A stretch of 64,000 nucleotides of DNA from Caulobacterales bacterium RIFCSPHIGHO2_01_FULL_70_19. GTDB taxonomy: Bacteria > Pseudomonadota > Alphaproteobacteria > Caulobacterales > Caulobacteraceae. Shown in pieces: positions 1-64,000 of this stretch (positions are counted from its first letter, which is position 1; every line of letters starts with the position of its first letter). A program made the translations under genes and the position numbers. The notes below the pieces were generated by a model. That model saw only the letters and a list, made by a program, of their open reading frames with translations, had not been told where the DNA came from and ran no database searches. The stretch spans positions 1 through 64,000 of the forward strand of contig MGLK01000042.1 in the NCBI GenBank assembly GCA_001794825.1. The letters run 5' to 3'.

Positions 1-55
1 CAGGGGGAGGGGGACCATGCGAAGCATGGTGGAGGGGGCGGAGGCAGGCAAGCCG

Positions 56-385
56 TCAGCGCGCCTCTCCGCCCGGCGCCAGACGGAACAGCACCAGCCC
101 CGCCAGCACCAGCAGGGCGGCCAGCACCCGCAGCGGGCTCAGGTGCTCGCCGAGAAAGATCACGCCGACGATGAAGGCGCCCACCGCCCCGATGCCGGTC
201 CACACCACATAGGCGGTGCCCATCGGCAGGCTCTTCATGGCCAGCGACAGCAGGGCGAAGCTGACGCCCATGAAGGCCAGCGTCGCCACGCTGGGCCACA
301 GGCGGGTGAAGCCCGCCGACTGCTTCATGAAACCGGCCCAGACGATCTCGAACAGGCCGGCGATGATCAGATAGGTCCAGGCCAC
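56..385 (-). CDS. SMR-family transporter, Gdx/SugE-like (guanidinium exporter subtype)
   Basis: 4-TM ~109 aa protein MAWTYLIIAGLFEIVWAGFMKQSAGF...SLPMGTAYVVWTGIGAVGAF; GTG start at 385 preferred over the TTG at 403 because GAGGAGGG lies just upstream. Confidence 0.85.
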   Translation of the reverse strand: MAWTYLIIAGLFEIVWAGFMKQSAGFTRLWPSVATLAFMGVSFALLSLAMKSLPMGTAYVVWTGIGAVGAFIVGVIFLGEHLSPLRVLAALLVLAGLVLFRLAPGGEAR

Positions 386-468
386 GCGCGGCCCTCCTCG
401 CAAAGGGCCGGGCCGTCCCGGACTTGGCCCGCGCAGCGGGGCGAGGACGTGGCCTCGTCTTGCAGGGG

Positions 469-1449
469 CTATCTAGGGCGCCTTTTAGCCGGGTCAAGCG
501 TGGGAGCCCGGAGCGTCAGGATCACGATCTCAGGCGGCGCGCGGAACCGCACCGGCAGGATCGACACGCCCACCCCGCCGGTGACGAACAGCTTACGGCC
601 GCCTTCGTCATACAGGCCGCACGGCCAGCGGTACGATCCCGCCGACGGCAGGACGGGCCTGCCGAGTATCGGGAGGTTCACCTGGCCGCAGTGCGTGTGG
701 CCCGCGAGGGTCAGGGCGACGCGGTCCGGAACCTCAGCGAACGGATCGGGCCAGTGGCTTAGCACAATCACCGGCGCGTCATCGTCTGCGTGGGCCAGCG
801 TCTGCGGTACCGAGGTCGTCAGCCGCCGCGAATCCATATCGGCCAGCCCCCCGACCCAAAACGCTCCGCCCGGGCGCGCAACCCTGACCGCACGATTCTC
901 GAGCAAGACGACGTCCGCTCGGGCCAAGGCTGCCGCCGTCGCCCGGTCGTCGAACCAGGAGTCATGGTTGCCGAGCACCGCGAAGGTGCCCAGCGGGCTC
1001 TTCAGCGCCCGGAAGGCCTCGACGCCCTGCAGGACATCCGACCGCTCGGACGCCGCCCGCACGGCCGCCGGCTCGTGCCCGCCGGCGTAGTCGCCAAGCA
1101 GAACCACCACGTCCGGCCGCTCGGCGTTCATGCGGTCGACCAGGCCGCGGACCCTCGCCACGTCCATGTGCGGGGCGGCGACATGGGTGTCGGAGATGAT
1201 GCCGATGCGGAGTGGCGGCCCCTGCCATCGCGCGCTTTCTACCGCCACCTGCCGCACCTTGAGGGTGCTCGGCTCGATCAGGAACGCCCAGACGCCGAAG
1301 CACCACCCGACGGCGATGAGGGCGGCGAGGATTGCGGCAAGAAAAATCCGGCGGCTGCGCAGCAACCGCCGGATCAGAAGGACGAAGATGACCGGTCCGA
1401 CGACCGCCCCGATCCACGCAAGGACCAGAACGAGTTCCGGCCCCGCCAT
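469..1449 (-). CDS. metallophosphoesterase with N-terminal TM segments (YkuE-like)
   Basis: ISDTHV...LLGDYAGG...VLGNHDSW...LAGHTHCGQ motifs. Confidence 0.85.
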   Translation of the reverse strand: MAGPELVLVLAWIGAVVGPVIFVLLIRRLLRSRRIFLAAILAALIAVGWCFGVWAFLIEPSTLKVRQVAVESARWQGPPLRIGIISDTHVAAPHMDVARVRGLVDRMNAERPDVVVLLGDYAGGHEPAAVRAASERSDVLQGVEAFRALKSPLGTFAVLGNHDSWFDDRATAAALARADVVLLENRAVRVARPGGAFWVGGLADMDSRRLTTSVPQTLAHADDDAPVIVLSHWPDPFAEVPDRVALTLAGHTHCGQVNLPILGRPVLPSAGSYRWPCGLYDEGGRKLFVTGGVGVSILPVRFRAPPEIVILTLRAPTLDPAKRRPR

Positions 1450-1456
1450 GCCGGGA

Positions 1457-1726
1457 TCAGCCCGCCGCGACTTCCGCGGCCTTCTCGGCCAGGATGGTCA
1501 GGCCGGCCGGGGTGACGTCGGCGAAGCCGCCGTGCACCTCGAACTGGCGGCGCGAACCGCCGTCAATGACCGTCACCACGCCTTCGCGCAGGGCGGTCAT
1601 GAACGGGGCGTGGTCGGCCAGCACGCCGAAGTCGCCCTCGACGCCCGGGGCGTCGACCTGGTCCACGAGGCCCGAGAAGACCTCGCGTTCCGGGGCGACC
1701 AGCGAGAACTGCAGCTTTCCGGCCAT
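1457..1726 (-). CDS. atpC: F1F0 ATP synthase epsilon subunit
   Basis: LQFSLVAPEREVFSG..., position after atpD. Confidence 0.93.
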   Translation of the reverse strand: MAGKLQFSLVAPEREVFSGLVDQVDAPGVEGDFGVLADHAPFMTALREGVVTVIDGGSRRQFEVHGGFADVTPAGLTILAEKAAEVAAG

Positions 1727-1727
1727 C

Positions 1728-3314
<1,587 letters not shown>

Positions 3315-4193
3315 TCAGAGCGCTTCCGCGCCGGCGATGATCTCGATCAGTTCGGTGGTGATCTGGGCCTGGCGCTTGCGGTTGTACTGCAGGGTCAGGC
3401 TGTTGATCAGGTCGCCCGCGTTGCGCGTGGCGTTGTCCATGGCGCCCATCTGGGCCCCGAAGAAGCTGGCCTGGTTCTCGTACAGGGCGGCCAGCACCTG
3501 GGTGGTGATGTTGCGCGGCAGCAGGGTCTCGAGGATCTCCTCCTCGGACGGCTCGTAGTCGTAGACGGCGCCGTTCAGGTCGATGGGCGGCGCGTCGCCG
3601 TCGACGACCGCCGGGATCAGCTGCTTCGGCGTCGGCACCTGGGAGATGACCGACTGGAAGCGGCTGTAGAACAGGGTCACGACGTCGGCGTTGCCGGCCT
3701 CGAACTCCTCGGCGATCAGGGCCGCGACCGGCTCCGCCGCCGGCAGGCCGATGGTCTTGTGCTCCGACATCTCGAAGGTGCGGACGATGCGGTCGCCGTA
3801 GATGCGCGACAGGCCGTCGCGGACCTTGCGGCCCACGGCGACGATGCGGACGTCCTTGCCCTCGGCCAGCAGGGTCTTGATGCGCTCGCGCGCGGCCCGG
3901 ATGACGTTGGTGTTGAAGCCGCCGGCCAGACCCTTGTCGCCGGTGGCGACGACGATCAGGTGCTTCTGGTCCGAGCCCGTGCCGGCCAGCAGCTTCGGCG
4001 CCCCGTCGCCCGAGACGCCGGCCGCCAGGTTGGCGATCACGGCGGCCATCTTGCGGGCGTAGGGACGGGCGCTCTCGGCCTGCTCCTGGGCGCGCTTCAG
4101 CTTGGCCGCGGCGACCATGTTCAGGGCTTTCGTGATCTTCTGCGTGGACTTCACGCTTCCGATCCGATTGCGCATTTCCTTGAGGCTGGCCAT
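3315..4193 (-). CDS. atpG: F1F0 ATP synthase gamma subunit
   Basis: [24 protein letters not shown]...[29 protein letters not shown]. Confidence 0.97.
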
Positions 4194-4225
4194 CCGGCGC
4201 TACTCTCTCGCTATCCGGTCCGGTC

Positions 4226-5827
<1,602 letters not shown>

Positions 5828-6382
5828 TTACGCGCGCTTGAGGGCGAACTTCATCTGGTCGAGCTTGGTCTTCAGCGAGGCGTCGAACAGCTTCGAGCCC
5901 ACCTTGACCTTGAGGCCGCCGAGGATCGACGGATCCACGCGGGTGGTCAGTTCAGGATCCTTGCCGAGCGCGGCGCGCAGGGCGGTCTGGATCGACTTCA
6001 GCTGCCCGGCGTCGAGCGGCTGGGCGGTGACCACCTCGGCGGCGACCACGCCGGTCTTCTTCGCATACAGCGCCTCGAAGCCGGCGATCACGCCGGGCAG
6101 GTCCCGGGCGCGGCCGTTCTGGCCGAGCAGGCCGAGGAAGTTGCGGGTGGTGCGGTGGAACTTCGCCGCGTCCGAGATGGCGACGAGCCCCTTCTGCTGG
6201 TCCTCGGCGGCGATCACCGGCGAGGTCGCCAGGCGGCGCAGGTCGGCGCTGTCGATCCAGGCCGCGCGCAGCGACTTCAGGTCCGCGCGCACGGCGTCCA
6301 GCGCGCCCGTCTCGTCAGCGAGGTCGAACAGCGCCTGTGCATAGCGCTCGCCGACTTCCGTCGTTCTGAAATCGTCAGCCAC
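5828..6382 (-). CDS. atpH: F1F0 ATP synthase delta subunit
   Basis: ERYAQALFDLADETGALDAV..., first gene of atpHAGDC order. Confidence 0.93.
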   Translation of the reverse strand: MADDFRTTEVGERYAQALFDLADETGALDAVRADLKSLRAAWIDSADLRRLATSPVIAAEDQQKGLVAISDAAKFHRTTRNFLGLLGQNGRARDLPGVIAGFEALYAKKTGVVAAEVVTAQPLDAGQLKSIQTALRAALGKDPELTTRVDPSILGGLKVKVGSKLFDASLKTKLDQMKFALKRA

Positions 6383-6649
6383 TTACAAGGTCCGCGCGGG
6401 TTAGCGTTCGGGTTAGGACCGGCGGCGGGTTCGCCCCGATCAAAGGCCTGAAATGCTTGAAGAAAGCACGCCGGGGACGCGCCTTGCGACGCGCCCTCGG
6501 CCTAAGCCGGGCGCCTGATAGCACCCGCGCCCCCAAACCGCAACCGAGGCAGCAGGCCGCACCGGGCCGCGACGTAACAGGATGTGAGGCGCGCCGCCGT
6601 CGCGGCCGCGGGCAAGGTGCGGCGGCCTTCGCCTGATGGAAACGCCGCC

Positions 6650-7510
6650 ATGCTCTTCGCCCGAACCCTCGCCCTCGCCGCCCTCTGCCTCGCCGCCGTC
6701 GCCGGACCCTCGGCGGCGGGCGAGCCCGGGGCGTTCCGGGCCATGAGCTACAACATCCGCGTGGACGTGCCCTCGGACAATCCGACCTGGGCCGAGCGAC
6801 GGCCGCACATGGCCGCCCAGATCGCCTTCGTGGATCCCGACATTCTCGGGGTGCAGGAGGCGCAGCCGCACATGGTCGACTACCTGGCGGAGCGACTGCC
6901 CGAGTACGACCGCTACGGCGTCGGCCGGGACGACGGCCGGGTGGGCGAGAGCGCCACGCTGTTCTGGAAGCGCGACCGGTTCGAACCGTTGCGGACCGGG
7001 ACCTTCTGGTGTTCGCCCACGCCGGAGGTCCCGTCGAAGGGCTGGGACGCGGCCTATCCCCGCACCGTCACCCGCGCGGTGCTGCGCGACCGGCGCGACG
7101 GTCGTCTGCTCGATGTGCGCAACACCCACTTCGACCACGTCGGCGCGGTCGCCCGAGAGCGCTGCGCCGCGCTCGTCGCGCAGATCGCCCCGGTGGAGAT
7201 CGACGGCGTCCGCGCCGCCGTGGTGCTGATGGGCGACTTCAACACCGGCCCGGGCACGCCGCCCTACGAAACGATCGTCGGCGCAGGCCTGACCGACGCC
7301 CGCGGCGTGAGTCCGGTGGTGTTCGGCCCCGCCGGCACCTTCAACGCCTTCGACATCGCCCGGGACAACGACGGCGTCGCCATCGACCACCTGTTCATCG
7401 GCCCCGGCCTCGCCGTCGAGCGGTTCGGGGTGCTCACCGATTCCTTCGGGGGACGCGTCATCTCCGACCACTTCCCGCTGGTCGCCGACCTCCGACCCGC
7501 CGCGCCCTGA
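6650..7510 (+). CDS. secreted endonuclease/exonuclease/phosphatase family protein
   Basis: signal peptide; MSYNIRVDVPSDNPTWAERRP...DILGVQEAQ...GDFNTGPGTPPY...SDHFPLVADL. Confidence 0.88.
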   Translation: MLFARTLALAALCLAAVAGPSAAGEPGAFRAMSYNIRVDVPSDNPTWAERRPHMAAQIAFVDPDILGVQEAQPHMVDYLAERLPEYDRYGVGRDDGRVGESATLFWKRDRFEPLRTGTFWCSPTPEVPSKGWDAAYPRTVTRAVLRDRRDGRLLDVRNTHFDHVGAVARERCAALVAQIAPVEIDGVRAAVVLMGDFNTGPGTPPYETIVGAGLTDARGVSPVVFGPAGTFNAFDIARDNDGVAIDHLFIGPGLAVERFGVLTDSFGGRVISDHFPLVADLRPAAP

Positions 7511-7531
7511 AGGCGGCCGGGTGCAGAAAAA

Positions 7532-7568
7532 GGAAGGGCGCCCGGCCGCGCGGGCCGGGCGCCCTTCC
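7532..7568. terminator. bidirectional terminator-like hairpin, 16-bp perfect stem
   Basis: GGAAGGGCGCCCGGCC-gcgcg-GGCCGGGCGCCCTTCC between convergent genes. Confidence 0.8.
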
Positions 7569-7580
7569 CTCAGTCAGGCG

Positions 7581-7790
7581 TCAGTGGCCGCCGTGGTCGG
7601 CGCAGTGCCCGGCGCAGTCGCCGATGCACTCGACGCACGCCTTGCAGCACTCGACGCAGGCGTCGCAGCATGCCGCGAGCAGATCGCAGCAGCTGTGGGC
7701 CAGCTGGGCCAGGGCGGCCGGTTCGGCCGCAAGGGCGGCGCCGCCGGACATGGTCAGGGCCAGCGCGGCCAGGGTGAGAACGCGTTTCAT
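7581..7790 (-). CDS. small secreted cysteine-rich protein (candidate thiol metal-binding protein)
   Basis: signal peptide then AHSCCDLLAACCDACVECCKACVECIGDCAGHCADHGGH; 11 Cys. Confidence 0.75.
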   Translation of the reverse strand: MKRVLTLAALALTMSGGAALAAEPAALAQLAHSCCDLLAACCDACVECCKACVECIGDCAGHCADHGGH

Positions 7791-7841
7791 CTCAGTCTCC
7801 GTTGTTCAGGATTGAATGGTTTGCAGGCTTTGCAGACGCAT

Positions 7842-8144
7842 TCAGCCCCGGGGCGGAGGCGGTTCGGGTCCGAGGGAACGGCCGGCGATCCGGTCATCGG
7901 CCGGTCGCGGAACGGCGGGCTTTGCGGCCGGGGGAGCGGGCTCCGCGGACGGGACCGGCGCCGGCGGGCAGACCGTGCGCGTCACGCAGACCTGGATGCA
8001 GGCGGGGGAGGTCTTCTCGGACTTCTCCGGGGCGCAGTCGGCCGGCGCCGGATGATGCGCCGGAGCGCTCATGGCGATCGCCGGCGCGCCCAGCATCAGG
8101 ATGCCGAGCGTCAGGATCAGGGAGAGGAGCCGGCGAACGTGCAT
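7842..8144 (-). CDS. small secreted Cys/His/Pro-rich hypothetical protein
   Basis: signal peptide, AHHPAPADCAPEKSEKTSPACIQVCVTRTVCPP; same strand, directly upstream of the Cys-rich ORF. Confidence 0.65.
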   Translation of the reverse strand: MHVRRLLSLILTLGILMLGAPAIAMSAPAHHPAPADCAPEKSEKTSPACIQVCVTRTVCPPAPVPSAEPAPPAAKPAVPRPADDRIAGRSLGPEPPPPRG

Positions 8145-8330
8145 GCGGCGCTTCAGCGGTGACGGACGCTGCAGCCTGAACCTCCGCCGGCGGAACCGCT
8201 ACAGGAAACGAGGCCCGCCGGCTGCGGCATTTTCCCGCTCCCCGCGACCGGCCGCGACCTTCGTGCATTGCCGCAACCGCAACCGGCGCCGTATCACGCG
8301 CATTCCAGACCGGATCTCCAGGACCCGAAC

Positions 8331-9173
8331 ATGTTCGACAGCCTCATCGCCCTCTTTTCCGACCCGGCCGCCTGGGCGGCCCTGGTCACCCTGGTGGTGA
8401 TGGAGGTCGTGCTCGGCATCGACAACCTGGTCTTCATCTCGATCCTGTCGAACAAGCTGCCCCCCGAGCAACGCCAGCGGACGCGCCGGATCGGCATCGG
8501 CCTGGCCCTGATCATGCGCCTCGCCCTGCTGATGACCATCGGCTGGATCGTCGGCCTGACCGCGCCGGTCTTCGATCTCGGCCTCGTCGGCCCGGCGGGA
8601 TCGCACGGCGAGCCCACCTTCGAGACCGCCTTCAGCTGGCGCGACCTGATCCTCATCGCCGGCGGCCTGTTCCTGGTGTGGAAGGCGACCAAGGAGATCC
8701 ACCACACGGTCGACCCCAAGCCGACCCATGACGTGCTGGACGCGAAGCATGCCGTCATCAACAACATGGGCGCGGCCATCTTCCAGATCATCCTGCTGGA
8801 CCTGGTGTTCTCGATCGACTCGATCCTGACCGCGGTGGGCATGACCGATCACATCCCGATCATGGTCGTGGCCGTGATCGCCGCCGTCACCGTCATGCTG
8901 CTGGCCGCCGACCCGCTGGCCAACTTCATCGAGAAGAACCCGACCGTGGTGATGCTGGCGCTCGGCTTCCTGCTGATGATCGGCGCCGTGCTCATCGCCG
9001 ACGGCTTCGGCGTCCACGTGCCCAAGGGCTACATCTACGCCGCCATGGCCTTCTCGGCGCTGGTCGAGGCCCTGAACATGTGGGGCCGCGCCGGGGCCGA
9101 GAGGAAGGCCCGCGCGGAAGAGGCCCGGCAGGCGGAGCTCAATCGTCGCGAGACCGCCGAACCCGGGGTCTGA
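8331..9173 (+). CDS. TerC-family integral membrane protein
   Basis: [19 protein letters not shown]...[24 protein letters not shown]. Confidence 0.92.
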
Positions 9174-9174
9174 C

Positions 9175-9948
9175 TTGAGCTGGCTCGCCCTCCTCGCGAG
9201 CCTGTTGCTGGCCGGGCCGCCGGGGCCGTCGGCGTCGGCGATCCCGGTCGTGCCGGTCTATGGCTACGAGGTGGTGCGGGTGTGGCCGCATGACCGGAAC
9301 GCCTTCACCCAGGGACTCGCCTGGCGGGACGGCGAACTGCTCGAGAGCACCGGCCGTTATCCGTCGACGGTCCGCCGCGTCCGGCTGGAGGACGGCGTCG
9401 TGCTGCAGCGGCAGGAGCTCGGGTCCGCGCTGTTCGGCGAGGGTCTGAACGAGATCGACGGCCGCGTGTTCACCCTCACCTGGCGGAGCGGCAGGGGCTT
9501 CGTCTGGGACGCCGGGAATCTCGCGCCGCTGGGCGAGTTCGCCTACGCGGGAGAGGGATGGGGTCTGGCGGATGACGGGCGTCGACTGATCCTCTCCGAC
9601 GGCACGCCGGTTCTCCGCTTTCTCGATCCCGGCACCTTCGCCGAGACCGGGCGGGTCGACGTCACCCTCGACGGCCGTCCCCTCGCGCGCATCAACGAGC
9701 TGGAGTGGATCGAGGGAGAGGTGTTCGCCAACGTCTGGCAGACGGATGTGCTGGTGCGCATCGATCCCGCGACGGGCGAGGTCAGCGGAATCGTCGATCT
9801 CTCCGGCCTGCTGTCGGATCGCAGCGGGATGGACCCGACCGACGACGTCCTGAACGGCATCGCCTGGGATCCGGACGGGCGGCGCCTGTTCGTCACCGGC
9901 AAGAATTGGCCCTCGCTCTTCGAGATCCGCCTGACCGGCCCGCGCTGA
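9175..9948 (+). CDS. glutaminyl-peptide cyclotransferase (glutamine cyclotransferase family)
   Basis: [24 protein letters not shown]...[29 protein letters not shown] start. Confidence 0.88.
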
Positions 9949-10068
9949 ACCTCCGGCCGGAGCGCGGGTTAAAACGTTTGAGCCGTGAGGTTCCCTCGTG
10001 TAACCGGCAGCGCAACCATACGAATCCGGCCCTGCGCCGGCGCAGGGGAAGCCCCCGCGGAGACGCCC

Positions 10069-10602
10069 TTGACCCAGTCGCAATATCCTTCGTCCTTCGA
10101 CTACCCGGCGCTGCTGGCTTCCGGCCGCGGAGAGCTGTTCGGACCCGGCAATCCCCAGCTGCCGGCCCCGCCGATGCTGATGTTCGACCGCATCGTGCAG
10201 ATCAACGCCGACGGCGGCGCCCACGGAAAGGGCTATGTCGAGGCCGAACTCGACATCCACCCGGACCTCTGGTTCTTCCAGTGCCACTTCATCGGCGATC
10301 CGGTGATGCCGGGCTGCCTCGGCCTCGACGCCATGTGGCAGCTGGTCGGCTTCTATCTCGGCTGGATCGGCGGCCAGGGCCGCGGCCGGGCGCTCGGCGT
10401 CGGCGACGTCAAGTTCACCGGTCAGGTCACTCCCGACATCAAGCGGGTGGTCTACAAGATCGACCTCAAGCGGGTCATCAACCGCAAGCTGGTCATGGGC
10501 ATCGCCGACGGGGTGCTCGAGGCCGACGGCGAGATCATCTACCGGTGCGACGACATGCGGGTCGGCCTGTTCGGCGGAAACACGGAACCGGCGGGCGGCT
10601 GA
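10069..10602 (+). CDS. fabA: 3-hydroxyacyl-ACP dehydratase/isomerase FabA
   Basis: [10 protein letters not shown]...[30 protein letters not shown] start inferred, upstream ORF extension unlikely. Confidence 0.95.
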
Positions 10603-10661
10603 ATCCCTCTAACGGAAGCCGCGGGCAGGGCGGCGCGACGAGAGTAGTGGAAGGACAATTC

Positions 10662-11891
10662 ATGCGGCGTGTGGTCGTCACCGGACTGGGCATCGTCTCC
10701 TCGATCGGCACGGGGCAGGACGAGGTCGCGGCCTCCCTGCGCGAGGCGCGCTCGGGCGTGAAGCACGCCGCCGACCACGCCGCCCACGGCTTCCGCTCGC
10801 AGGTCTGGGCCCCGCCGTCGCTGGGCCACACGGCCGAGGACTGGGCTCCGCACGTCGACCGCCGCGCCGCCCGCTTCCTCGCCAACGGCACCGCCTGGGG
10901 CCACATCGCCTTCGAGGAGGCCCTGAAGGACTCCGGCCTGACGCCCGACGAGATCAAGGACGAGCGCATCGGCCTGATCGTCGGCGAGGGCGGCCCCTCG
11001 ACCCAGGTGATCCTGCAGGCGGCCCAGACCACGATCGAGAAGGGCTCGCCCAAGCGCATCGGCCCGTTCGCCGTGCCCAAGGCCATGGCCTCCGGCCCCT
11101 CGGCCGTGCTGGCCACCTGGTTCGAGCTCAAGGGCATCAACTATTCGATCAGCTCGGCCTGCGCGACCAGCGCCCACTGCATCGGCGCGGCCGCCGAACA
11201 GATCGCCTGGGGCAAGCAGGACGTGGTCTTCGCCGGCGGCTGCGAGGACATCGACTGGTCGATGTCCAACATGTTCGACGCCATGGGCGCCATGTCCTCG
11301 AACTTCAACGACACGCCGGCGAAGGCCAGCCGCGCCTACGACAAGGACCGCGACGGCTTCGTCATCGCCGGGGGCGCCGGCATCGTGGTGCTCGAGGAGT
11401 ACGAGCGGGCGAAGGCGCGCGGCGCGACCATCTACGCCGAGGTCACCGGCTACGGCGCGAACTCCGACGGCTACGACATGGTCGCCCCCTCGGGCGAGGG
11501 CGCCGAGCGCTGCATGCGCATCGCCCTGGAGATGGCCGGCAATCCGAAGATCGACTATCTGAACCCGCACGGCACCTCGACCCCGGTCGGCGACTCCAAG
11601 GAGATGGGCGCGGTGCGCAACGTCTTCGGCGACGCCCTGCCGATGATCTCCTCGACCAAGTCGCTGACCGGCCACAGCCTCGGCGCCGCGGGGGCGCAGG
11701 AGGCGATCTACTGCCTGCTGATGATGAAGCACGGCTTCGCCGCCGAGAGCGCCCACATCGAAAACCTCGACCCCGAGTTCGAGGGCATGCCGATCCTGCG
11801 CGAACGCCACGACGGCGAGCTGACCCACGTCATGTCCAACAGCTTCGGCTTCGGCGGCACCAACGGCACGCTGATCCTGTCGAAGGTCTGA
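10662..11891 (+). CDS. fabB: beta-ketoacyl-ACP synthase I
   Basis: [15 protein letters not shown]...[12 protein letters not shown]...[11 protein letters not shown]; downstream of fabA. Confidence 0.95.
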
Positions 11892-11944
11892 ACCGCAACA
11901 CGCCCGGCGCGCTATAGTCGGCTCCCCGACACACGGAGCCGCTC

Positions 11945-13237
11945 CTGAGCCCTGATCCCTACATCCTCTTCCTGCTCGGCCTCGGCGGGGTGGTGCTGCT
12001 GGTGTCGTGGGCGCCGGTCGGCCTGAAGCGCCTGCCGCTGACCCTGGCCATCCTCTGCGTGGCGCTGGGCGTGCTGGTCTTCTCCAGCGGCCTCATGGCC
12101 TTCGATCCCGACCCGCGCACCTGGGACACCGCCACCGAGCGGCTGACCGAGCTGGTGGTGATCATCAGCCTGATGGGGGCCGGGCTGAAGATCGACCGGC
12201 CGCCCGGCTGGCGCGCCTGGTCGACGACCTGGCGGCTGCTGATCGTGGCCATGCCCCTGACCATCGCCGCCACCGCCTGGCTGGGCTGGGCCGGGCTGGG
12301 CTTCAGCCTCGCCATGGCCCTGCTGTTCGGCGCCTCCATGGCCCCGACCGACCCGGTGCTCGCCTCGGACGTCCAGGTCGGCCCGCCGCGCTCCGGCGAC
12401 GAGGACGAGGTGCGCTTCGGCCTGACCTCCGAGGCGGGGCTGAACGACGCGCTCGCGTTTCCCTTCGTCCACCTGGCCATCCTCGCCGCCGCCGGCGGGC
12501 TGGCGACCCAGGGCGGGCTGCTCGACTGGCTCGCCGTCAAGGTCGGCTGGAAGCTGCTCGCGGGTCTGGGCGCGGGCGTGCTGGTCGGCAAGGCGCTCGG
12601 CCTCATGCTGTTCCGCGGGCCGCGGGGGCTGTCCCGGCTCGGGGACGGCCTGATCGCCCTGGCGGCCACGCTGATCGCCTACGCCGTGGCCGAGCTGGCG
12701 CACGGCTACGGCTTCCTCGCCGTCTTCGTCTGCGCCGTGATGATCCGCGACTCCGAGCGCGACCACGAATTTCACCAGGAGATGCACGACTTCTCCGACC
12801 AGATCGAGCGGCTGCTGATGATGCTTCTGCTCGTGCTGTTCGGCGGGGCGCTGGCCAACGGCCTGCTCGCCAGCCTGACCTGGATCGACGCCCTCGTCGG
12901 TCTCGCCGTGGTCTTTGTGGTGCGGCCCGTCGCCGGCCTGCTCTCCATGATCGGCTCCGCCCAGCCGCTGCGCGAGCGCCTGCTGCTGGCCTTCCTCGGC
13001 ATCCGCGGCGTCGGGTCGGTCTACTATCTCGCCTACGGCATCAACCACGGCGCGTTCGGGAACAGCGAGCGCCTCTGGGCCGTCGTCGGCTTCATCATCC
13101 TGCTGTCCACCGTCGTCCACGGTGTGACCGCCGCGCCGCTGATGGAGCGGCTGACCCGCCGCCGCGAGACGACCCCCGCGGCCTTCCCCGAGGGCGCCGC
13201 CCCTGCTAACCCTCCCGGCTCGAAGGACGGAGACTGA
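11945..13237 (+). CDS. cation:proton antiporter (CPA1-type)
   Basis: polytopic; LVVIISLMGAGLKIDRP...GASMAPTDPVLASDVQVG...SEAGLNDALAFPFV; possible CTG start at 11945, ATG/GTG-only ORF starts at 11990. Confidence 0.8.
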   Translation: MSPDPYILFLLGLGGVVLLVSWAPVGLKRLPLTLAILCVALGVLVFSSGLMAFDPDPRTWDTATERLTELVVIISLMGAGLKIDRPPGWRAWSTTWRLLIVAMPLTIAATAWLGWAGLGFSLAMALLFGASMAPTDPVLASDVQVGPPRSGDEDEVRFGLTSEAGLNDALAFPFVHLAILAAAGGLATQGGLLDWLAVKVGWKLLAGLGAGVLVGKALGLMLFRGPRGLSRLGDGLIALAATLIAYAVAELAHGYGFLAVFVCAVMIRDSERDHEFHQEMHDFSDQIERLLMMLLLVLFGGALANGLLASLTWIDALVGLAVVFVVRPVAGLLSMIGSAQPLRERLLLAFLGIRGVGSVYYLAYGINHGAFGNSERLWAVVGFIILLSTVVHGVTAAPLMERLTRRRETTPAAFPEGAAPANPPGSKDGD

Positions 13238-13240
13238 ACC

Positions 13241-14062
13241 ATGGCGAGCGAGAGCGGCTGGAACATGCCCACGGGCGATCTCATGAAGGGCAAGAAGGGC
13301 CTGATCATGGGGGTCGCCAACAGCAACTCCATCGCCTGGGGCATCGCCTCCCAGCTGGCCGCCCAGGGCGCCGAGCTGGCCTTCACCTACCTCGGCGAGG
13401 GGCTGGAGCGCCGCGTGCGCCCGCTGGCCGAGAGCGTCGGCGCCAGGCTGCTGATCCAGGCCGACGTCACCGACGACGCCTCGATGGACGCCGCCTTCGC
13501 CGAGCTGGAGAAGGAGTTCGGCACGCTGGACTTCGTCGTTCACTCGGTCGCCTTCGCCAACAAGAACGAGCTGCAGGGCTCCTTCGTCGACAACACCACC
13601 CGCGACAGCTTCCTGCTGGCCATGAACATCTCGGCCTTCAGCTTCGTCGACGTGGCCCGCCGCGCCTCGAAGCTGATGCCGAACGGCGGCGCCATGATCA
13701 CCATGACCTACCTCGGGTCCGAGCGCGCCATCCCCAACTACAACACCATGGGCGTGGCCAAGGCGGCGCTGGAGGCGGCGACCCGCTACATCGCCCGCGA
13801 CCTCGGGCCGAAGGGGATCCGCGTCAACGCCATCTCGGCCGGGGCCATGCGCACCCTCTCGCTGGCCGGCATCTCCGGCGGCCGCGGCATGATCGCCCAG
13901 GGCCGGGCCATGTCGGCGATGAAGGAGGACACCTCCATGGAGGGCGTCGCCGGCTGCGCCCTGTGGCTGTGCTCGGACCTCGGCCTGTCGACCACCGGCG
14001 AGGTCATCCACGTCGACGCCGGCTTCCACATGATGGGCCTGCCGGACGGCGACGAGGGCTAG
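13241..14062 (+). CDS. fabI: enoyl-ACP reductase FabI
   Basis: GLIMGVANSNSIAWGIASQLAAQGAELAFTYLGE...MTYLGSERAIPNYNTMGVAKAALEA. Confidence 0.95.
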   Translation: MASESGWNMPTGDLMKGKKGLIMGVANSNSIAWGIASQLAAQGAELAFTYLGEGLERRVRPLAESVGARLLIQADVTDDASMDAAFAELEKEFGTLDFVVHSVAFANKNELQGSFVDNTTRDSFLLAMNISAFSFVDVARRASKLMPNGGAMITMTYLGSERAIPNYNTMGVAKAALEAATRYIARDLGPKGIRVNAISAGAMRTLSLAGISGGRGMIAQGRAMSAMKEDTSMEGVAGCALWLCSDLGLSTTGEVIHVDAGFHMMGLPDGDEG

Positions 14063-14268
14063 CGCGCGCTCCGCTCCACGCGGCGGTAGGCGTACCGGTC
14101 GCGGATGTTCGGACCGAAGAAGCGGCCTTTCGAAAAGGCGGCGCGGAAGTCCGCGACCACCTCCGGCGGCACCGCCTCGTAGTCGTAGACGTCGCCCGAG
14201 GTGAAGACCACGCGCAGGCGACGGTGCGGTTCATCGTAGGTGAAGCGGCGGATGACGCTGGAGGGCAT
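14059..14268 (-). CDS. KTSC-domain small protein
   Basis: SSVIRRFTYDEPHRRLRVVFTSGDVYDYEAVPPEVVADFRAAFSKGRFFGPNIRDRY. Confidence 0.82.
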   Translation of the reverse strand: MPSSVIRRFTYDEPHRRLRVVFTSGDVYDYEAVPPEVVADFRAAFSKGRFFGPNIRDRYAYRRVERSAR

Positions 14269-14284
14269 GGCCGCCGCTTCCGCC

Positions 14285-14668
14285 TCAGTCCCGCAGCGAG
14301 TCGGGCACCAGGCCGCCGTTCTCGGCCAGCTTGCGCCACACCGCCTTCGACAGGGCCATGTTCTGCTCGGCCGAGCCGTGCGGGCCGGCGTGGATATTCA
14401 GCTCCTCCGCGAGCTGCTTGCGCGCCTCGAGGCTGGAGTCGAGGCCTAGCAGCTTGAGCAGGTCGACGATCGAGGTGCGCCAGTTGCCGGCCGCCTCGCC
14501 CTTCATCTCGGCCATGGACTGCAGCACCGCCTCGACGTCGACCGGCGGCAGGGTCGTCGCGACCGGCGCGGCGGCGGTCGGGGCGATGGTCGGCGTCGGG
14601 ATCTGCGGTGTCGGCGCCTGCGCCTTCCTGTGTCCCCGGATCCGGTCCCAGATCGAGCTGAAGATGCC
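14285..14668 (-). CDS. DUF3597 family protein
   Basis: MGIFSSIWDRIRG...VDVEAVLQSMAEMKGEAAGNWRTSIVDLLKLLGLDSSLEARKQLAEELN. Confidence 0.8.
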   Translation of the reverse strand, partial: GIFSSIWDRIRGHRKAQAPTPQIPTPTIAPTAAAPVATTLPPVDVEAVLQSMAEMKGEAAGNWRTSIVDLLKLLGLDSSLEARKQLAEELNIHAGPHGSAEQNMALSKAVWRKLAENGGLVPDSLRD

Positions 14669-14721
14669 CATGCGCGTCGCCTCCTTGGTGCGGGCGATCA
14701 ACGCCCGGCGGAGGGCGGGGT

Positions 14722-15252
14722 TCAGTCGGGCTCGCGCTCGTCGACCTCCGTCGGCCGCACGGCGCGCAGCCAGCCGTCGGCGATGTGCAGGTCCGGGACC
14801 GCGTCGCGGGTGAAGGGCAGGTACCAGGTCGGTCCGCCGGCCGCCGGGGCGATCTCCAGCATGTCCGAGGCCCCGAAATTCTGCACCGACTTGACCCGGC
14901 CCAGCACGGCGTCGTCGGGATCGCGCGCCTCCAGCCCGATCAGGTCGGTCAGGTAGAACTCGTCCTCCTCCGGCTCCGGCAGCCGGGCGCGGGGCACGAA
15001 CAGCTTCAGACCGCGCAGGGCGTCGGCCTGTTCCTTGGTGGCGATCTCCCTGGCCCGCCCGACCACGCCGTTCTTGTCGGGGCGGCCCGACAGCAGGGTC
15101 AGCCCCGGCGAGCCGTCGGCGCGCAGCAGCTCGCGGTAGTCGAGCAGGGTCATGGGATCGGCGGTCCAGGCCGTCACCCGCACCTCGCCCTTCACCCCGA
15201 ACCCGCCGGCCACCTGGCCGACCAGCACCAGCTTGTCCTCAGCCACCCGCAT
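14722..15252 (-). CDS. rimM: ribosome maturation factor RimM
   Basis: LVLVGQVAGGFGVKGEVRVTAWTADP...EDEFYLTDLIGLEA; next to rpsP. Confidence 0.93.
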   Translation of the reverse strand: MRVAEDKLVLVGQVAGGFGVKGEVRVTAWTADPMTLLDYRELLRADGSPGLTLLSGRPDKNGVVGRAREIATKEQADALRGLKLFVPRARLPEPEEDEFYLTDLIGLEARDPDDAVLGRVKSVQNFGASDMLEIAPAAGGPTWYLPFTRDAVPDLHIADGWLRAVRPTEVDEREPD

Positions 15253-15284
15253 CTCCGCGTCTGAACCTGGCGCCAGATAGCAGA

Positions 15285-15312
15285 AAGGCGGCGTCCGTGC
15301 AGACGCCGCCTT
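15285..15312. terminator. hairpin AAGGCGGCGTC-cgtgca-GACGCCGCCTT between rpsP and rimM
   Basis: 11-bp perfect stem. Confidence 0.6.
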
Positions 15313-15338
15313 CCTTCAGTTCCGATCCGGCGGAGGGA

Positions 15339-15890
15339 TCAGCCCTCGGCCTTCTCCTCGGTCGCCTCTTCGGCGGCCGGGGCCTCTTCGGCGGCGGCTT
15401 CGGCGGCCGGAGCCTCCTCAGCCGGAGCCTCCTCGGCCGGAGCGGCCGCGGCGGCGGCCTTGGCGGCCTCGGCCTCTTCCTTGGCGCGGGCGGCGGCTTC
15501 CGCAGCCTCGGCCTTGGCCGCGGCCTCGGCTTCCAGACGGTCGGCCTCGCGCTGGGCGCGCTCGGCGGCCCGCTCCTGGGCCTTCTTGCCCGGCTCGGCC
15601 TTCTTCGGGTTGTTGCCCTGGGTCCACTTCACCTTGTCGGCCAGCGCCTCGTCCTGCGACAGGAAGCGGGCGACGCGGTCGGTCGGCTGGGCGCCCTTGC
15701 CCAGCCACTCGGCGATGCGGTCGGCCTTCAGCGAGACGCGCTTCTGCTCGCCGTCGCGCGGCAGCATCGGGTTGTAGCTGCCGACCTTCTCGATGAACTT
15801 GCCGTCGCGCGGAGCGTGCGAGTCGGCGACGACGATGTGGTAGTAGGGGCGCTTCTTGGCGCCGCCGCGGGCCAGACGAATCTTCAGCAT
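15339..15890 (-). CDS. rpsP: 30S ribosomal protein S16 with long Ala/Glu-rich C-terminal tail
   Basis: [42 protein letters not shown]. Confidence 0.96.
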
Positions 15891-15909
15891 TTCAGGTCTC
15901 TTTCGGTAG

Positions 15910-17430
15910 TCAGTTCTTCTTGGGGAAGCCCGGCAGGCCCGGAAGCCCCCCCGGCAGTTGTCCGCCGCCCATGCCGGCGAGCCGGTCCTGGAGGGCTTTC
16001 AGTTCGTCGGCCGAGGGTTCCGGCATCTTGCCGCCGCCCATGGCCTTGAGGCGCGCCATGTCCGGCCCGCCCATGCCGCCGCCGACGCCGCCCAGCATGG
16101 CGGCCATCTGCTGCATCTTCTTCGGCCCGCCGCGCGACAGCGCCTTGACCGTGTCGGCCATCTGGCGGTGCTGCTTCAGCAGGCGGTTGACGTCCTGGAC
16201 CTCGACCCCGGCGCCGGCGGCGATGCGCCGCTTGCGGCTGGCGTTCAGCAGGTCGGGCTTCTTGCGCTCGGCCTTGGTCATCGAGCTGATGATCGCCTCC
16301 TGGCGGCTGATCATCCGGTCGTCGATGTTGGCGTCGGCCATCTGGGCCTTCATCTTGGCCACGCCCGGCAGCAGGCCCATGATGCCCTGCAGGCCGCCCA
16401 TGCGCTTCATCTGCTGCAGCTGGCCCATCAGGTCGTCGAGGTCGAACTGGCCCTTGGCCAGCTTCCGCGCCATCTTCTCGGCCTTGGCCTGGTCGAGCTC
16501 CTGGCTGGCCTTCTCGACCAGGGCCACGATGTCGCCCTGGCCGAGGATGCGTCCGGCCACGCGACGGGCGTCGAAGACCTCCAGCTGGTCGACCTTCTCG
16601 CCGGCGCCGAGGTATTTGATCGGCAGGCCGGTGACGGCCCGCATCGACAGCATGGCCCCGCCGCGCCCGTCGCCGTCGGCGCGGGTCAGGATCAGGCCGG
16701 TCAGCGGCAGGCGCTCGTGGAAGGCGCGGGCCGTGCGTACCGCGTCCTGGCCGGTCAGGCTGTCGGCGACGAGGAGGGTTTCGACCGGCTTCGCCACCGC
16801 GGCGACCTCGGCCACCTCGGCCATCAGCGCCTCGTCGAGGGTGATGCGGCCGGCGGTGTCGAGGATCAGGACGTCGAAGCCCTGCAGCTTCGCCGCCTGC
16901 AAAGCGCGGCGGGTGATCTGGACCGCCGACTCGCCCTTGACGATCGGCAGGGTGGCGACCTCGATCTGCCGACCGAGGGTTTCGAGCTGCTCCATGGCCG
17001 CCGGACGCCGGGTGTCCAGCGAGGCCATCATCACCTTCTTGCGGTCGAACTTCGTCAGCCGCAGCGCCAGCTTGGCGGAGGTGGTCGTCTTGCCCGAGCC
17101 CTGCAGGCCGGCCATCAGCAACACGGCCGGCGGCGTGGCGTTGGTGTTGAGCGGGACCGGCTCCTCGCCGCCCAGCATCTCGACCAGGCCGTCGTAGACG
17201 ATCTTGATCACCTGGTCGGCCGGCTTGACCGAGCGGATCACCTCCTCGCCGGTGGCGCGTTCGGTGGCGAAGGCGATGAAGTCCTTGACGACCGGCAGGG
17301 CGACGTCGGCCTCGAGCAGGGCCACGCGCACCTCGCGCATGGCCTCGGCCACGTCCTTCTCGGACAGGGCGCCGCGACCGGTGATCCGGTCGAAGACGCC
17401 TGACAGCCGCTCGTTCAGAGCCTCGAACAT
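15910..17430 (-). CDS. ffh: signal recognition particle GTPase Ffh
   Basis: [35 protein letters not shown]-domain with Met/Gly-rich C-terminus. Confidence 0.97.
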
Positions 17431-17762
17431 CCAAACCCTTTCATGCGCGGTCCCGCGGCTCCATACGACGACGACCCCCGTGGACGATCACGTCGACGGG
17501 GGGTTCTCGCCTGCCTCGTCCGGCCGGGCCGGGGTCGTGCAGGTGGAGACGCAGGGTTCACTTGCGCCGGAAGCGGCGGCTTATGGCGGAAAACCCCGGC
17601 GAAGACAAGGCGGCCGGTCTTCCAGGGTGATCACCGTTCAGCTTTCGGCGAATTCACGCAGCGTCGCGATTTCGCCTCCGAAGGCACACGAGGCTGCAAC
17701 AGCGTCGCCGTATCTCCCGACCGTCGCCGACAAGAGCGACCGCATCCCTCAAGGAGATCGCC

Positions 17763-18065
17763 GTGAAAGTCCTCGCTTCTCTCGCCGCCGTCCTGACCCT
17801 CGCCGCCGCCGGCTCCGCCGCCGCCGGAGAGGCGCGCGTCCGCTGGAACGACCTCGACCTGTCGACCGCCGCCGGCGCCGACGCCTTCGACGCCCGCCTC
17901 GACGCCGCGGCGCGCCGCATGTGCCGCGAAGCCCGGCGTCCGGGCAGCCGCATCGGCGACCGCGCCTGGTGCCGGTCCGCCTTCCGCAGCGAGGCCATCC
18001 GCCAGCTGCCCGGAACGGCCCAGGTCGAGTACGCGCTCAGCCGCCTGCCGCTGATCGAGGCCTGA
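17763..18065 (+). CDS. UrcA-family secreted protein
   Basis: signal peptide, VRWNDLDLSTAAGADAFDARLDAAARRMCREARR; GTG start. Confidence 0.82.
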   Translation: MKVLASLAAVLTLAAAGSAAAGEARVRWNDLDLSTAAGADAFDARLDAAARRMCREARRPGSRIGDRAWCRSAFRSEAIRQLPGTAQVEYALSRLPLIEA

Positions 18066-18103
18066 GCCCGCGCCTCGGGGAGTCGTCGCCGCCGACGGCT
18101 CCC

Positions 18104-18130
18104 CTATCCATAAGGCATGCTTCTGGATAG
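18104..18130. promoter_or_regulatory. 27-bp interrupted palindrome between two UrcA-type genes
   Basis: CTATCCA-taaggcatgcttc-TGGATAG; inner AAG/CTT also pair. Confidence 0.5.
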
Positions 18131-18242
18131 CTTTGCGGTTCTCAGCCTCTGGTCGCCGTTTTGTAGCGGTTCTGGTCTGGCGAACGTCACATCCGCCAAT
18201 CATGTGGCTTGTGCCGCAATCCCGCGGCCTGGAGACCCCGTG

Positions 18243-18563
18243 ATGAACCGGACCCTGCTTTCCCTCGCCGGCGCCGTGCTGCTGTACGCCGCCCCCGCCG
18301 CCGCCCAGGACGCCGTGCGCGTGCCCTTCGGCGACCTCGACCTGTCCACCGGCGCCGGCGCCGCCGCCTTCGACGCGCGCGCCGCCGAGGCCGCCCGCGA
18401 CGCCTGCCGCCGCGGCCCGTCGGGCATGGTCGACACCACCTGCGTCAAGGTCGTGCAGCGCGAGATCGTCCGTCAGCTGCCGGCGGCGCGGCAGGACGAC
18501 TACGCCCGCGCCCGCCGCGGCGAGCGGGTCCTGGCCATGGCCGCCCCCGCCTGGCCAGCGTGA
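18243..18563 (+). CDS. UrcA-family secreted protein (paralog of 17763-18065)
   Basis: VRVPFGDLDLSTGAGAAAFDARAAEAARDACRRG; signal peptide. Confidence 0.82.
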   Translation: MNRTLLSLAGAVLLYAAPAAAQDAVRVPFGDLDLSTGAGAAAFDARAAEAARDACRRGPSGMVDTTCVKVVQREIVRQLPAARQDDYARARRGERVLAMAAPAWPA

Positions 18564-18644
18564 GCCGTATCGGCTGTCGCGCCGGTATCGCCTGTCCCCC
18601 CGGCGGGTCCCCCTTGTCCTCGCCGGAAAGTATCGCTTGCGGAA

Positions 18645-18670
18645 GGGCCCGCGGATCGCTCCGCGGGCCC
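18645..18670. terminator. hairpin GGGCCCGCGGA-tcgc-TCCGCGGGCCC
   Basis: 11-bp perfect stem between convergent genes. Confidence 0.7.
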
Positions 18671-18678
18671 CTCTCGCA

Positions 18679-20856
18679 TCAGTTGGTCGGGAAGCCCCGC
18701 ACCTTGAGCAGGGCGGCCACGTCCGGGTCGCGGCCGCGGAAGCGGCGGTAGGCCTCGCCGCGATCCGACGAGTTGCCCTCCGACAGGATGATCGCCTTGT
18801 AGCGGGCGGCGATGTCCGGATTGAACACGTCGCCCGACTCCTCGAAGTAGGCCCAGGTGTCGGCGTCCATCACCTCCGACCACAGGTACGAATAGTACCC
18901 GGCCGAGTAGGCGTCCGAGGTGAACAGGTGATTGAACTGCGGCAGGCGGTGCCGCATCACGATCTCCCGCGGCATGCCGTAGCGCTCCAGGCTCTCGCGC
19001 TCGAAGGCGTCCGGATCGGTCGGCGGATCGGCGCGGGTGTGCAGGTCCATGTCGACCAGGGCCGACGACAGGTAGCTGACCGTGGCGTAGCCCTGGTTGA
19101 AGGTCTGCGAGGCCTCGATCTTGTCGACCAGCGCCTGCGGCATCGGCTGGCCCGTCTCGACGTGCTTCATGTAGCCGTCGAGGATCGGCCGGCTCAGCAC
19201 CCAGTGCTCGTGCACCTGCGACGGATACTCCACGTAGTCGCGCGGCGTGCCGCCGAGGCCCGGATAGGTGATCCGGTACGACAGGTAGTGCAGCGCGTGG
19301 CCGAACTCGTGGAACAGGGTCTCGGCGTCGTCCAGCGAGATCAGCACCGGGGCGTCGCCCTCGGCCTTGATGAAGTTGTTGTTGTTCGAGGCCAGCACGT
19401 TCTTGACCCCGTCGTAGGTCGAGTAGCCGCGGTAGCTGGTCATCCAGGCGCCCGAGCGCTTGCCCGGACGGGCGTAGTCGTCGGCGTAGTAGAGGCCGGC
19501 GTGCCGGCCGTGGTCCTTGACCTCGTAGACCACCACGTCCGGATGCCAGACCGGCACCGTTCCCTGCGGCAGGCGCTCGAAGGTGAAGCCGTACAGCCGC
19601 CGCGCCATCTCGAACGAGCCGGCGCGCACGTTGTTGAGCTCGAAGTAGGGCTTCAGCTCGTTCTGGTCGAGGTCGTACTTCTGCTTCCGGACCTTCTCGG
19701 CGTAGTACAGGTAGTCCCACGGCTCGATGTCGTGGCCGGCGATGGCGCGCATGTCGGCCACCTCCTCGGCGACCCGCGCCTTGGCCGGCGCCCAGACCCG
19801 CATCATCAGGTCCATGGCCGCTTCCGGCGTCTTGGCCATGGTGTCCTGCATCCGCCAGGCCGCGTGGTGCGGGAAGCCCAGCAGCTTGGCCCGCTCGGCG
19901 CGCAGCTTCACGATCTCGGCGATGATGGCGTTGGTGTCATTGCCATCCCCGTTATCCCCCCGATTGACGAACTTGCGCCACACCTGCTCGCGCAGGTCGC
20001 GGTCGTCGGCGAAGGTCAGGAACGGATCGACGCTGGAGCGGGTGTTGACGATCACCCAGCCGTCGAGATTGCGGGCGCGGGCGGCGGCGGCGGCGGCGGC
20101 CTTGTTGGACTCCGGCATGCCGGCCATCCCCGCCTCGGTCGGGATGACGGTCCAGGTCTTCTCGTCGTTGACCACCTTCTGCGAGAAGGCGGTGAAGGCG
20201 TTCGACAGGGCGGTGTTGATCCGGCCCAGTTCGGCCTTGCCGGCCGCGTCAAGCGCCGCGCCGTTACGGACGAAGGCGTCGCGGGTGCGCTCGGCGTAGC
20301 GGGTCTGTTCGGGCGTCAGGCCCATGTCGGCCGCCTCGTCAGCGACCTTGCGGATGCGGGCGAACAGGGCCTCGTTGAAGATGATCTCGTCGCCGGCGGC
20401 CGACAGCAGGGGCGACACCTCGGTGTCGACGGCCTGGTAGTCGTCCGAGCCGATGTTCTGCGTCATCACCCCGAAGATGCTGGAGGCGCGGTCCAGCGGC
20501 TCGCCGGCCATCTGGTAGGGCACCAGGGTGTTGGCGAAGGTCGGATCGTCGGCCTGGTTGGCGATGGCCGCGATCTCGGCCCGCTGCAGCTCGATGCCCT
20601 CGAGGATCGCCTCGCGCAGTTTGGGCGCCGTCACCTTGTCCCACGGGGGCACGCCCTGGTAGGGGCCGGTCCACGGCTGAAGCAGCTCCGCGCGCGGCGT
20701 CTGCGCCGGCAACACCGCCCGCCCGATGCGGGCGTCCTCGGCCAGAGACGAAGGGGTCTGTCCGGTCCCGCCCGCGCCCATGTCCATGCCGCTCGCGGCG
20801 CAGCCCGTCAGGGCCATGAAACTGCCTCCGGCGATAAGAAGATGTCGTCTGTGCAT
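18679..20856 (-). CDS. dcp: M3-family peptidyl-dipeptidase, exported
   Basis: lipoprotein-like signal; LFHEFGHALHYL (HExGH), M3 signatures in N- and C-terminal regions. Confidence 0.9.
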   Translation of the reverse strand: MHRRHLLIAGGSFMALTGCAASGMDMGAGGTGQTPSSLAEDARIGRAVLPAQTPRAELLQPWTGPYQGVPPWDKVTAPKLREAILEGIELQRAEIAAIANQADDPTFANTLVPYQMAGEPLDRASSIFGVMTQNIGSDDYQAVDTEVSPLLSAAGDEIIFNEALFARIRKVADEAADMGLTPEQTRYAERTRDAFVRNGAALDAAGKAELGRINTALSNAFTAFSQKVVNDEKTWTVIPTEAGMAGMPESNKAAAAAAARARNLDGWVIVNTRSSVDPFLTFADDRDLREQVWRKFVNRGDNGDGNDTNAIIAEIVKLRAERAKLLGFPHHAAWRMQDTMAKTPEAAMDLMMRVWAPAKARVAEEVADMRAIAGHDIEPWDYLYYAEKVRKQKYDLDQNELKPYFELNNVRAGSFEMARRLYGFTFERLPQGTVPVWHPDVVVYEVKDHGRHAGLYYADDYARPGKRSGAWMTSYRGYSTYDGVKNVLASNNNNFIKAEGDAPVLISLDDAETLFHEFGHALHYLSYRITYPGLGGTPRDYVEYPSQVHEHWVLSRPILDGYMKHVETGQPMPQALVDKIEASQTFNQGYATVSYLSSALVDMDLHTRADPPTDPDAFERESLERYGMPREIVMRHRLPQFNHLFTSDAYSAGYYSYLWSEVMDADTWAYFEESGDVFNPDIAARYKAIILSEGNSSDRGEAYRRFRGRDPDVAALLKVRGFPTN

Positions 20857-20984
20857 GTGAAGCTCCGTGCGTGCCGAACTTTCGGGTCGGGGGACCCTAT
20901 GCCTTCCGGCGTCTGACTGTCACCTGAACCCGCCGCAATCTTCGGCGGTGGACGTCGGCCGGTCCCGCGTCTAAAGCGCGCGCC

Positions 20985-21836
20985 ATGGCGATTGGCGTTT
21001 TCGACTCCGGCGTGGGCGGGCTGACGGTCCACCGCGAACTGACCCGCCGCTTTCCGGAGCGGGACTTCGTCTATCTGGCCGACCAGGCCAACGCCCCCTA
21101 CGGCGGCCGCGACGGCGAGGAGATCGTCGACCTGACCCGGGCCGGCTGCGAGCGGCTGTTCGAGGCCGGGGCCAGCGTCATCGTGCTGGCCTGCAACACC
21201 GCCTCCGCGATCGCCCTGCGCCGACTGCAGCAGACCTGGGTGCCCGAGGCGCGGGCGCGCCACGGCCGCCCCGTCAACGTGCTGGGCATCATCGTGCCGA
21301 CCATCGAGGCGGCCACCGGCCTGCCCTGGTCCTACGAGGCCGAACGCCACGGCGAGAAGGTCGAGGCGATCGACGTCATCGGCGTCTTCTGCACCGCCGC
21401 CACCGCCATGAGCCGGGTCTACGAGATCGAGATCGACAAGCGGCGCGAGGATCTGGCGGTCTTTTCCGAAGCCTGCCCCGGCCTGGCCGGACTGATCGAG
21501 CTGGGGGCGCCCGCCGAGGAGCTGCGGGTGGTGGTGCAGGACCACGTCGACGCCCTGCGGCGGCGCATCGGCCGCCACCCCGACAAGGCCATCCTCGGCT
21601 GCACCCACTACGAGATCGTCGCGGACATTTTCGCCGCCGCCCTGCCCCCAGGCACGCCGGTGATCCACCAGCCGACCGCCGTGGCCGACGCGCTGGACCG
21701 CTATTTCGAACGACACCCCGAATACGAGCTGGGCGGCTCCGGCCGGCGCGACTTCCTGACCACTGGCCGGCCCGGGCCGCAGTCGGAGCTGGTCAGCCAG
21801 TTCTGGGGCGAGCCGCTGACCTTCACGGCGGCGTGA
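20985..21836 (+). CDS. murI: glutamate racemase
   Basis: IGVFDSGVGGLTVHREL...LACNTASAIALR...LGCTHYEI. Confidence 0.96.
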   Translation: MAIGVFDSGVGGLTVHRELTRRFPERDFVYLADQANAPYGGRDGEEIVDLTRAGCERLFEAGASVIVLACNTASAIALRRLQQTWVPEARARHGRPVNVLGIIVPTIEAATGLPWSYEAERHGEKVEAIDVIGVFCTAATAMSRVYEIEIDKRREDLAVFSEACPGLAGLIELGAPAEELRVVVQDHVDALRRRIGRHPDKAILGCTHYEIVADIFAAALPPGTPVIHQPTAVADALDRYFERHPEYELGGSGRRDFLTTGRPGPQSELVSQFWGEPLTFTAA

Positions 21837-21895
21837 CGTCCGGCGCTTGACGGCCGGTCCAGACTGGGCGCGCATGCGGTACGGGAGGAGTCCGG

Positions 21896-22426
21896 ATGAA
21901 ACATTCGTCGCTCGCCGCCGCCGCCGCGGCGACCTTGTCGCTGGCCGCGGGTTCCGCCGCCGCCGAGGTGTCCAGCCGGACCGATGACGGCTTCACCCTG
22001 ACCTACGAACGTCGGGTCGACGCCTCCCCGGACGCGGTCCTGTCCGCCCTGGCCCGCCCCTCCGCCTGGTGGAGCGACGCCCACACCTATTCCGGCAGCG
22101 CCGCGAACCTCCGCATGGACCTGCGGCCCGGCGGCTGCTGGTGCGAGGATCTGCCCGGCGGGGGCGTCAAGCACGCCGAGGCCGTGCTCGTCTGGCCCGA
22201 ACGCAACATGGTCCGCTTCGACGCGCCGTTCGGCCCCCTGCAATCGCTCGGCGCGGACGCCGTCCTGACCGTGACCTGGGCCCCGGCTCCGGAAGGTCAG
22301 GGCCGTCTGCTGAAATGGGCCTTCGTCGTCGTCGGTCCGGGCGCCGGCGCCCTCGCCGATCCGGTCGAGGCGGTCATGGCCGAGCAGTTCGGGCGGCTCG
22401 CGGAGCATCTTTCCACCGCCGCCTGA
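21896..22426 (+). CDS. SRPBCC/START-like domain secreted protein
   Basis: signal peptide; YERRVDASPDAVLSALARPSAWWSDAHTYSGSAANLRMDLRPGGCWCE. Confidence 0.75.
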   Translation: MKHSSLAAAAAATLSLAAGSAAAEVSSRTDDGFTLTYERRVDASPDAVLSALARPSAWWSDAHTYSGSAANLRMDLRPGGCWCEDLPGGGVKHAEAVLVWPERNMVRFDAPFGPLQSLGADAVLTVTWAPAPEGQGRLLKWAFVVVGPGAGALADPVEAVMAEQFGRLAEHLSTAA

Positions 22427-22453
22427 GGCTGCGCGGTCCCGCCGCGGCGCGCG

Positions 22454-23074
22454 TCACCGGGGGCGCGGCGCCGGCGTCTCCCAGGCCGAGGTCCGAAGCC
22501 ACAGCTCGGCCAGCAGGAGGTTCGGGATCCAGCACAGGAAGGAGATCAGGCGGTAGGCCTCGATGTAGTCCAGTCCGGTCAGCGGGATCATCGGCAGCAT
22601 CAGCCTCAGCGTCACCGCCGCGAACGTCAGCGACAGGCTGCGGATCATCCACCGCCGGTGCTGGCCGAACTCTCCCGACACGGCCCTGCGCCATCCCAGG
22701 AACGTCGTGCCGAACCAGGCGACCGCCAGCAGGCCGAACCCGAGGCTCGCCACCGGTCCGGCGCTGGTGGTCACCGCCAGTCCGAAGCCGGCCGCCGCCC
22801 CGATCAGGCAGGCCGCGACATAGACCCGCCCCGCCCGGCGGTGCCACGTTCGCCGGGGACCGCGCCAGGTCGCCAGCTGGAAGGCGCCCAGTCCCAGCGC
22901 CGTCGCCCCGCCGACCACATGGGCCAGGAAGATCGCCGGACGGGCCTCGAGGTGAAACGCCATCCCCTCGGTCATGAAGCCGCCGGGCAGCAGGAAGCGG
23001 GCGCTGAACAGCGCCACCGCCAGGCCCATCAGGGCCATGAACCAGAACAGGGTCGTCGTCGCCGCACGGGCCAT
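22454..23074 (-). CDS. DUF2306-family membrane protein
   Basis: polytopic; HVVGGATALGLGAFQL...WHRRAGRVYV...GQHRRWMIRSLSLTFAAVTLRLMLP. Confidence 0.82.
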   Translation of the reverse strand: MARAATTTLFWFMALMGLAVALFSARFLLPGGFMTEGMAFHLEARPAIFLAHVVGGATALGLGAFQLATWRGPRRTWHRRAGRVYVAACLIGAAAGFGLAVTTSAGPVASLGFGLLAVAWFGTTFLGWRRAVSGEFGQHRRWMIRSLSLTFAAVTLRLMLPMIPLTGLDYIEAYRLISFLCWIPNLLLAELWLRTSAWETPAPRPR

Positions 23075-23138
23075 TTGATCGCTCCTCGAAACCTCGAGGC
23101 CGGCTTGAAACCGCTCCGCTGGACGTGTCAGCCTGACT

Positions 23139-23175
23139 TTCGCGAACGGAGCGGTCCGCTTCGCGAACGGAGCGG
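23139..23175 (+). promoter_or_regulatory. two 16-bp direct repeats TTCGCGAACGGAGCGG, 21 bp start-to-start (putative LytTR operator)
   Basis: exact copies at 23139-23154 and 23160-23175, immediately upstream of the LytTR GTG start. Confidence 0.6.
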
Positions 23176-23178
23176 GGC

Positions 23179-23967
23179 GTGACGGCGGAGGATGTGAGGC
23201 GGAAGGTCGGCGGGCTGCGCATCGGCCGGTCGGGGATCGCCGAGCTGATCGGCCTGTCGCTGTTCGGCCTCTTCCTCGCGGCCATCTCGGCCTACGACAC
23301 CGAGGGCATCCCCCCGGTCGAACGCTATCTCTACTGGCAGCTGGCGCTGGTCGGCGGCGGGTCCATCGCCGCGATGATGGAGCCCTGGATCGCGCGCCTG
23401 TTTCCCGATCGCCCGCGCGTCTTCGTCATCGCGCAGCTGGCCGCCATGACCCCGGCCGTCTCGGTGTGGGTCGCCGTGTTCCCGGTTCTGGTGTTCGGCC
23501 GCGGGCCCTCGTGGGACAAGTTCCTGTGGCTCATGCCCAGCGTGCTGACCATCAACGTCGCCGTCGTCGGCCTGGCCTGGCTGACCCGTTCGGCCTTCAA
23601 CCGACCGCTGACCCGGGTCGCCCCGCCCGAAGGCCTGGCGCCGCCCGGGCTTCGGCGCCGGCTGCCGCCCCGGCTGGCCCGGGCCCGCCTGGTCGCCGTC
23701 GAGGCCGAGGACCACTACCTCCGCATCCGGACGGAGGCCGGATCGGACCTGGTCCTGATGCGGTTCGCCGATGCGCTCGCGCTTCTGGCCGGGGCCGACG
23801 GCTTCCGCACCCATCGCTCCTGGTGGGTCGCCCGCACCGCGGTCGAGGCCGCCCGCTGGAGAGGCGGCCGCGGCGAGCTCGTCCTTTCGGACGGCTCGAC
23901 CGCGCCGGTCAGCCGGACCTACGCCGCCGCGCTGAAGGGGACGGACTGGGCCGCGCCCGCCGCCTAA
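23179..23967 (+). CDS. membrane-anchored LytTR-domain transcriptional regulator
   Basis: ~4 N-terminal TM segments; C-terminal ARLVAVEAEDHYLRIRTEAGSDLVLMRFADAL...DGFRTHRSWWVAR. Confidence 0.88.
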   Translation: MTAEDVRRKVGGLRIGRSGIAELIGLSLFGLFLAAISAYDTEGIPPVERYLYWQLALVGGGSIAAMMEPWIARLFPDRPRVFVIAQLAAMTPAVSVWVAVFPVLVFGRGPSWDKFLWLMPSVLTINVAVVGLAWLTRSAFNRPLTRVAPPEGLAPPGLRRRLPPRLARARLVAVEAEDHYLRIRTEAGSDLVLMRFADALALLAGADGFRTHRSWWVARTAVEAARWRGGRGELVLSDGSTAPVSRTYAAALKGTDWAAPAA

Positions 23968-24497
23968 CCCGCCAGCGCCGACTCCGAGGCGATGATCCGG
24001 CTGGCGGCGTGAACCACCGAGGCGATGCGCAGCGCCGCCTGGACCTGGGTGTTGGCCACCCCGTGCTTGCGCAGCTCTCCTTCATGGGCGTCCATGCAGG
24101 CGCCGCAGCCGTTGATCGCCGACACCGCCGTCGACCACAGCTCGAAGTCCATCTTCGTCACGCCCGGATTGGCCAGGACGTTCATGCGCAGCCGGGCCGG
24201 CAGGGTCGTGTACTCCGGGTTCTTCATCAGGTGCAGCGACCGGTAGTAGATGTTGTTCATGCCCATGATGGCGGCCGCGGCCTTGGCCGCGTTCATCGCC
24301 TCGGGCGTCAGCACGGTCGCGGCCTGGGCCTCGACGGCCCGGACCACCGGCGGAACGCCCACGGCATGGGCGGAGGCGAGGAAGCAGCCCCACTTCTGCT
24401 GGTCGTTGAGCACCGTCTCGCTGGCCAGCGAGGACAGGTTCAGCGAGATGTCCTTGGCGTAGGCGGGGATGAGGTCGCGCAGGGCGTCGATCGACAT
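23964..24497 (-). CDS. ahpD: alkylhydroperoxidase AhpD
   Basis: ELWSTAVSAINGCGACMDAHEGELRKHGV; downstream of ahpC. Confidence 0.92.
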   Translation of the reverse strand: MSIDALRDLIPAYAKDISLNLSSLASETVLNDQQKWGCFLASAHAVGVPPVVRAVEAQAATVLTPEAMNAAKAAAAIMGMNNIYYRSLHLMKNPEYTTLPARLRMNVLANPGVTKMDFELWSTAVSAINGCGACMDAHEGELRKHGVANTQVQAALRIASVVHAASRIIASESALAG

Positions 24498-24519
24498 GGG
24501 AGATCCTTCAGGACACGTG

Positions 24520-24562
24520 CGCTCAAGCAGGGAGCCGCCGTGCGGCGGGCGTTGGGCGCAAC
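24520..24562. repeat. dispersed palindromic repeat, copy A
   Basis: CGCTCAAGCAGGGAGCCGCCGTGCGGCGGGCGTTGGGCGC; similar to 49722-49762. Confidence 0.6.
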
Positions 24563-24572
24563 CGGAAACAGA

Positions 24573-24600
24573 ACAGGCGGCGACTTCCGCCGCCGCCTGT
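24573..24600. terminator. hairpin ACAGGCGGCG-acttccgc-CGCCGCCTGT downstream of ahpC
   Basis: 10-bp perfect stem. Confidence 0.55.
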
Positions 24601-24623
24601 CCGTGAAGACGCTGGCGCTACTG

Positions 24624-25178
24624 TTACGCCGCCAGGGTCTCGCCGCCCACCGGGCGGTTGCAGGCGCACAGTTCGTCGGTCTGCAGGGCGTCGACGACAC
24701 GCAGGGTGTCCGCCGGCGCGCGGCCGACGTTCAGGTTGGTGACGTAGACGTGCTGGACGACGTTGTGCGGGTCGACCACGAAGGTGGCGCGCAGGGCGAC
24801 GCCCTCTTCCTCGTTCAGGACGCCGAGATCGCGGGCGAACTTGCCGCCGTTGTCGGCGAACTGCCAGATCGGCAGCTTGTTCAGGTCGGCGTGGTCACGC
24901 CGCCAGGCCAGCTTGACGAACTCGTTGTCCGTGGAGCCGCCGAGCACCACGGTGTCGCGGTCCTCGAAGTCCTTCGCCAGCCGGGCGAACTCGGCGATTT
25001 CGGTCGGGCACACGAAGGTGAAGTCCTTCGGGTAGAAGAAGATCACCTTCCACTTGCCCTCGAAGCTCTTCTCGGTGACCGGCTCGAAGGCCGAGACGCC
25101 GTTTTCCTCGTGGCTGTTGAAGCCCGGCTTCACGCCGATGATCTTGAACTCAGGCAGTTTCTGACCGACGCCCAGCAT
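24624..25178 (-). CDS. ahpC: peroxiredoxin AhpC
   Basis: FFYPKDFTFVCPTEIAEF...; start MLGVGQKLPEF rather than the longer ORF. Confidence 0.95.
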   Translation of the reverse strand: MLGVGQKLPEFKIIGVKPGFNSHEENGVSAFEPVTEKSFEGKWKVIFFYPKDFTFVCPTEIAEFARLAKDFEDRDTVVLGGSTDNEFVKLAWRRDHADLNKLPIWQFADNGGKFARDLGVLNEEEGVALRATFVVDPHNVVQHVYVTNLNVGRAPADTLRVVDALQTDELCACNRPVGGETLAA

Positions 25179-25288
25179 CGCTGTTCTCCTCGAACGGTGG
25201 ACTGATTGGAAATCCGTGGAGCGCCGGGGGAGCGGCGCCGCAACCGCGAAATGGCTCGTGCGCTGCACAAAGTCAATGATGCGAAAAG

Positions 25289-25324
25289 CTATTTGCCCAT
25301 AGATAGTTTTTATACATGCCATAG
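25289..25324 (-). promoter_or_regulatory. candidate OxyR box upstream of ahpC
   Basis: minus strand CTAT-n7-ATAA-n7-CTAT-n6-ATAG, followed 12 bp later by TTGACT (-35-like, 25271-25276); AT-rich island. Confidence 0.5.
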
Positions 25325-25412
25325 GCTGACGGCGTCTGAGGATCTCGCCGCCCGACCTTTACGGCCGCCGCCGCCGCAGCCACGGTGGCGCGACCACATT
25401 GGGAGCTCCGCC

Positions 25413-26288
25413 ATGCGTCGCCTTTTCGCCGCCGTCGTCGTCGTCGCCTCCGCCGCACCGGTCCTGGCCGCGGCGCAGACCCCGCCGGCCACGATCGGCG
25501 AGCGCTATGTTCCGGCGCCCTGGTGGATGAGAGACCCGGTGATCGCGTCGATCGGCCACGTGCGCACCCAGGTGGCCGCCAACCGGGCCGTCTTCGGCGC
25601 CTCCTTCCAGGCCATCGACCGCAGCGCCGCCGACGCCTCGGCCAAGGCCGCCGACCAGATCCGCGCCCTCAGCCAGGCGCTCGGCGCCTACGGCGTCGAC
25701 GCCGTTCGTGTGGAGACCACCGTCACCACGCGGCCGCTCTATGACCAGTATCGCGACGAGAGCGGCGTGCTTCGCGACAACGTCCGCGCCGATCGCATCG
25801 AGCGCTACCAGGCCGACGCCTCGGTCAGCCTCGCTGTCCGCGACATGCGGGTGCTGGAGCGTGTCTACGCCACGGTCGTGGCGTCGCAGCCGACCTCGAT
25901 CGGCCAGGTTTCCTTCAGCCTGGAGCCCGACAATGCGGTGAAGACCTGGCTGCAGGGCGAAGCGGTGCGCGACGCCGCCCGCCGGGCGCGCGAGGCGGCC
26001 TCCAACGCGGGGGCCGGTCTCGGCGCGGTGCGGGTGATCGATCCCACCGGCCGGGCCTGCGAGACCGACGTGCTGGCCGGCTGGCCGGCCTATGGATCCA
26101 GCGGGCTGGCGACCGACGTGGACTACGCCCCGGCCTTCGTCCCGCCGCCCGCGCCGCCGCCGCCGCCGTCCGCCCCTTCCGCGCGCGGCGCGCCGACCGA
26201 GCAGCAGATCGAGTCCGCCCGCCTGGCGTTGCAGCCGCCGCTGCGCGAGCTCACCGACCAGGCTTGCGTCGTCTACGCCCTGGACTGA
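25413..26288 (+). CDS. SIMPL-domain (DUF541) secreted protein
   Basis: signal peptide; SFQAIDRSAADASAKAADQIRALSQALGAYGVDAVRVETTVTTRPLYDQ. Confidence 0.75.
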   Translation: MRRLFAAVVVVASAAPVLAAAQTPPATIGERYVPAPWWMRDPVIASIGHVRTQVAANRAVFGASFQAIDRSAADASAKAADQIRALSQALGAYGVDAVRVETTVTTRPLYDQYRDESGVLRDNVRADRIERYQADASVSLAVRDMRVLERVYATVVASQPTSIGQVSFSLEPDNAVKTWLQGEAVRDAARRAREAASNAGAGLGAVRVIDPTGRACETDVLAGWPAYGSSGLATDVDYAPAFVPPPAPPPPPSAPSARGAPTEQQIESARLALQPPLRELTDQACVVYALD

Positions 26289-26331
26289 AGAAGGCTTGAC
26301 CGGCCGGTCGCGATCACGCAACCAGAAGGCG

Positions 26332-26757
26332 ATGTACGCTTTCCAGATCGACCCGGCCTTCGCGTCGGGGTCCGTCGCCGCGGTCGACTGGCCGTTGTGC
26401 CATGTGCGTGTCCAGGACGACGCCCGTTTTCCGTGGCTGATCCTGATCCCCCGCCGCCCCGGCCTGCACGAACTGGAGGACCTGGACCCGGCCGGCAGGG
26501 CGGCCCTGGTCGAGGAGGTCGTCCGCGCCGGGCAGTATGTGCGCGAGATCGGGGCGCTGACCGGAAACCCGGTCGAAAAGCTGAACATCGCCGCCCTCGG
26601 CAACGTCACCGCCCAGCTGCACGTGCACGTCGTCGGCCGCCGCCACGACGACGGCCTGTGGCCGGATCCGGTCTGGGGTCGCGGCGCCGCGTCGCCCTAC
26701 GGCGCGCCGGTCCTGCAGCGAATACTCTCGGGTCTTCGGCTCAGCGGAGCCGGTTGA
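26332..26757 (+). CDS. HIT-domain protein
   Basis: LPR/IPRRPGLHELEDLD...NVTAQLHVHVVGR (HxHxHx-type histidine triad). Confidence 0.9.
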   Translation: MYAFQIDPAFASGSVAAVDWPLCHVRVQDDARFPWLILIPRRPGLHELEDLDPAGRAALVEEVVRAGQYVREIGALTGNPVEKLNIAALGNVTAQLHVHVVGRRHDDGLWPDPVWGRGAASPYGAPVLQRILSGLRLSGAG

Positions 26758-27289
26758 GCGTCACCGCCAGGGTGCGCCCTTCGGCGCGAAGCCGGCCGCG
26801 CCAGCCGCCGCCCGCGCGCTCCAGCGTCACGGTCCCGAGACCCTCGAGCCGCAGGGTCCCGTCCGCCGCCTCGGCGGCGCCGGCCCCTTCCGGGCCCCGC
26901 CAGCCGCCCTCCACGAGGCCGCCGGCCTCGCCCAGCACCAGGTCGAAGAGATCGGCCCCGTCCGCGTCGACGACCCGCCAGTAGCCGACCAGCGGTCCCG
27001 CCGCCTGGTCGGCCCGGATCTCGGCGGACGCCACGCCCTGGTCGTACGCGATCTCGGCGTCGGCGGGGCTCGCCTCGTAGGAGCGCGTGTAGGCGTCGAC
27101 GGTGACCGGCGCCTCCAGCGCCCGTCGGCCGGCCTCGCCGGCGCCGTCGCCCTGCGCCGTTTCCCGCCCGAAATCGGACGGGGGCTCGAACGGCCGGATC
27201 GCCGGCGGCTCGTAGAGGGCCTGGGTGGACGGATGCGGCCCGGCCTGCTGCAGCAGGACCGCGACGGCGGCTGCGATGATCCCCGACAT
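26741..27289 (-). CDS. hypothetical secreted/anchored protein
   Basis: N-terminal hydrophobic segment then YWRVVDADGADLFDLVLGEAGG...; coding-like but no family recognised. Confidence 0.55.
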   Translation of the reverse strand: MSGIIAAAVAVLLQQAGPHPSTQALYEPPAIRPFEPPSDFGRETAQGDGAGEAGRRALEAPVTVDAYTRSYEASPADAEIAYDQGVASAEIRADQAAGPLVGYWRVVDADGADLFDLVLGEAGGLVEGGWRGPEGAGAAEAADGTLRLEGLGTVTLERAGGGWRGRLRAEGRTLAVTLNRLR

Positions 27290-27367
27290 GAGGGGCAGGC
27301 TGCCGCCATTCAGGCCGCGCGGCAAGCGCCGCCGCTCAAGGCGCAGCTGCGGATTGGCGCAGGCTGA

Positions 27368-27387
27368 TTGTCCCGAATGCGGGACAA
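27368..27387. promoter_or_regulatory. perfect palindrome TTGTCCCG-aatg-CGGGACAA upstream of sdhC
   Basis: 8-bp arms in the 27290-27493 intergenic region. Confidence 0.5.
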
Positions 27388-27493
27388 GTCCGCGATATCC
27401 TGGCGCGTTGACCCCCCGCCTCGCGCTGACTAAAGCCTGTGCACCGATAGCGGGCGGCTGATTACGCTCGGGTTTTTGAGAACCATTCGCACT

Positions 27494-27967
27494 ATGTCGA
27501 GCTCTCCCCTGCCGGGCGACGCCTCCAACGATCCGGTGACCGACCAGACCGGCCGTTTCGTGCGTCAGCCCAACGGTCGCGTGCGACCCCTGTCCCCCCA
27601 CCTCCAGATCTGGCGCTTCCACATCACCATGTGGGGCTCGATCCTCAACCGCTTCGCCGCCGGGGCGCTGTCGGTCGGCACGCTGTTCATCGGCGCCTGG
27701 CTGGCGGCCGCGGCGTTCGGGTCCGACGCCTACGCCGGCTTCGCCGGCCTGATGGGCTCTCCGCTCGGCCTGCTGATCTGGTTCGGCGTCACCCTCGCCG
27801 CCGCCTATCACCTGACCGCCGGCATACGGCACCTGATCTGGGACGCCGGCTCGGGCCTGACCCCCAAGGCCGCCGACAACCTGACCGTGGCCAGCTTCGT
27901 CGCCGCCCTGGTCATCGCCGTCGGCTTCTGGATCGTCCTGTTCGCGACCGGAAAGGTGGTCCTGTGA
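27494..27967 (+). CDS. sdhC: succinate dehydrogenase cytochrome b556 subunit
   Basis: RPLSPHLQIWRFHITMWGSILNRFAA...YHLTAGIRHLIWD. Confidence 0.95.
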   Translation: MSSSPLPGDASNDPVTDQTGRFVRQPNGRVRPLSPHLQIWRFHITMWGSILNRFAAGALSVGTLFIGAWLAAAAFGSDAYAGFAGLMGSPLGLLIWFGVTLAAAYHLTAGIRHLIWDAGSGLTPKAADNLTVASFVAALVIAVGFWIVLFATGKVVL

Positions 27968-28368
27968 GCAAGCCCGCCCGCTACATCCGCCATGTGAAGG
28001 TTTCCGAGCGCGAGGGCGCCGGGGAGTGGAAGGCCGAGCGGCTGTCCTCGCTCGTGCTCATCCCGCTCGCCCTCTGGGGCCTGTGGAGCGCCTGGACGCT
28101 GTCGGGCGCCGGCTACGACGGCGCGCTGGACTGGTTCCGCTCGCCGGTGAACGCCACGGTGCTGGCGATCACCCTGCTGATCTCGGTCTGGCACATGAAC
28201 ATGGGCCTGAAGGTCATCGTCGACGACTACATCCACAAGCCGTCGTCGCGCACGGCCCTGCTCGGCCTCATCGGCGCCCTCTGCCTCCTGCTGGCCGCGG
28301 CCGGCGTCTTCTTCATCGTGCGCCTGGCGCTGGGCTCGGCCCCGCTCCCGGCCGGTCTCGGAGCCTGA
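27964..28368 (+). CDS. sdhD: succinate dehydrogenase membrane anchor subunit
   Basis: GTG start overlapping the sdhC stop; WHMNMGLKVIVDDYIHKP. Confidence 0.93.
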   Translation: MSKPARYIRHVKVSEREGAGEWKAERLSSLVLIPLALWGLWSAWTLSGAGYDGALDWFRSPVNATVLAITLLISVWHMNMGLKVIVDDYIHKPSSRTALLGLIGALCLLLAAAGVFFIVRLALGSAPLPAGLGA

Positions 28369-28371
28369 TCT

Positions 28372-30156
28372 TTGGCCGCCTACGAATTCGTCGATCACGC
28401 CTATGACGTCGTGGTGCTCGGGGCCGGCGGCTCCGGCCTGCGCGCCGCCCTCGGCGCCGCCCAGCAGGGGCTGAAGGTCGCCTGCGTCACCAAGGTCTTC
28501 CCGACCCGCTCGCACACCGTCGCGGCCCAGGGCGGCATCTCCGCCTCGCTCGGCAACATGGGCGAGGACTCCTGGCAGTGGCACATGTACGACACCGTCA
28601 AGGGGTCGGACTGGCTGGGCGACCAGGACGCCATCGAATACCTGGTCCGCAACGCCCCCAAGGCCGTCTACGAGCTCGAGCACTGGGGCGTGCCCTTCAG
28701 CCGCACCGAGGACGGCCGCATCTACCAGCGCGCCTTCGGGGGCATGACCCGCAACTTCGGCGAGGGCCCCGTGCAGCGCACCTGCGCCGCCGCCGACCGC
28801 ACCGGCCACGCCATCCTGCACACCCTGTACGGCCAGTCGGTCCGCCGCGAGGTCGAGTTCTTCGTCGAATATTTCGGCCTCGACCTGATCATGCAGGACG
28901 GGGTCTGCACCGGCCTGACGGCGCTGAAGCTGGACGACGGCACCCTGCACCGCTTCCGCGCCAAGCTGGTCATCCTGGCCACCGGCGGCTACGGCCGCGC
29001 CTACTTCTCGGCCACCTCGGCCCACACCTGCACCGGCGACGGCAACGCCATGGTGCTGCGCGCCGGCCTGCCGCTGCAGGACATGGAGTTCGTGCAGTTC
29101 CACCCGACCGGCATCTACGGCGCCGGCTGCCTGATCACCGAGGGCGCGCGCGGCGAGGGCGGCTACCTGACCAACTCGGAAGGCGAGCGCTTCATGGAGC
29201 GCTACGCCCCGACCGTGAAGGACCTCGCCCCGCGCGACATGGTCAGCCGCTCCATGACCATCGAGATCCGCGAGGGCCGCGGCGTCGGTCCGAACAAGGA
29301 CCACATCTTCCTGCACCTCGACCACCTCGACCCGGCCATCCTGCACGAGCGCCTGCCGGGCATCTCGGAGTCGGCCAAGATCTTCGCCGGGGTGGACGTC
29401 ACGAAGCAGCCGATCCCGGTGCTCCCGACCGTGCACTACAACATGGGCGGCATCCCCACGAACTATCACGGCGAGGTGCTGACCCTGCGCGACGGCAATC
29501 CCGACGCGGTCGTCCCCGGCCTGATGGCCGTCGGCGAAGCCGCCTGCGTCTCGGTGCACGGCGCCAACCGGCTGGGCTCCAACTCGCTGACCGATCTGGT
29601 CGTGTTCGGCCGCGCCGCCGGCCTGCGCACCGGCGAGATCGTCGACAAGGCCTCGGCCGTGCCGGACGTCCCCGCCTCGGCCACCGACGCCCACCTGGCC
29701 CGCCTCGACCGCTTCCGCCACGCCAACGGCTCGACCCCGACGGCGAAGCTGCGGGTCGAGATGCAGCGCGCCATGCAGTCCGACGCGGCCGTGTTCCGCA
29801 CCGGCCGGACGCTGGAGGAAGGCGTTCAGAAGCTGCGCGCCATCGACGCCGCGGGCGCCGACATCAGGACCACCGACCGCGGCCTGATCTGGAACACCGA
29901 CCTCGTCGAGACCCTCGAGTACGACAACCTGATCGCCCAGGCGATGGTCACCATCGAGGGGGCGCTGAACCGCACCGAGTCGCGCGGCGCCCACGCCCGC
30001 GAGGACTATCCGGATCGCGACGACGTCAACTGGATGAAGCACACCCTCGCCTGGAAGGTCCCGGGCGAGACGGTCCGCATCGATTACCGGCCGGTGCACA
30101 ACTACACGATGTCGAACGACATCTCGTACATCGAGCCCAAGGCGCGGGTGTACTGA
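28372..30156 (+). CDS. sdhA: succinate dehydrogenase flavoprotein subunit
   Basis: [21 protein letters not shown]...[12 protein letters not shown]...; TTG start. Confidence 0.97.
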
Positions 30157-30157
30157 C

Positions 30158-30556
30158 GTGCTGACCGGCGGCTGCCACTGCGGGAGCGTGCGCTACGAGA
30201 CGGCCGACGAGCCGTTCGAGCGCGCCCTCTGCCATTGCGAGCTGTGCCGCCGGACCACCGGCGCGCCGGCCGTGGCCTGGTTCACCGTCCGCGAAAGCAC
30301 CCTGCGCCTGACCGGGGAGCCGACGACCTACGCCGCGTCGGACCATGCCGTGCGCACCTTCTGCGGCCGCTGCGGGACGCAGATCACCTTCAAGGACGCC
30401 GCCTACGGCGACCGCATCGACCTCACCACCGCCAGCCTCGACGATCCGGAGGCCGCGCCTCCGGTCGAGCAGATCTGGGTGCGCAGCCGTCTCCCGTGGA
30501 TGGCCGCCGCCCACGCCCTGCCCGACGACCTTGACCGCCGACCGACAGAAGCCTGA
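30158..30556 (+). CDS. GFA-family protein (glutathione-dependent formaldehyde-activating-like)
   Basis: GGCHCGSVRYE...LCHCELCRRTTGAPAVAWF...FCGRCGTQI. Confidence 0.9.
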   Translation: MLTGGCHCGSVRYETADEPFERALCHCELCRRTTGAPAVAWFTVRESTLRLTGEPTTYAASDHAVRTFCGRCGTQITFKDAAYGDRIDLTTASLDDPEAAPPVEQIWVRSRLPWMAAAHALPDDLDRRPTEA

Positions 30557-30559
30557 TCC

Positions 30560-31357
30560 ATGGTCCAGCTCACCCTCCCCAAAGGCTCGAAGCCCACGAC
30601 CGGCAAGGTCTACAAGGCCCCGCCCGGCGCGAAGAACGTCAAGACCTACAAGGTCTACCGCTACGACCCCGAGGTCGACGCCGACCCGCGCTGGGACGTC
30701 TACGAGGTCTCCGCCGACGATCACGGGCCGATGCTGCTGGACGCCCTGATCCACATCAAGAACGAGATCGACCCGACCCTGACCTTCCGCCGCTCGTGCC
30801 GCGAGGGCATCTGCGGCTCCTGCTCGATGAACATCGACGGACGCAACAGCCTGGCCTGCACCAAGGGCTGGGAGGAGTGCTCGTCCTCGACCATCGCCAT
30901 CGCGCCGCTGCCGCACCAGCCGGTGGTCAAGGACCTGGTGACCGACCTGTCGCTGTTCTACGCCCAGTACGACTCGATCCAGCCCTACCTCCAGTCCGAC
31001 GAGCCGGACCCGGAGAAGGAGCGGCTGCAGACGCCGGAGGAGCGGGCGAAGCTGGACGGCCTCTATGAGTGCATCCTGTGCGCCTGCTGCTCGACCAGCT
31101 GCCCCAGCTACTGGTGGAACCAGACCGACTACCTCGGCCCGGCCGCCCTGCTGCAGTCGTACCGCTGGATCGCCGACAGCCGCGACGACGCCACGGACAA
31201 GCGCCTCGACGACCTCGAGGACCCGTTCAAGCTCTACCGCTGCCACACCATCATGAACTGCGCCCAGGTGTGTCCGAAGGGCCTGAACCCGGCCAAGGCC
31301 ATCGCCGAGACCAAGAAGCTGATGGTCTCGCCGTCGCGCAAGAAGACCCCGGCCTGA
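30560..31357 (+). CDS. sdhB: succinate dehydrogenase iron-sulfur subunit
   Basis: [18 protein letters not shown]...[16 protein letters not shown]...[21 protein letters not shown]. Confidence 0.97.
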
Positions 31358-31358
31358 C

Positions 31359-31679
31359 GTGGCGAGGATCACCTACATCGAGCACGACGGGACCGAGCAC
31401 ACGGTCGAGGTGAAGAACGGCCTCTCCGTCATGGAAGGCGCGATCCGCAACAATGTGCCGGGCATCGACGCCGACTGCGGCGGCGCCTGCGCCTGCGCCA
31501 CCTGCCATGTCTACGTCGACGAGGCCTTCCAGGCCGAGACCGGCCGGGCCTCGGCGATGGAGGAGTCGATGCTCGACTTCGCCGAGAACGTCCAGCCGAA
31601 CAGCCGCCTGTCCTGCCAGATCCGCGTCTCGGACGACCTCGACGGCCTGATCGTCCGCCTGCCGGAAAGCCAGCACTGA
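31359..31679 (+). CDS. 2Fe-2S ferredoxin
   Basis: [21 protein letters not shown]...[14 protein letters not shown]. Confidence 0.93.
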
Positions 31680-32476
31680 GCCGCGCCCGGCCCGACCTGG
31701 TCGACCTCGTCGGCCGGCTCATCGCCGACGGACCGGAGGACCGACCGCCCCTGATCGGGATCGTCGGCGCGCAGGGGTCCGGCAAGACCACCCTCGCCCG
31801 GGCGGCGGCGACGCGCTTCGGCGCCGTTCAGATCTCCATCGACGACGTCTACCTCACCCGCGCCGAGCGGGAGGCGCTGGCGCGGGAGATCCATCCGCTG
31901 CTGCTCACCCGCGGACCGCCGGGGACGCACGACCTGGGCCTGCTTCAGGGCCTGATCGACCGGCTCTCCTCCGCCGGCCCCGACGACGAGACCCTCATCC
32001 CTGACTTCGACAAGCGCGGCGACGACCGTTGGCCGGTCGAGCGTTGGCGCGCCTTCCGTGGTCGACCTTCTGCAATCCTGATCGACGCCTGGTGCCTCGG
32101 CGCTGTCGCGGAAGACCGGTCGGCGCTGGCGACGCCGGTGAATGCGCTGGAGCGGGAGCAGGATTCCGACGGCCGCTGGCGGAGCTGGGTGAACGAGCAG
32201 GTCCGCGGCCCCTACGCCGACTTCGCCGGCCGCTTCGACGCCATCCTGTTCCTGGCGGCCCCCGGCTTCGACGTGGTGCTCGACTGGCGCTGCCAGCAGG
32301 AGGCCGACCTGCTCGGCGTCGCCCCGGACGATCTGCCGCAGGACGAGCGTCGCCGTCTCGCCGGCTTCATCCAGTATTTCGAGCGCATCACCCGCCGTAT
32401 GCTGGCCGGCGGAGTCCGGAGCAGCGTCACGGTTCGACTCGATCGCAACCGCCAGCCCGTGGCAGCGCCTGAATGA
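31676..32476 (+). CDS. P-loop kinase, D-glycerate 3-kinase (plant-type GLYK) family; apparent CTG start
   Basis: [18 protein letters not shown]...[15 protein letters not shown]...[14 protein letters not shown]...ILIDAWCLG; no ATG/GTG/TTG in frame upstream of the P-loop, CTG at 31676 overlaps the ferredoxin TGA. Confidence 0.8.
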
Positions 32477-32799
32477 GCCCTCCCGTCGACCGCCGCTTCG
32501 AACCTCGCGCCGCCGTCAGCGGTCGCGGCGTCGTGGTGGCGCCCGGCCTGGAGCTGCCCTGTCTGATCGTCGACGCTTCCGCATCCGGCCTGCGCATCCG
32601 CCTCGACCGCAAGCTCGCCCTCCCGCCGGTCGTCCAGCTGATCGACGTCGCGCAAGGGGTGGTGATCGAGGCGGAGGTGGCGTGGAGCAAGGGTCACGAG
32701 GCCGGCTTCAGGCGCCGCGGCCAGGCCTCCCTGCGTGGCCTGGTCCCCTCCCGCCTTGCCGCCGCCCGCGCCGCCTATCTCCGCGCCGGCGGCCGATAG
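32473..32799 (+). CDS. PilZ-domain protein
   Basis: DRRFEPRAAVSGRGVVV...CLIVDASASGLRIRLD. Confidence 0.82.
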   Translation: MSPPVDRRFEPRAAVSGRGVVVAPGLELPCLIVDASASGLRIRLDRKLALPPVVQLIDVAQGVVIEAEVAWSKGHEAGFRRRGQASLRGLVPSRLAAARAAYLRAGGR

Positions 32800-32802
32800 G
32801 GC

Positions 32803-33657
32803 TCATACGCCCTCGGGCATGGTCCCGGCGTTGATGGCGATGCGTCCGATCAGTCCCTTGACGATCAGATCCAGGGCCGAGCCCTCGCGATAGTCCGCGG
32901 CGGCGACGAAATTGACCCGGTCCTCGGAGATCAGGCTGTAGATCTTCTGCTGGTCGCGCTCGGAATTGCGCGGGTCGTAGACCGCGATCGAGAAACCGCC
33001 CTTGGTGTGCATCATCTTCATGGTCGGCACGTCGGTGTCGCCGTCGCCGAGGAAGATCATGCGTTCGAACGGCACCGGCCGGTCGTCGTCGGGCATGAAG
33101 CGGTTGATCTTGTCGTGCTCCCAGTGGTTCAGCACGCCCTTGTTGATGCGGAACAGGTACTGGGTCTTGGTGGTGTAGTTCACGCCCACCGCCGGCCAGA
33201 TCGCAACGCCTTCCTCGTCGTAGACGAACTTCGACGCGAACACGTGGCGGAAGGCGTGCCGGATCGGGCAGCCGTCGATCATCTCCTCCAGCCCGGCCGA
33301 GATGATGTAGTGCTCGATCTCCAGCCCGTACTTCGCGCCGAGCGCGTCGATGCGCTCGAACCAGCCGGGGCCGGTCAGGTCGGACTTCAGCCCGTCGAAC
33401 AGTTTCACGTCGTGGCCATGCTCGCGCAGCATGGCGCGGGTGATCGGCGAGCCGTTGGCCCGCGCATGGCTCAGCATCAGCTGCATGTACATCAGGATGC
33501 CGTCGCCGTCGGCGACCCGGGTCAGCCGTTCGGCCTCGTCCCAGAATGCGCCCTTCTCCATCCCGACCGACGGGATGAAGCTGACCTCCTGCATGTTGCC
33601 GCGGGCCAGGGTGCCGTCGAAGTCGTAGATCAGGGCGGTCTTGAGCAGCTTGGCCAT
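32803..33657 (-). CDS. HAD-superfamily phosphatase-like protein
   Basis: ALIYDFDGTLARGN...MIFLGDGDTDVPTMKM. Confidence 0.85.
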   Translation of the reverse strand: MAKLLKTALIYDFDGTLARGNMQEVSFIPSVGMEKGAFWDEAERLTRVADGDGILMYMQLMLSHARANGSPITRAMLREHGHDVKLFDGLKSDLTGPGWFERIDALGAKYGLEIEHYIISAGLEEMIDGCPIRHAFRHVFASKFVYDEEGVAIWPAVGVNYTTKTQYLFRINKGVLNHWEHDKINRFMPDDDRPVPFERMIFLGDGDTDVPTMKMMHTKGGFSIAVYDPRNSERDQQKIYSLISEDRVNFVAAADYREGSALDLIVKGLIGRIAINAGTMPEGV

Positions 33658-33749
33658 GGGGAGCTTCCGGCGCCGGAAGGCGCGTGGCGGCGAAGGGCTG
33701 CTCGTTAGTGAGCCACGCGAGCGGAGTCAAAGGAGCCGGCGGCCGCCGG

Positions 33750-36101
33750 TCAGTCGGCGCCCGCCATTCGCCAGTCGTTGCCGAGCCCCAGTTCCGGCGG
33801 CGCCGCGGCGCTCTGGGCCTCCAGCGGCAGGTGCAGGATGAAGGCCGCGCCTTTTCCCGGCTCGCTCTCCACCTCGGCCCAGCCGCCGTGCAGCTCGACC
33901 AGCGCCTTGACCAGCGCAAGGCCGACGCCGGGGCCGCCGCGCTCGCGCCGGACGAAGCGATCGAAGACGTGAGCCTGCAGGTGGTAGGGAATGCCGCGCC
34001 CCGTATCCTCGACCCGGATCCGCACCTCGGCCGGGCCGCTCTCGGCCGTCAGCGTCACGGCGCCGCCGTCGCCGACCGCGCGCGCGGCGTTGTCGAGCAG
34101 CAGCTCCAGCGCCTGCTCCACCCTCTGGGCGTCGGCCCGGATCGGACGCAGACCAGAGGGGCAGTGCACATTGAGAACCGCGCCACGGCCCTCGATGCGC
34201 GCCCGCGCCCGGGCCGCGGCCTCGTCCATCAGGTCGCAGACGCGAACGTCGCCCAGGGCCAGCTCCATCTCGCCGGCGTCAATCTGGGCCATGTCCAGCA
34301 CGTCGTCGATGGAGTCCGCCAGCTGGCTCGCCGCCACCCGGATCGCGCCCGCATGCTGGCGGCTGCGCTCGGGCAGATCGGTCTGGGCCTCGAGCAGTTC
34401 CGAGTAGCCGACGATGGTGGTCAGCGGCGTGCGCAGTTCGTAGGAGACGCTGCCGACGAACTCGCGCTTCAGCGCCTGGCTCTCCTCCAGCGCCGCCGCC
34501 TTGGCCGCCAGCGCCTGCTCCAGCTCCCGGCGCGCGGTCACGTCGGAGAAGGCCACCAGGGTGGCCCCGTCCGGCAGCGGCCGGGTCTGCCACGCCGCCA
34601 CGCGGCCGTCGGCGGTGCGCCCCTCGCCGGAGATCGGCACCCGGCTCTCCGGATCCGGATCGGCGACCCGCGCCTTCAGGCCGAGCCACAGGCTGGGGTC
34701 CGGCATGGTCTGCTGGCAGAGGGCCGCGATCGCGTCGAAGTCGCCGGCGGCCCGCAACTGGTCGCCGGTGACGCCCCAGAAAGCCTCGAACGCCTCGTTG
34801 TGCAGCCGGATCCGGCCGTCCGAGCCGAACACCGCCACCGCGTCGTTGAGCTTGTCCAGGGTGGCCGTCTGCACCTGCAGCTGGGCGTTGAAGCGGCTGC
34901 GCAGCTTCAGTTCGTCGGTGATGTCAGAGAACAGCAGCAGGACTCCGCCGAGTGGGTGCGGCTGGCGCACCACCCGCAGGGTGCGGCCGTCGGGCAGGGA
35001 CCAGCTGTCGTCGGGCGCCGCCGCCGCCGCCCCGTAGAAGTCCAGCTCCTTGGCCTTCCAGCCGGCGTAGTCGACGACCTCCGGCAGCTGCCGGCGCTGG
35101 CGCAGCCGGTCCAGCAGTTCGGCGTGCGTCGGCCGCTCGTCCAGCCAGGCGGGGTCGAGGCCGAACAGCTGCTGGAAGGCGGTGTTGTGGAAGGCCAGCC
35201 GCTTCGACGGGCCGAAGATGGCCACCGCGTCGGCCAGGTGGTTCAGCGTCTCGTCGTGGGCCTCGACGTGGCGACGCAGGGTGTCGCGGGTCTCCTCGGC
35301 CTCGGTCATGTCGAGAGCGAAGGCCAGCACCGCGCCTGCCCCGCCGGGGGCCGGCTCGGCCACGATCCGCCAGGCCCGCCGCCGTCCGCCGCCCGTGGTC
35401 CAGCGGAAGCCCTCCTGCCGCTGGTGCAGCCGCCCCGCCTCGGCGACGATGGCGTCGGCGCCGCGGTCGAAGCTCAGCCCCCTCTCGCGCGCCGCCTCGA
35501 CGTTCTCGACCTTCATCTCGGCCAGCCAGGCCCGGTTGGCCCACGCCAGCCGCCCGGCCGCGTCGACCACCCAGGTCGGCGAGGGGTAGAAGTCGGCCAG
35601 CAGTCCCAGCCCGCTCTCGGCCGCGGTGCCGACCAGGCCGAGGCGCGACAGCCTGAGCCACGCCGCCCCGGCCGACGACCGTCCCTCGACGGCCCAGGCC
35701 CCGCCGGCGCCCTCCATGACCGCGTCGAACGGCTCGCCGCGCTCGATCAGCCCGTCCAGACGCGGCCCGGCCACGCCGCGGACGGCGTCCAGCACCACCA
35801 GCGCCGGATCGTCGGCGACATCCTCGGGGACGGCCAGTTCCTTCAGCAGGGCGTCCCAGGTCGCCGGCGCCCCGAGCCGGGCCGCCCCGCCGCCGGGAGT
35901 CAGGGCCAGCCGCACATCCTCGAACGCCGCCAGGGCCCCGTCGCGGTGGGCCAGATCGACCCGCGCGGCGGCCATCGCCGCCTCCAGCGCGGCGTTGCGT
36001 TCCGCCAGCCGCCCGCGCAGCCGCGCCGCCCAGGCGCTGAGCGCCAGAGCCAGCCCCGCGGCCCCCGCGGTCGCGACATAGGCGATGTCGGCTTCCGCCA
36101 T
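33750..36101 (-). CDS. divL: DivL-like multi-PAS sensor (pseudo)kinase with Tyr in place of the phospho-accepting His
   Basis: KREFVGSVSYELRTPLTTIVGYSELLE; N box LLDNAARA; VEDTGRGI; GVGLALVKALVELHGG. Confidence 0.9.
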   Translation of the reverse strand: MAEADIAYVATAGAAGLALALSAWAARLRGRLAERNAALEAAMAAARVDLAHRDGALAAFEDVRLALTPGGGAARLGAPATWDALLKELAVPEDVADDPALVVLDAVRGVAGPRLDGLIERGEPFDAVMEGAGGAWAVEGRSSAGAAWLRLSRLGLVGTAAESGLGLLADFYPSPTWVVDAAGRLAWANRAWLAEMKVENVEAARERGLSFDRGADAIVAEAGRLHQRQEGFRWTTGGGRRRAWRIVAEPAPGGAGAVLAFALDMTEAEETRDTLRRHVEAHDETLNHLADAVAIFGPSKRLAFHNTAFQQLFGLDPAWLDERPTHAELLDRLRQRRQLPEVVDYAGWKAKELDFYGAAAAAPDDSWSLPDGRTLRVVRQPHPLGGVLLLFSDITDELKLRSRFNAQLQVQTATLDKLNDAVAVFGSDGRIRLHNEAFEAFWGVTGDQLRAAGDFDAIAALCQQTMPDPSLWLGLKARVADPDPESRVPISGEGRTADGRVAAWQTRPLPDGATLVAFSDVTARRELEQALAAKAAALEESQALKREFVGSVSYELRTPLTTIVGYSELLEAQTDLPERSRQHAGAIRVAASQLADSIDDVLDMAQIDAGEMELALGDVRVCDLMDEAAARARARIEGRGAVLNVHCPSGLRPIRADAQRVEQALELLLDNAARAVGDGGAVTLTAESGPAEVRIRVEDTGRGIPYHLQAHVFDRFVRRERGGPGVGLALVKALVELHGGWAEVESEPGKGAAFILHLPLEAQSAAAPPELGLGNDWRMAGAD

Positions 36102-36145
36102 CTGGTCCCGTTCAGCTCCCGCGCCCTGATTCGGTAACCATACCT

Positions 36146-36256
36146 GATGAGGGATGAGGGACTAGGGATGAGGGATGAGAGATTGCAGACGCGGCGCCCG
36201 GCGGGGGCCGGAACCCTTCCCAACATCATCCCCCATCCCTAATCCCTCATCCCTAT
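36146..36256. repeat. inverted pair of 7-bp-unit arrays (ORF-less), G-quadruplex-like
   Basis: left GATGAGGGATGAGGGACTAGGGATGAGGGATGAGAG (36146-36181), right arm 36224-36256 approximately reverse-complementary. Confidence 0.85.
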
Positions 36257-36662
36257 GCAGCAGTGGACCGACCAGACCGCCCCCTCGCTCGACGACTTCG
36301 CCCGCCTGGCGCGGGCGGCCTTCGACGACCTGCCCGATCCGTTCCGGACGCTGGCCGGCGACGTGGTCATCCGCGTCGACGACTTCGCCGACGAAGAGAC
36401 GCTCGCCTCGATGGGGATCGAGGACCCGTTCGAGCTGACCGGCCTGTACTTCGGCGTCGACATCGGCCGCCGCGACGAGATGGGCCCGGCGCCGGAGCCC
36501 GCCCGCATCTTCCTCTACCGCCGGCCCATCCTCGACGAATGGTGCGAGCGCGGCGACGTCGGCCTCGACGAGATCATCGCCCACGTGCTGATCCACGAGA
36601 TCGGCCACCACTTCGGCCTCGACGACGACCAGATCCACCACATCGAGGACAGCGCCGACTGA
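36255..36662 (+). CDS. metallopeptidase family protein (zinicin-like, HExxHHFG)
   Basis: [27 protein letters not shown]. Confidence 0.85.
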
Positions 36663-36738
36663 CCGCCGGGCCGGCCGCCTTAAATCCAGCGCGTTCTGTG
36701 GTATAAGCCCCGCCTCCCGCCGCCGAAGGATCCCGCCC

Positions 36739-37896
36739 TTGAGCCTGACGCTCGACCTCTCGCGCACGCCCGCCGCCGCCGCCGCGGCGCCCGTCAACCT
36801 GTCCGGTCTGACGCGCGACGAGCTGCGCCAGGCTCTGGTCGACGGCGGGGTCTGTCCGCCCGAGAAGGCGAAGATGCGGGCCAGCCAGATCTGGAGCTGG
36901 ATCCATCACTACGGCGTCGTCGACTTCGCGGCGATGACCAATGTGGCCAAGGACATGCAGGCGAAGCTGGCCGAAGCCTTCACCCTCGCCCGTCCCGAGA
37001 TCGTCGAGCGCCAGGTGTCGAAGGACGGCACCCGCAAGTGGCTGATCCGCACCGCCCCGGGCATCGAGATCGAGACCGTCTACATCCCCGACGTCGGCCG
37101 CGCCGGGGCCCTGTGCGTGTCGTCCCAGGTCGGCTGCACCCTGAACTGCACCTTCTGCCACACCGGCACCCAGAAGCTGGTGCGCAACCTGACCGCGGCC
37201 GAGATCGTGGCCCAGGTCCAGGTGGCCCGCGACGACCTCGGCGAATGGCCGTCGCCCAAGGAGGACCGCCGCCTGTCGAACATCGTGTTCATGGGCATGG
37301 GCGAGCCGCTGTACAATCTCGACCACGTGGCGAACGCCATCGACATCATCTCCGACGGCGAGGGCATCGCCATCTCGCGCCGGCGCATCACCGTCTCGAC
37401 CTCGGGCGTGGTGCCGATGATCCCCGAGCTGGGCGAGCGCACCCAGACCATGCTGGCGATCAGCCTGCACGCGACCAACGACCCGCTGCGCGACCAGCTG
37501 GTGCCGCTGAACAGGAAGTACCCGCTCGAGCAGCTGATGGCCGCCATCCGCGCCTATCCGGGCCTCGGCAACGCGCGCCGCGTGACCTTCGAGTACGTGA
37601 TGCTCAAGGGCGTCAATGACAGCCCCGACGAGGCCCGCGCCCTGGTGAAGCTGATCTCGGGCATCCCCGCCAAGATCAACCTGATCCCGTTCAACCCGTG
37701 GCCCGGCACGGACTACCAGTGCTCGGACTGGAAGACGATCGAGGCCTTCGCCGCCATCCTCAACCGCGCCGGCTACGCCAGCCCGATCCGCACCCCCCGC
37801 GGCCGCGACATCCTCGCCGCCTGCGGCCAACTCAAGAGCGAGAGCGAGAAGGTGCGGGCCTCGGCGCTGCGCAAGGCGGAGCAGGCGGCGGCCTGA
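36739..37896 (+). CDS. rlmN: dual-specificity 23S rRNA/tRNA m2A methyltransferase RlmN
   Basis: [33 protein letters not shown] (radical SAM CxxxCxxC), [10 protein letters not shown]. Confidence 0.96.
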
Positions 37897-37978
37897 GCCG
37901 TCACACAGGGACACCAATCTTGACCGGGTGTGGCGCCGCGACGCTTGCGGAATGCGGCGGAAAGCGGGCAATCCATTC

Positions 37979-38446
37979 ATGATTGCACCTGCACGGACCC
38001 CCATGGACTCCTCGTCCCTCTCTCCCCTGCTCGAAAGCGCGGAAGTCCAGGCCTTCGCCACCGGCTTTCCGACCACCCTGGCCCATCTCGGCGTCACCCT
38101 GGTCCTCATGCTGGCCGGCGCGGTGATCTACGCCCTGCTGACGCCGTGGAAGGAGATCGCCCTGATCCGCGAGGGCAACGCCGCCGCCGCCGTCGCGTTC
38201 GCCGGCGTACTGGTCGGCCTGTCCATCCCGCTGGCGGTCAGCCTCAGCGTCTCGACCTCGCTCAAGGACATCGTTCTGTGGGGCGTGGCCACCGTGGTCC
38301 TGCAGCTGCTCGCCTTCCGCGTCGTCGACGTCCTGCTCACCGGCCTGCCCCAGCGCATCCGCGAGGGCGAGGTCGCCGCCGCCGTCCTGCTGGTCGGCGC
38401 CAAGCTGGCCACGGCGCTGATCCTCGCCGCGGCCCTCACGGGCTAG
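37979..38446 (+). CDS. DUF350-family membrane protein
   Basis: 4-TM protein; LIREGNAAAAVAFAGVLVGLSIPLAVSLS...RIREGEVAAAVLLVGAKLATALILAAALTG. Confidence 0.82.
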   Translation: MIAPARTPMDSSSLSPLLESAEVQAFATGFPTTLAHLGVTLVLMLAGAVIYALLTPWKEIALIREGNAAAAVAFAGVLVGLSIPLAVSLSVSTSLKDIVLWGVATVVLQLLAFRVVDVLLTGLPQRIREGEVAAAVLLVGAKLATALILAAALTG

Positions 38447-38455
38447 GAAGGTGCT

Positions 38456-38920
38456 AGGTTCTAGGTTCTAGGGGCTAGGTTCTAGGGGCTGGGGTTGCTG
38501 GGAGCCTCGCGGGAGGAGCCGATGTCGGTTCGTTCGTACCGGGACTTGATGGTCTGGAAAAAGGGTATGGACTTGGCTGCGGCGGTGTACCGACTGACGC
38601 GTCAGATGCCCAAACAAGAGGAGTACCGGATTTCTGGCCAGATGATCCGCGCGGCGACATCCATCCCGGCGAACATCGCCGAGGGACATGGCCGTGGAAC
38701 GCGCAAGGACTACGGCCACTTCGTCAGCATCGCTAAGGGCTCCCTCGCCGAACTCGAGACCTTCCTGCTCTTGGTGCGAGAACTCGACCTTGCGACGCCA
38801 GCCGCTACTGATCCAGTCCTGTCGCAAGCGGATGAAGTCGGGCGGATGCTCACCGCCCTCCGGGCCCGCCTCGTCACCCGTTCCCTTCCCCTAGAACCTA
38901 GCCCCTAGAACCTAGAACCT
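38456..38920. mobile_element. putative compact element: S23/four-helix-bundle ORF inside a perfect 33-bp inverted repeat
   Basis: AGGTTCTAGGTTCTAGGGGCTAGGTTCTAGGGG at 38456-38488; exact reverse complement at 38888-38920. Confidence 0.7.
38522..38908 (+). CDS. four-helix-bundle protein (S23 / 23S rRNA-intervening-sequence protein family, Avd-like fold)
   Basis: SYRDLMVWKKGMDLAAAVYRLTRQMPKQEEYRISGQMIRAATSIPANIAEGHGRGTRKDYGHFVSIAKGSLAELETFL; SD GGGAGGAG. Confidence 0.93.
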   Translation: MSVRSYRDLMVWKKGMDLAAAVYRLTRQMPKQEEYRISGQMIRAATSIPANIAEGHGRGTRKDYGHFVSIAKGSLAELETFLLLVRELDLATPAATDPVLSQADEVGRMLTALRARLVTRSLPLEPSP

Positions 38921-38925
38921 CCCCG

Positions 38926-39747
38926 ATGCGCGTCCCCGACTGGACCATTTACGCCGCCGTCGCCGCCGCGCTGCTGGTCGCATCCCTCAACCGCCGCGAG
39001 AACGCCGACGCGCCGCCCGCGCCGCCGCCGCCGGACGAGACGGAGGGCGCCCTGCTAGGCCCGGTGACGCCCTTCGATCCGTCGGTCACCGTCCACGCTC
39101 CGGACATTCCCTTCCAGCCCAGCTCAGGCACCGCCTTCTCGATCGCCGACGAGGGCCTCTGGGTGACGGCGCGGCATGTGGTCGAAGGCTGCCGGCAGCC
39201 GGCGATCAAGGTCGGCGGCGGTCGGGCCGTGGCGGCCGACGTGCGCCTCGCCCCCCGGGCCGACGTCGCCGTCCTGCAAACCGCGGGCGGCCCGCCGGCC
39301 ATCCCCGTCGCGGAGCTGGGCGGCCTGCGCGAGAACCAGCGCGGCTTCCACCCCGGCTATCCCCAGGCCCGCGCCGGCGAGGTCGCCTCCCGCCTGCTCG
39401 GCCGCGAGACGCTCAAGGTGCGCGGCCGCGGCCAGCGCGACGAGCCGGTGCTGGCGTGGGCCGAAGTCGGCCGCACCGACGGCCTCGGCGGCACCCTGGC
39501 CGGGCTGTCGGGCGCGCCCGTGCTGGACCGGCAGGGGCGCGCCGTCGGCGTGACCATCGCCGAGAGTCCCCGCCGCGGCCGCATCTACACCACCGCGCCG
39601 GACACCTTCGGCCCCGCCGTCCGCGGACTGCAGAAGGCGGACGAACGGCTGACCGGCCGCGCCGTCACCATCGACAACTACGGCCTGGTCGCCGACGAGC
39701 TGCGCCGCGAACTCCGCGTGGCGCAGGTCGTCTGCCTCTCCGCCTGA
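38926..39747 (+). CDS. trypsin-like serine protease with N-terminal membrane anchor
   Basis: SSGTAFSIADEGLWVTARHVVEGC...RADVAVLQ...LSGAPVLDRQGRAVGV. Confidence 0.85.
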   Translation: MRVPDWTIYAAVAAALLVASLNRRENADAPPAPPPPDETEGALLGPVTPFDPSVTVHAPDIPFQPSSGTAFSIADEGLWVTARHVVEGCRQPAIKVGGGRAVAADVRLAPRADVAVLQTAGGPPAIPVAELGGLRENQRGFHPGYPQARAGEVASRLLGRETLKVRGRGQRDEPVLAWAEVGRTDGLGGTLAGLSGAPVLDRQGRAVGVTIAESPRRGRIYTTAPDTFGPAVRGLQKADERLTGRAVTIDNYGLVADELRRELRVAQVVCLSA

Positions 39748-39750
39748 CCC

Positions 39751-42609
39751 CTAGCGAAGCGCCGCCGAGTCGAGGTTCAGCTCCGACAGCGGGATGACCT
39801 CGACGTTCGGGTATTTGGCCCGCAGCGCCTCGATGAACACTGAGGCGTCGCCGACGATCACCAGGCTGGCGCGGTCGGCCGGCAGGTGCTCGGCGAAGGC
39901 GGCCTGCACCTGGGCGGGCGTCACCGCCCGCACCCGGTCGGCGTACTCGGCGAGCTCGCTCATCGGCAGATCGTAGAGCGCCAGCTCGGCGACCAGGCCG
40001 CCGAGGCCGTCGACCGTCTCCAGCGACCGGCCGAAGCCGCCGATCAGGGTGGCGCGACGCGGCGCCAGCTCGGCCGGCGTCGGCTCCGAGGTCCCCATGC
40101 GCGCGATCTCGGCCAGGATCAGATCGGCCACCTCGACGGCGGTCTCGTTCTTGGTCTGGGTCGAGGCCGTGAAGGCGCCCTCGTCCTCACGCACGCCCAG
40201 GCCGGCCCGGGCGCCGTAGCTCAGGCCCCGCTCGATGCGGATCTCCTGGTTCAGGCGCGAGGAGAAGCCGCCGCCCAGCAGGGTGTTGCCCAGCACCAGG
40301 GGGAAGAAGTCGGCGTCGGTGCGGCCGACGCTGCGCATGGCGGCGACCACCGCCGCCTGTCCGGCGCCCGGCTGATCGATCACCACCACCCGGGGCGGCA
40401 GGGCCGCGCCGGCCTTGTCGGCCAGGGCCGGAGCGGCGCCCGCCGGATCGCGCCAGTCGCCGAAGGCCTGCTGCGCCAGCGCCCGGGCCTCGGCCTCGGT
40501 GATGTCGCCGGAGAACACCAGGGTCGCCTGCGACGGGCGATAGAGCGCCGCATGGAAGGCGGCGACGTCGTCGCGGGTGATGGCCGGCACGCTGGCCAGC
40601 GTGCCGCCGCCCGGCGGGGCGTAGGGCGCGTCCCCGTAGACCACCCGGCCGACCGACTGGCCGGCCACCGAGCCGGGCTGGCTCAGCGCCACCCGCAGGC
40701 CGTCCAGCGTCTGCGACTGCTGCCGCTCCAGCTCCTCGGCGGCGAAGGCCGGATTGCGCACGAGGTCGGCCATCAGGGCCACGGTCTCGTCGAACACGTC
40801 TTTCGGCGCATTGGCGTAGACGTTGGTGAAGTCCGGCCCCGAGCCGGCCCCGACGGCGGCGCCCAGCTGCTCGAGAGCGGTGGCGATCTCCGGCGCCGAG
40901 CGGCTGGCGGTGCCCTGGGTCAGCAGGGCGGCGGTCATCGCCGCCACCCCCGGCTTGCCCGCCGGGTCGTGGGCCGAGCCGGCGTCGAAGTTGAGCCGCG
41001 CCGAGACCAGCGGCAGGCCCTCGGTCGGCGCGACCAGCACGCGCATGCCGTTGCCGAGACGGAAGTCGGCGATGGCCGGGGTGGCCGGCGACCCCTCGGG
41101 GCCCGCCTCGGGCAGGCGGGCGCGCTCGGCCTCCGGCAGCAGGGTGGCGACGGGCCCGGCCGGCGCGAGGTCGGCCACCGTCACCGGCGCGTCGACGTTC
41201 ATGTTCTGCACGCTCGGCGGGTTCTGCTCGTCGGCGGGCAGATAGTTGATGGTGATCTGGCGCTGCGGCGTCAGATAGCGCTGCGCCACCCGCTGCACGT
41301 CCGCCGCCGTCACCGCCTGGATCTCGGCGATCTCCCGGTCAGCGGCGGTGGGGTCGCCGGTCATGATCAGCGCCATGCCGAGGGTGGTGGCGCGGTCCTC
41401 GACGCTCTCCCGGCTGCGCAGGGCGTTGGCGACCAGCTCGTTCTTGGCCTCGGCCAGTTCGGCCGCCGTGACCGGCTCGTCCCGCAGCCGGGCGATCTCG
41501 GCCTCCAGCGCCGCCTTGCCGGCCTCGACGGGCTGGCCCTGGGCCATGATGGCGAAAGCGGTCAGGTTGCCGGCCTGCTGGGCGAAGTCGGGGCTGGAGC
41601 TGGTCTGGGCCGCGATCTGCTGCTGGTAGACCAGCGACCGGTACAGACGGCTGCTCTCGCCGGTCGACAGGATGCCGTCCAGCACGGTCAGCGCCGCCCG
41701 GTCCTCATGCGCGTAGGGGACCGTGTTCCACGCCAGGGCCACCGCCGGCAGCGGCACGTTGGGCGCGTAGTAGGTGGCCGAGCGCGGGCCGCCCGGCTCC
41801 GGCTCGCTGACGGCGTTCGTCGGCAGCGGGGTCGACGGCCGCTGCAGCGGGGCGAAGTACTGGTCGACCCAGGCGTCCAGCTGCGCCTGGTCGAAGTTGC
41901 CCGCCACGATCAGGATGGCGTTGTCCGGCCGGTAGTAGGTGGCGTGGAAGCGCAGCACGTCCTCGAGGGTCGAGGAGTCCAGCTCCTCGATCGAGCCGAT
42001 GCCCGGCCGGCGGTAGGGGTGGTCCTGGTAGATGGTCTGCGGCGCGAAGAGGCCGAACAGCCGGCCATAGGGGCTGGCGAGGATGCGCTGCCGGTATTCC
42101 TCCTTCACCACGTCGCGCTCGGACACGAAGGTCGGCTCGTCGACCACCAGCGAGCCCATGCGGTCGGCTTCCGCGAACAGGATGCGCTCGAGGTGGTTGG
42201 CCGGCACCACCTCGTAATAGGCGGTGACGTCGTCGGCGGTGAAGGCGTTGTTCATGCCGCCGACGTCCTCGGTGAGCCGGTCGAAGCTCTCCGTCGGCAT
42301 GTTCTTCGTCGCCTTGAACATCAGGTGTTCGAACAGGTGGGCGAAGCCCGAGCGGCCGGCGGGATCGTCCTTCGAGCCGACCCGGTACCAGACCTGCACC
42401 GTCACGTTCGAGGTCGAGGCGTCGCGGGCCGAATAGACCTCCATGCCGTTGTCCAGCACCCGCCGGGTGAAGCCCAGCGGCGGCACCTCGACGGCGGCCT
42501 GGGCCGGGGCGGCGGCGACGGCGGGGACGGACGCATGGGCGATGGTCGCGGCCGGCAGGCCCAGCAGCAGGGCCGATGCGGCGACGGACAGGATCAGGCG
42601 GCTCTTCAT
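39751..42609 (-). CDS. M16-family zinc peptidase, fused two-unit (952 aa), exported
   Basis: signal peptide; GFAHLFEHLMFKATKNM (HxxEH) and second M16 domain. Confidence 0.93.
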   Translation of the reverse strand: MKSRLILSVAASALLLGLPAATIAHASVPAVAAAPAQAAVEVPPLGFTRRVLDNGMEVYSARDASTSNVTVQVWYRVGSKDDPAGRSGFAHLFEHLMFKATKNMPTESFDRLTEDVGGMNNAFTADDVTAYYEVVPANHLERILFAEADRMGSLVVDEPTFVSERDVVKEEYRQRILASPYGRLFGLFAPQTIYQDHPYRRPGIGSIEELDSSTLEDVLRFHATYYRPDNAILIVAGNFDQAQLDAWVDQYFAPLQRPSTPLPTNAVSEPEPGGPRSATYYAPNVPLPAVALAWNTVPYAHEDRAALTVLDGILSTGESSRLYRSLVYQQQIAAQTSSSPDFAQQAGNLTAFAIMAQGQPVEAGKAALEAEIARLRDEPVTAAELAEAKNELVANALRSRESVEDRATTLGMALIMTGDPTAADREIAEIQAVTAADVQRVAQRYLTPQRQITINYLPADEQNPPSVQNMNVDAPVTVADLAPAGPVATLLPEAERARLPEAGPEGSPATPAIADFRLGNGMRVLVAPTEGLPLVSARLNFDAGSAHDPAGKPGVAAMTAALLTQGTASRSAPEIATALEQLGAAVGAGSGPDFTNVYANAPKDVFDETVALMADLVRNPAFAAEELERQQSQTLDGLRVALSQPGSVAGQSVGRVVYGDAPYAPPGGGTLASVPAITRDDVAAFHAALYRPSQATLVFSGDITEAEARALAQQAFGDWRDPAGAAPALADKAGAALPPRVVVIDQPGAGQAAVVAAMRSVGRTDADFFPLVLGNTLLGGGFSSRLNQEIRIERGLSYGARAGLGVREDEGAFTASTQTKNETAVEVADLILAEIARMGTSEPTPAELAPRRATLIGGFGRSLETVDGLGGLVAELALYDLPMSELAEYADRVRAVTPAQVQAAFAEHLPADRASLVIVGDASVFIEALRAKYPNVEVIPLSELNLDSAALR

Positions 42610-42695
42610 GGACAGGCTCCGGGCGCGGGACAGCGGCGCCGGACCCTATCAGGCCGGAATCCCGCGCCGCACCTTACGGACTCGTAATGTCGCGC

Positions 42696-43583
42696 TCAGT
42701 CGAGCTTCAGGGCCTCGGCCAGCAGCTTCGCCTCGGCGGCGCGGCTCGACCCGGTGCGCCAGGCGACCACGATCTCCCGACGCGGGGCTCTCGCCGAAAT
42801 CGGCCGCACCACCACGCCGGGCATGTCCGCCAGCCCCGCGCGAACCGCCATCTCGGGCAGGAAGCTGACCCCCAGCCCCGAGGACACCATCTGCACCAGG
42901 GTGTGCAGGCTGGTGGCGGCGAAGACGTCGTCGCCCTTGGGCGCCTCGATGTTGCAGGCGGCCAGCGCCTGGTCGCGCAGGCAGTGGCCGTCCTCCAGCA
43001 GGATCAGGTCCTCGGCCTTCAGGGAGCCGGGCGACAGCGGTCCCTCGCCCGCCAGCGCATGCCCGGCCGGGGCGGCGGCGAGGATCTCGTCGTCGCCGAT
43101 GCGCGCGTGGTCCACGCCGTGGGCCGTGTAGGGCAGGGCGATCACCGCGGCGTCGAGATGCCCCGCCTTGAGCGCCGCCACCAGCCGCGGCGTCAGGTCC
43201 TCCCGGATGAACAGGCGCAGATTGGGATAGGCCTCGCGCAGGTCGGGCAGCCGGGCCGGCAGCAGGAAGGGCGCCACCGTCGGGATCACCCCCAGGCGGA
43301 AGCGGCCGGACAGCGGCTTGCCGGCGTTGCGGGCCGCCTCGACCAGATCCTCGGTGCGCGCCAGCACGTCCTCGGCCCGCTTCACCGCCTCGGCCCCGAC
43401 CGCCGTCAGCTGGACGTTGCCGCGCGTCCGCTCGACCACGGGCGCGCCGAGGATCTTCTCCAGTTCCTGCACCCCGGCGGACAGGGCGGGCTGGCTGACA
43501 TGCGCCGCCTCGGCCGCGCGGCTGAAGGAGGCGTGCTCGGCGAGGAGCTTGAGATAGTGGAGCTGGCGCAGGGTCGGGAGCAT
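42696..43583 (-). CDS. oxyR: LysR-family peroxide regulator OxyR
   Basis: LysR HTH; LLEDGHCLRDQALAAC redox-Cys motif; adjacent to katG. Confidence 0.92.
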   Translation of the reverse strand: MLPTLRQLHYLKLLAEHASFSRAAEAAHVSQPALSAGVQELEKILGAPVVERTRGNVQLTAVGAEAVKRAEDVLARTEDLVEAARNAGKPLSGRFRLGVIPTVAPFLLPARLPDLREAYPNLRLFIREDLTPRLVAALKAGHLDAAVIALPYTAHGVDHARIGDDEILAAAPAGHALAGEGPLSPGSLKAEDLILLEDGHCLRDQALAACNIEAPKGDDVFAATSLHTLVQMVSSGLGVSFLPEMAVRAGLADMPGVVVRPISARAPRREIVVAWRTGSSRAAEAKLLAEALKLD

Positions 43584-43592
43584 GCGGCCGAC

Positions 43593-43629
43593 ATAGGGCT
43601 TCCCTATGCCGACATCAAAGGCCGATTGA
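43593..43629. promoter_or_regulatory. candidate OxyR box upstream of oxyR
   Basis: ATAG-n7-CTAT-n7-TCAA-n7-TTGA. Confidence 0.55.
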
Positions 43630-43711
43630 ACCGGCTTATCCGAATATCCCCGCCCCCCTGACCGGCCGCCGACGCCGAAGCGCCCGCGACCGGCCCCGGG
43701 GAGGGTGCGGA

Positions 43712-47913
<4,202 letters not shown>

Positions 47914-47941
47914 GGCCTGCGATCCGAATGAGAGAGCAAAG

Positions 47942-47965
47942 GGGCCGCGGAGCGATCCGCGGCCC
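47942..47965. terminator. hairpin GGGCCGCGGA-gcga-TCCGCGGCCC after mdh
   Basis: 10-bp perfect stem plus CTTTCC. Confidence 0.7.
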
Positions 47966-47969
47966 TTTC

Positions 47970-48482
47970 CTATTGCGCCGGCGCCGCTTCGGCCGCCGCG
48001 GGCAGGTAGCCGACGTGGCGCGCGAACTCCTGCAGCAGGGCCACCCACATGCCGGTCGGGTCGTTCAGCTGGTCGACGCCGCCCGGCTGCAGCAGCAGGT
48101 CGTACTGCACCACCGCGGTCGCCGGCTCCCCGGCGGCGCCCGGCGCATGGAAGGCCTTGAGGAAGCGCCGGTCGCGGTTCCAGTCGTTGATAATCTCCGG
48201 CGTGATCGCCTCGTTGCTGAAGCTGGCCGAATACTGGAGGTCGGCGCAGACGTCGTTCCGGCAGCCGTAGAAGAACACCAGCCAGGTCAGGTCGCCGTCG
48301 CGGACGGTCAGCCAGACCTCGTCGCCCTGCCGCTGCGCCGGCTCCACCACCCCGCCCTTTGAGGTGATCCACGCCCCCACGTCAGCGATGGCCAGCCCCG
48401 GCTCGGGCGCGGTCTGGGCGGCGGCGGGGACGGCCGTCGACAGTGCGGCGGCGGCGACGACGGCGGCGAGGCTGCGGATCAT
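47970..48482 (-). CDS. YbjN-domain secreted protein
   Basis: signal peptide; VWLTVRDGDLTWLVFFYGCRNDVCADLQYSASFSNEAITPEIINDWNRDRRFLKAF. Confidence 0.75.
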   Translation of the reverse strand: MIRSLAAVVAAAALSTAVPAAAQTAPEPGLAIADVGAWITSKGGVVEPAQRQGDEVWLTVRDGDLTWLVFFYGCRNDVCADLQYSASFSNEAITPEIINDWNRDRRFLKAFHAPGAAGEPATAVVQYDLLLQPGGVDQLNDPTGMWVALLQEFARHVGYLPAAAEAAPAQ

Positions 48483-48535
48483 GCGGATCTCCTGAGATCC
48501 GCAGCCAAGCCCGCCGCGGCGGCGAAAGCAAGGCG

Positions 48536-49627
48536 TCAGGCCCGCTCGCGCGCCAGCCAGTCGGCCCCGGCCATCTCGTGCAGTCGCGACACGGTGCGTT
48601 CGAACTCGAAGGCGCCGACGCCCTCGCGGTACAGCCCCTCCGGCTGCGCCGCGGCCAGGGTCACCAGCCGGGTGCCGGCCTCGTAGAGGGCGTCCACCAG
48701 GGTCACGAAGCGCCGCGCCTCGTGGTGATTGTGCGGGCCCAGCACCGGCACGTCCTCGAGGAACAGGGTGTGGAAGCGCCCGGCGATGGCCAGATAGTCC
48801 TGCGCCCCCAGCGGCCGGGCGCACAGTTCGGCGAAGGTGGCCCGCGCGAGGCCGCCATCGGTCCGCTCCAGCGTCACCTCCCGCCCCTGCACGTGAAGGG
48901 TGGTCGGCGCCTCGTCCTGCTCGCCCTTCAGCGCCGTCCACAGGGCCTCGAAGCCCGCACGGTCGTCCGGACCATGCCAGACCCGCGCGCCGATGATCCG
49001 GTCCAGCCGCCAGTCGCGCGCGCCGCCGACCTCGACCACCTCGCAGCGGTCCCGGATCATGTCGATGAAGGGCAGGAAGAGCTGGCGATTGATGCCGTTC
49101 AGGTACAGCTGGTCCGGGGCCCGGTTGGAGGTCACCACCAGCACCACCTTCTTCTCGAACAGGGCCTCGAACAGTCGGCCGAGGATCATGGCGTCGCCGA
49201 TGTCGGTGACCTGCAGCTCGTCGAAACACAGCAGCCGCGCCTCGGACGCAATCAGCTCCGCCGTCGGCCGGATCGGGTCGTCGCCCTTCGACTGGCCGAA
49301 CACCCGCTTGCGCTCGGCCGCGTCGCCTTCCCGCCACTGCCGGATCAGGCCGTGCACCCGGGCCATGAACACGTGGAAGTGGGCCCGCGTCTTCCGCGGC
49401 TCGGGCGCGCAGGCGCAGAACAGGTCCATCAGCAGCGACTTGCCCCGCCCCGGCGGGCCCCACAGGTACAGGCCGCGCACCTCGGGCGTGCGCCCGAACA
49501 GACCGCGCTTCGCCAGATCCCGCTCGACCCGGGCGAGGGCGTCGACCACCGGAAGCTGCGACGGATCGGGCGTCAGCCGGCCGTCGGCCAGCCGCTCTTC
49601 ATAAGCGGTGCGTATGCGGGAGGGCAT
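48536..49627 (-). CDS. zapE: cell division protein ZapE / AFG1-like ATPase
   Basis: GLYLWGPPGRGKSLLMDLF...LLCFDELQVTDIGDAMILGRLF...VVTSNRAPDQLYLNGINRQLFLPFI. Confidence 0.94.
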   Translation of the reverse strand: MPSRIRTAYEERLADGRLTPDPSQLPVVDALARVERDLAKRGLFGRTPEVRGLYLWGPPGRGKSLLMDLFCACAPEPRKTRAHFHVFMARVHGLIRQWREGDAAERKRVFGQSKGDDPIRPTAELIASEARLLCFDELQVTDIGDAMILGRLFEALFEKKVVLVVTSNRAPDQLYLNGINRQLFLPFIDMIRDRCEVVEVGGARDWRLDRIIGARVWHGPDDRAGFEALWTALKGEQDEAPTTLHVQGREVTLERTDGGLARATFAELCARPLGAQDYLAIAGRFHTLFLEDVPVLGPHNHHEARRFVTLVDALYEAGTRLVTLAAAQPEGLYREGVGAFEFERTVSRLHEMAGADWLARERA

Positions 49628-49721
49628 CGTTCTCGGGCTTAGCCGCCCCCGGCCGCCCTGAAAAGCGATTGCTTCGCGCCCGCGAAGGCCTACATGCACG
49701 CCTCCAGTATCCCACATTCCG

Positions 49722-49762
49722 CGCTCAAGCAGCGAGGCGCCGCGCGCCGAGCGTTAGCGCGT
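49722..49762. repeat. dispersed palindromic repeat, copy B
   Basis: CGCTCAAGCAGCGAGGCGCCGCGCGCCGAGCGTTAGCGCG; similar to 24520-24562. Confidence 0.6.
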
Positions 49763-49779
49763 CCGAAGGACAACCAAGC

Positions 49780-50826
49780 ATGAGCTATGTCGTCGCCGTC
49801 GTGGGCGCCACCGGCAATGTCGGCCAGGAGATGCTCAACATCCTGGACGAGCTGCAATTCCCGGTCTCGAAGCTGCACGCCCTCGCCTCGCGCAAGTCCA
49901 AGGGCGTCGAGGTGGCCTTCGGCGACCGCACCGTGAAGTGCGAGGATCTCGAGACCTTCGACTTCTCGACCGTCGACATCGTGCTGATGTCGGCCGGCGG
50001 GGCGGTGTCGAAGGAGTGGTCCGAAAAGATCGGCAAGGCCGGGGCCATGGTCATCGACAACTCCTCGGCCTTCCGCATGGACCCGGACGTGCCGCTGATC
50101 GTCCCCGAGGTGAACCCCGACGACGTCCGGCTGGCGAAGAAGAAGAACATCGTCGCCAACCCCAACTGCTCGACCGCCCAGCTGGTGGTGGCGCTGAAGC
50201 CCCTCCACGACGCCGCGAGGATCACCCGCGCGGTGGTCTCGACCTACCAGTCGGTCTCCGGCGCCGGGAAGGAGGGCATGGACGAGCTGTGGAACCAGAC
50301 CAAGGCCATCTACGGCCTCGGCGACGCCTCGCCGAAATTCTTTCCCAAGCAGATCGCCTTCAACGTCCTGCCCTTCATCGGGTCGTTCCGCGACGACGGC
50401 TATACGGATGAAGAGGCCAAGATGTGGGACGAGACCCACAAGATGCTCGATCCCGACATCCGTCTGACCGTCACCTGCGTGCGCGTGCCGGTCTTCGTCG
50501 GCCATTCGGAAGCGGTCACCGTCGAATTCGACCGCCCGATCACCCCCGACGAGGCCCGCGCCATCCTGCGCGAAGCCCCCGGGGTCATGGTCGTCGACAA
50601 GCAGGAGGCCGACGGCTACGTCACTCCGGTCGACGCCGCCGGCGAGTTCGCCGTCTACGTCTCGCGCATCCGCCAGGACCCGACCGTTCCGAACGGCCTG
50701 AGCTTCTGGGTCGTCTCCGACAACCTGCGCAAGGGCGCCGCCCTCAATGCCGTCCAGATCGCCCAGCTGCTCGACGAATCCGGGACCATCCAGCCGAAGA
50801 GCGGCTACCGCTCGATCACCGTCTAG
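49780..50826 (+). CDS. asd: aspartate-semialdehyde dehydrogenase
   Basis: VAVVGATGNVGQEMLNILDE...NPNCSTAQLVVALKPL...YQSVSGAGKEGMDEL. Confidence 0.96.
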   Translation: MSYVVAVVGATGNVGQEMLNILDELQFPVSKLHALASRKSKGVEVAFGDRTVKCEDLETFDFSTVDIVLMSAGGAVSKEWSEKIGKAGAMVIDNSSAFRMDPDVPLIVPEVNPDDVRLAKKKNIVANPNCSTAQLVVALKPLHDAARITRAVVSTYQSVSGAGKEGMDELWNQTKAIYGLGDASPKFFPKQIAFNVLPFIGSFRDDGYTDEEAKMWDETHKMLDPDIRLTVTCVRVPVFVGHSEAVTVEFDRPITPDEARAILREAPGVMVVDKQEADGYVTPVDAAGEFAVYVSRIRQDPTVPNGLSFWVVSDNLRKGAALNAVQIAQLLDESGTIQPKSGYRSITV

Positions 50827-50829
50827 CCT

Positions 50830-50898
50830 CCCTCTCCCCTCGGGAGAGGGCTTGAGCCTCCGAGAGCGAAGCGATCGGCAAGGCGAAAGGGCGAGGGG
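50830..50898. repeat. REP-like palindromic intergenic sequence (also possible asd terminator)
   Basis: CCCTCTCCC-CTC-GGGAGAGGG followed by GAGAGCGAAGCGATCGGCAAGGCGAAAGGGCGAGGGG. Confidence 0.55.
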
Positions 50899-50924
50899 CT
50901 CCCCTCCTTCCCTGGAACATCCCC

Positions 50925-51845
50925 GTGCCCCAGTCCGACTCCTCCCGCGCCGCCCTCCTCTCCGCCTTCGCCTGCTACACCCTGTGGGGGCTCATGCCCC
51001 TGCTGTTCATGGGCCAGGCGCAGGCCGGCTTCGACTCGCTCGAGATCCTCGCCCATCGCTGCGTCTGGGCCGTCGCGGTCGCGGCCCTTCTGGTCTGGCT
51101 GGCCAAGCAGGGCGGACAGGTCGCGGGCGTGTTCCGCAACCCCCGCACCCTCGCCTGGCTGGCCTTCTCCACCGCCCTGATCGGCCTCAACTGGGGCATC
51201 TACGTCTGGGCCACCACCCACGGCGCCACGCTCGAGGCCAGCCTCGGCTACTACATCAACCCGCTGCTCAACATGGTCGTGGGCCTGTGGCTGTTCCGGG
51301 AACGGATCGACCGCTGGGGCTGGGTGGCCATCGGCCTGGCCGCCGTCGGCGTCGCCTTCCAGACCGCCGCCCTCGGCCGTCCGCCGTGGATCTCCATCGT
51401 GCTGGCCGTGTCGTTCGCCACCTACGGCGTGATCCGCAAGCGCATTCCGGTCGACGCCCAGGCCGGCCTGTTCGTGGAGTGCCTGCTGCTGGCCCCGCTC
51501 GGCCTGGCCTGGGTGTTGTGGCTTCAGGCTTCCGGCGCCGGGGCCGCCTTCGACAGCCCGACCAACACCCTCTGGGCCCTGGCCAACGGCCCCGCCACCG
51601 TCCTGCCGCTGGCCCTGTTCGCCTGGTCGGCCCGGCGCCTGCCGCTGTCGACCATCGGCTTCATCCAGTTCCTCGCCCCGACCCTGCAGTTCATGGTCGG
51701 CGTCGCCGCGGGCGAGCCGCTGACGGCGCTGCGCATCGCCTCCTTCGGCTTCATCTGGGGCGGCGCGGCGGTGTTCGCGGCGGCGGCCCTGCTCCGCCGG
51801 CAGGCGGCGCGGCGGGCGCTGAAGGACGCGGCGGAGCCGGTGTGA
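50925..51845 (+). CDS. rarD: RarD/EamA-type DMT transporter
   Basis: GVLSAFACYTLWGLMPL-like start; LIGLNWGIYVWA...ASLGYYINPLLNMVVGLWLFRERI. Confidence 0.92.
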   Translation: MPQSDSSRAALLSAFACYTLWGLMPLLFMGQAQAGFDSLEILAHRCVWAVAVAALLVWLAKQGGQVAGVFRNPRTLAWLAFSTALIGLNWGIYVWATTHGATLEASLGYYINPLLNMVVGLWLFRERIDRWGWVAIGLAAVGVAFQTAALGRPPWISIVLAVSFATYGVIRKRIPVDAQAGLFVECLLLAPLGLAWVLWLQASGAGAAFDSPTNTLWALANGPATVLPLALFAWSARRLPLSTIGFIQFLAPTLQFMVGVAAGEPLTALRIASFGFIWGGAAVFAAAALLRRQAARRALKDAAEPV

Positions 51846-51858
51846 CGGCTGAACGCCC

Positions 51859-52992
51859 TCACCTGCCGGCGTAGGCCGCCTCGATCAGCCGCACCGCCCG
51901 CGGATCGCCGAGCAGATGCCGCGACTGGCGCGTCATCACATAGCTGCCCGACAGCCGCCGCTCCGGATCGGCGAAGGCGCATGAGCCGCCCCAGCCGTAA
52001 TGGCCGACCGTCTGTTCGCCCGGACCGAACACGTTGAGCCCCGCGTTGCGCGTCCAGCCCGCCGCCCAGCCCATGACGAAGGGCAGCACCCGGTCCTGTC
52101 CGCGGATGCGCTCCTTCAGCGCCGCCGCCCGGGTCGCCTCCGACAGCACCGGCCGCCCCTCGAATTCTCCGCTGGCGACCACGGCCATGATCCGCGCCAG
52201 ATCCTTCGCCGTTCCGTGCAGGTTGGCCGACGGAATCTCGGCCATCCGCCACTCCGCCGAGCCGCGCCCGCCCGGGGCCGAGCCCCTGTCGAGGAAGGCC
52301 GCGCGCTTGACCGCGTCGATCTCCCCGAGGTCCGGCGCGGCCGTCGGCTTCTTCATCTGCGCCACCCGTCCGTGTTCGGACTCCGGCAGGCCGATCCACA
52401 GGTCCAGCCCCGGGAAGTCCTCGCGCAGCGCCGTCCCCATCGACCGTCCGTCGACGATCCGGAACAGCTCCCCGGCCAGGTAGCCGATGGTGATCGGATG
52501 ATAGCCGCTGGCCGTCCCCGGCGCCCACATCGGCGCCTGGGCGCACAGCCGCTCCAGCACCGCCTGCCGGTCGAACCAGATGGTCGGCTCGACCGCGGCG
52601 TCGAACCCCGGCAGTCCCGCCTGGTGGCTCATCAGCTGGGCCACGGTGATCGCGTCCTTGCCCGCCTGGCCGAAGGCCGGCCAGTAGGCCGCGACCGGCC
52701 GTTCGTAGTCCAGCAGCCCCCGCTCGACGCAGGTCGCGATCAGCAGGGCCATCACCGCCTTGCCCGTCGAGAACACCGGCGTCAGCGTGTCCTCCGCATA
52801 CGGCACGGTCCCCGCCGCGTCGGCCCGGCCGCCGATCAGGTCGACCGCCACCTCACCGTCGACGCAGAGGCTGAACCGCGCCCCCTGCTCGTCCAGCCCC
52901 TCGGGCGCGCCGGTGAAGTTGGCGGCGAAGGCGTCCTTCACCGCGGCGAATTCGGGCGGGCAGACGCCGCGGATGTCGGGGAGATCGGTCAT
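51859..52992 (-). CDS. serine hydrolase / class C beta-lactamase-like esterase
   Basis: FSTGKAVMALLI (SxxK), QLMSHQAGLPGFD, YHPITIGYLAGEL. Confidence 0.88.
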   Translation of the reverse strand: MTDLPDIRGVCPPEFAAVKDAFAANFTGAPEGLDEQGARFSLCVDGEVAVDLIGGRADAAGTVPYAEDTLTPVFSTGKAVMALLIATCVERGLLDYERPVAAYWPAFGQAGKDAITVAQLMSHQAGLPGFDAAVEPTIWFDRQAVLERLCAQAPMWAPGTASGYHPITIGYLAGELFRIVDGRSMGTALREDFPGLDLWIGLPESEHGRVAQMKKPTAAPDLGEIDAVKRAAFLDRGSAPGGRGSAEWRMAEIPSANLHGTAKDLARIMAVVASGEFEGRPVLSEATRAAALKERIRGQDRVLPFVMGWAAGWTRNAGLNVFGPGEQTVGHYGWGGSCAFADPERRLSGSYVMTRQSRHLLGDPRAVRLIEAAYAGR

Positions 52993-53132
52993 GGCGTCCT
53001 GATATCCGGCCCGGCGCGGCCCGTCGACGGCAGGCGGTCCGCGGCGCGGAACCGGCGGCCCGCCCGGGGGTTGAGGGCCACGGCCGGGCGACCCGCCGCC
53101 CGCCCCGTTCCGCACCCACCGGGATTACCCTC

Positions 53133-53240
53133 GTGTTCCGCTTCCTCCGGCTCCACTGGCTGTACCTGCTGATCGTCGCGGAGCTGGTGTTCATCGCCGC
53201 CTGCACCGGCTGGCTGGGAGCGGCGCCCTTCGTCGGCTGA
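53133..53240 (+). CDS. 35-aa putative single-TM small protein
   Basis: GTG start, MFRFLRLHWLYLLIVAELVFIAACTGWLGAAPFVG; too short for the ORF track; weak SD. Confidence 0.35.
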   Translation: MFRFLRLHWLYLLIVAELVFIAACTGWLGAAPFVG

Positions 53241-53243
53241 CGG

Positions 53244-54875
53244 CTACTCCCGCGCCGCGGCCGAGGCCTGGCGCGCCGCCTCGAACTCCGCCCCCTCGTT
53301 CCATTCGGGCCATTCCTCGCTGTCGGCCATGTCGCGCCCGACGGCGTAGAGCAGGTCCACGTCGACCGCCGCCGCGTCCATGGTCCACTCCGGCGTCCAT
53401 TCGTCCGAGGGCTTGTGGTAGCGGTTGGCGACATAGTCGGCGCTGGCGGCGTTGTGGCCGGTGAAGCCGGCGACGCCGAACAGGGCCGGCACGCCCTTCT
53501 TGGCCAGCGGGAAGTGATCCGAGCGGTAGAAGCCGCCGGCGTGCGGGGCGGGATCGGGTATCAGCCGCCGCCCCGCGGCCTCCGCCCGGCGCTCCAGCCA
53601 CTGCTCCGTCTCGCTCTTGCCCGGGCCGATGACGACGATCTCCGGCGAAACCTCCGTACCCGGAAGAAGGCTGTCGATGTTGATGTTGGCCACCGTCGTC
53701 TCCAGCGGCCACACCGGATTGGCGGCGTAGAATTCCGCCCCCAGCAGACCGGCCTCCTCGGCCGTCCAGGCGGCGAACACCACCGACCGCTCCGGCGGCG
53801 CCCCTTCCTTGAACAGCCGCGCCAGCTCCAGCAGGGCGGCCACGCCCGTCGCGTTGTCGACGGCCCCGTTGTAGATGTCGTCGCCGTCCACCGGCGTGGC
53901 CCGGCCGTAGGCGTCCCAGTGCGCGCCGTACATCACCGTCTCGTCCGGCCGCTCGGCTCCGGGCACGCGCGCCAGCACGTTGCGGCTCTCGATGTTGGCG
54001 TGGGTCTGGCCGAAATCGATCGACATCGTCGTCCCCGGCAGCTCCACCGGCCGGAAGTCCGCCGACCGCGCCTGTTCGCGCAGGGCGCCGAGGTCCAGCC
54101 CCGCCGCCGCCAGCAGCCGCTCCGCCACCGAACCCTGGATCCAGCCCTGGGCGGGCACCCGCTCGGCGGCCCAGTTCTCCCGCACGATGTCGAAGTCCGG
54201 CGCCGTCGACGAGCCCTCCAGCACCGACCAGCCGTAGCCGGCCCCCTCATCGTCGTGGATGACCAGCACCCCCGCCGCGCCCTGCCGCGCCGCCTCCTCG
54301 AACTTGTAGGTCCAGCGGCCATAGAAGGTCATCGCCCGGCCGTCGAAACGGTCCGCCACCGGATGGCCCTCCGGCGCGTTGAAGTCGGGATCGTTGACGA
54401 TGACCAGCAGGATCTTGTCCTTCAGGTCCACGCCCTTGAAGTCGTCCCAGTTCCGCTCCGGCGCGTCGACGCCGTAGCCGGCGAACACCACCGGCGCGTC
54501 GGTCACCGTGATCCGCTCCACCGGCCGGTCGCTGGCCACCAGCACCTCCGGCCCCCGCTCCAGCCGCATCTCGCCCTGCGGCGTGCGGGCGACGATGGTC
54601 GCGGGCCCCGACTGCTGGGTGCGGCTCAGCTGCGCCGTCTGCGTCCAGGAGCCGTCCGGCCCCCCGGGCTCCAGCCCCAGGGCACGAAACTGGGCGACAA
54701 GGTATTCGACCGTCTTCTCCTCGCCCGGCGTGGCCACGCCGCGGCCCTCGAACGCGTCCGAGGCCAGCACCCGCGTGTGTTCGTTCAGCCGGGCCGGATC
54801 GGCGTTCTGGGCGAGGGCGGGGCCGGCGGCCAGCAGGGCGGCGGAGGCGAGGAGGGCGAGGCGGAACGGGCGCAT
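53244..54875 (-). CDS. M28-family metallopeptidase, secreted
   Basis: signal peptide, PA-like domain, YGAHWDAYGRATPVDGDDIYNGAVDNATGVAALLELA...AWTAEEAGLLGAEFYA. Confidence 0.92.
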   Translation of the reverse strand: MRPFRLALLASAALLAAGPALAQNADPARLNEHTRVLASDAFEGRGVATPGEEKTVEYLVAQFRALGLEPGGPDGSWTQTAQLSRTQQSGPATIVARTPQGEMRLERGPEVLVASDRPVERITVTDAPVVFAGYGVDAPERNWDDFKGVDLKDKILLVIVNDPDFNAPEGHPVADRFDGRAMTFYGRWTYKFEEAARQGAAGVLVIHDDEGAGYGWSVLEGSSTAPDFDIVRENWAAERVPAQGWIQGSVAERLLAAAGLDLGALREQARSADFRPVELPGTTMSIDFGQTHANIESRNVLARVPGAERPDETVMYGAHWDAYGRATPVDGDDIYNGAVDNATGVAALLELARLFKEGAPPERSVVFAAWTAEEAGLLGAEFYAANPVWPLETTVANINIDSLLPGTEVSPEIVVIGPGKSETEQWLERRAEAAGRRLIPDPAPHAGGFYRSDHFPLAKKGVPALFGVAGFTGHNAASADYVANRYHKPSDEWTPEWTMDAAAVDVDLLYAVGRDMADSEEWPEWNEGAEFEAARQASAAARE

Positions 54876-54937
54876 GGGCGGTCTCTCTGCGGCGGGGAGG
54901 GGCGCACCCTGACCCCGTCGCCGGCGCGAGTCGAGCG

Positions 54938-56146
54938 TCACCGTTGCGCCAGCCAGTCCTGCGCCCCCTCGCCCGCGACCACGCCCGAGGCGAAGCAGGC
55001 CTGCAGCAGGTAGCCGCCGGTGGGCGCCTCCCAGTCCAGCATCTCGCCGGCGACGAACACCCCCGGCAGGGCCTTCAGCATCAGCCGCGCGTCGACCTGG
55101 TCCAGCTTCACCCCGCCGGCCGAGGAGATGGCCCGCGCCAGTCCCTGCGCCCCGGTCAGCCGCAGCCGCACCGCCTTGATCCGCTTCGCCAGCTTCTCCG
55201 CCCCCTGCGGGATCTCGCCGGGGATCTCGCGCAGCAGCCCGGCCGCCGCCGGCGACAGGCCGCCCGCCTTCCTCAGCCAGTTGGTCACGCTGTCCTTGCC
55301 GCGCGGCCGCGCCAGCCGGGCCGCCAGCGCCGCCTCGTCGAGGTCGGGCCGCAGGTCGACGACCAGCTCCGCCGCCCCCTCGCGCGCGATGGCCTCGCGC
55401 AGGTCGGCCGACAGCGCGTAGAGCGCCCCGCCCTCGAGCCCGTAGCGGGTGACCATGGCCTCGCCGCGCACCGTCCGTCCGCCGTGCCCCAGCGCCACGT
55501 TCTTCAGCGGCTGGCCGACGAAACGATCCGCGAAGACCGGCGACCACGCCACGTCGAAGCCCATGTTGGACGGCCGCAGCGGCGCGATCTCCACACCGGC
55601 GGCGGCCAGTTCGTCCGTCCACGAACCATCGCTCCCCAGCCGGGGCCAGCTGGCGCCGCCCAGCGCCAGCACCACCGCGTCCGGCGTCTCGACCCGCTCG
55701 CCCTCCGGCGTCGAAAACACCCAGCCCCCGTCGCGCCGACCCGTCCAGCGCGACCGGGTCCGCACCTCGACGCCGAGCTCCGCCAGCCGCCCCAGCCAGG
55801 CCCGCAGCAGCGGCGAGGCCTTCATCGCCCGGGGGAACACCCGCCCGGACGAGCCGGTGAAGGTCGGCTGACCCAGCCCCTCGGCCCAGCCGACCAGATG
55901 CGTCGGCGAGAACCGTCCGAGCCATTCCGCGACCATCGGCGCCGCCGCTCCGTAGCGCCCGACGAACGCCTCCAGCGGCTCCGAGTGGGTCAGGTTCAGC
56001 CCGCCGCGCCCGGCCATGAGGAATTTCCGCGCCGGCGACGGCATGGCCTCGTGCACGACCACGCGCACCCCCGCCTGCGCCAGCCGCTCGGCGGCCATGA
56101 GCCCTGCCGGGCCGGCCCCGATCACATGCACCGTGTTCGCATCCAT
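54938..56146 (-). CDS. HI0933/TIGR03862-type flavoprotein
   Basis: VHVIGAGPAGLMAAERLAQAGVRV...KFLMAGRGGLNLTHSE...GGYLLQACFASG. Confidence 0.9.
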   Translation of the reverse strand: MDANTVHVIGAGPAGLMAAERLAQAGVRVVVHEAMPSPARKFLMAGRGGLNLTHSEPLEAFVGRYGAAAPMVAEWLGRFSPTHLVGWAEGLGQPTFTGSSGRVFPRAMKASPLLRAWLGRLAELGVEVRTRSRWTGRRDGGWVFSTPEGERVETPDAVVLALGGASWPRLGSDGSWTDELAAAGVEIAPLRPSNMGFDVAWSPVFADRFVGQPLKNVALGHGGRTVRGEAMVTRYGLEGGALYALSADLREAIAREGAAELVVDLRPDLDEAALAARLARPRGKDSVTNWLRKAGGLSPAAAGLLREIPGEIPQGAEKLAKRIKAVRLRLTGAQGLARAISSAGGVKLDQVDARLMLKALPGVFVAGEMLDWEAPTGGYLLQACFASGVVAGEGAQDWLAQR

Positions 56147-56195
56147 GTGGACCAGATGGACCGGAACGGCCGATGGCGCCATACGCTCTTGTCCC

Positions 56196-56672
56196 ATGAG
56201 CGTCGCCTTCACCCGCGAGGAGGATCTGGAGGCCACGGCCGCCGATCTTCCCGACCGCCCGATCTCGCTTGCGCCCAACCTGGTCACGTCGGCCGGACTG
56301 GCCGCGATCGACGCCGCCCTGGCCGGAGCGCGCGCGGCGTACGCCGCCGCCCAGGCGCAGGGCTCGATCGAGGCCGACCGCACCGCCATGGCCCGGGCCA
56401 CCCGGGACCTGCGTTACTGGTCGGCCCGCCGCGCCTCGGCCCAGCTGGTCGAGACCGCCCCCGACGGCCGCGTCCGCTTCGGCGGCGCCGTGACCATCGA
56501 GCGCGAGGACGGCCGCCGCCAGACCTGGCGCATCGTCGGCGAGGACGAGGCCGATCCGGCGGCCGGTTCGGTCAGCCACGTCTCGCCGCTGGCCCGAGCC
56601 TTGCTCGGCAAGCGCGTCGGCGACGAGGCCCGGGTCGCCGGCCAGCCGGTGGAGATCGTCGCCGTCGATTGA
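56196..56672 (+). CDS. GreA/GreB-family (transcript cleavage factor-like) protein
   Basis: coiled-coil region then VRFGGAVTIEREDGRRQTWRIVGEDEADPAAGSVSHVSPLARALLGKRVGDE. Confidence 0.88.
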   Translation: MSVAFTREEDLEATAADLPDRPISLAPNLVTSAGLAAIDAALAGARAAYAAAQAQGSIEADRTAMARATRDLRYWSARRASAQLVETAPDGRVRFGGAVTIEREDGRRQTWRIVGEDEADPAAGSVSHVSPLARALLGKRVGDEARVAGQPVEIVAVD

Positions 56673-56700
56673 CGGCTCCCCCCAGCAGAAAGGCGGCCCC

Positions 56701-56847
56701 ATGGCGCGCAAACCGAACTACAGCTTCGAGCGTCAGGAACGCGAACGGGCCGAGGCCCGCAAGGCCGCCGAGAAGGCCGCCGCCAAGGCCGAGAAGCGCG
56801 CCGCCGCCCGAGGTGAACGCCCCGCGCTGGCCGCCGACGAGGACTGA
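56701..56847 (+). CDS. 48-aa basic/charged small protein
   Basis: ATG; MARKPNYSFERQERERAEARKAAEKAAAKAEKRAAARGERPALAADED; not in the ORF track. Confidence 0.6.
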   Translation: MARKPNYSFERQERERAEARKAAEKAAAKAEKRAAARGERPALAADED

Positions 56848-57022
56848 CGACGCGATCACGCGCCGATCACGATCGCGTCCGCCGGTTTGACACCCGCGGC
56901 CCGGTCCCGCACGTTCACCGCCCTCCCCCTCCCCCAGTGCTTCCGCGCGTCCGGGAGACGTGGCCCCTCCGGGCCCCGCCTTGAGCCATCGCTCGTCGTG
57001 CGGAGAACGAAAGGAACAGTTC

Positions 57023-57604
57023 ATGCGCATCGCCTTCCTCGCCGCCGCCTCCGTGCTCGCCTTCGCCGCCGCTCCGGCGGTAGCCGCCGCCGCCCCTGTC
57101 GCCGCCGCCGTCGCGCAGCAGGACGTCACCGACGCCGAACTGGCCAGCTACGCCGCCGCGGAGGAAGGCGTCCGCGCCGTCCAGGCCCAGGTGCAGGGCC
57201 AGATCACCGCCGAGCAGCAGGCGGCCATGGTCGAGGCCATCGAGGGCGCGGGCCTGACGCTCGACCGCTTCAACGCCATCTCCCAGGCCGTCCAGGCCGG
57301 AGACGAGATCCTCGCCGCCCGCCTCGCCGTCGCCCGCGCCCCGGAGTCGCCCGCCGGCTCGGTCGGCGCCACGGCCACCGACGCCGAGCTCGGCCAGTTC
57401 GCCGCGGCGATGGCGGCGGTCCGTCCGATTGCGGAGCAGCTGAACGGCGCCGCTCCGACCGCGGAGCAACAGACGGCCATGGCCGAGGCCATCGCCTCGT
57501 CGGGCCTCGCGCTCGAGCGCTTCAACGCCATCTCCGCCGCGCTCCCCTCCGATCCGCGCCTGCAGGCCCGCGTCGCCCTGGCCGCGGCCCGCAGCGAAGG
57601 CTGA
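57023..57604 (+). CDS. secreted protein with two tandem DUF4168-like repeats
   Basis: signal peptide; TDAELASYAAAEEGVRAV... and TDAELGQFAAAMAAVRPI... repeats; GAACGAAAGGAAC SD region. Confidence 0.8.
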   Translation: MRIAFLAAASVLAFAAAPAVAAAAPVAAAVAQQDVTDAELASYAAAEEGVRAVQAQVQGQITAEQQAAMVEAIEGAGLTLDRFNAISQAVQAGDEILAARLAVARAPESPAGSVGATATDAELGQFAAAMAAVRPIAEQLNGAAPTAEQQTAMAEAIASSGLALERFNAISAALPSDPRLQARVALAAARSEG

Positions 57605-57622
57605 TCCTCTCCGGATTCCCGG

Positions 57623-57656
57623 AAAGGGGCGGGTCCGACGCGGGCCCGCCCCTTTT
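57623..57656. terminator. intrinsic terminator
   Basis: AAAGGGGCGGG...CCCGCCCCTTTTTT. Confidence 0.85.
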
Positions 57657-57664
57657 TTCTTGCG

Positions 57665-58786
57665 TCAGCCGCCCTCGTCGAGCGGTTGGTGGGTGAAGCC
57701 CTTCACGCCGCCCAGCCGCTTGGCGTCGCGGCCGATCTCGACCTCGCTTTCCGCATAGGCGATCAGCAGGCGCGCCAGGTCCCGCAGCGCCGTCTCGTGG
57801 ATGCGCTCGTAGCCGTGGCTGGCGTCGATGCCGAAGGTCAGCAGGGCCGTCCGGATGTCCGCGCCCGCCTCCAGCGCCGAGGCCGAGTCCGAGCGGTAGT
57901 AGCGGAACACGTCCTTCTGGTGCGGAATGTCGTGGTCGCGGGCGAGGTGGACCAGCTTGCGCGTCAGGTGCCAGTCGAACGGCCCGGTCTGGTCGGCCAT
58001 GGCGATGGTGACCCCGAACTCCGACGAGTTCTGTCCCGGCGCGGTGGTGCCGTTGTCGACCGTCACCATCGAGGCGACGTCCGGGACCAGCACCGACGAG
58101 GCGCCGTGCCCCACCTCCTCGGCGATGGTGAACAGCCACCAGGTGTCGACGGTCGGGACCCGCTCCTCCCGGATCATGCATTCCAGCGCCGCCAGCATGG
58201 TCGCCACGCCGGCCTTGTCGTCGAGGTGGCGCGAAACGATGAAGCCGCTGTCCAGAAACTCCGGCTGCGGATCGATGGCGACGATGTCGCCGATCTCGAC
58301 GCCGAGGCCGTGGACGTCCGCCCGGCTGTGGACCACCGCGTCGATGCGAAGCTCCACCTGCCGCCAGCTGACCGGCTGGCTGTCGACCTCCTCGTTGAAG
58401 GTGTGTCCCGACGCCTTGAGCGGCAGGATGGTGCCGCGATACGCGCCGCCTTCCGAAAACACGGTCGCCCGCGCCCCCTCGGCGAAGCGCGACGACCAGT
58501 GGCCGATCGGCACGAGCTCCAGCCGGCCGTTGTCCTTCACCGACTTCACCTGCGCCCCGAGGGTGTCGACGTGGGCCACGACGGCGCGCGCCGGCTTGGC
58601 GTCGCGTCCCGGCAGCCGCGCCCGGATGGCGCCGCGACGGGTCAGCTCGTAGGTCAGGCCCAGCCGCTCCAGCTCGCGACACAGCAGCCAGACCGCCTCG
58701 TCGGTGTAGCCGGTCGGGCTGGGGGTGTTGAGCAGCTCGGACAGTCGGGCCTTCAGATAGGCGAGATCGATTGCGGGACGGGGCAA
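57665..58786 (-). CDS. M42-family peptidase of the NAGGN osmoprotectant system
   Basis: VVAHVDTLGAQVKSVKDNGRLELVPIGHW...RHLDDKAGVATMLAALE...TIAEEVGHGASS; gene context. Confidence 0.88.
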   Translation of the reverse strand: MPRPAIDLAYLKARLSELLNTPSPTGYTDEAVWLLCRELERLGLTYELTRRGAIRARLPGRDAKPARAVVAHVDTLGAQVKSVKDNGRLELVPIGHWSSRFAEGARATVFSEGGAYRGTILPLKASGHTFNEEVDSQPVSWRQVELRIDAVVHSRADVHGLGVEIGDIVAIDPQPEFLDSGFIVSRHLDDKAGVATMLAALECMIREERVPTVDTWWLFTIAEEVGHGASSVLVPDVASMVTVDNGTTAPGQNSSEFGVTIAMADQTGPFDWHLTRKLVHLARDHDIPHQKDVFRYYRSDSASALEAGADIRTALLTFGIDASHGYERIHETALRDLARLLIAYAESEVEIGRDAKRLGGVKGFTHQPLDEGG

Positions 58787-58810
58787 GGTCGCTCCTTCGG
58801 GGCTCTGGAC

Positions 58811-60592
58811 TCAGGCGGAGATCTGCGCGTCGGTGCGGACGGCGACGCGCGCGGCCGCCGGCGCGGACAGCGGGAACAGCAGGTCGATGAACCGCTCCGC
58901 CGTGGGCTGCGGCTCGTGGTTGGCGAGGCCCGGGCGCTCGTTGGCCTCGATGAAGGCGTAGTCGGGCTCGCGCGGCGACTTCACCATCAGGTCGATGCCG
59001 GTGACCGGAATGTCGATGGCCCGCGCCGCCGCCACGGCCGCCCGGATCAGCTCCGGATGGACCTCGTCGGTGACGTCATGGATGGTGCCGCCGAGGTGCA
59101 GGTTGGCCGCCTTGCGCACCAGCACTTCCTCGCCTTCCGGCGCCACGTCGTCCAGGCGGTAGCCCGCCTCGGCGAGAGTCCGTTCGGTCTCGGCGTCGAC
59201 CGGAATCCGCGACTCCCCGCCGGTCGCCGCCTCGCGCCGGCGGCTCTGGTGCTCGATCAACGACCGCAGGGTCGAGCGGCCGTCGCCGACGACCCGGGGC
59301 GGGCGGCGCAGGGCGCAGGCGACCACCTTGTAGTCGATGACCACCAGCCGCAGGTCCTCGCCCCGGACCTGCTCCTCGATCAGCACCTCCGAGCAGATGC
59401 GGCGGGCCCGTTCCAGCGCCGCCTCGACTTCGGCCGCGGTGGTCAGGCCCACGGCCACCCCCTGTCCCTGCTCGCCGCGGGCCGGCTTCACCACCAGGCT
59501 GCCGTAGGACTTCAGCGCCGCGGCGATGGCGGCGGGATCGTCGGCGTCGACCCGCGCCGGCACGCGGACGCCGGCCGCCTCGACGAGCCGCCGCGTCATG
59601 CGCTTGTCGTCGCAGATGCTCAGGGCCACCGCCGAGGTCAGTTCGGACAGGCTCTCGCGGCATCGCACGGAGCGTCCTCCCCAGCTGAGCCGGAACAGGC
59701 CGCCCTCGGCGTCGATGATCTCGGCATGAATGCCGCGGCGGCGCGCCTCGTCCACGATGATGCGGCCGTAGGGGTTCAGGTCCCGGTCGTCGCTGTGGCC
59801 GACGAACAGCACCTCGTTGATCGGGTTCTTCCGCTTCACGCCGAAGAAGTGGATGCGCCGGAAGCCCAGCTTCTCGTACAGGGCGATGGCCTGGACGTTG
59901 TCGTGCATGACCGACAGATCCATGTAGGCCAGACCCAGGGTCGCGAAATGTTCGGCCAGCCGGCGCACCAGCGCCTCGCCGATGCCGGGCTGGCTCGCCT
60001 GCGGATCGACGGCGAGGCACCACAGCGACGAGCCGCACTCGGGGTCCTCGAAGGCGCGCGCGTGATTGACCCCGGTCACGGTGCCGATCACCGCGCCGGA
60101 GGTGGTGTCCTCGGCCACGAAATAGATCAGGGCGCGGTCGTCGCGGGTCGACGCGAAGAACTCCGGCGGGACCTGCACCATCCGCCGCTTGGCGTAGATC
60201 TCGTTCACGGCCTGGGCGTCGGCCTCGGGGATCAGCCGCCGGACCGTGAAGCCGCGGGGCTGGCGCCGGCTGGCGCGATAGGTCGACAGGTCCAGCCGGT
60301 AGGCGTGCGAGGGGTCGAGGAAGACCTCCTGCGGGGCTTGGGCCAGCAGGACGTGCGGATTGCGGACGTAGAAGGCGATGTCGCGCCGGTCCGGCTGCTC
60401 GGCCCGCAGCGCCTCCACCAGCGGCTCCGCCGTCTCGAAGGTCTGGGCGAACAGCAGCCGCCCCCAGCCGCAGTCGAGCACGGCGTTCGGCGTCGGCCCG
60501 TCGCCCGTCTGCACCGGCGGCTTCAGCCCCTCGTGGCGCAGGCGCTTCAGCCGGTGGGCGTTGGGGCGGGGCGGGCGGGCGTCAGAGGCCAT
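58811..60592 (-). CDS. N-acetylglutaminylglutamine synthetase (GNAT + ATP-grasp)
   Basis: N-terminal acetyltransferase-like region, C-terminal ATP-grasp (SLVVKPARGEQGQGVAVGL); operon with AsnB-like enzyme. Confidence 0.9.
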   Translation of the reverse strand: MASDARPPRPNAHRLKRLRHEGLKPPVQTGDGPTPNAVLDCGWGRLLFAQTFETAEPLVEALRAEQPDRRDIAFYVRNPHVLLAQAPQEVFLDPSHAYRLDLSTYRASRRQPRGFTVRRLIPEADAQAVNEIYAKRRMVQVPPEFFASTRDDRALIYFVAEDTTSGAVIGTVTGVNHARAFEDPECGSSLWCLAVDPQASQPGIGEALVRRLAEHFATLGLAYMDLSVMHDNVQAIALYEKLGFRRIHFFGVKRKNPINEVLFVGHSDDRDLNPYGRIIVDEARRRGIHAEIIDAEGGLFRLSWGGRSVRCRESLSELTSAVALSICDDKRMTRRLVEAAGVRVPARVDADDPAAIAAALKSYGSLVVKPARGEQGQGVAVGLTTAAEVEAALERARRICSEVLIEEQVRGEDLRLVVIDYKVVACALRRPPRVVGDGRSTLRSLIEHQSRRREAATGGESRIPVDAETERTLAEAGYRLDDVAPEGEEVLVRKAANLHLGGTIHDVTDEVHPELIRAAVAAARAIDIPVTGIDLMVKSPREPDYAFIEANERPGLANHEPQPTAERFIDLLFPLSAPAAARVAVRTDAQISA

Positions 60593-62357
60593 GCTGCTGC
60601 ATCCACATCTCGAGAACGGCGACTTGCCAGAGCTCTGAACCCCGCAACGGGGTGATGTGTGCCGCGGGATCGTCGAACAGCCTGTCCAGATAACCCCTGT
60701 CGAACAGGCCGCGGTCGCGCGCCGCCTGGTTGGTCAGGGCCTCGCGCACCAGGTCGAGATACGGCCCCTGGATGTATTTCAGGGCCGGGACCGGGAAATA
60801 GCCCTTCGGGCGGTCGATGACCTCGGACGGGATCACCAGACGCGCCGCCTCCTTCAGCACCCCCTTGCCGCCTTGGGCCAGCTTGTGCTCGGGCGGAATG
60901 CGGCCGGCCAGTTCGACCAGCTCGTGGTCGAGGAACGGGACCCGCGCCTCCAGCCCCCAGGCCATGGTCATGTTGTCGACCCGCTTCACCGGGTCGTCGA
61001 CCAGCATCACCTGGCTGTCGAGCCGCAGCGCCTTGTCCACGGGCGTGTCGGCGCCCGGCTGCGCGAAATGCGCCTCGACCAGCGCCCGGCTGACGTCGAC
61101 ATCGGCCATGTACGCGCCGTTCAGCTGGGCCTTCAGCGTCTCGTGGCTGCGGTCGAAGAAGGCCTTGGCATAGGTCTCGACCGGGTCGGCCGCGTCGACC
61201 ATCGGCGGGTACCAGTGGTAGCCGCCGAACACCTCGTCCGCGCCCTGGCCCGACTGCACCACCTTGATGTGCTTCGAGACCTCCTGGCTGAGCAGGTAGA
61301 AGCCGACATTGTCGTAGCTCACCATCGGCTCCGACATCGCGCCGATGGTCCCCGGCAGGGCCTCCATCAGCCGCTGGTGCGGCACGAAGATCTTGTGGTG
61401 CTTGGTCCCGTAATGCTTCGCGATCAGGTCGGACCAGACGAACTCGTCGCCCTTCTCCCCGTTGGCCTCCTCGAAGCCGACCGAGAAGGTCATCAGGTCC
61501 TTCTGGCCCAGCTCGGCCAGCAGGCCGACGATCAGGCTGGAGTCGACCCCGCCCGACAGCAGCACGCCCACCGGCACGTCCGCCACCATGCGCCGCTTCA
61601 CCGCCGCGCGCAGACTGTCCAGCACCCGGTCGCGCCAGTCCTCGGCGGTCAGCGAGGCGTCCTCCGCATGGCGGGTCATGTCCGGCCGCCAGTACAGCCG
61701 GTCCTTCGCCGTCCCGTCCGCCTCGATGACCCGGATCGTCGCCGGCGGGAACTTCTTCACGCCCTTCAGCAGGGTGTGCGGCGGCGGAACCACCGCGTGG
61801 AAGGTCATGTAGTGGTGCAGGCCGACCGGATCGATCGTCGTGTCCACGTCGCCGGCCGCCAGCAGGGCCGGCAGGCTGGAGGCGAAGCGCAGCCGCTTGC
61901 CCTTTTCGGCGAGGTACAGCGGCTTGATGCCGAAGCGGTCGCGGGCGATCACCACCCGCCCGCTGTCGCGCTCGTGCAGGACGAAGGCGAACATGCCCTT
62001 GAAGCGGTCGACGCAGCGATCGCCCCAGGCCTTCCAGGCCTTGATGATCACCTCGGTGTCGCCGTGCGAGAAGAAGCGGAAGCCCAGCCCCTGCAGCTCC
62101 TCACGCAGTTCCGGATAGTTGTAGATGCAGCCGTTGAAGGCCAGCGTGATCCCGAGGTCGGCGTCGACCATCGGCTGCTGGGCCTTCTCCGACAGGTCGA
62201 TGATCTTCAGCCGTCGATGCCCCAGCCCCACGGGGCCGCGCAGCACGATGCCGGACCCGTCCGGTCCGCGGGGCGAGAGCGCATCCGTCATCCGCTGCAG
62301 CGCGCCGGCGTCGGCGGGCCGCCCGTCGAAATTGATCTCGCCGCTCAGACCACACAT
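60582..62357 (-). CDS. N-acetylglutaminylglutamine amidotransferase (asparagine synthetase-like)
   Basis: MCGLSGEINFDGRPAD...LSGGVDSSLIVGLLAELGQKDLMTFSVGF. Confidence 0.92.
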   Translation of the reverse strand: MCGLSGEINFDGRPADAGALQRMTDALSPRGPDGSGIVLRGPVGLGHRRLKIIDLSEKAQQPMVDADLGITLAFNGCIYNYPELREELQGLGFRFFSHGDTEVIIKAWKAWGDRCVDRFKGMFAFVLHERDSGRVVIARDRFGIKPLYLAEKGKRLRFASSLPALLAAGDVDTTIDPVGLHHYMTFHAVVPPPHTLLKGVKKFPPATIRVIEADGTAKDRLYWRPDMTRHAEDASLTAEDWRDRVLDSLRAAVKRRMVADVPVGVLLSGGVDSSLIVGLLAELGQKDLMTFSVGFEEANGEKGDEFVWSDLIAKHYGTKHHKIFVPHQRLMEALPGTIGAMSEPMVSYDNVGFYLLSQEVSKHIKVVQSGQGADEVFGGYHWYPPMVDAADPVETYAKAFFDRSHETLKAQLNGAYMADVDVSRALVEAHFAQPGADTPVDKALRLDSQVMLVDDPVKRVDNMTMAWGLEARVPFLDHELVELAGRIPPEHKLAQGGKGVLKEAARLVIPSEVIDRPKGYFPVPALKYIQGPYLDLVREALTNQAARDRGLFDRGYLDRLFDDPAAHITPLRGSELWQVAVLEMWMQQHGL

Positions 62358-62422
62358 GGGCCCTCCTTGAATTGTGGAAGCAGCGCGTACAAATGGTTAG
62401 TGTACGAAAGAGTTTCAACCCG

Positions 62423-62902
62423 ATGAGCGACATTTCCGCCCCGTCCGGGCCGGACCCCACCGCCGAACTGGTCCGCTCGGTGCGCCGCATCGCCCAGGCC
62501 ATCGACGTCCGCTCGCGCGAGATCGCCCGCCTGACCGGCCTCACCCTGCCCCAGCTGCTCGTGCTTCAGTCGATCCGGGCGCTGGGCGAAGTCAGCACCC
62601 ACGCCGTTTCCCGCGACGTCTCCATGTCGGCTCCGACCGTCGTCGCCGTGCTGGACCGGCTCGAGGCGCGCGGCCTGATCGTCCGCTACCGCTCGACCAG
62701 CGACCGCCGCATCGTTCACGCTCGCCTGACGCCCGCGGGCGAGGCGGCCCTGGTCGGCGCCCCCGGCCTGCTACGCCCCGGGGCCATGCGCACCCTCGCC
62801 GGGCTGCCGCCGGAACAGCGCGAGGCGCTGGCGGCGGCGATCCGCACCGTCACCGACCTCATCGGCCCCGAAAGCGAGCCGCCGCCCCCGCCGGCCCCCT
62901 GA
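62423..62902 (+). CDS. MarR-family regulator, divergent from the NAGGN operon
   Basis: HAVSRDVSMSAPTVVAVLDRLEARGLIVRYRSTSDRRIVHARLTPAG. Confidence 0.92.
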   Translation: MSDISAPSGPDPTAELVRSVRRIAQAIDVRSREIARLTGLTLPQLLVLQSIRALGEVSTHAVSRDVSMSAPTVVAVLDRLEARGLIVRYRSTSDRRIVHARLTPAGEAALVGAPGLLRPGAMRTLAGLPPEQREALAAAIRTVTDLIGPESEPPPPPAP

Positions 62903-62925
62903 GCCCCCCTGAGCCCGGACGCAGA

Positions 62926-62955
62926 AAGGGCGGGCCCGTCTCCGGACCCGCCCTT
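62926..62955. terminator. groEL terminator-like hairpin AAGGGCGGG...CCCGCCCTT
   Basis: 9-bp perfect core stem between convergent genes. Confidence 0.7.
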
Positions 62956-62987
62956 CCCGTGTCAGCCTCGGCTGGACGTTGGACCGC

Positions 62988-64000
62988 TTAGAAGTCCATG
63001 TCGCCCATGCCGCCCATGCCGCCCGGCATGCCGCCGCCGGCGCCGCCGGCCGAAGCCTTCTTCGGCGCGTCGGCCACGGCCGCTTCGGTGGTGATCAGGA
63101 TGCCGGCCACCGAGGCCGCGTCCTGCAGGGCGGTGCGGACCACCTTGGCCGGGTCGATGACGCCCATCTTCACCAGGTCGCCGTACTCTTCCGTCTGGGC
63201 GTTGAAGCCGAAGGCGGCGTCGTTCGACTCCAGCACCTTGCCGACCACGATCGAGCCCTCGACCCCGGCGTTCTCCGAGATCTGACGGATCGGGGCCTGC
63301 AGGGCCCGGCGGATGATGGCGATGCCCGCCTTCTGGTCGGGGTTGTCGCCTTCCATGCCCTCCAGCGCCTTGGACGCCTTCAGCAGGGCGATGCCGCCGC
63401 CCGGGACGATGCCTTCCTCGACCGCCGCGCGGGTGGCGTTGAGGGCGTCGTCGACGCGGTCCTTCTTCTCCTTGACCTCGACCTCGGTCGAGCCGCCGAC
63501 GCGGATCACCGCGACGCCGCCGGCCAGCTTGGCCAGACGCTCCTGCAGCTTCTCGCGGTCGTAGTCCGAGGTGGTCGCCTCGATCTGGGTCTTGATCTGG
63601 GCGATGCGGGCCTCGATGGCCGACTTCTCACCGACGCCGTCCACGATGGTGGTGTCGTCCTTGGTGATGGTGACCTTCTTGGCCTTGCCGAGCATGTCGA
63701 GGGTGACGTTCTCGAGCTTGATGCCGAGGTCTTCCGAGATCACCTGGCCGCCGGTCAGGACGGCGATGTCCTCCAGCATGGCCTTGCGGCGGTCGCCGAA
63801 GCCCGGGGCCTTGACGGCGGCGACGCGCAGGCCGCCGCGCAGCTTGTTGACCACCAGCGTGGCCAGGGCCTCGCCCTCGATGTCCTCGGCGATGATCAGC
63901 AGCGGACGGCCCGACTGCACCACGGCCTCGAGGATCGGCAGCATGGCCTGCAGCGAGGACAGCTTCTTCTCGTGGAGCAGGATGAGCGGCTCCTCGAGCT
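62988..64000 (-). CDS. groEL: chaperonin GroEL, C-terminal part (5' end outside window)
   Basis: [21 protein letters not shown]...; C-terminal [15 protein letters not shown]; frame stays open to the window end. Confidence 0.97.

What the first reader, a model, noticed from the sequence alone, without database searches (positions are those of the whole stretch)
38456..38920. S23/four-helix-bundle ORF enclosed by a perfect 33-bp inverted repeat: a possible uncharacterised compact mobile element
Seen directly: AGGTTCTAGGTTCTAGGGGCTAGGTTCTAGGGG (38456-38488) recurs as an exact reverse complement at 38888-38920, with only the 38522-38908 ORF between. No transposase is present. The ORF belongs to the four-helix-bundle family (S23) first known from 23S rRNA intervening sequences, where the ORF also sits in the loop of a long hairpin; the Avd protein of diversity-generating retroelements shares the fold. 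Here the unit sits between a DUF350 gene and a protease gene rather than in 23S rRNA. The ORF also looks less GC-rich than its neighbours. Inference: an IVS-like element at a non-rRNA locus, perhaps mobilised in trans or through RNA; a read-through transcript would form a 33-bp duplex suitable for RNase III.
Basis: partly seen in the sequence, partly recalled or inferred. Interest (0 to 1): 0.87.

Follow-up and report, generated by a model that had tools for sequence, protein, structure and literature searches.

The report
Repeat-armed S23 gene, a mobile element
A tiny gene of unknown function (S23) sits between two mirror-image arrays of a 7-letter repeat; the same package turns up in many bacterial groups and some archaea at unrelated sites, apparently as a very small mobile element with no known mobility enzyme, and it may explain the unexplained 7-letter repeats seen in many bacterial genomes.

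Summary
In detail: an exact 33-bp inverted repeat encloses an S23 (PF05635) ORF at 38456-38920. This is general. Of 80 S23 loci from many bacterial phyla (plus Methanophagales archaea), 64 pass a strict test for inverted periodic arms, against 36 of 2,282 displaced controls. The period is 7, rarely 8 or 9. The heptamer differs between loci but matches between the two arms of one locus. The window's site is empty in about 26 Brevundimonas species. The cleanest case is in cyanobacterial plasmids with 97%-identical flanks: a 423-bp S23 element inserted with a 5-bp duplication (GTAAT) over a stop codon. S23-less heptamer hairpins are scattered in the genome, and their type tracks the arms of the resident S23 element (12/12 versus 17/76). 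One S23 element lies inside a 23S rRNA gene, so classical IVSs look like a special case. Known Xanthomonas GGGAATC repeats match S23 arms in two gammaproteobacteria. My reading: a widespread class of compact mobile elements whose S23 protein acts on heptamer arms, also in trans. The chemistry is unknown; no RVT_1 reverse transcriptase is present, disfavouring an RNA route.

The parts
38449..38494 (+). left arm: tandem heptamers, G-rich strand (CTAGGTT CTAGGTT CTAGGGG CTAGGTT CTAGGGG), starting next to the DUF350 stop codon
38511..38518 (+). Shine-Dalgarno-like GGGAGGAG upstream of the S23 ATG
38522..38908 (+). S23 / 23S_rRNA_IVP four-helix-bundle ORF (128 aa); last residues and stop codon encoded by the right arm
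   Evidence: AlphaFold2 four helices, pLDDT 92.8, matches 2gsc and Avd
38883..38920 (-). right arm: reverse complement of the left arm (heptamers CTAGAAC / CTAGCCC), ending 5 nt before the protease ATG
38447..38925 (.). whole extra segment absent from empty sites, where the DUF350 stop and protease start are only a few nt apart
36146..36254 (.). S23-less heptamer hairpin (GGATGAG type), taken to be a non-autonomous mini-element; the same heptamer arms a full S23 element in another Brevundimonas species (L203)

Best explanation
The unit is one copy of a widespread class of very small mobile elements: one S23 gene between inverted arrays of a tandem heptamer. Shown here: the architecture, its conservation across many phyla, empty and filled sites, a 5-bp target duplication in a plasmid case, purifying selection on S23, and S23-less mini-copies whose heptamer type tracks the resident S23 element. 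Inferred: S23, a ring-forming four-helix-bundle protein related to the nucleic-acid-handling Avd, recognises the heptamer arms, probably as a hairpin or single strand, and promotes insertion of the element and of S23-less hairpins in trans. Insertion favours intergenic gaps at stop codons, where TNAG-like sequence is common. The strand-joining chemistry could be S23's own or borrowed from the host; it is unknown. Classical 23S rRNA IVSs would be copies that landed in rRNA loops.
For: Arms: 64/80 S23 loci pass a strict periodic inverted-arm test versus 36/2,282 displaced controls; in a wider set of 126 loci, 103 have detectable periodic arms, 97 with period 7. Mobility: empty sites in about 26 Brevundimonas species, including one with a 95%-identical neighbour protein; S23 relatives 73-77% identical at other sites; plasmid pair with 97%-identical flanks, 423-bp element plus 5-bp duplication GTAAT; second pair with TTCT(A) duplicated. 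Trans: five S23-less hairpins in 340 kb of own genome; 12/12 versus 17/76 type match among S23-bearing genomes, label-permutation P<5e-5. S23 identity predicts arm similarity at different sites. dN/dS 0.007-0.18. Octamer arms occur in four Rhizobiales S23 proteins of one supported clade. Fold: 2gsc, Avd. IVS link: L042.
Against: No transposase, recombinase or nuclease motif is recognised in S23. Target duplication is clear in one case and near-clear in a second; other filled/empty pairs show none, or rearranged junctions. At the window's own site the gap is too short to show one. No movement was observed directly. S23 genes persist at some sites (aguA-aguB, DUF350-protease) in several species, so copies can be stable. 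Some genomes without S23 still carry hairpins. Brevundimonas genomes are related, so the association test is not fully independent; arm types were assigned by hand.
Confidence: 0.66

Rival explanations
1. S23 elements are mobile, but S23 is a passenger or accessory. An unrelated transposase elsewhere in the cell recognises the ends, so the unit is a MITE-like cargo element.
For: No catalytic domain is known in S23. S23-less hairpins exist and persist in genomes lacking S23.
Against: Arm type and unit length follow the S23 protein lineage and hairpin type follows the resident S23 element. S23 is under purifying selection. The same architecture recurs in many phyla with unrelated heptamers, which no single transposase would read.
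Confidence: 0.14
2. S23 is a host RNA-binding regulator. The hairpins, with or without the gene, are its operators or terminators at gene ends, and the S23 gene regulates itself through its own arms.
For: Arms abut stop codons (47% of arm ends within 10 nt versus 7% of random points). At one solo site, hairpins occupy the place of an ordinary terminator in other species. Hairpin type matches the S23 arms.
Against: Neighbours are functionally random (DUF350/protease, aguA/aguB, accB/accC, nrdB/nrdA, cas6/cas4, 23S rRNA). Empty sites are common. The same site carries different heptamer types and different loops in sister species. A regulator would not need its gene between the arms at nearly every locus.
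Confidence: 0.1
3. One reading: the transcript hairpin is excised (RNase III) and reinserted by reverse transcription in trans.
For: S23 shares its fold with Avd, a partner of the diversity-generating-retroelement reverse transcriptase. A 5-bp duplication is compatible with target-primed reverse transcription.
Against: No RVT_1 reverse transcriptase in this genome or in 10 of 11 other S23-bearing genomes searched. Elements lie in either orientation to neighbours, and many sit between convergent genes.
Confidence: 0.06
4. Not mobile: an old vertically inherited gene whose flanking hairpin is kept regular by replication slippage and template switching between the arms.
For: Heptamer number varies between near-identical copies (5 versus 3 units in the left arm; 3 versus 2 in Coxiella strains, PMC4990558). 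Template switching would keep arms complementary.
Against: Empty sites, clean filled/empty plasmid pairs with a target duplication, S23 relatives at different sites, and identical GGCAGTA arms in Brevundimonas and Rhizobiales S23. Slippage may still act after insertion.
Confidence: 0.04

Closest known systems
23S rRNA intervening sequences (IVS) with S23p ORF (e.g. Coxiella, PMC4990558)
   Same: S23 ORF in the loop of a long terminal stem; the Coxiella IVS is reported to carry tandem heptamers (GACAGAT) upstream of S23p; L042 here is an S23 element with heptamer arms inside 23S rRNA
   Different: The window copy and most others are not in rRNA. Heptamer arms were not described as a general feature, nor linked to S23-less copies or a target duplication. 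In Coxiella the protein is thought not to be made, whereas here S23 is under purifying selection
Heptameric simple repeats: Xanthomonas GGGAATC and Nostoc GGGGA(T/C)T (PMC4692102), marine Beggiatoaceae TAACTGA (PMC4679880)
   Same: Tandem heptamers, often as convergent inverted pairs (70 in X. campestris), intergenic, close to stop codons. GGGAATC-type heptamers are the arms of S23 elements between accB and accC in two gammaproteobacteria
   Different: Published as repeats of unknown origin and stated to be generally not associated with mobile elements; no link to S23 made
MITEs and IS elements
   Same: Terminal inverted repeats, target duplication, short non-autonomous copies
   Different: No transposase; the ends are variable tandem heptamers, not a fixed sequence
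REPIN/RAYT systems
   Same: Intergenic hairpins apparently maintained by a protein acting in trans
   Different: No Y1 transposase identified here (not searched genome-wide); the gene sits inside the hairpin and is itself found at many sites
Avd of diversity-generating retroelements
   Same: Same four-helix-bundle fold (4dwl TM 0.74, 14% identity)
   Different: No RVT_1 reverse transcriptase in this genome; template and variable repeats not looked for

Membership tests
S23 / 23S_rRNA_IVP protein family | sequence match above curated cut-off | tested here: met
   PF05635 125 bits (cut-off 33.8), TIGR02436 118.9 bits (cut-off 24)
S23 / 23S_rRNA_IVP protein family | four-helix bundle like 2gsc | tested here: met
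   model pLDDT 92.8, Foldseek 2gsc TMq 0.82-0.87
23S rRNA intervening sequence | lies inside an rRNA gene | tested here: not met
   window copy lies between DUF350 and protease genes; L042 is the one found in 23S rRNA
23S rRNA intervening sequence | ORF enclosed by a long complementary stem | tested here: met
   33-bp exact stem
23S rRNA intervening sequence | excised from the transcript by RNase III | not testable with these tools
   needs RNA data
Insertion sequence / MITE | transposase of a known family in the element or recognisable relation to one | tested here: not met
   only an S23 ORF; Pfam and NCBIfam find no transposase in it
Insertion sequence / MITE | target-site duplication | tested here: inconclusive
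   clear GTAAT in one plasmid pair, TTCT(A) in a second, none or unclear in others; not resolvable at the window site
Diversity-generating retroelement (Avd) | reverse transcriptase in the genome | tested here: not met
   no RVT_1 match in G000
Diversity-generating retroelement (Avd) | Avd family model above cut-off | tested here: not met
   NF033474 28.8 bits versus cut-off 80; bAvd 21.2 versus 40
Group I / group II intron | intron RNA family match | tested here: not met
   no Rfam match on the element locus L005
REPIN/RAYT | RAYT Y1 transposase in the genome | not tested
   not searched
Heptameric short tandem repeats | intergenic head-to-tail heptamers | tested here: met

The most novel reading that the evidence does not exclude
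S23 is itself a previously unrecognised type of transposition protein. Its ring reads a run of about seven-letter units as single strand or hairpin and directs insertion at stop-codon gaps without any known transposase, recombinase or reverse transcriptase, with each S23 lineage fixing its own heptamer (or octamer) and amplifying S23-less hairpins genome-wide. This single system would underlie 23S rRNA IVSs, Xanthomonas and Nostoc heptamers and the general excess of heptamer repeats in bacteria.
Probability: 0.35. Interest if true: 0.95.

Novelty: categorically new. Interest (0 to 1): 0.86.

Why it matters
Two old loose ends become one testable system: what IVS/S23 elements are and how they spread, and why tandem heptamers are over-represented in bacterial genomes. 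It would be among the smallest self-encoded mobile elements known (about 420-480 bp) and would lack every known mobility enzyme. It also warns that genes annotated 'four helix bundle protein', common in bacteria, may be element genes and not host genes. If S23 proves to act on a variable 7-nt repeat, it would be a new nucleic-acid-handling activity.

Tried and rejected
RNA-mediated mobility: searched for RVT_1 in 12 genomes; only one has it. Conversion of arms in place as the sole explanation of type switching at one site: loops also differ completely between sister species at solo site 4, so replacement or new insertion is favoured. Phage origin: no S23 match in 50,697 phage records. S23 as a purely conserved syntenic gene: rejected by empty sites. 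Literature searches for any prior S23-heptamer link found only the Coxiella IVS paper; only open-licence full texts could be searched. Automatic alignment placed the Anabaena 90 / Dolichospermum and Calothrix junctions badly; reading them by eye showed no clear duplication.

Full report
Check of the observation. The inverted repeat is exact over 33 nt at the stated coordinates, and 38 nt long at 95%. The ORF between the arms is an S23 / 23S_rRNA_IVP protein (PF05635 1.7e-36, TIGR02436 1.1e-34). It is less GC-rich than its neighbours: 62% against 70-77%, GC3 0.74 against 0.91-0.97. Nine of the 18 CTAG tetramers of the whole window fall in the two arms. A further heptamer hairpin without S23, of GGATGAG type, lies in the same window at 36146-36254.

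The heptamer arms are general. Among 61 relatives 24 genomes carry S23 genes, at several unrelated sites. Reading their flanks shows inverted heptamer arrays at nearly every locus, each with its own heptamer: GGCAGTA, CTAGGGG, GTGTAGG, GAGTGGC, TTAGTGA and others. To test this beyond the genus I took 80 S23 loci from GTDB genomes (Proteobacteria, Bacteroidota, Bacillota, Planctomycetota, Chloroflexota, Cyanobacteriota, Acidobacteriota, Fibrobacterota, CPR, Methanophagales archaea and more). A strict test for inverted arms that are also periodic is met by 64 of 80 S23 loci and by 36 of 2,282 windows displaced along the same contigs. The best period is 7 or 14 in 59, 8 in 3 and 9 in 2. By eye most of the remaining 16 also have heptamers, though weaker or one-sided. 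In a wider set of 126 S23 proteins, 103 have detectable periodic arms: 97 with period 7, 5 with 8, 1 with 9. The left arm has more G than C in 45 of 47. Aligned by rotation, heptamers from all phyla share a weak consensus nTAGKGA (3.30 bits, shuffled maximum 2.35).

It moves. The window's site is empty in about 26 of the 30 Brevundimonas loci read, including G007, whose protease is 95% identical; there the DUF350 stop and protease start are only a few bases apart (GGCTGAGTCCATG). G018 and G223 carry an element at the same place; an inserted segment of G014 showed no recognisable S23 sequence in the stretch read and was not identified. The window's closest S23 relatives (73-77% identical) lie at other sites in G002, G023 and G013. 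The cleanest case is outside the genus. In a family of conjugative cyanobacterial plasmids, Trichormus variabilis and Scytonema carry an S23 element, while Aulosira, Nostoc linckia and Tolypothrix do not; flanks are about 97% identical. Empty: AAAAAGTAATTAACAAATA. Filled: AAAAAGTAAT, then AAATCAGAATTCAG ... S23 ... CTCCTGAGTTCTTCTTT, then GTAATTAACAAATA. That is a 423-bp insert with a 5-bp duplication, GTAAT, which contains the stop codon of the upstream gene. Nostoc C052 has a decayed remnant. In a second family (Nostoc ATCC 53789) TTCT(A) is repeated, again over the stop codon. Other pairs show no clear duplication, a 3-bp overlap or a rearranged junction, so I do not claim that 5 bp is the rule.

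There are S23-less copies, and they match the resident S23 element. In 340 kb of this genome there are five short hairpins of heptamers without S23: three with the CTAGGTT/CTAGGGG heptamers of the window's element, one with the GGCAGTA heptamer of the second S23 element of the genome (L030), and one of GGATGAG type. In sampled stretches S23-bearing Brevundimonas have 21 such hairpins in 1.13 Mb, S23-free ones 3 in 1.04 Mb; other repeat periods give few. Genome-wide counts of four heptamer types in 61 Brevundimonas genomes, set against the arm types read in the S23 loci, show that whenever an S23 element of a type is present, arrays of that type also exist elsewhere in the genome: 12 of 12, against 17 of 76 among S23-bearing genomes whose read arms are of other types (label-permutation P below 5e-5). 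I assigned arm types by hand and subtracted array hits inside S23 loci by hand. These genomes are related and the tests are not fully independent. At one solo site, sister species carry hairpins with different heptamers and different loops, while three others have an ordinary terminator. This favours repeated insertion at the same gene-end gaps over slow conversion of arms.

The protein goes with the repeat. Across 6,513 pairs of loci at different sites, arm similarity rises with S23 identity: mean 4-mer cosine 0.08 below 40% identity, 0.28 at 55-65%, 0.43 above 65%. Arms permuted within GC classes never reach the observed correlation (P = 0.002; within Brevundimonas P = 0.006). Brevundimonas and Rhizobiales S23 proteins about 60% identical share the identical GGCAGTA arm. 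Four Rhizobiales S23 proteins with octamer arms sit in one supported clade, which also holds heptamer members. S23 is under strong purifying selection (dN/dS 0.007-0.18). These facts point to S23 as the protein that acts on the arms; binding itself is not shown.

Link to known things. An S23 locus in another alphaproteobacterium (L042) has heptamer arms and lies inside a 23S rRNA gene, so classical IVSs appear to be this element in an rRNA loop. The Coxiella IVS paper reports tandem heptamers GACAGAT beside its S23p ORF, varying in number between strains (PMC4990558). Rehm and colleagues described GGGAATC heptamers in Xanthomonas, 70 of them as convergent inverted pairs and many near stop codons, and found no mobile-element link (PMC4692102). 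Two gammaproteobacterial genomes with such arrays carry S23 between accB and accC with GGGAATC-type arms; I did not establish their names. I found no paper joining S23 to heptamers in general, but subscription papers and most preprints were not searchable.

How it may work. The predicted fold is a confident four-helix bundle matching 2gsc (Xanthomonas S23, a homopentameric ring as cited in PMC4990558) and, more distantly, Avd, which works with a reverse transcriptase in diversity-generating retroelements. No RVT_1 reverse transcriptase is present here or in most S23-bearing genomes tested, so I disfavour an RNA route. My best model is that the S23 ring reads the repeated units in one strand or in the hairpin and brings the element to a nick or fork at a gene-end gap. 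The invariant E33, Q40, R43, S47, N51, E54, R58, G73 and E77 could be a binding or a catalytic surface; this is a guess. About half of arm ends lie within 10 nt of the stop codon of a long ORF, against 7% of random points (intergenic-only controls would be higher). That could be target preference for TNAG-like sequence or simply survival of harmless insertions.

Verdict. The mobile-element reading is well supported; the identity of the enzyme activity is open. I grade it as categorically new because no described class of mobile element that I know has this architecture, noting that rRNA IVSs are the one previously known special case; a stricter reader could call it a new variant of the IVS.

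Noticed in passing
window 36146-36254: S23-less heptamer hairpin of GGATGAG type between two divergent genes, its right arm abutting the ATG of the metallopeptidase-like ORF; the same heptamer arms a full S23 element in another Brevundimonas species (L203).
   Followed up: yes
L083, L118, L192, L204 (octamers), L116 (nonamer): Some S23 elements have arms with a unit of 8 or 9 instead of 7; the four Rhizobiales octamer cases lie in one S23 clade.
   Followed up: partly
L069 and L107, around 3001-3360: S23 element inserted within what looks like one and the same methyltransferase-like gene in a Chloroflexota and a Balneolota genome; the S23 frame is closed, so the host gene seems split. Identity of the host gene not verified.
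   Followed up: no
L218 (G493:C1 about 326.8 kb): Very long perfect GGGAATC array (207 reverse-strand pattern hits in this genome).
   Followed up: no
L316, L320, L340 (solo sites 2 and 3 in G007, G025, G012): A different REP-like palindrome (GCGCTCAAGCAGCGAG ... CGAGCGTTAGCGC) occupies the same gene-end gaps that hold heptamer hairpins in sister species.
   Followed up: no
L155 (G018:C228, about 3386-3680): Frameshifted, decaying S23 copy at the window's orthologous site with eroded arms.
   Followed up: partly
L357 1440-1946: Element in a Nostoc plasmid with AAAAGGG-type arms and about 35 extra bases beyond the right arm compared with the empty site in L363/L364.
   Followed up: partly
L206 1130-1400: Very large left arm (dozens of GGTGACA / GGGAACA heptamers) beside an S23 gene between cas6 and cas4 on an Anabaena plasmid; a near-identical plasmid (L360) lacks it.
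   Followed up: partly
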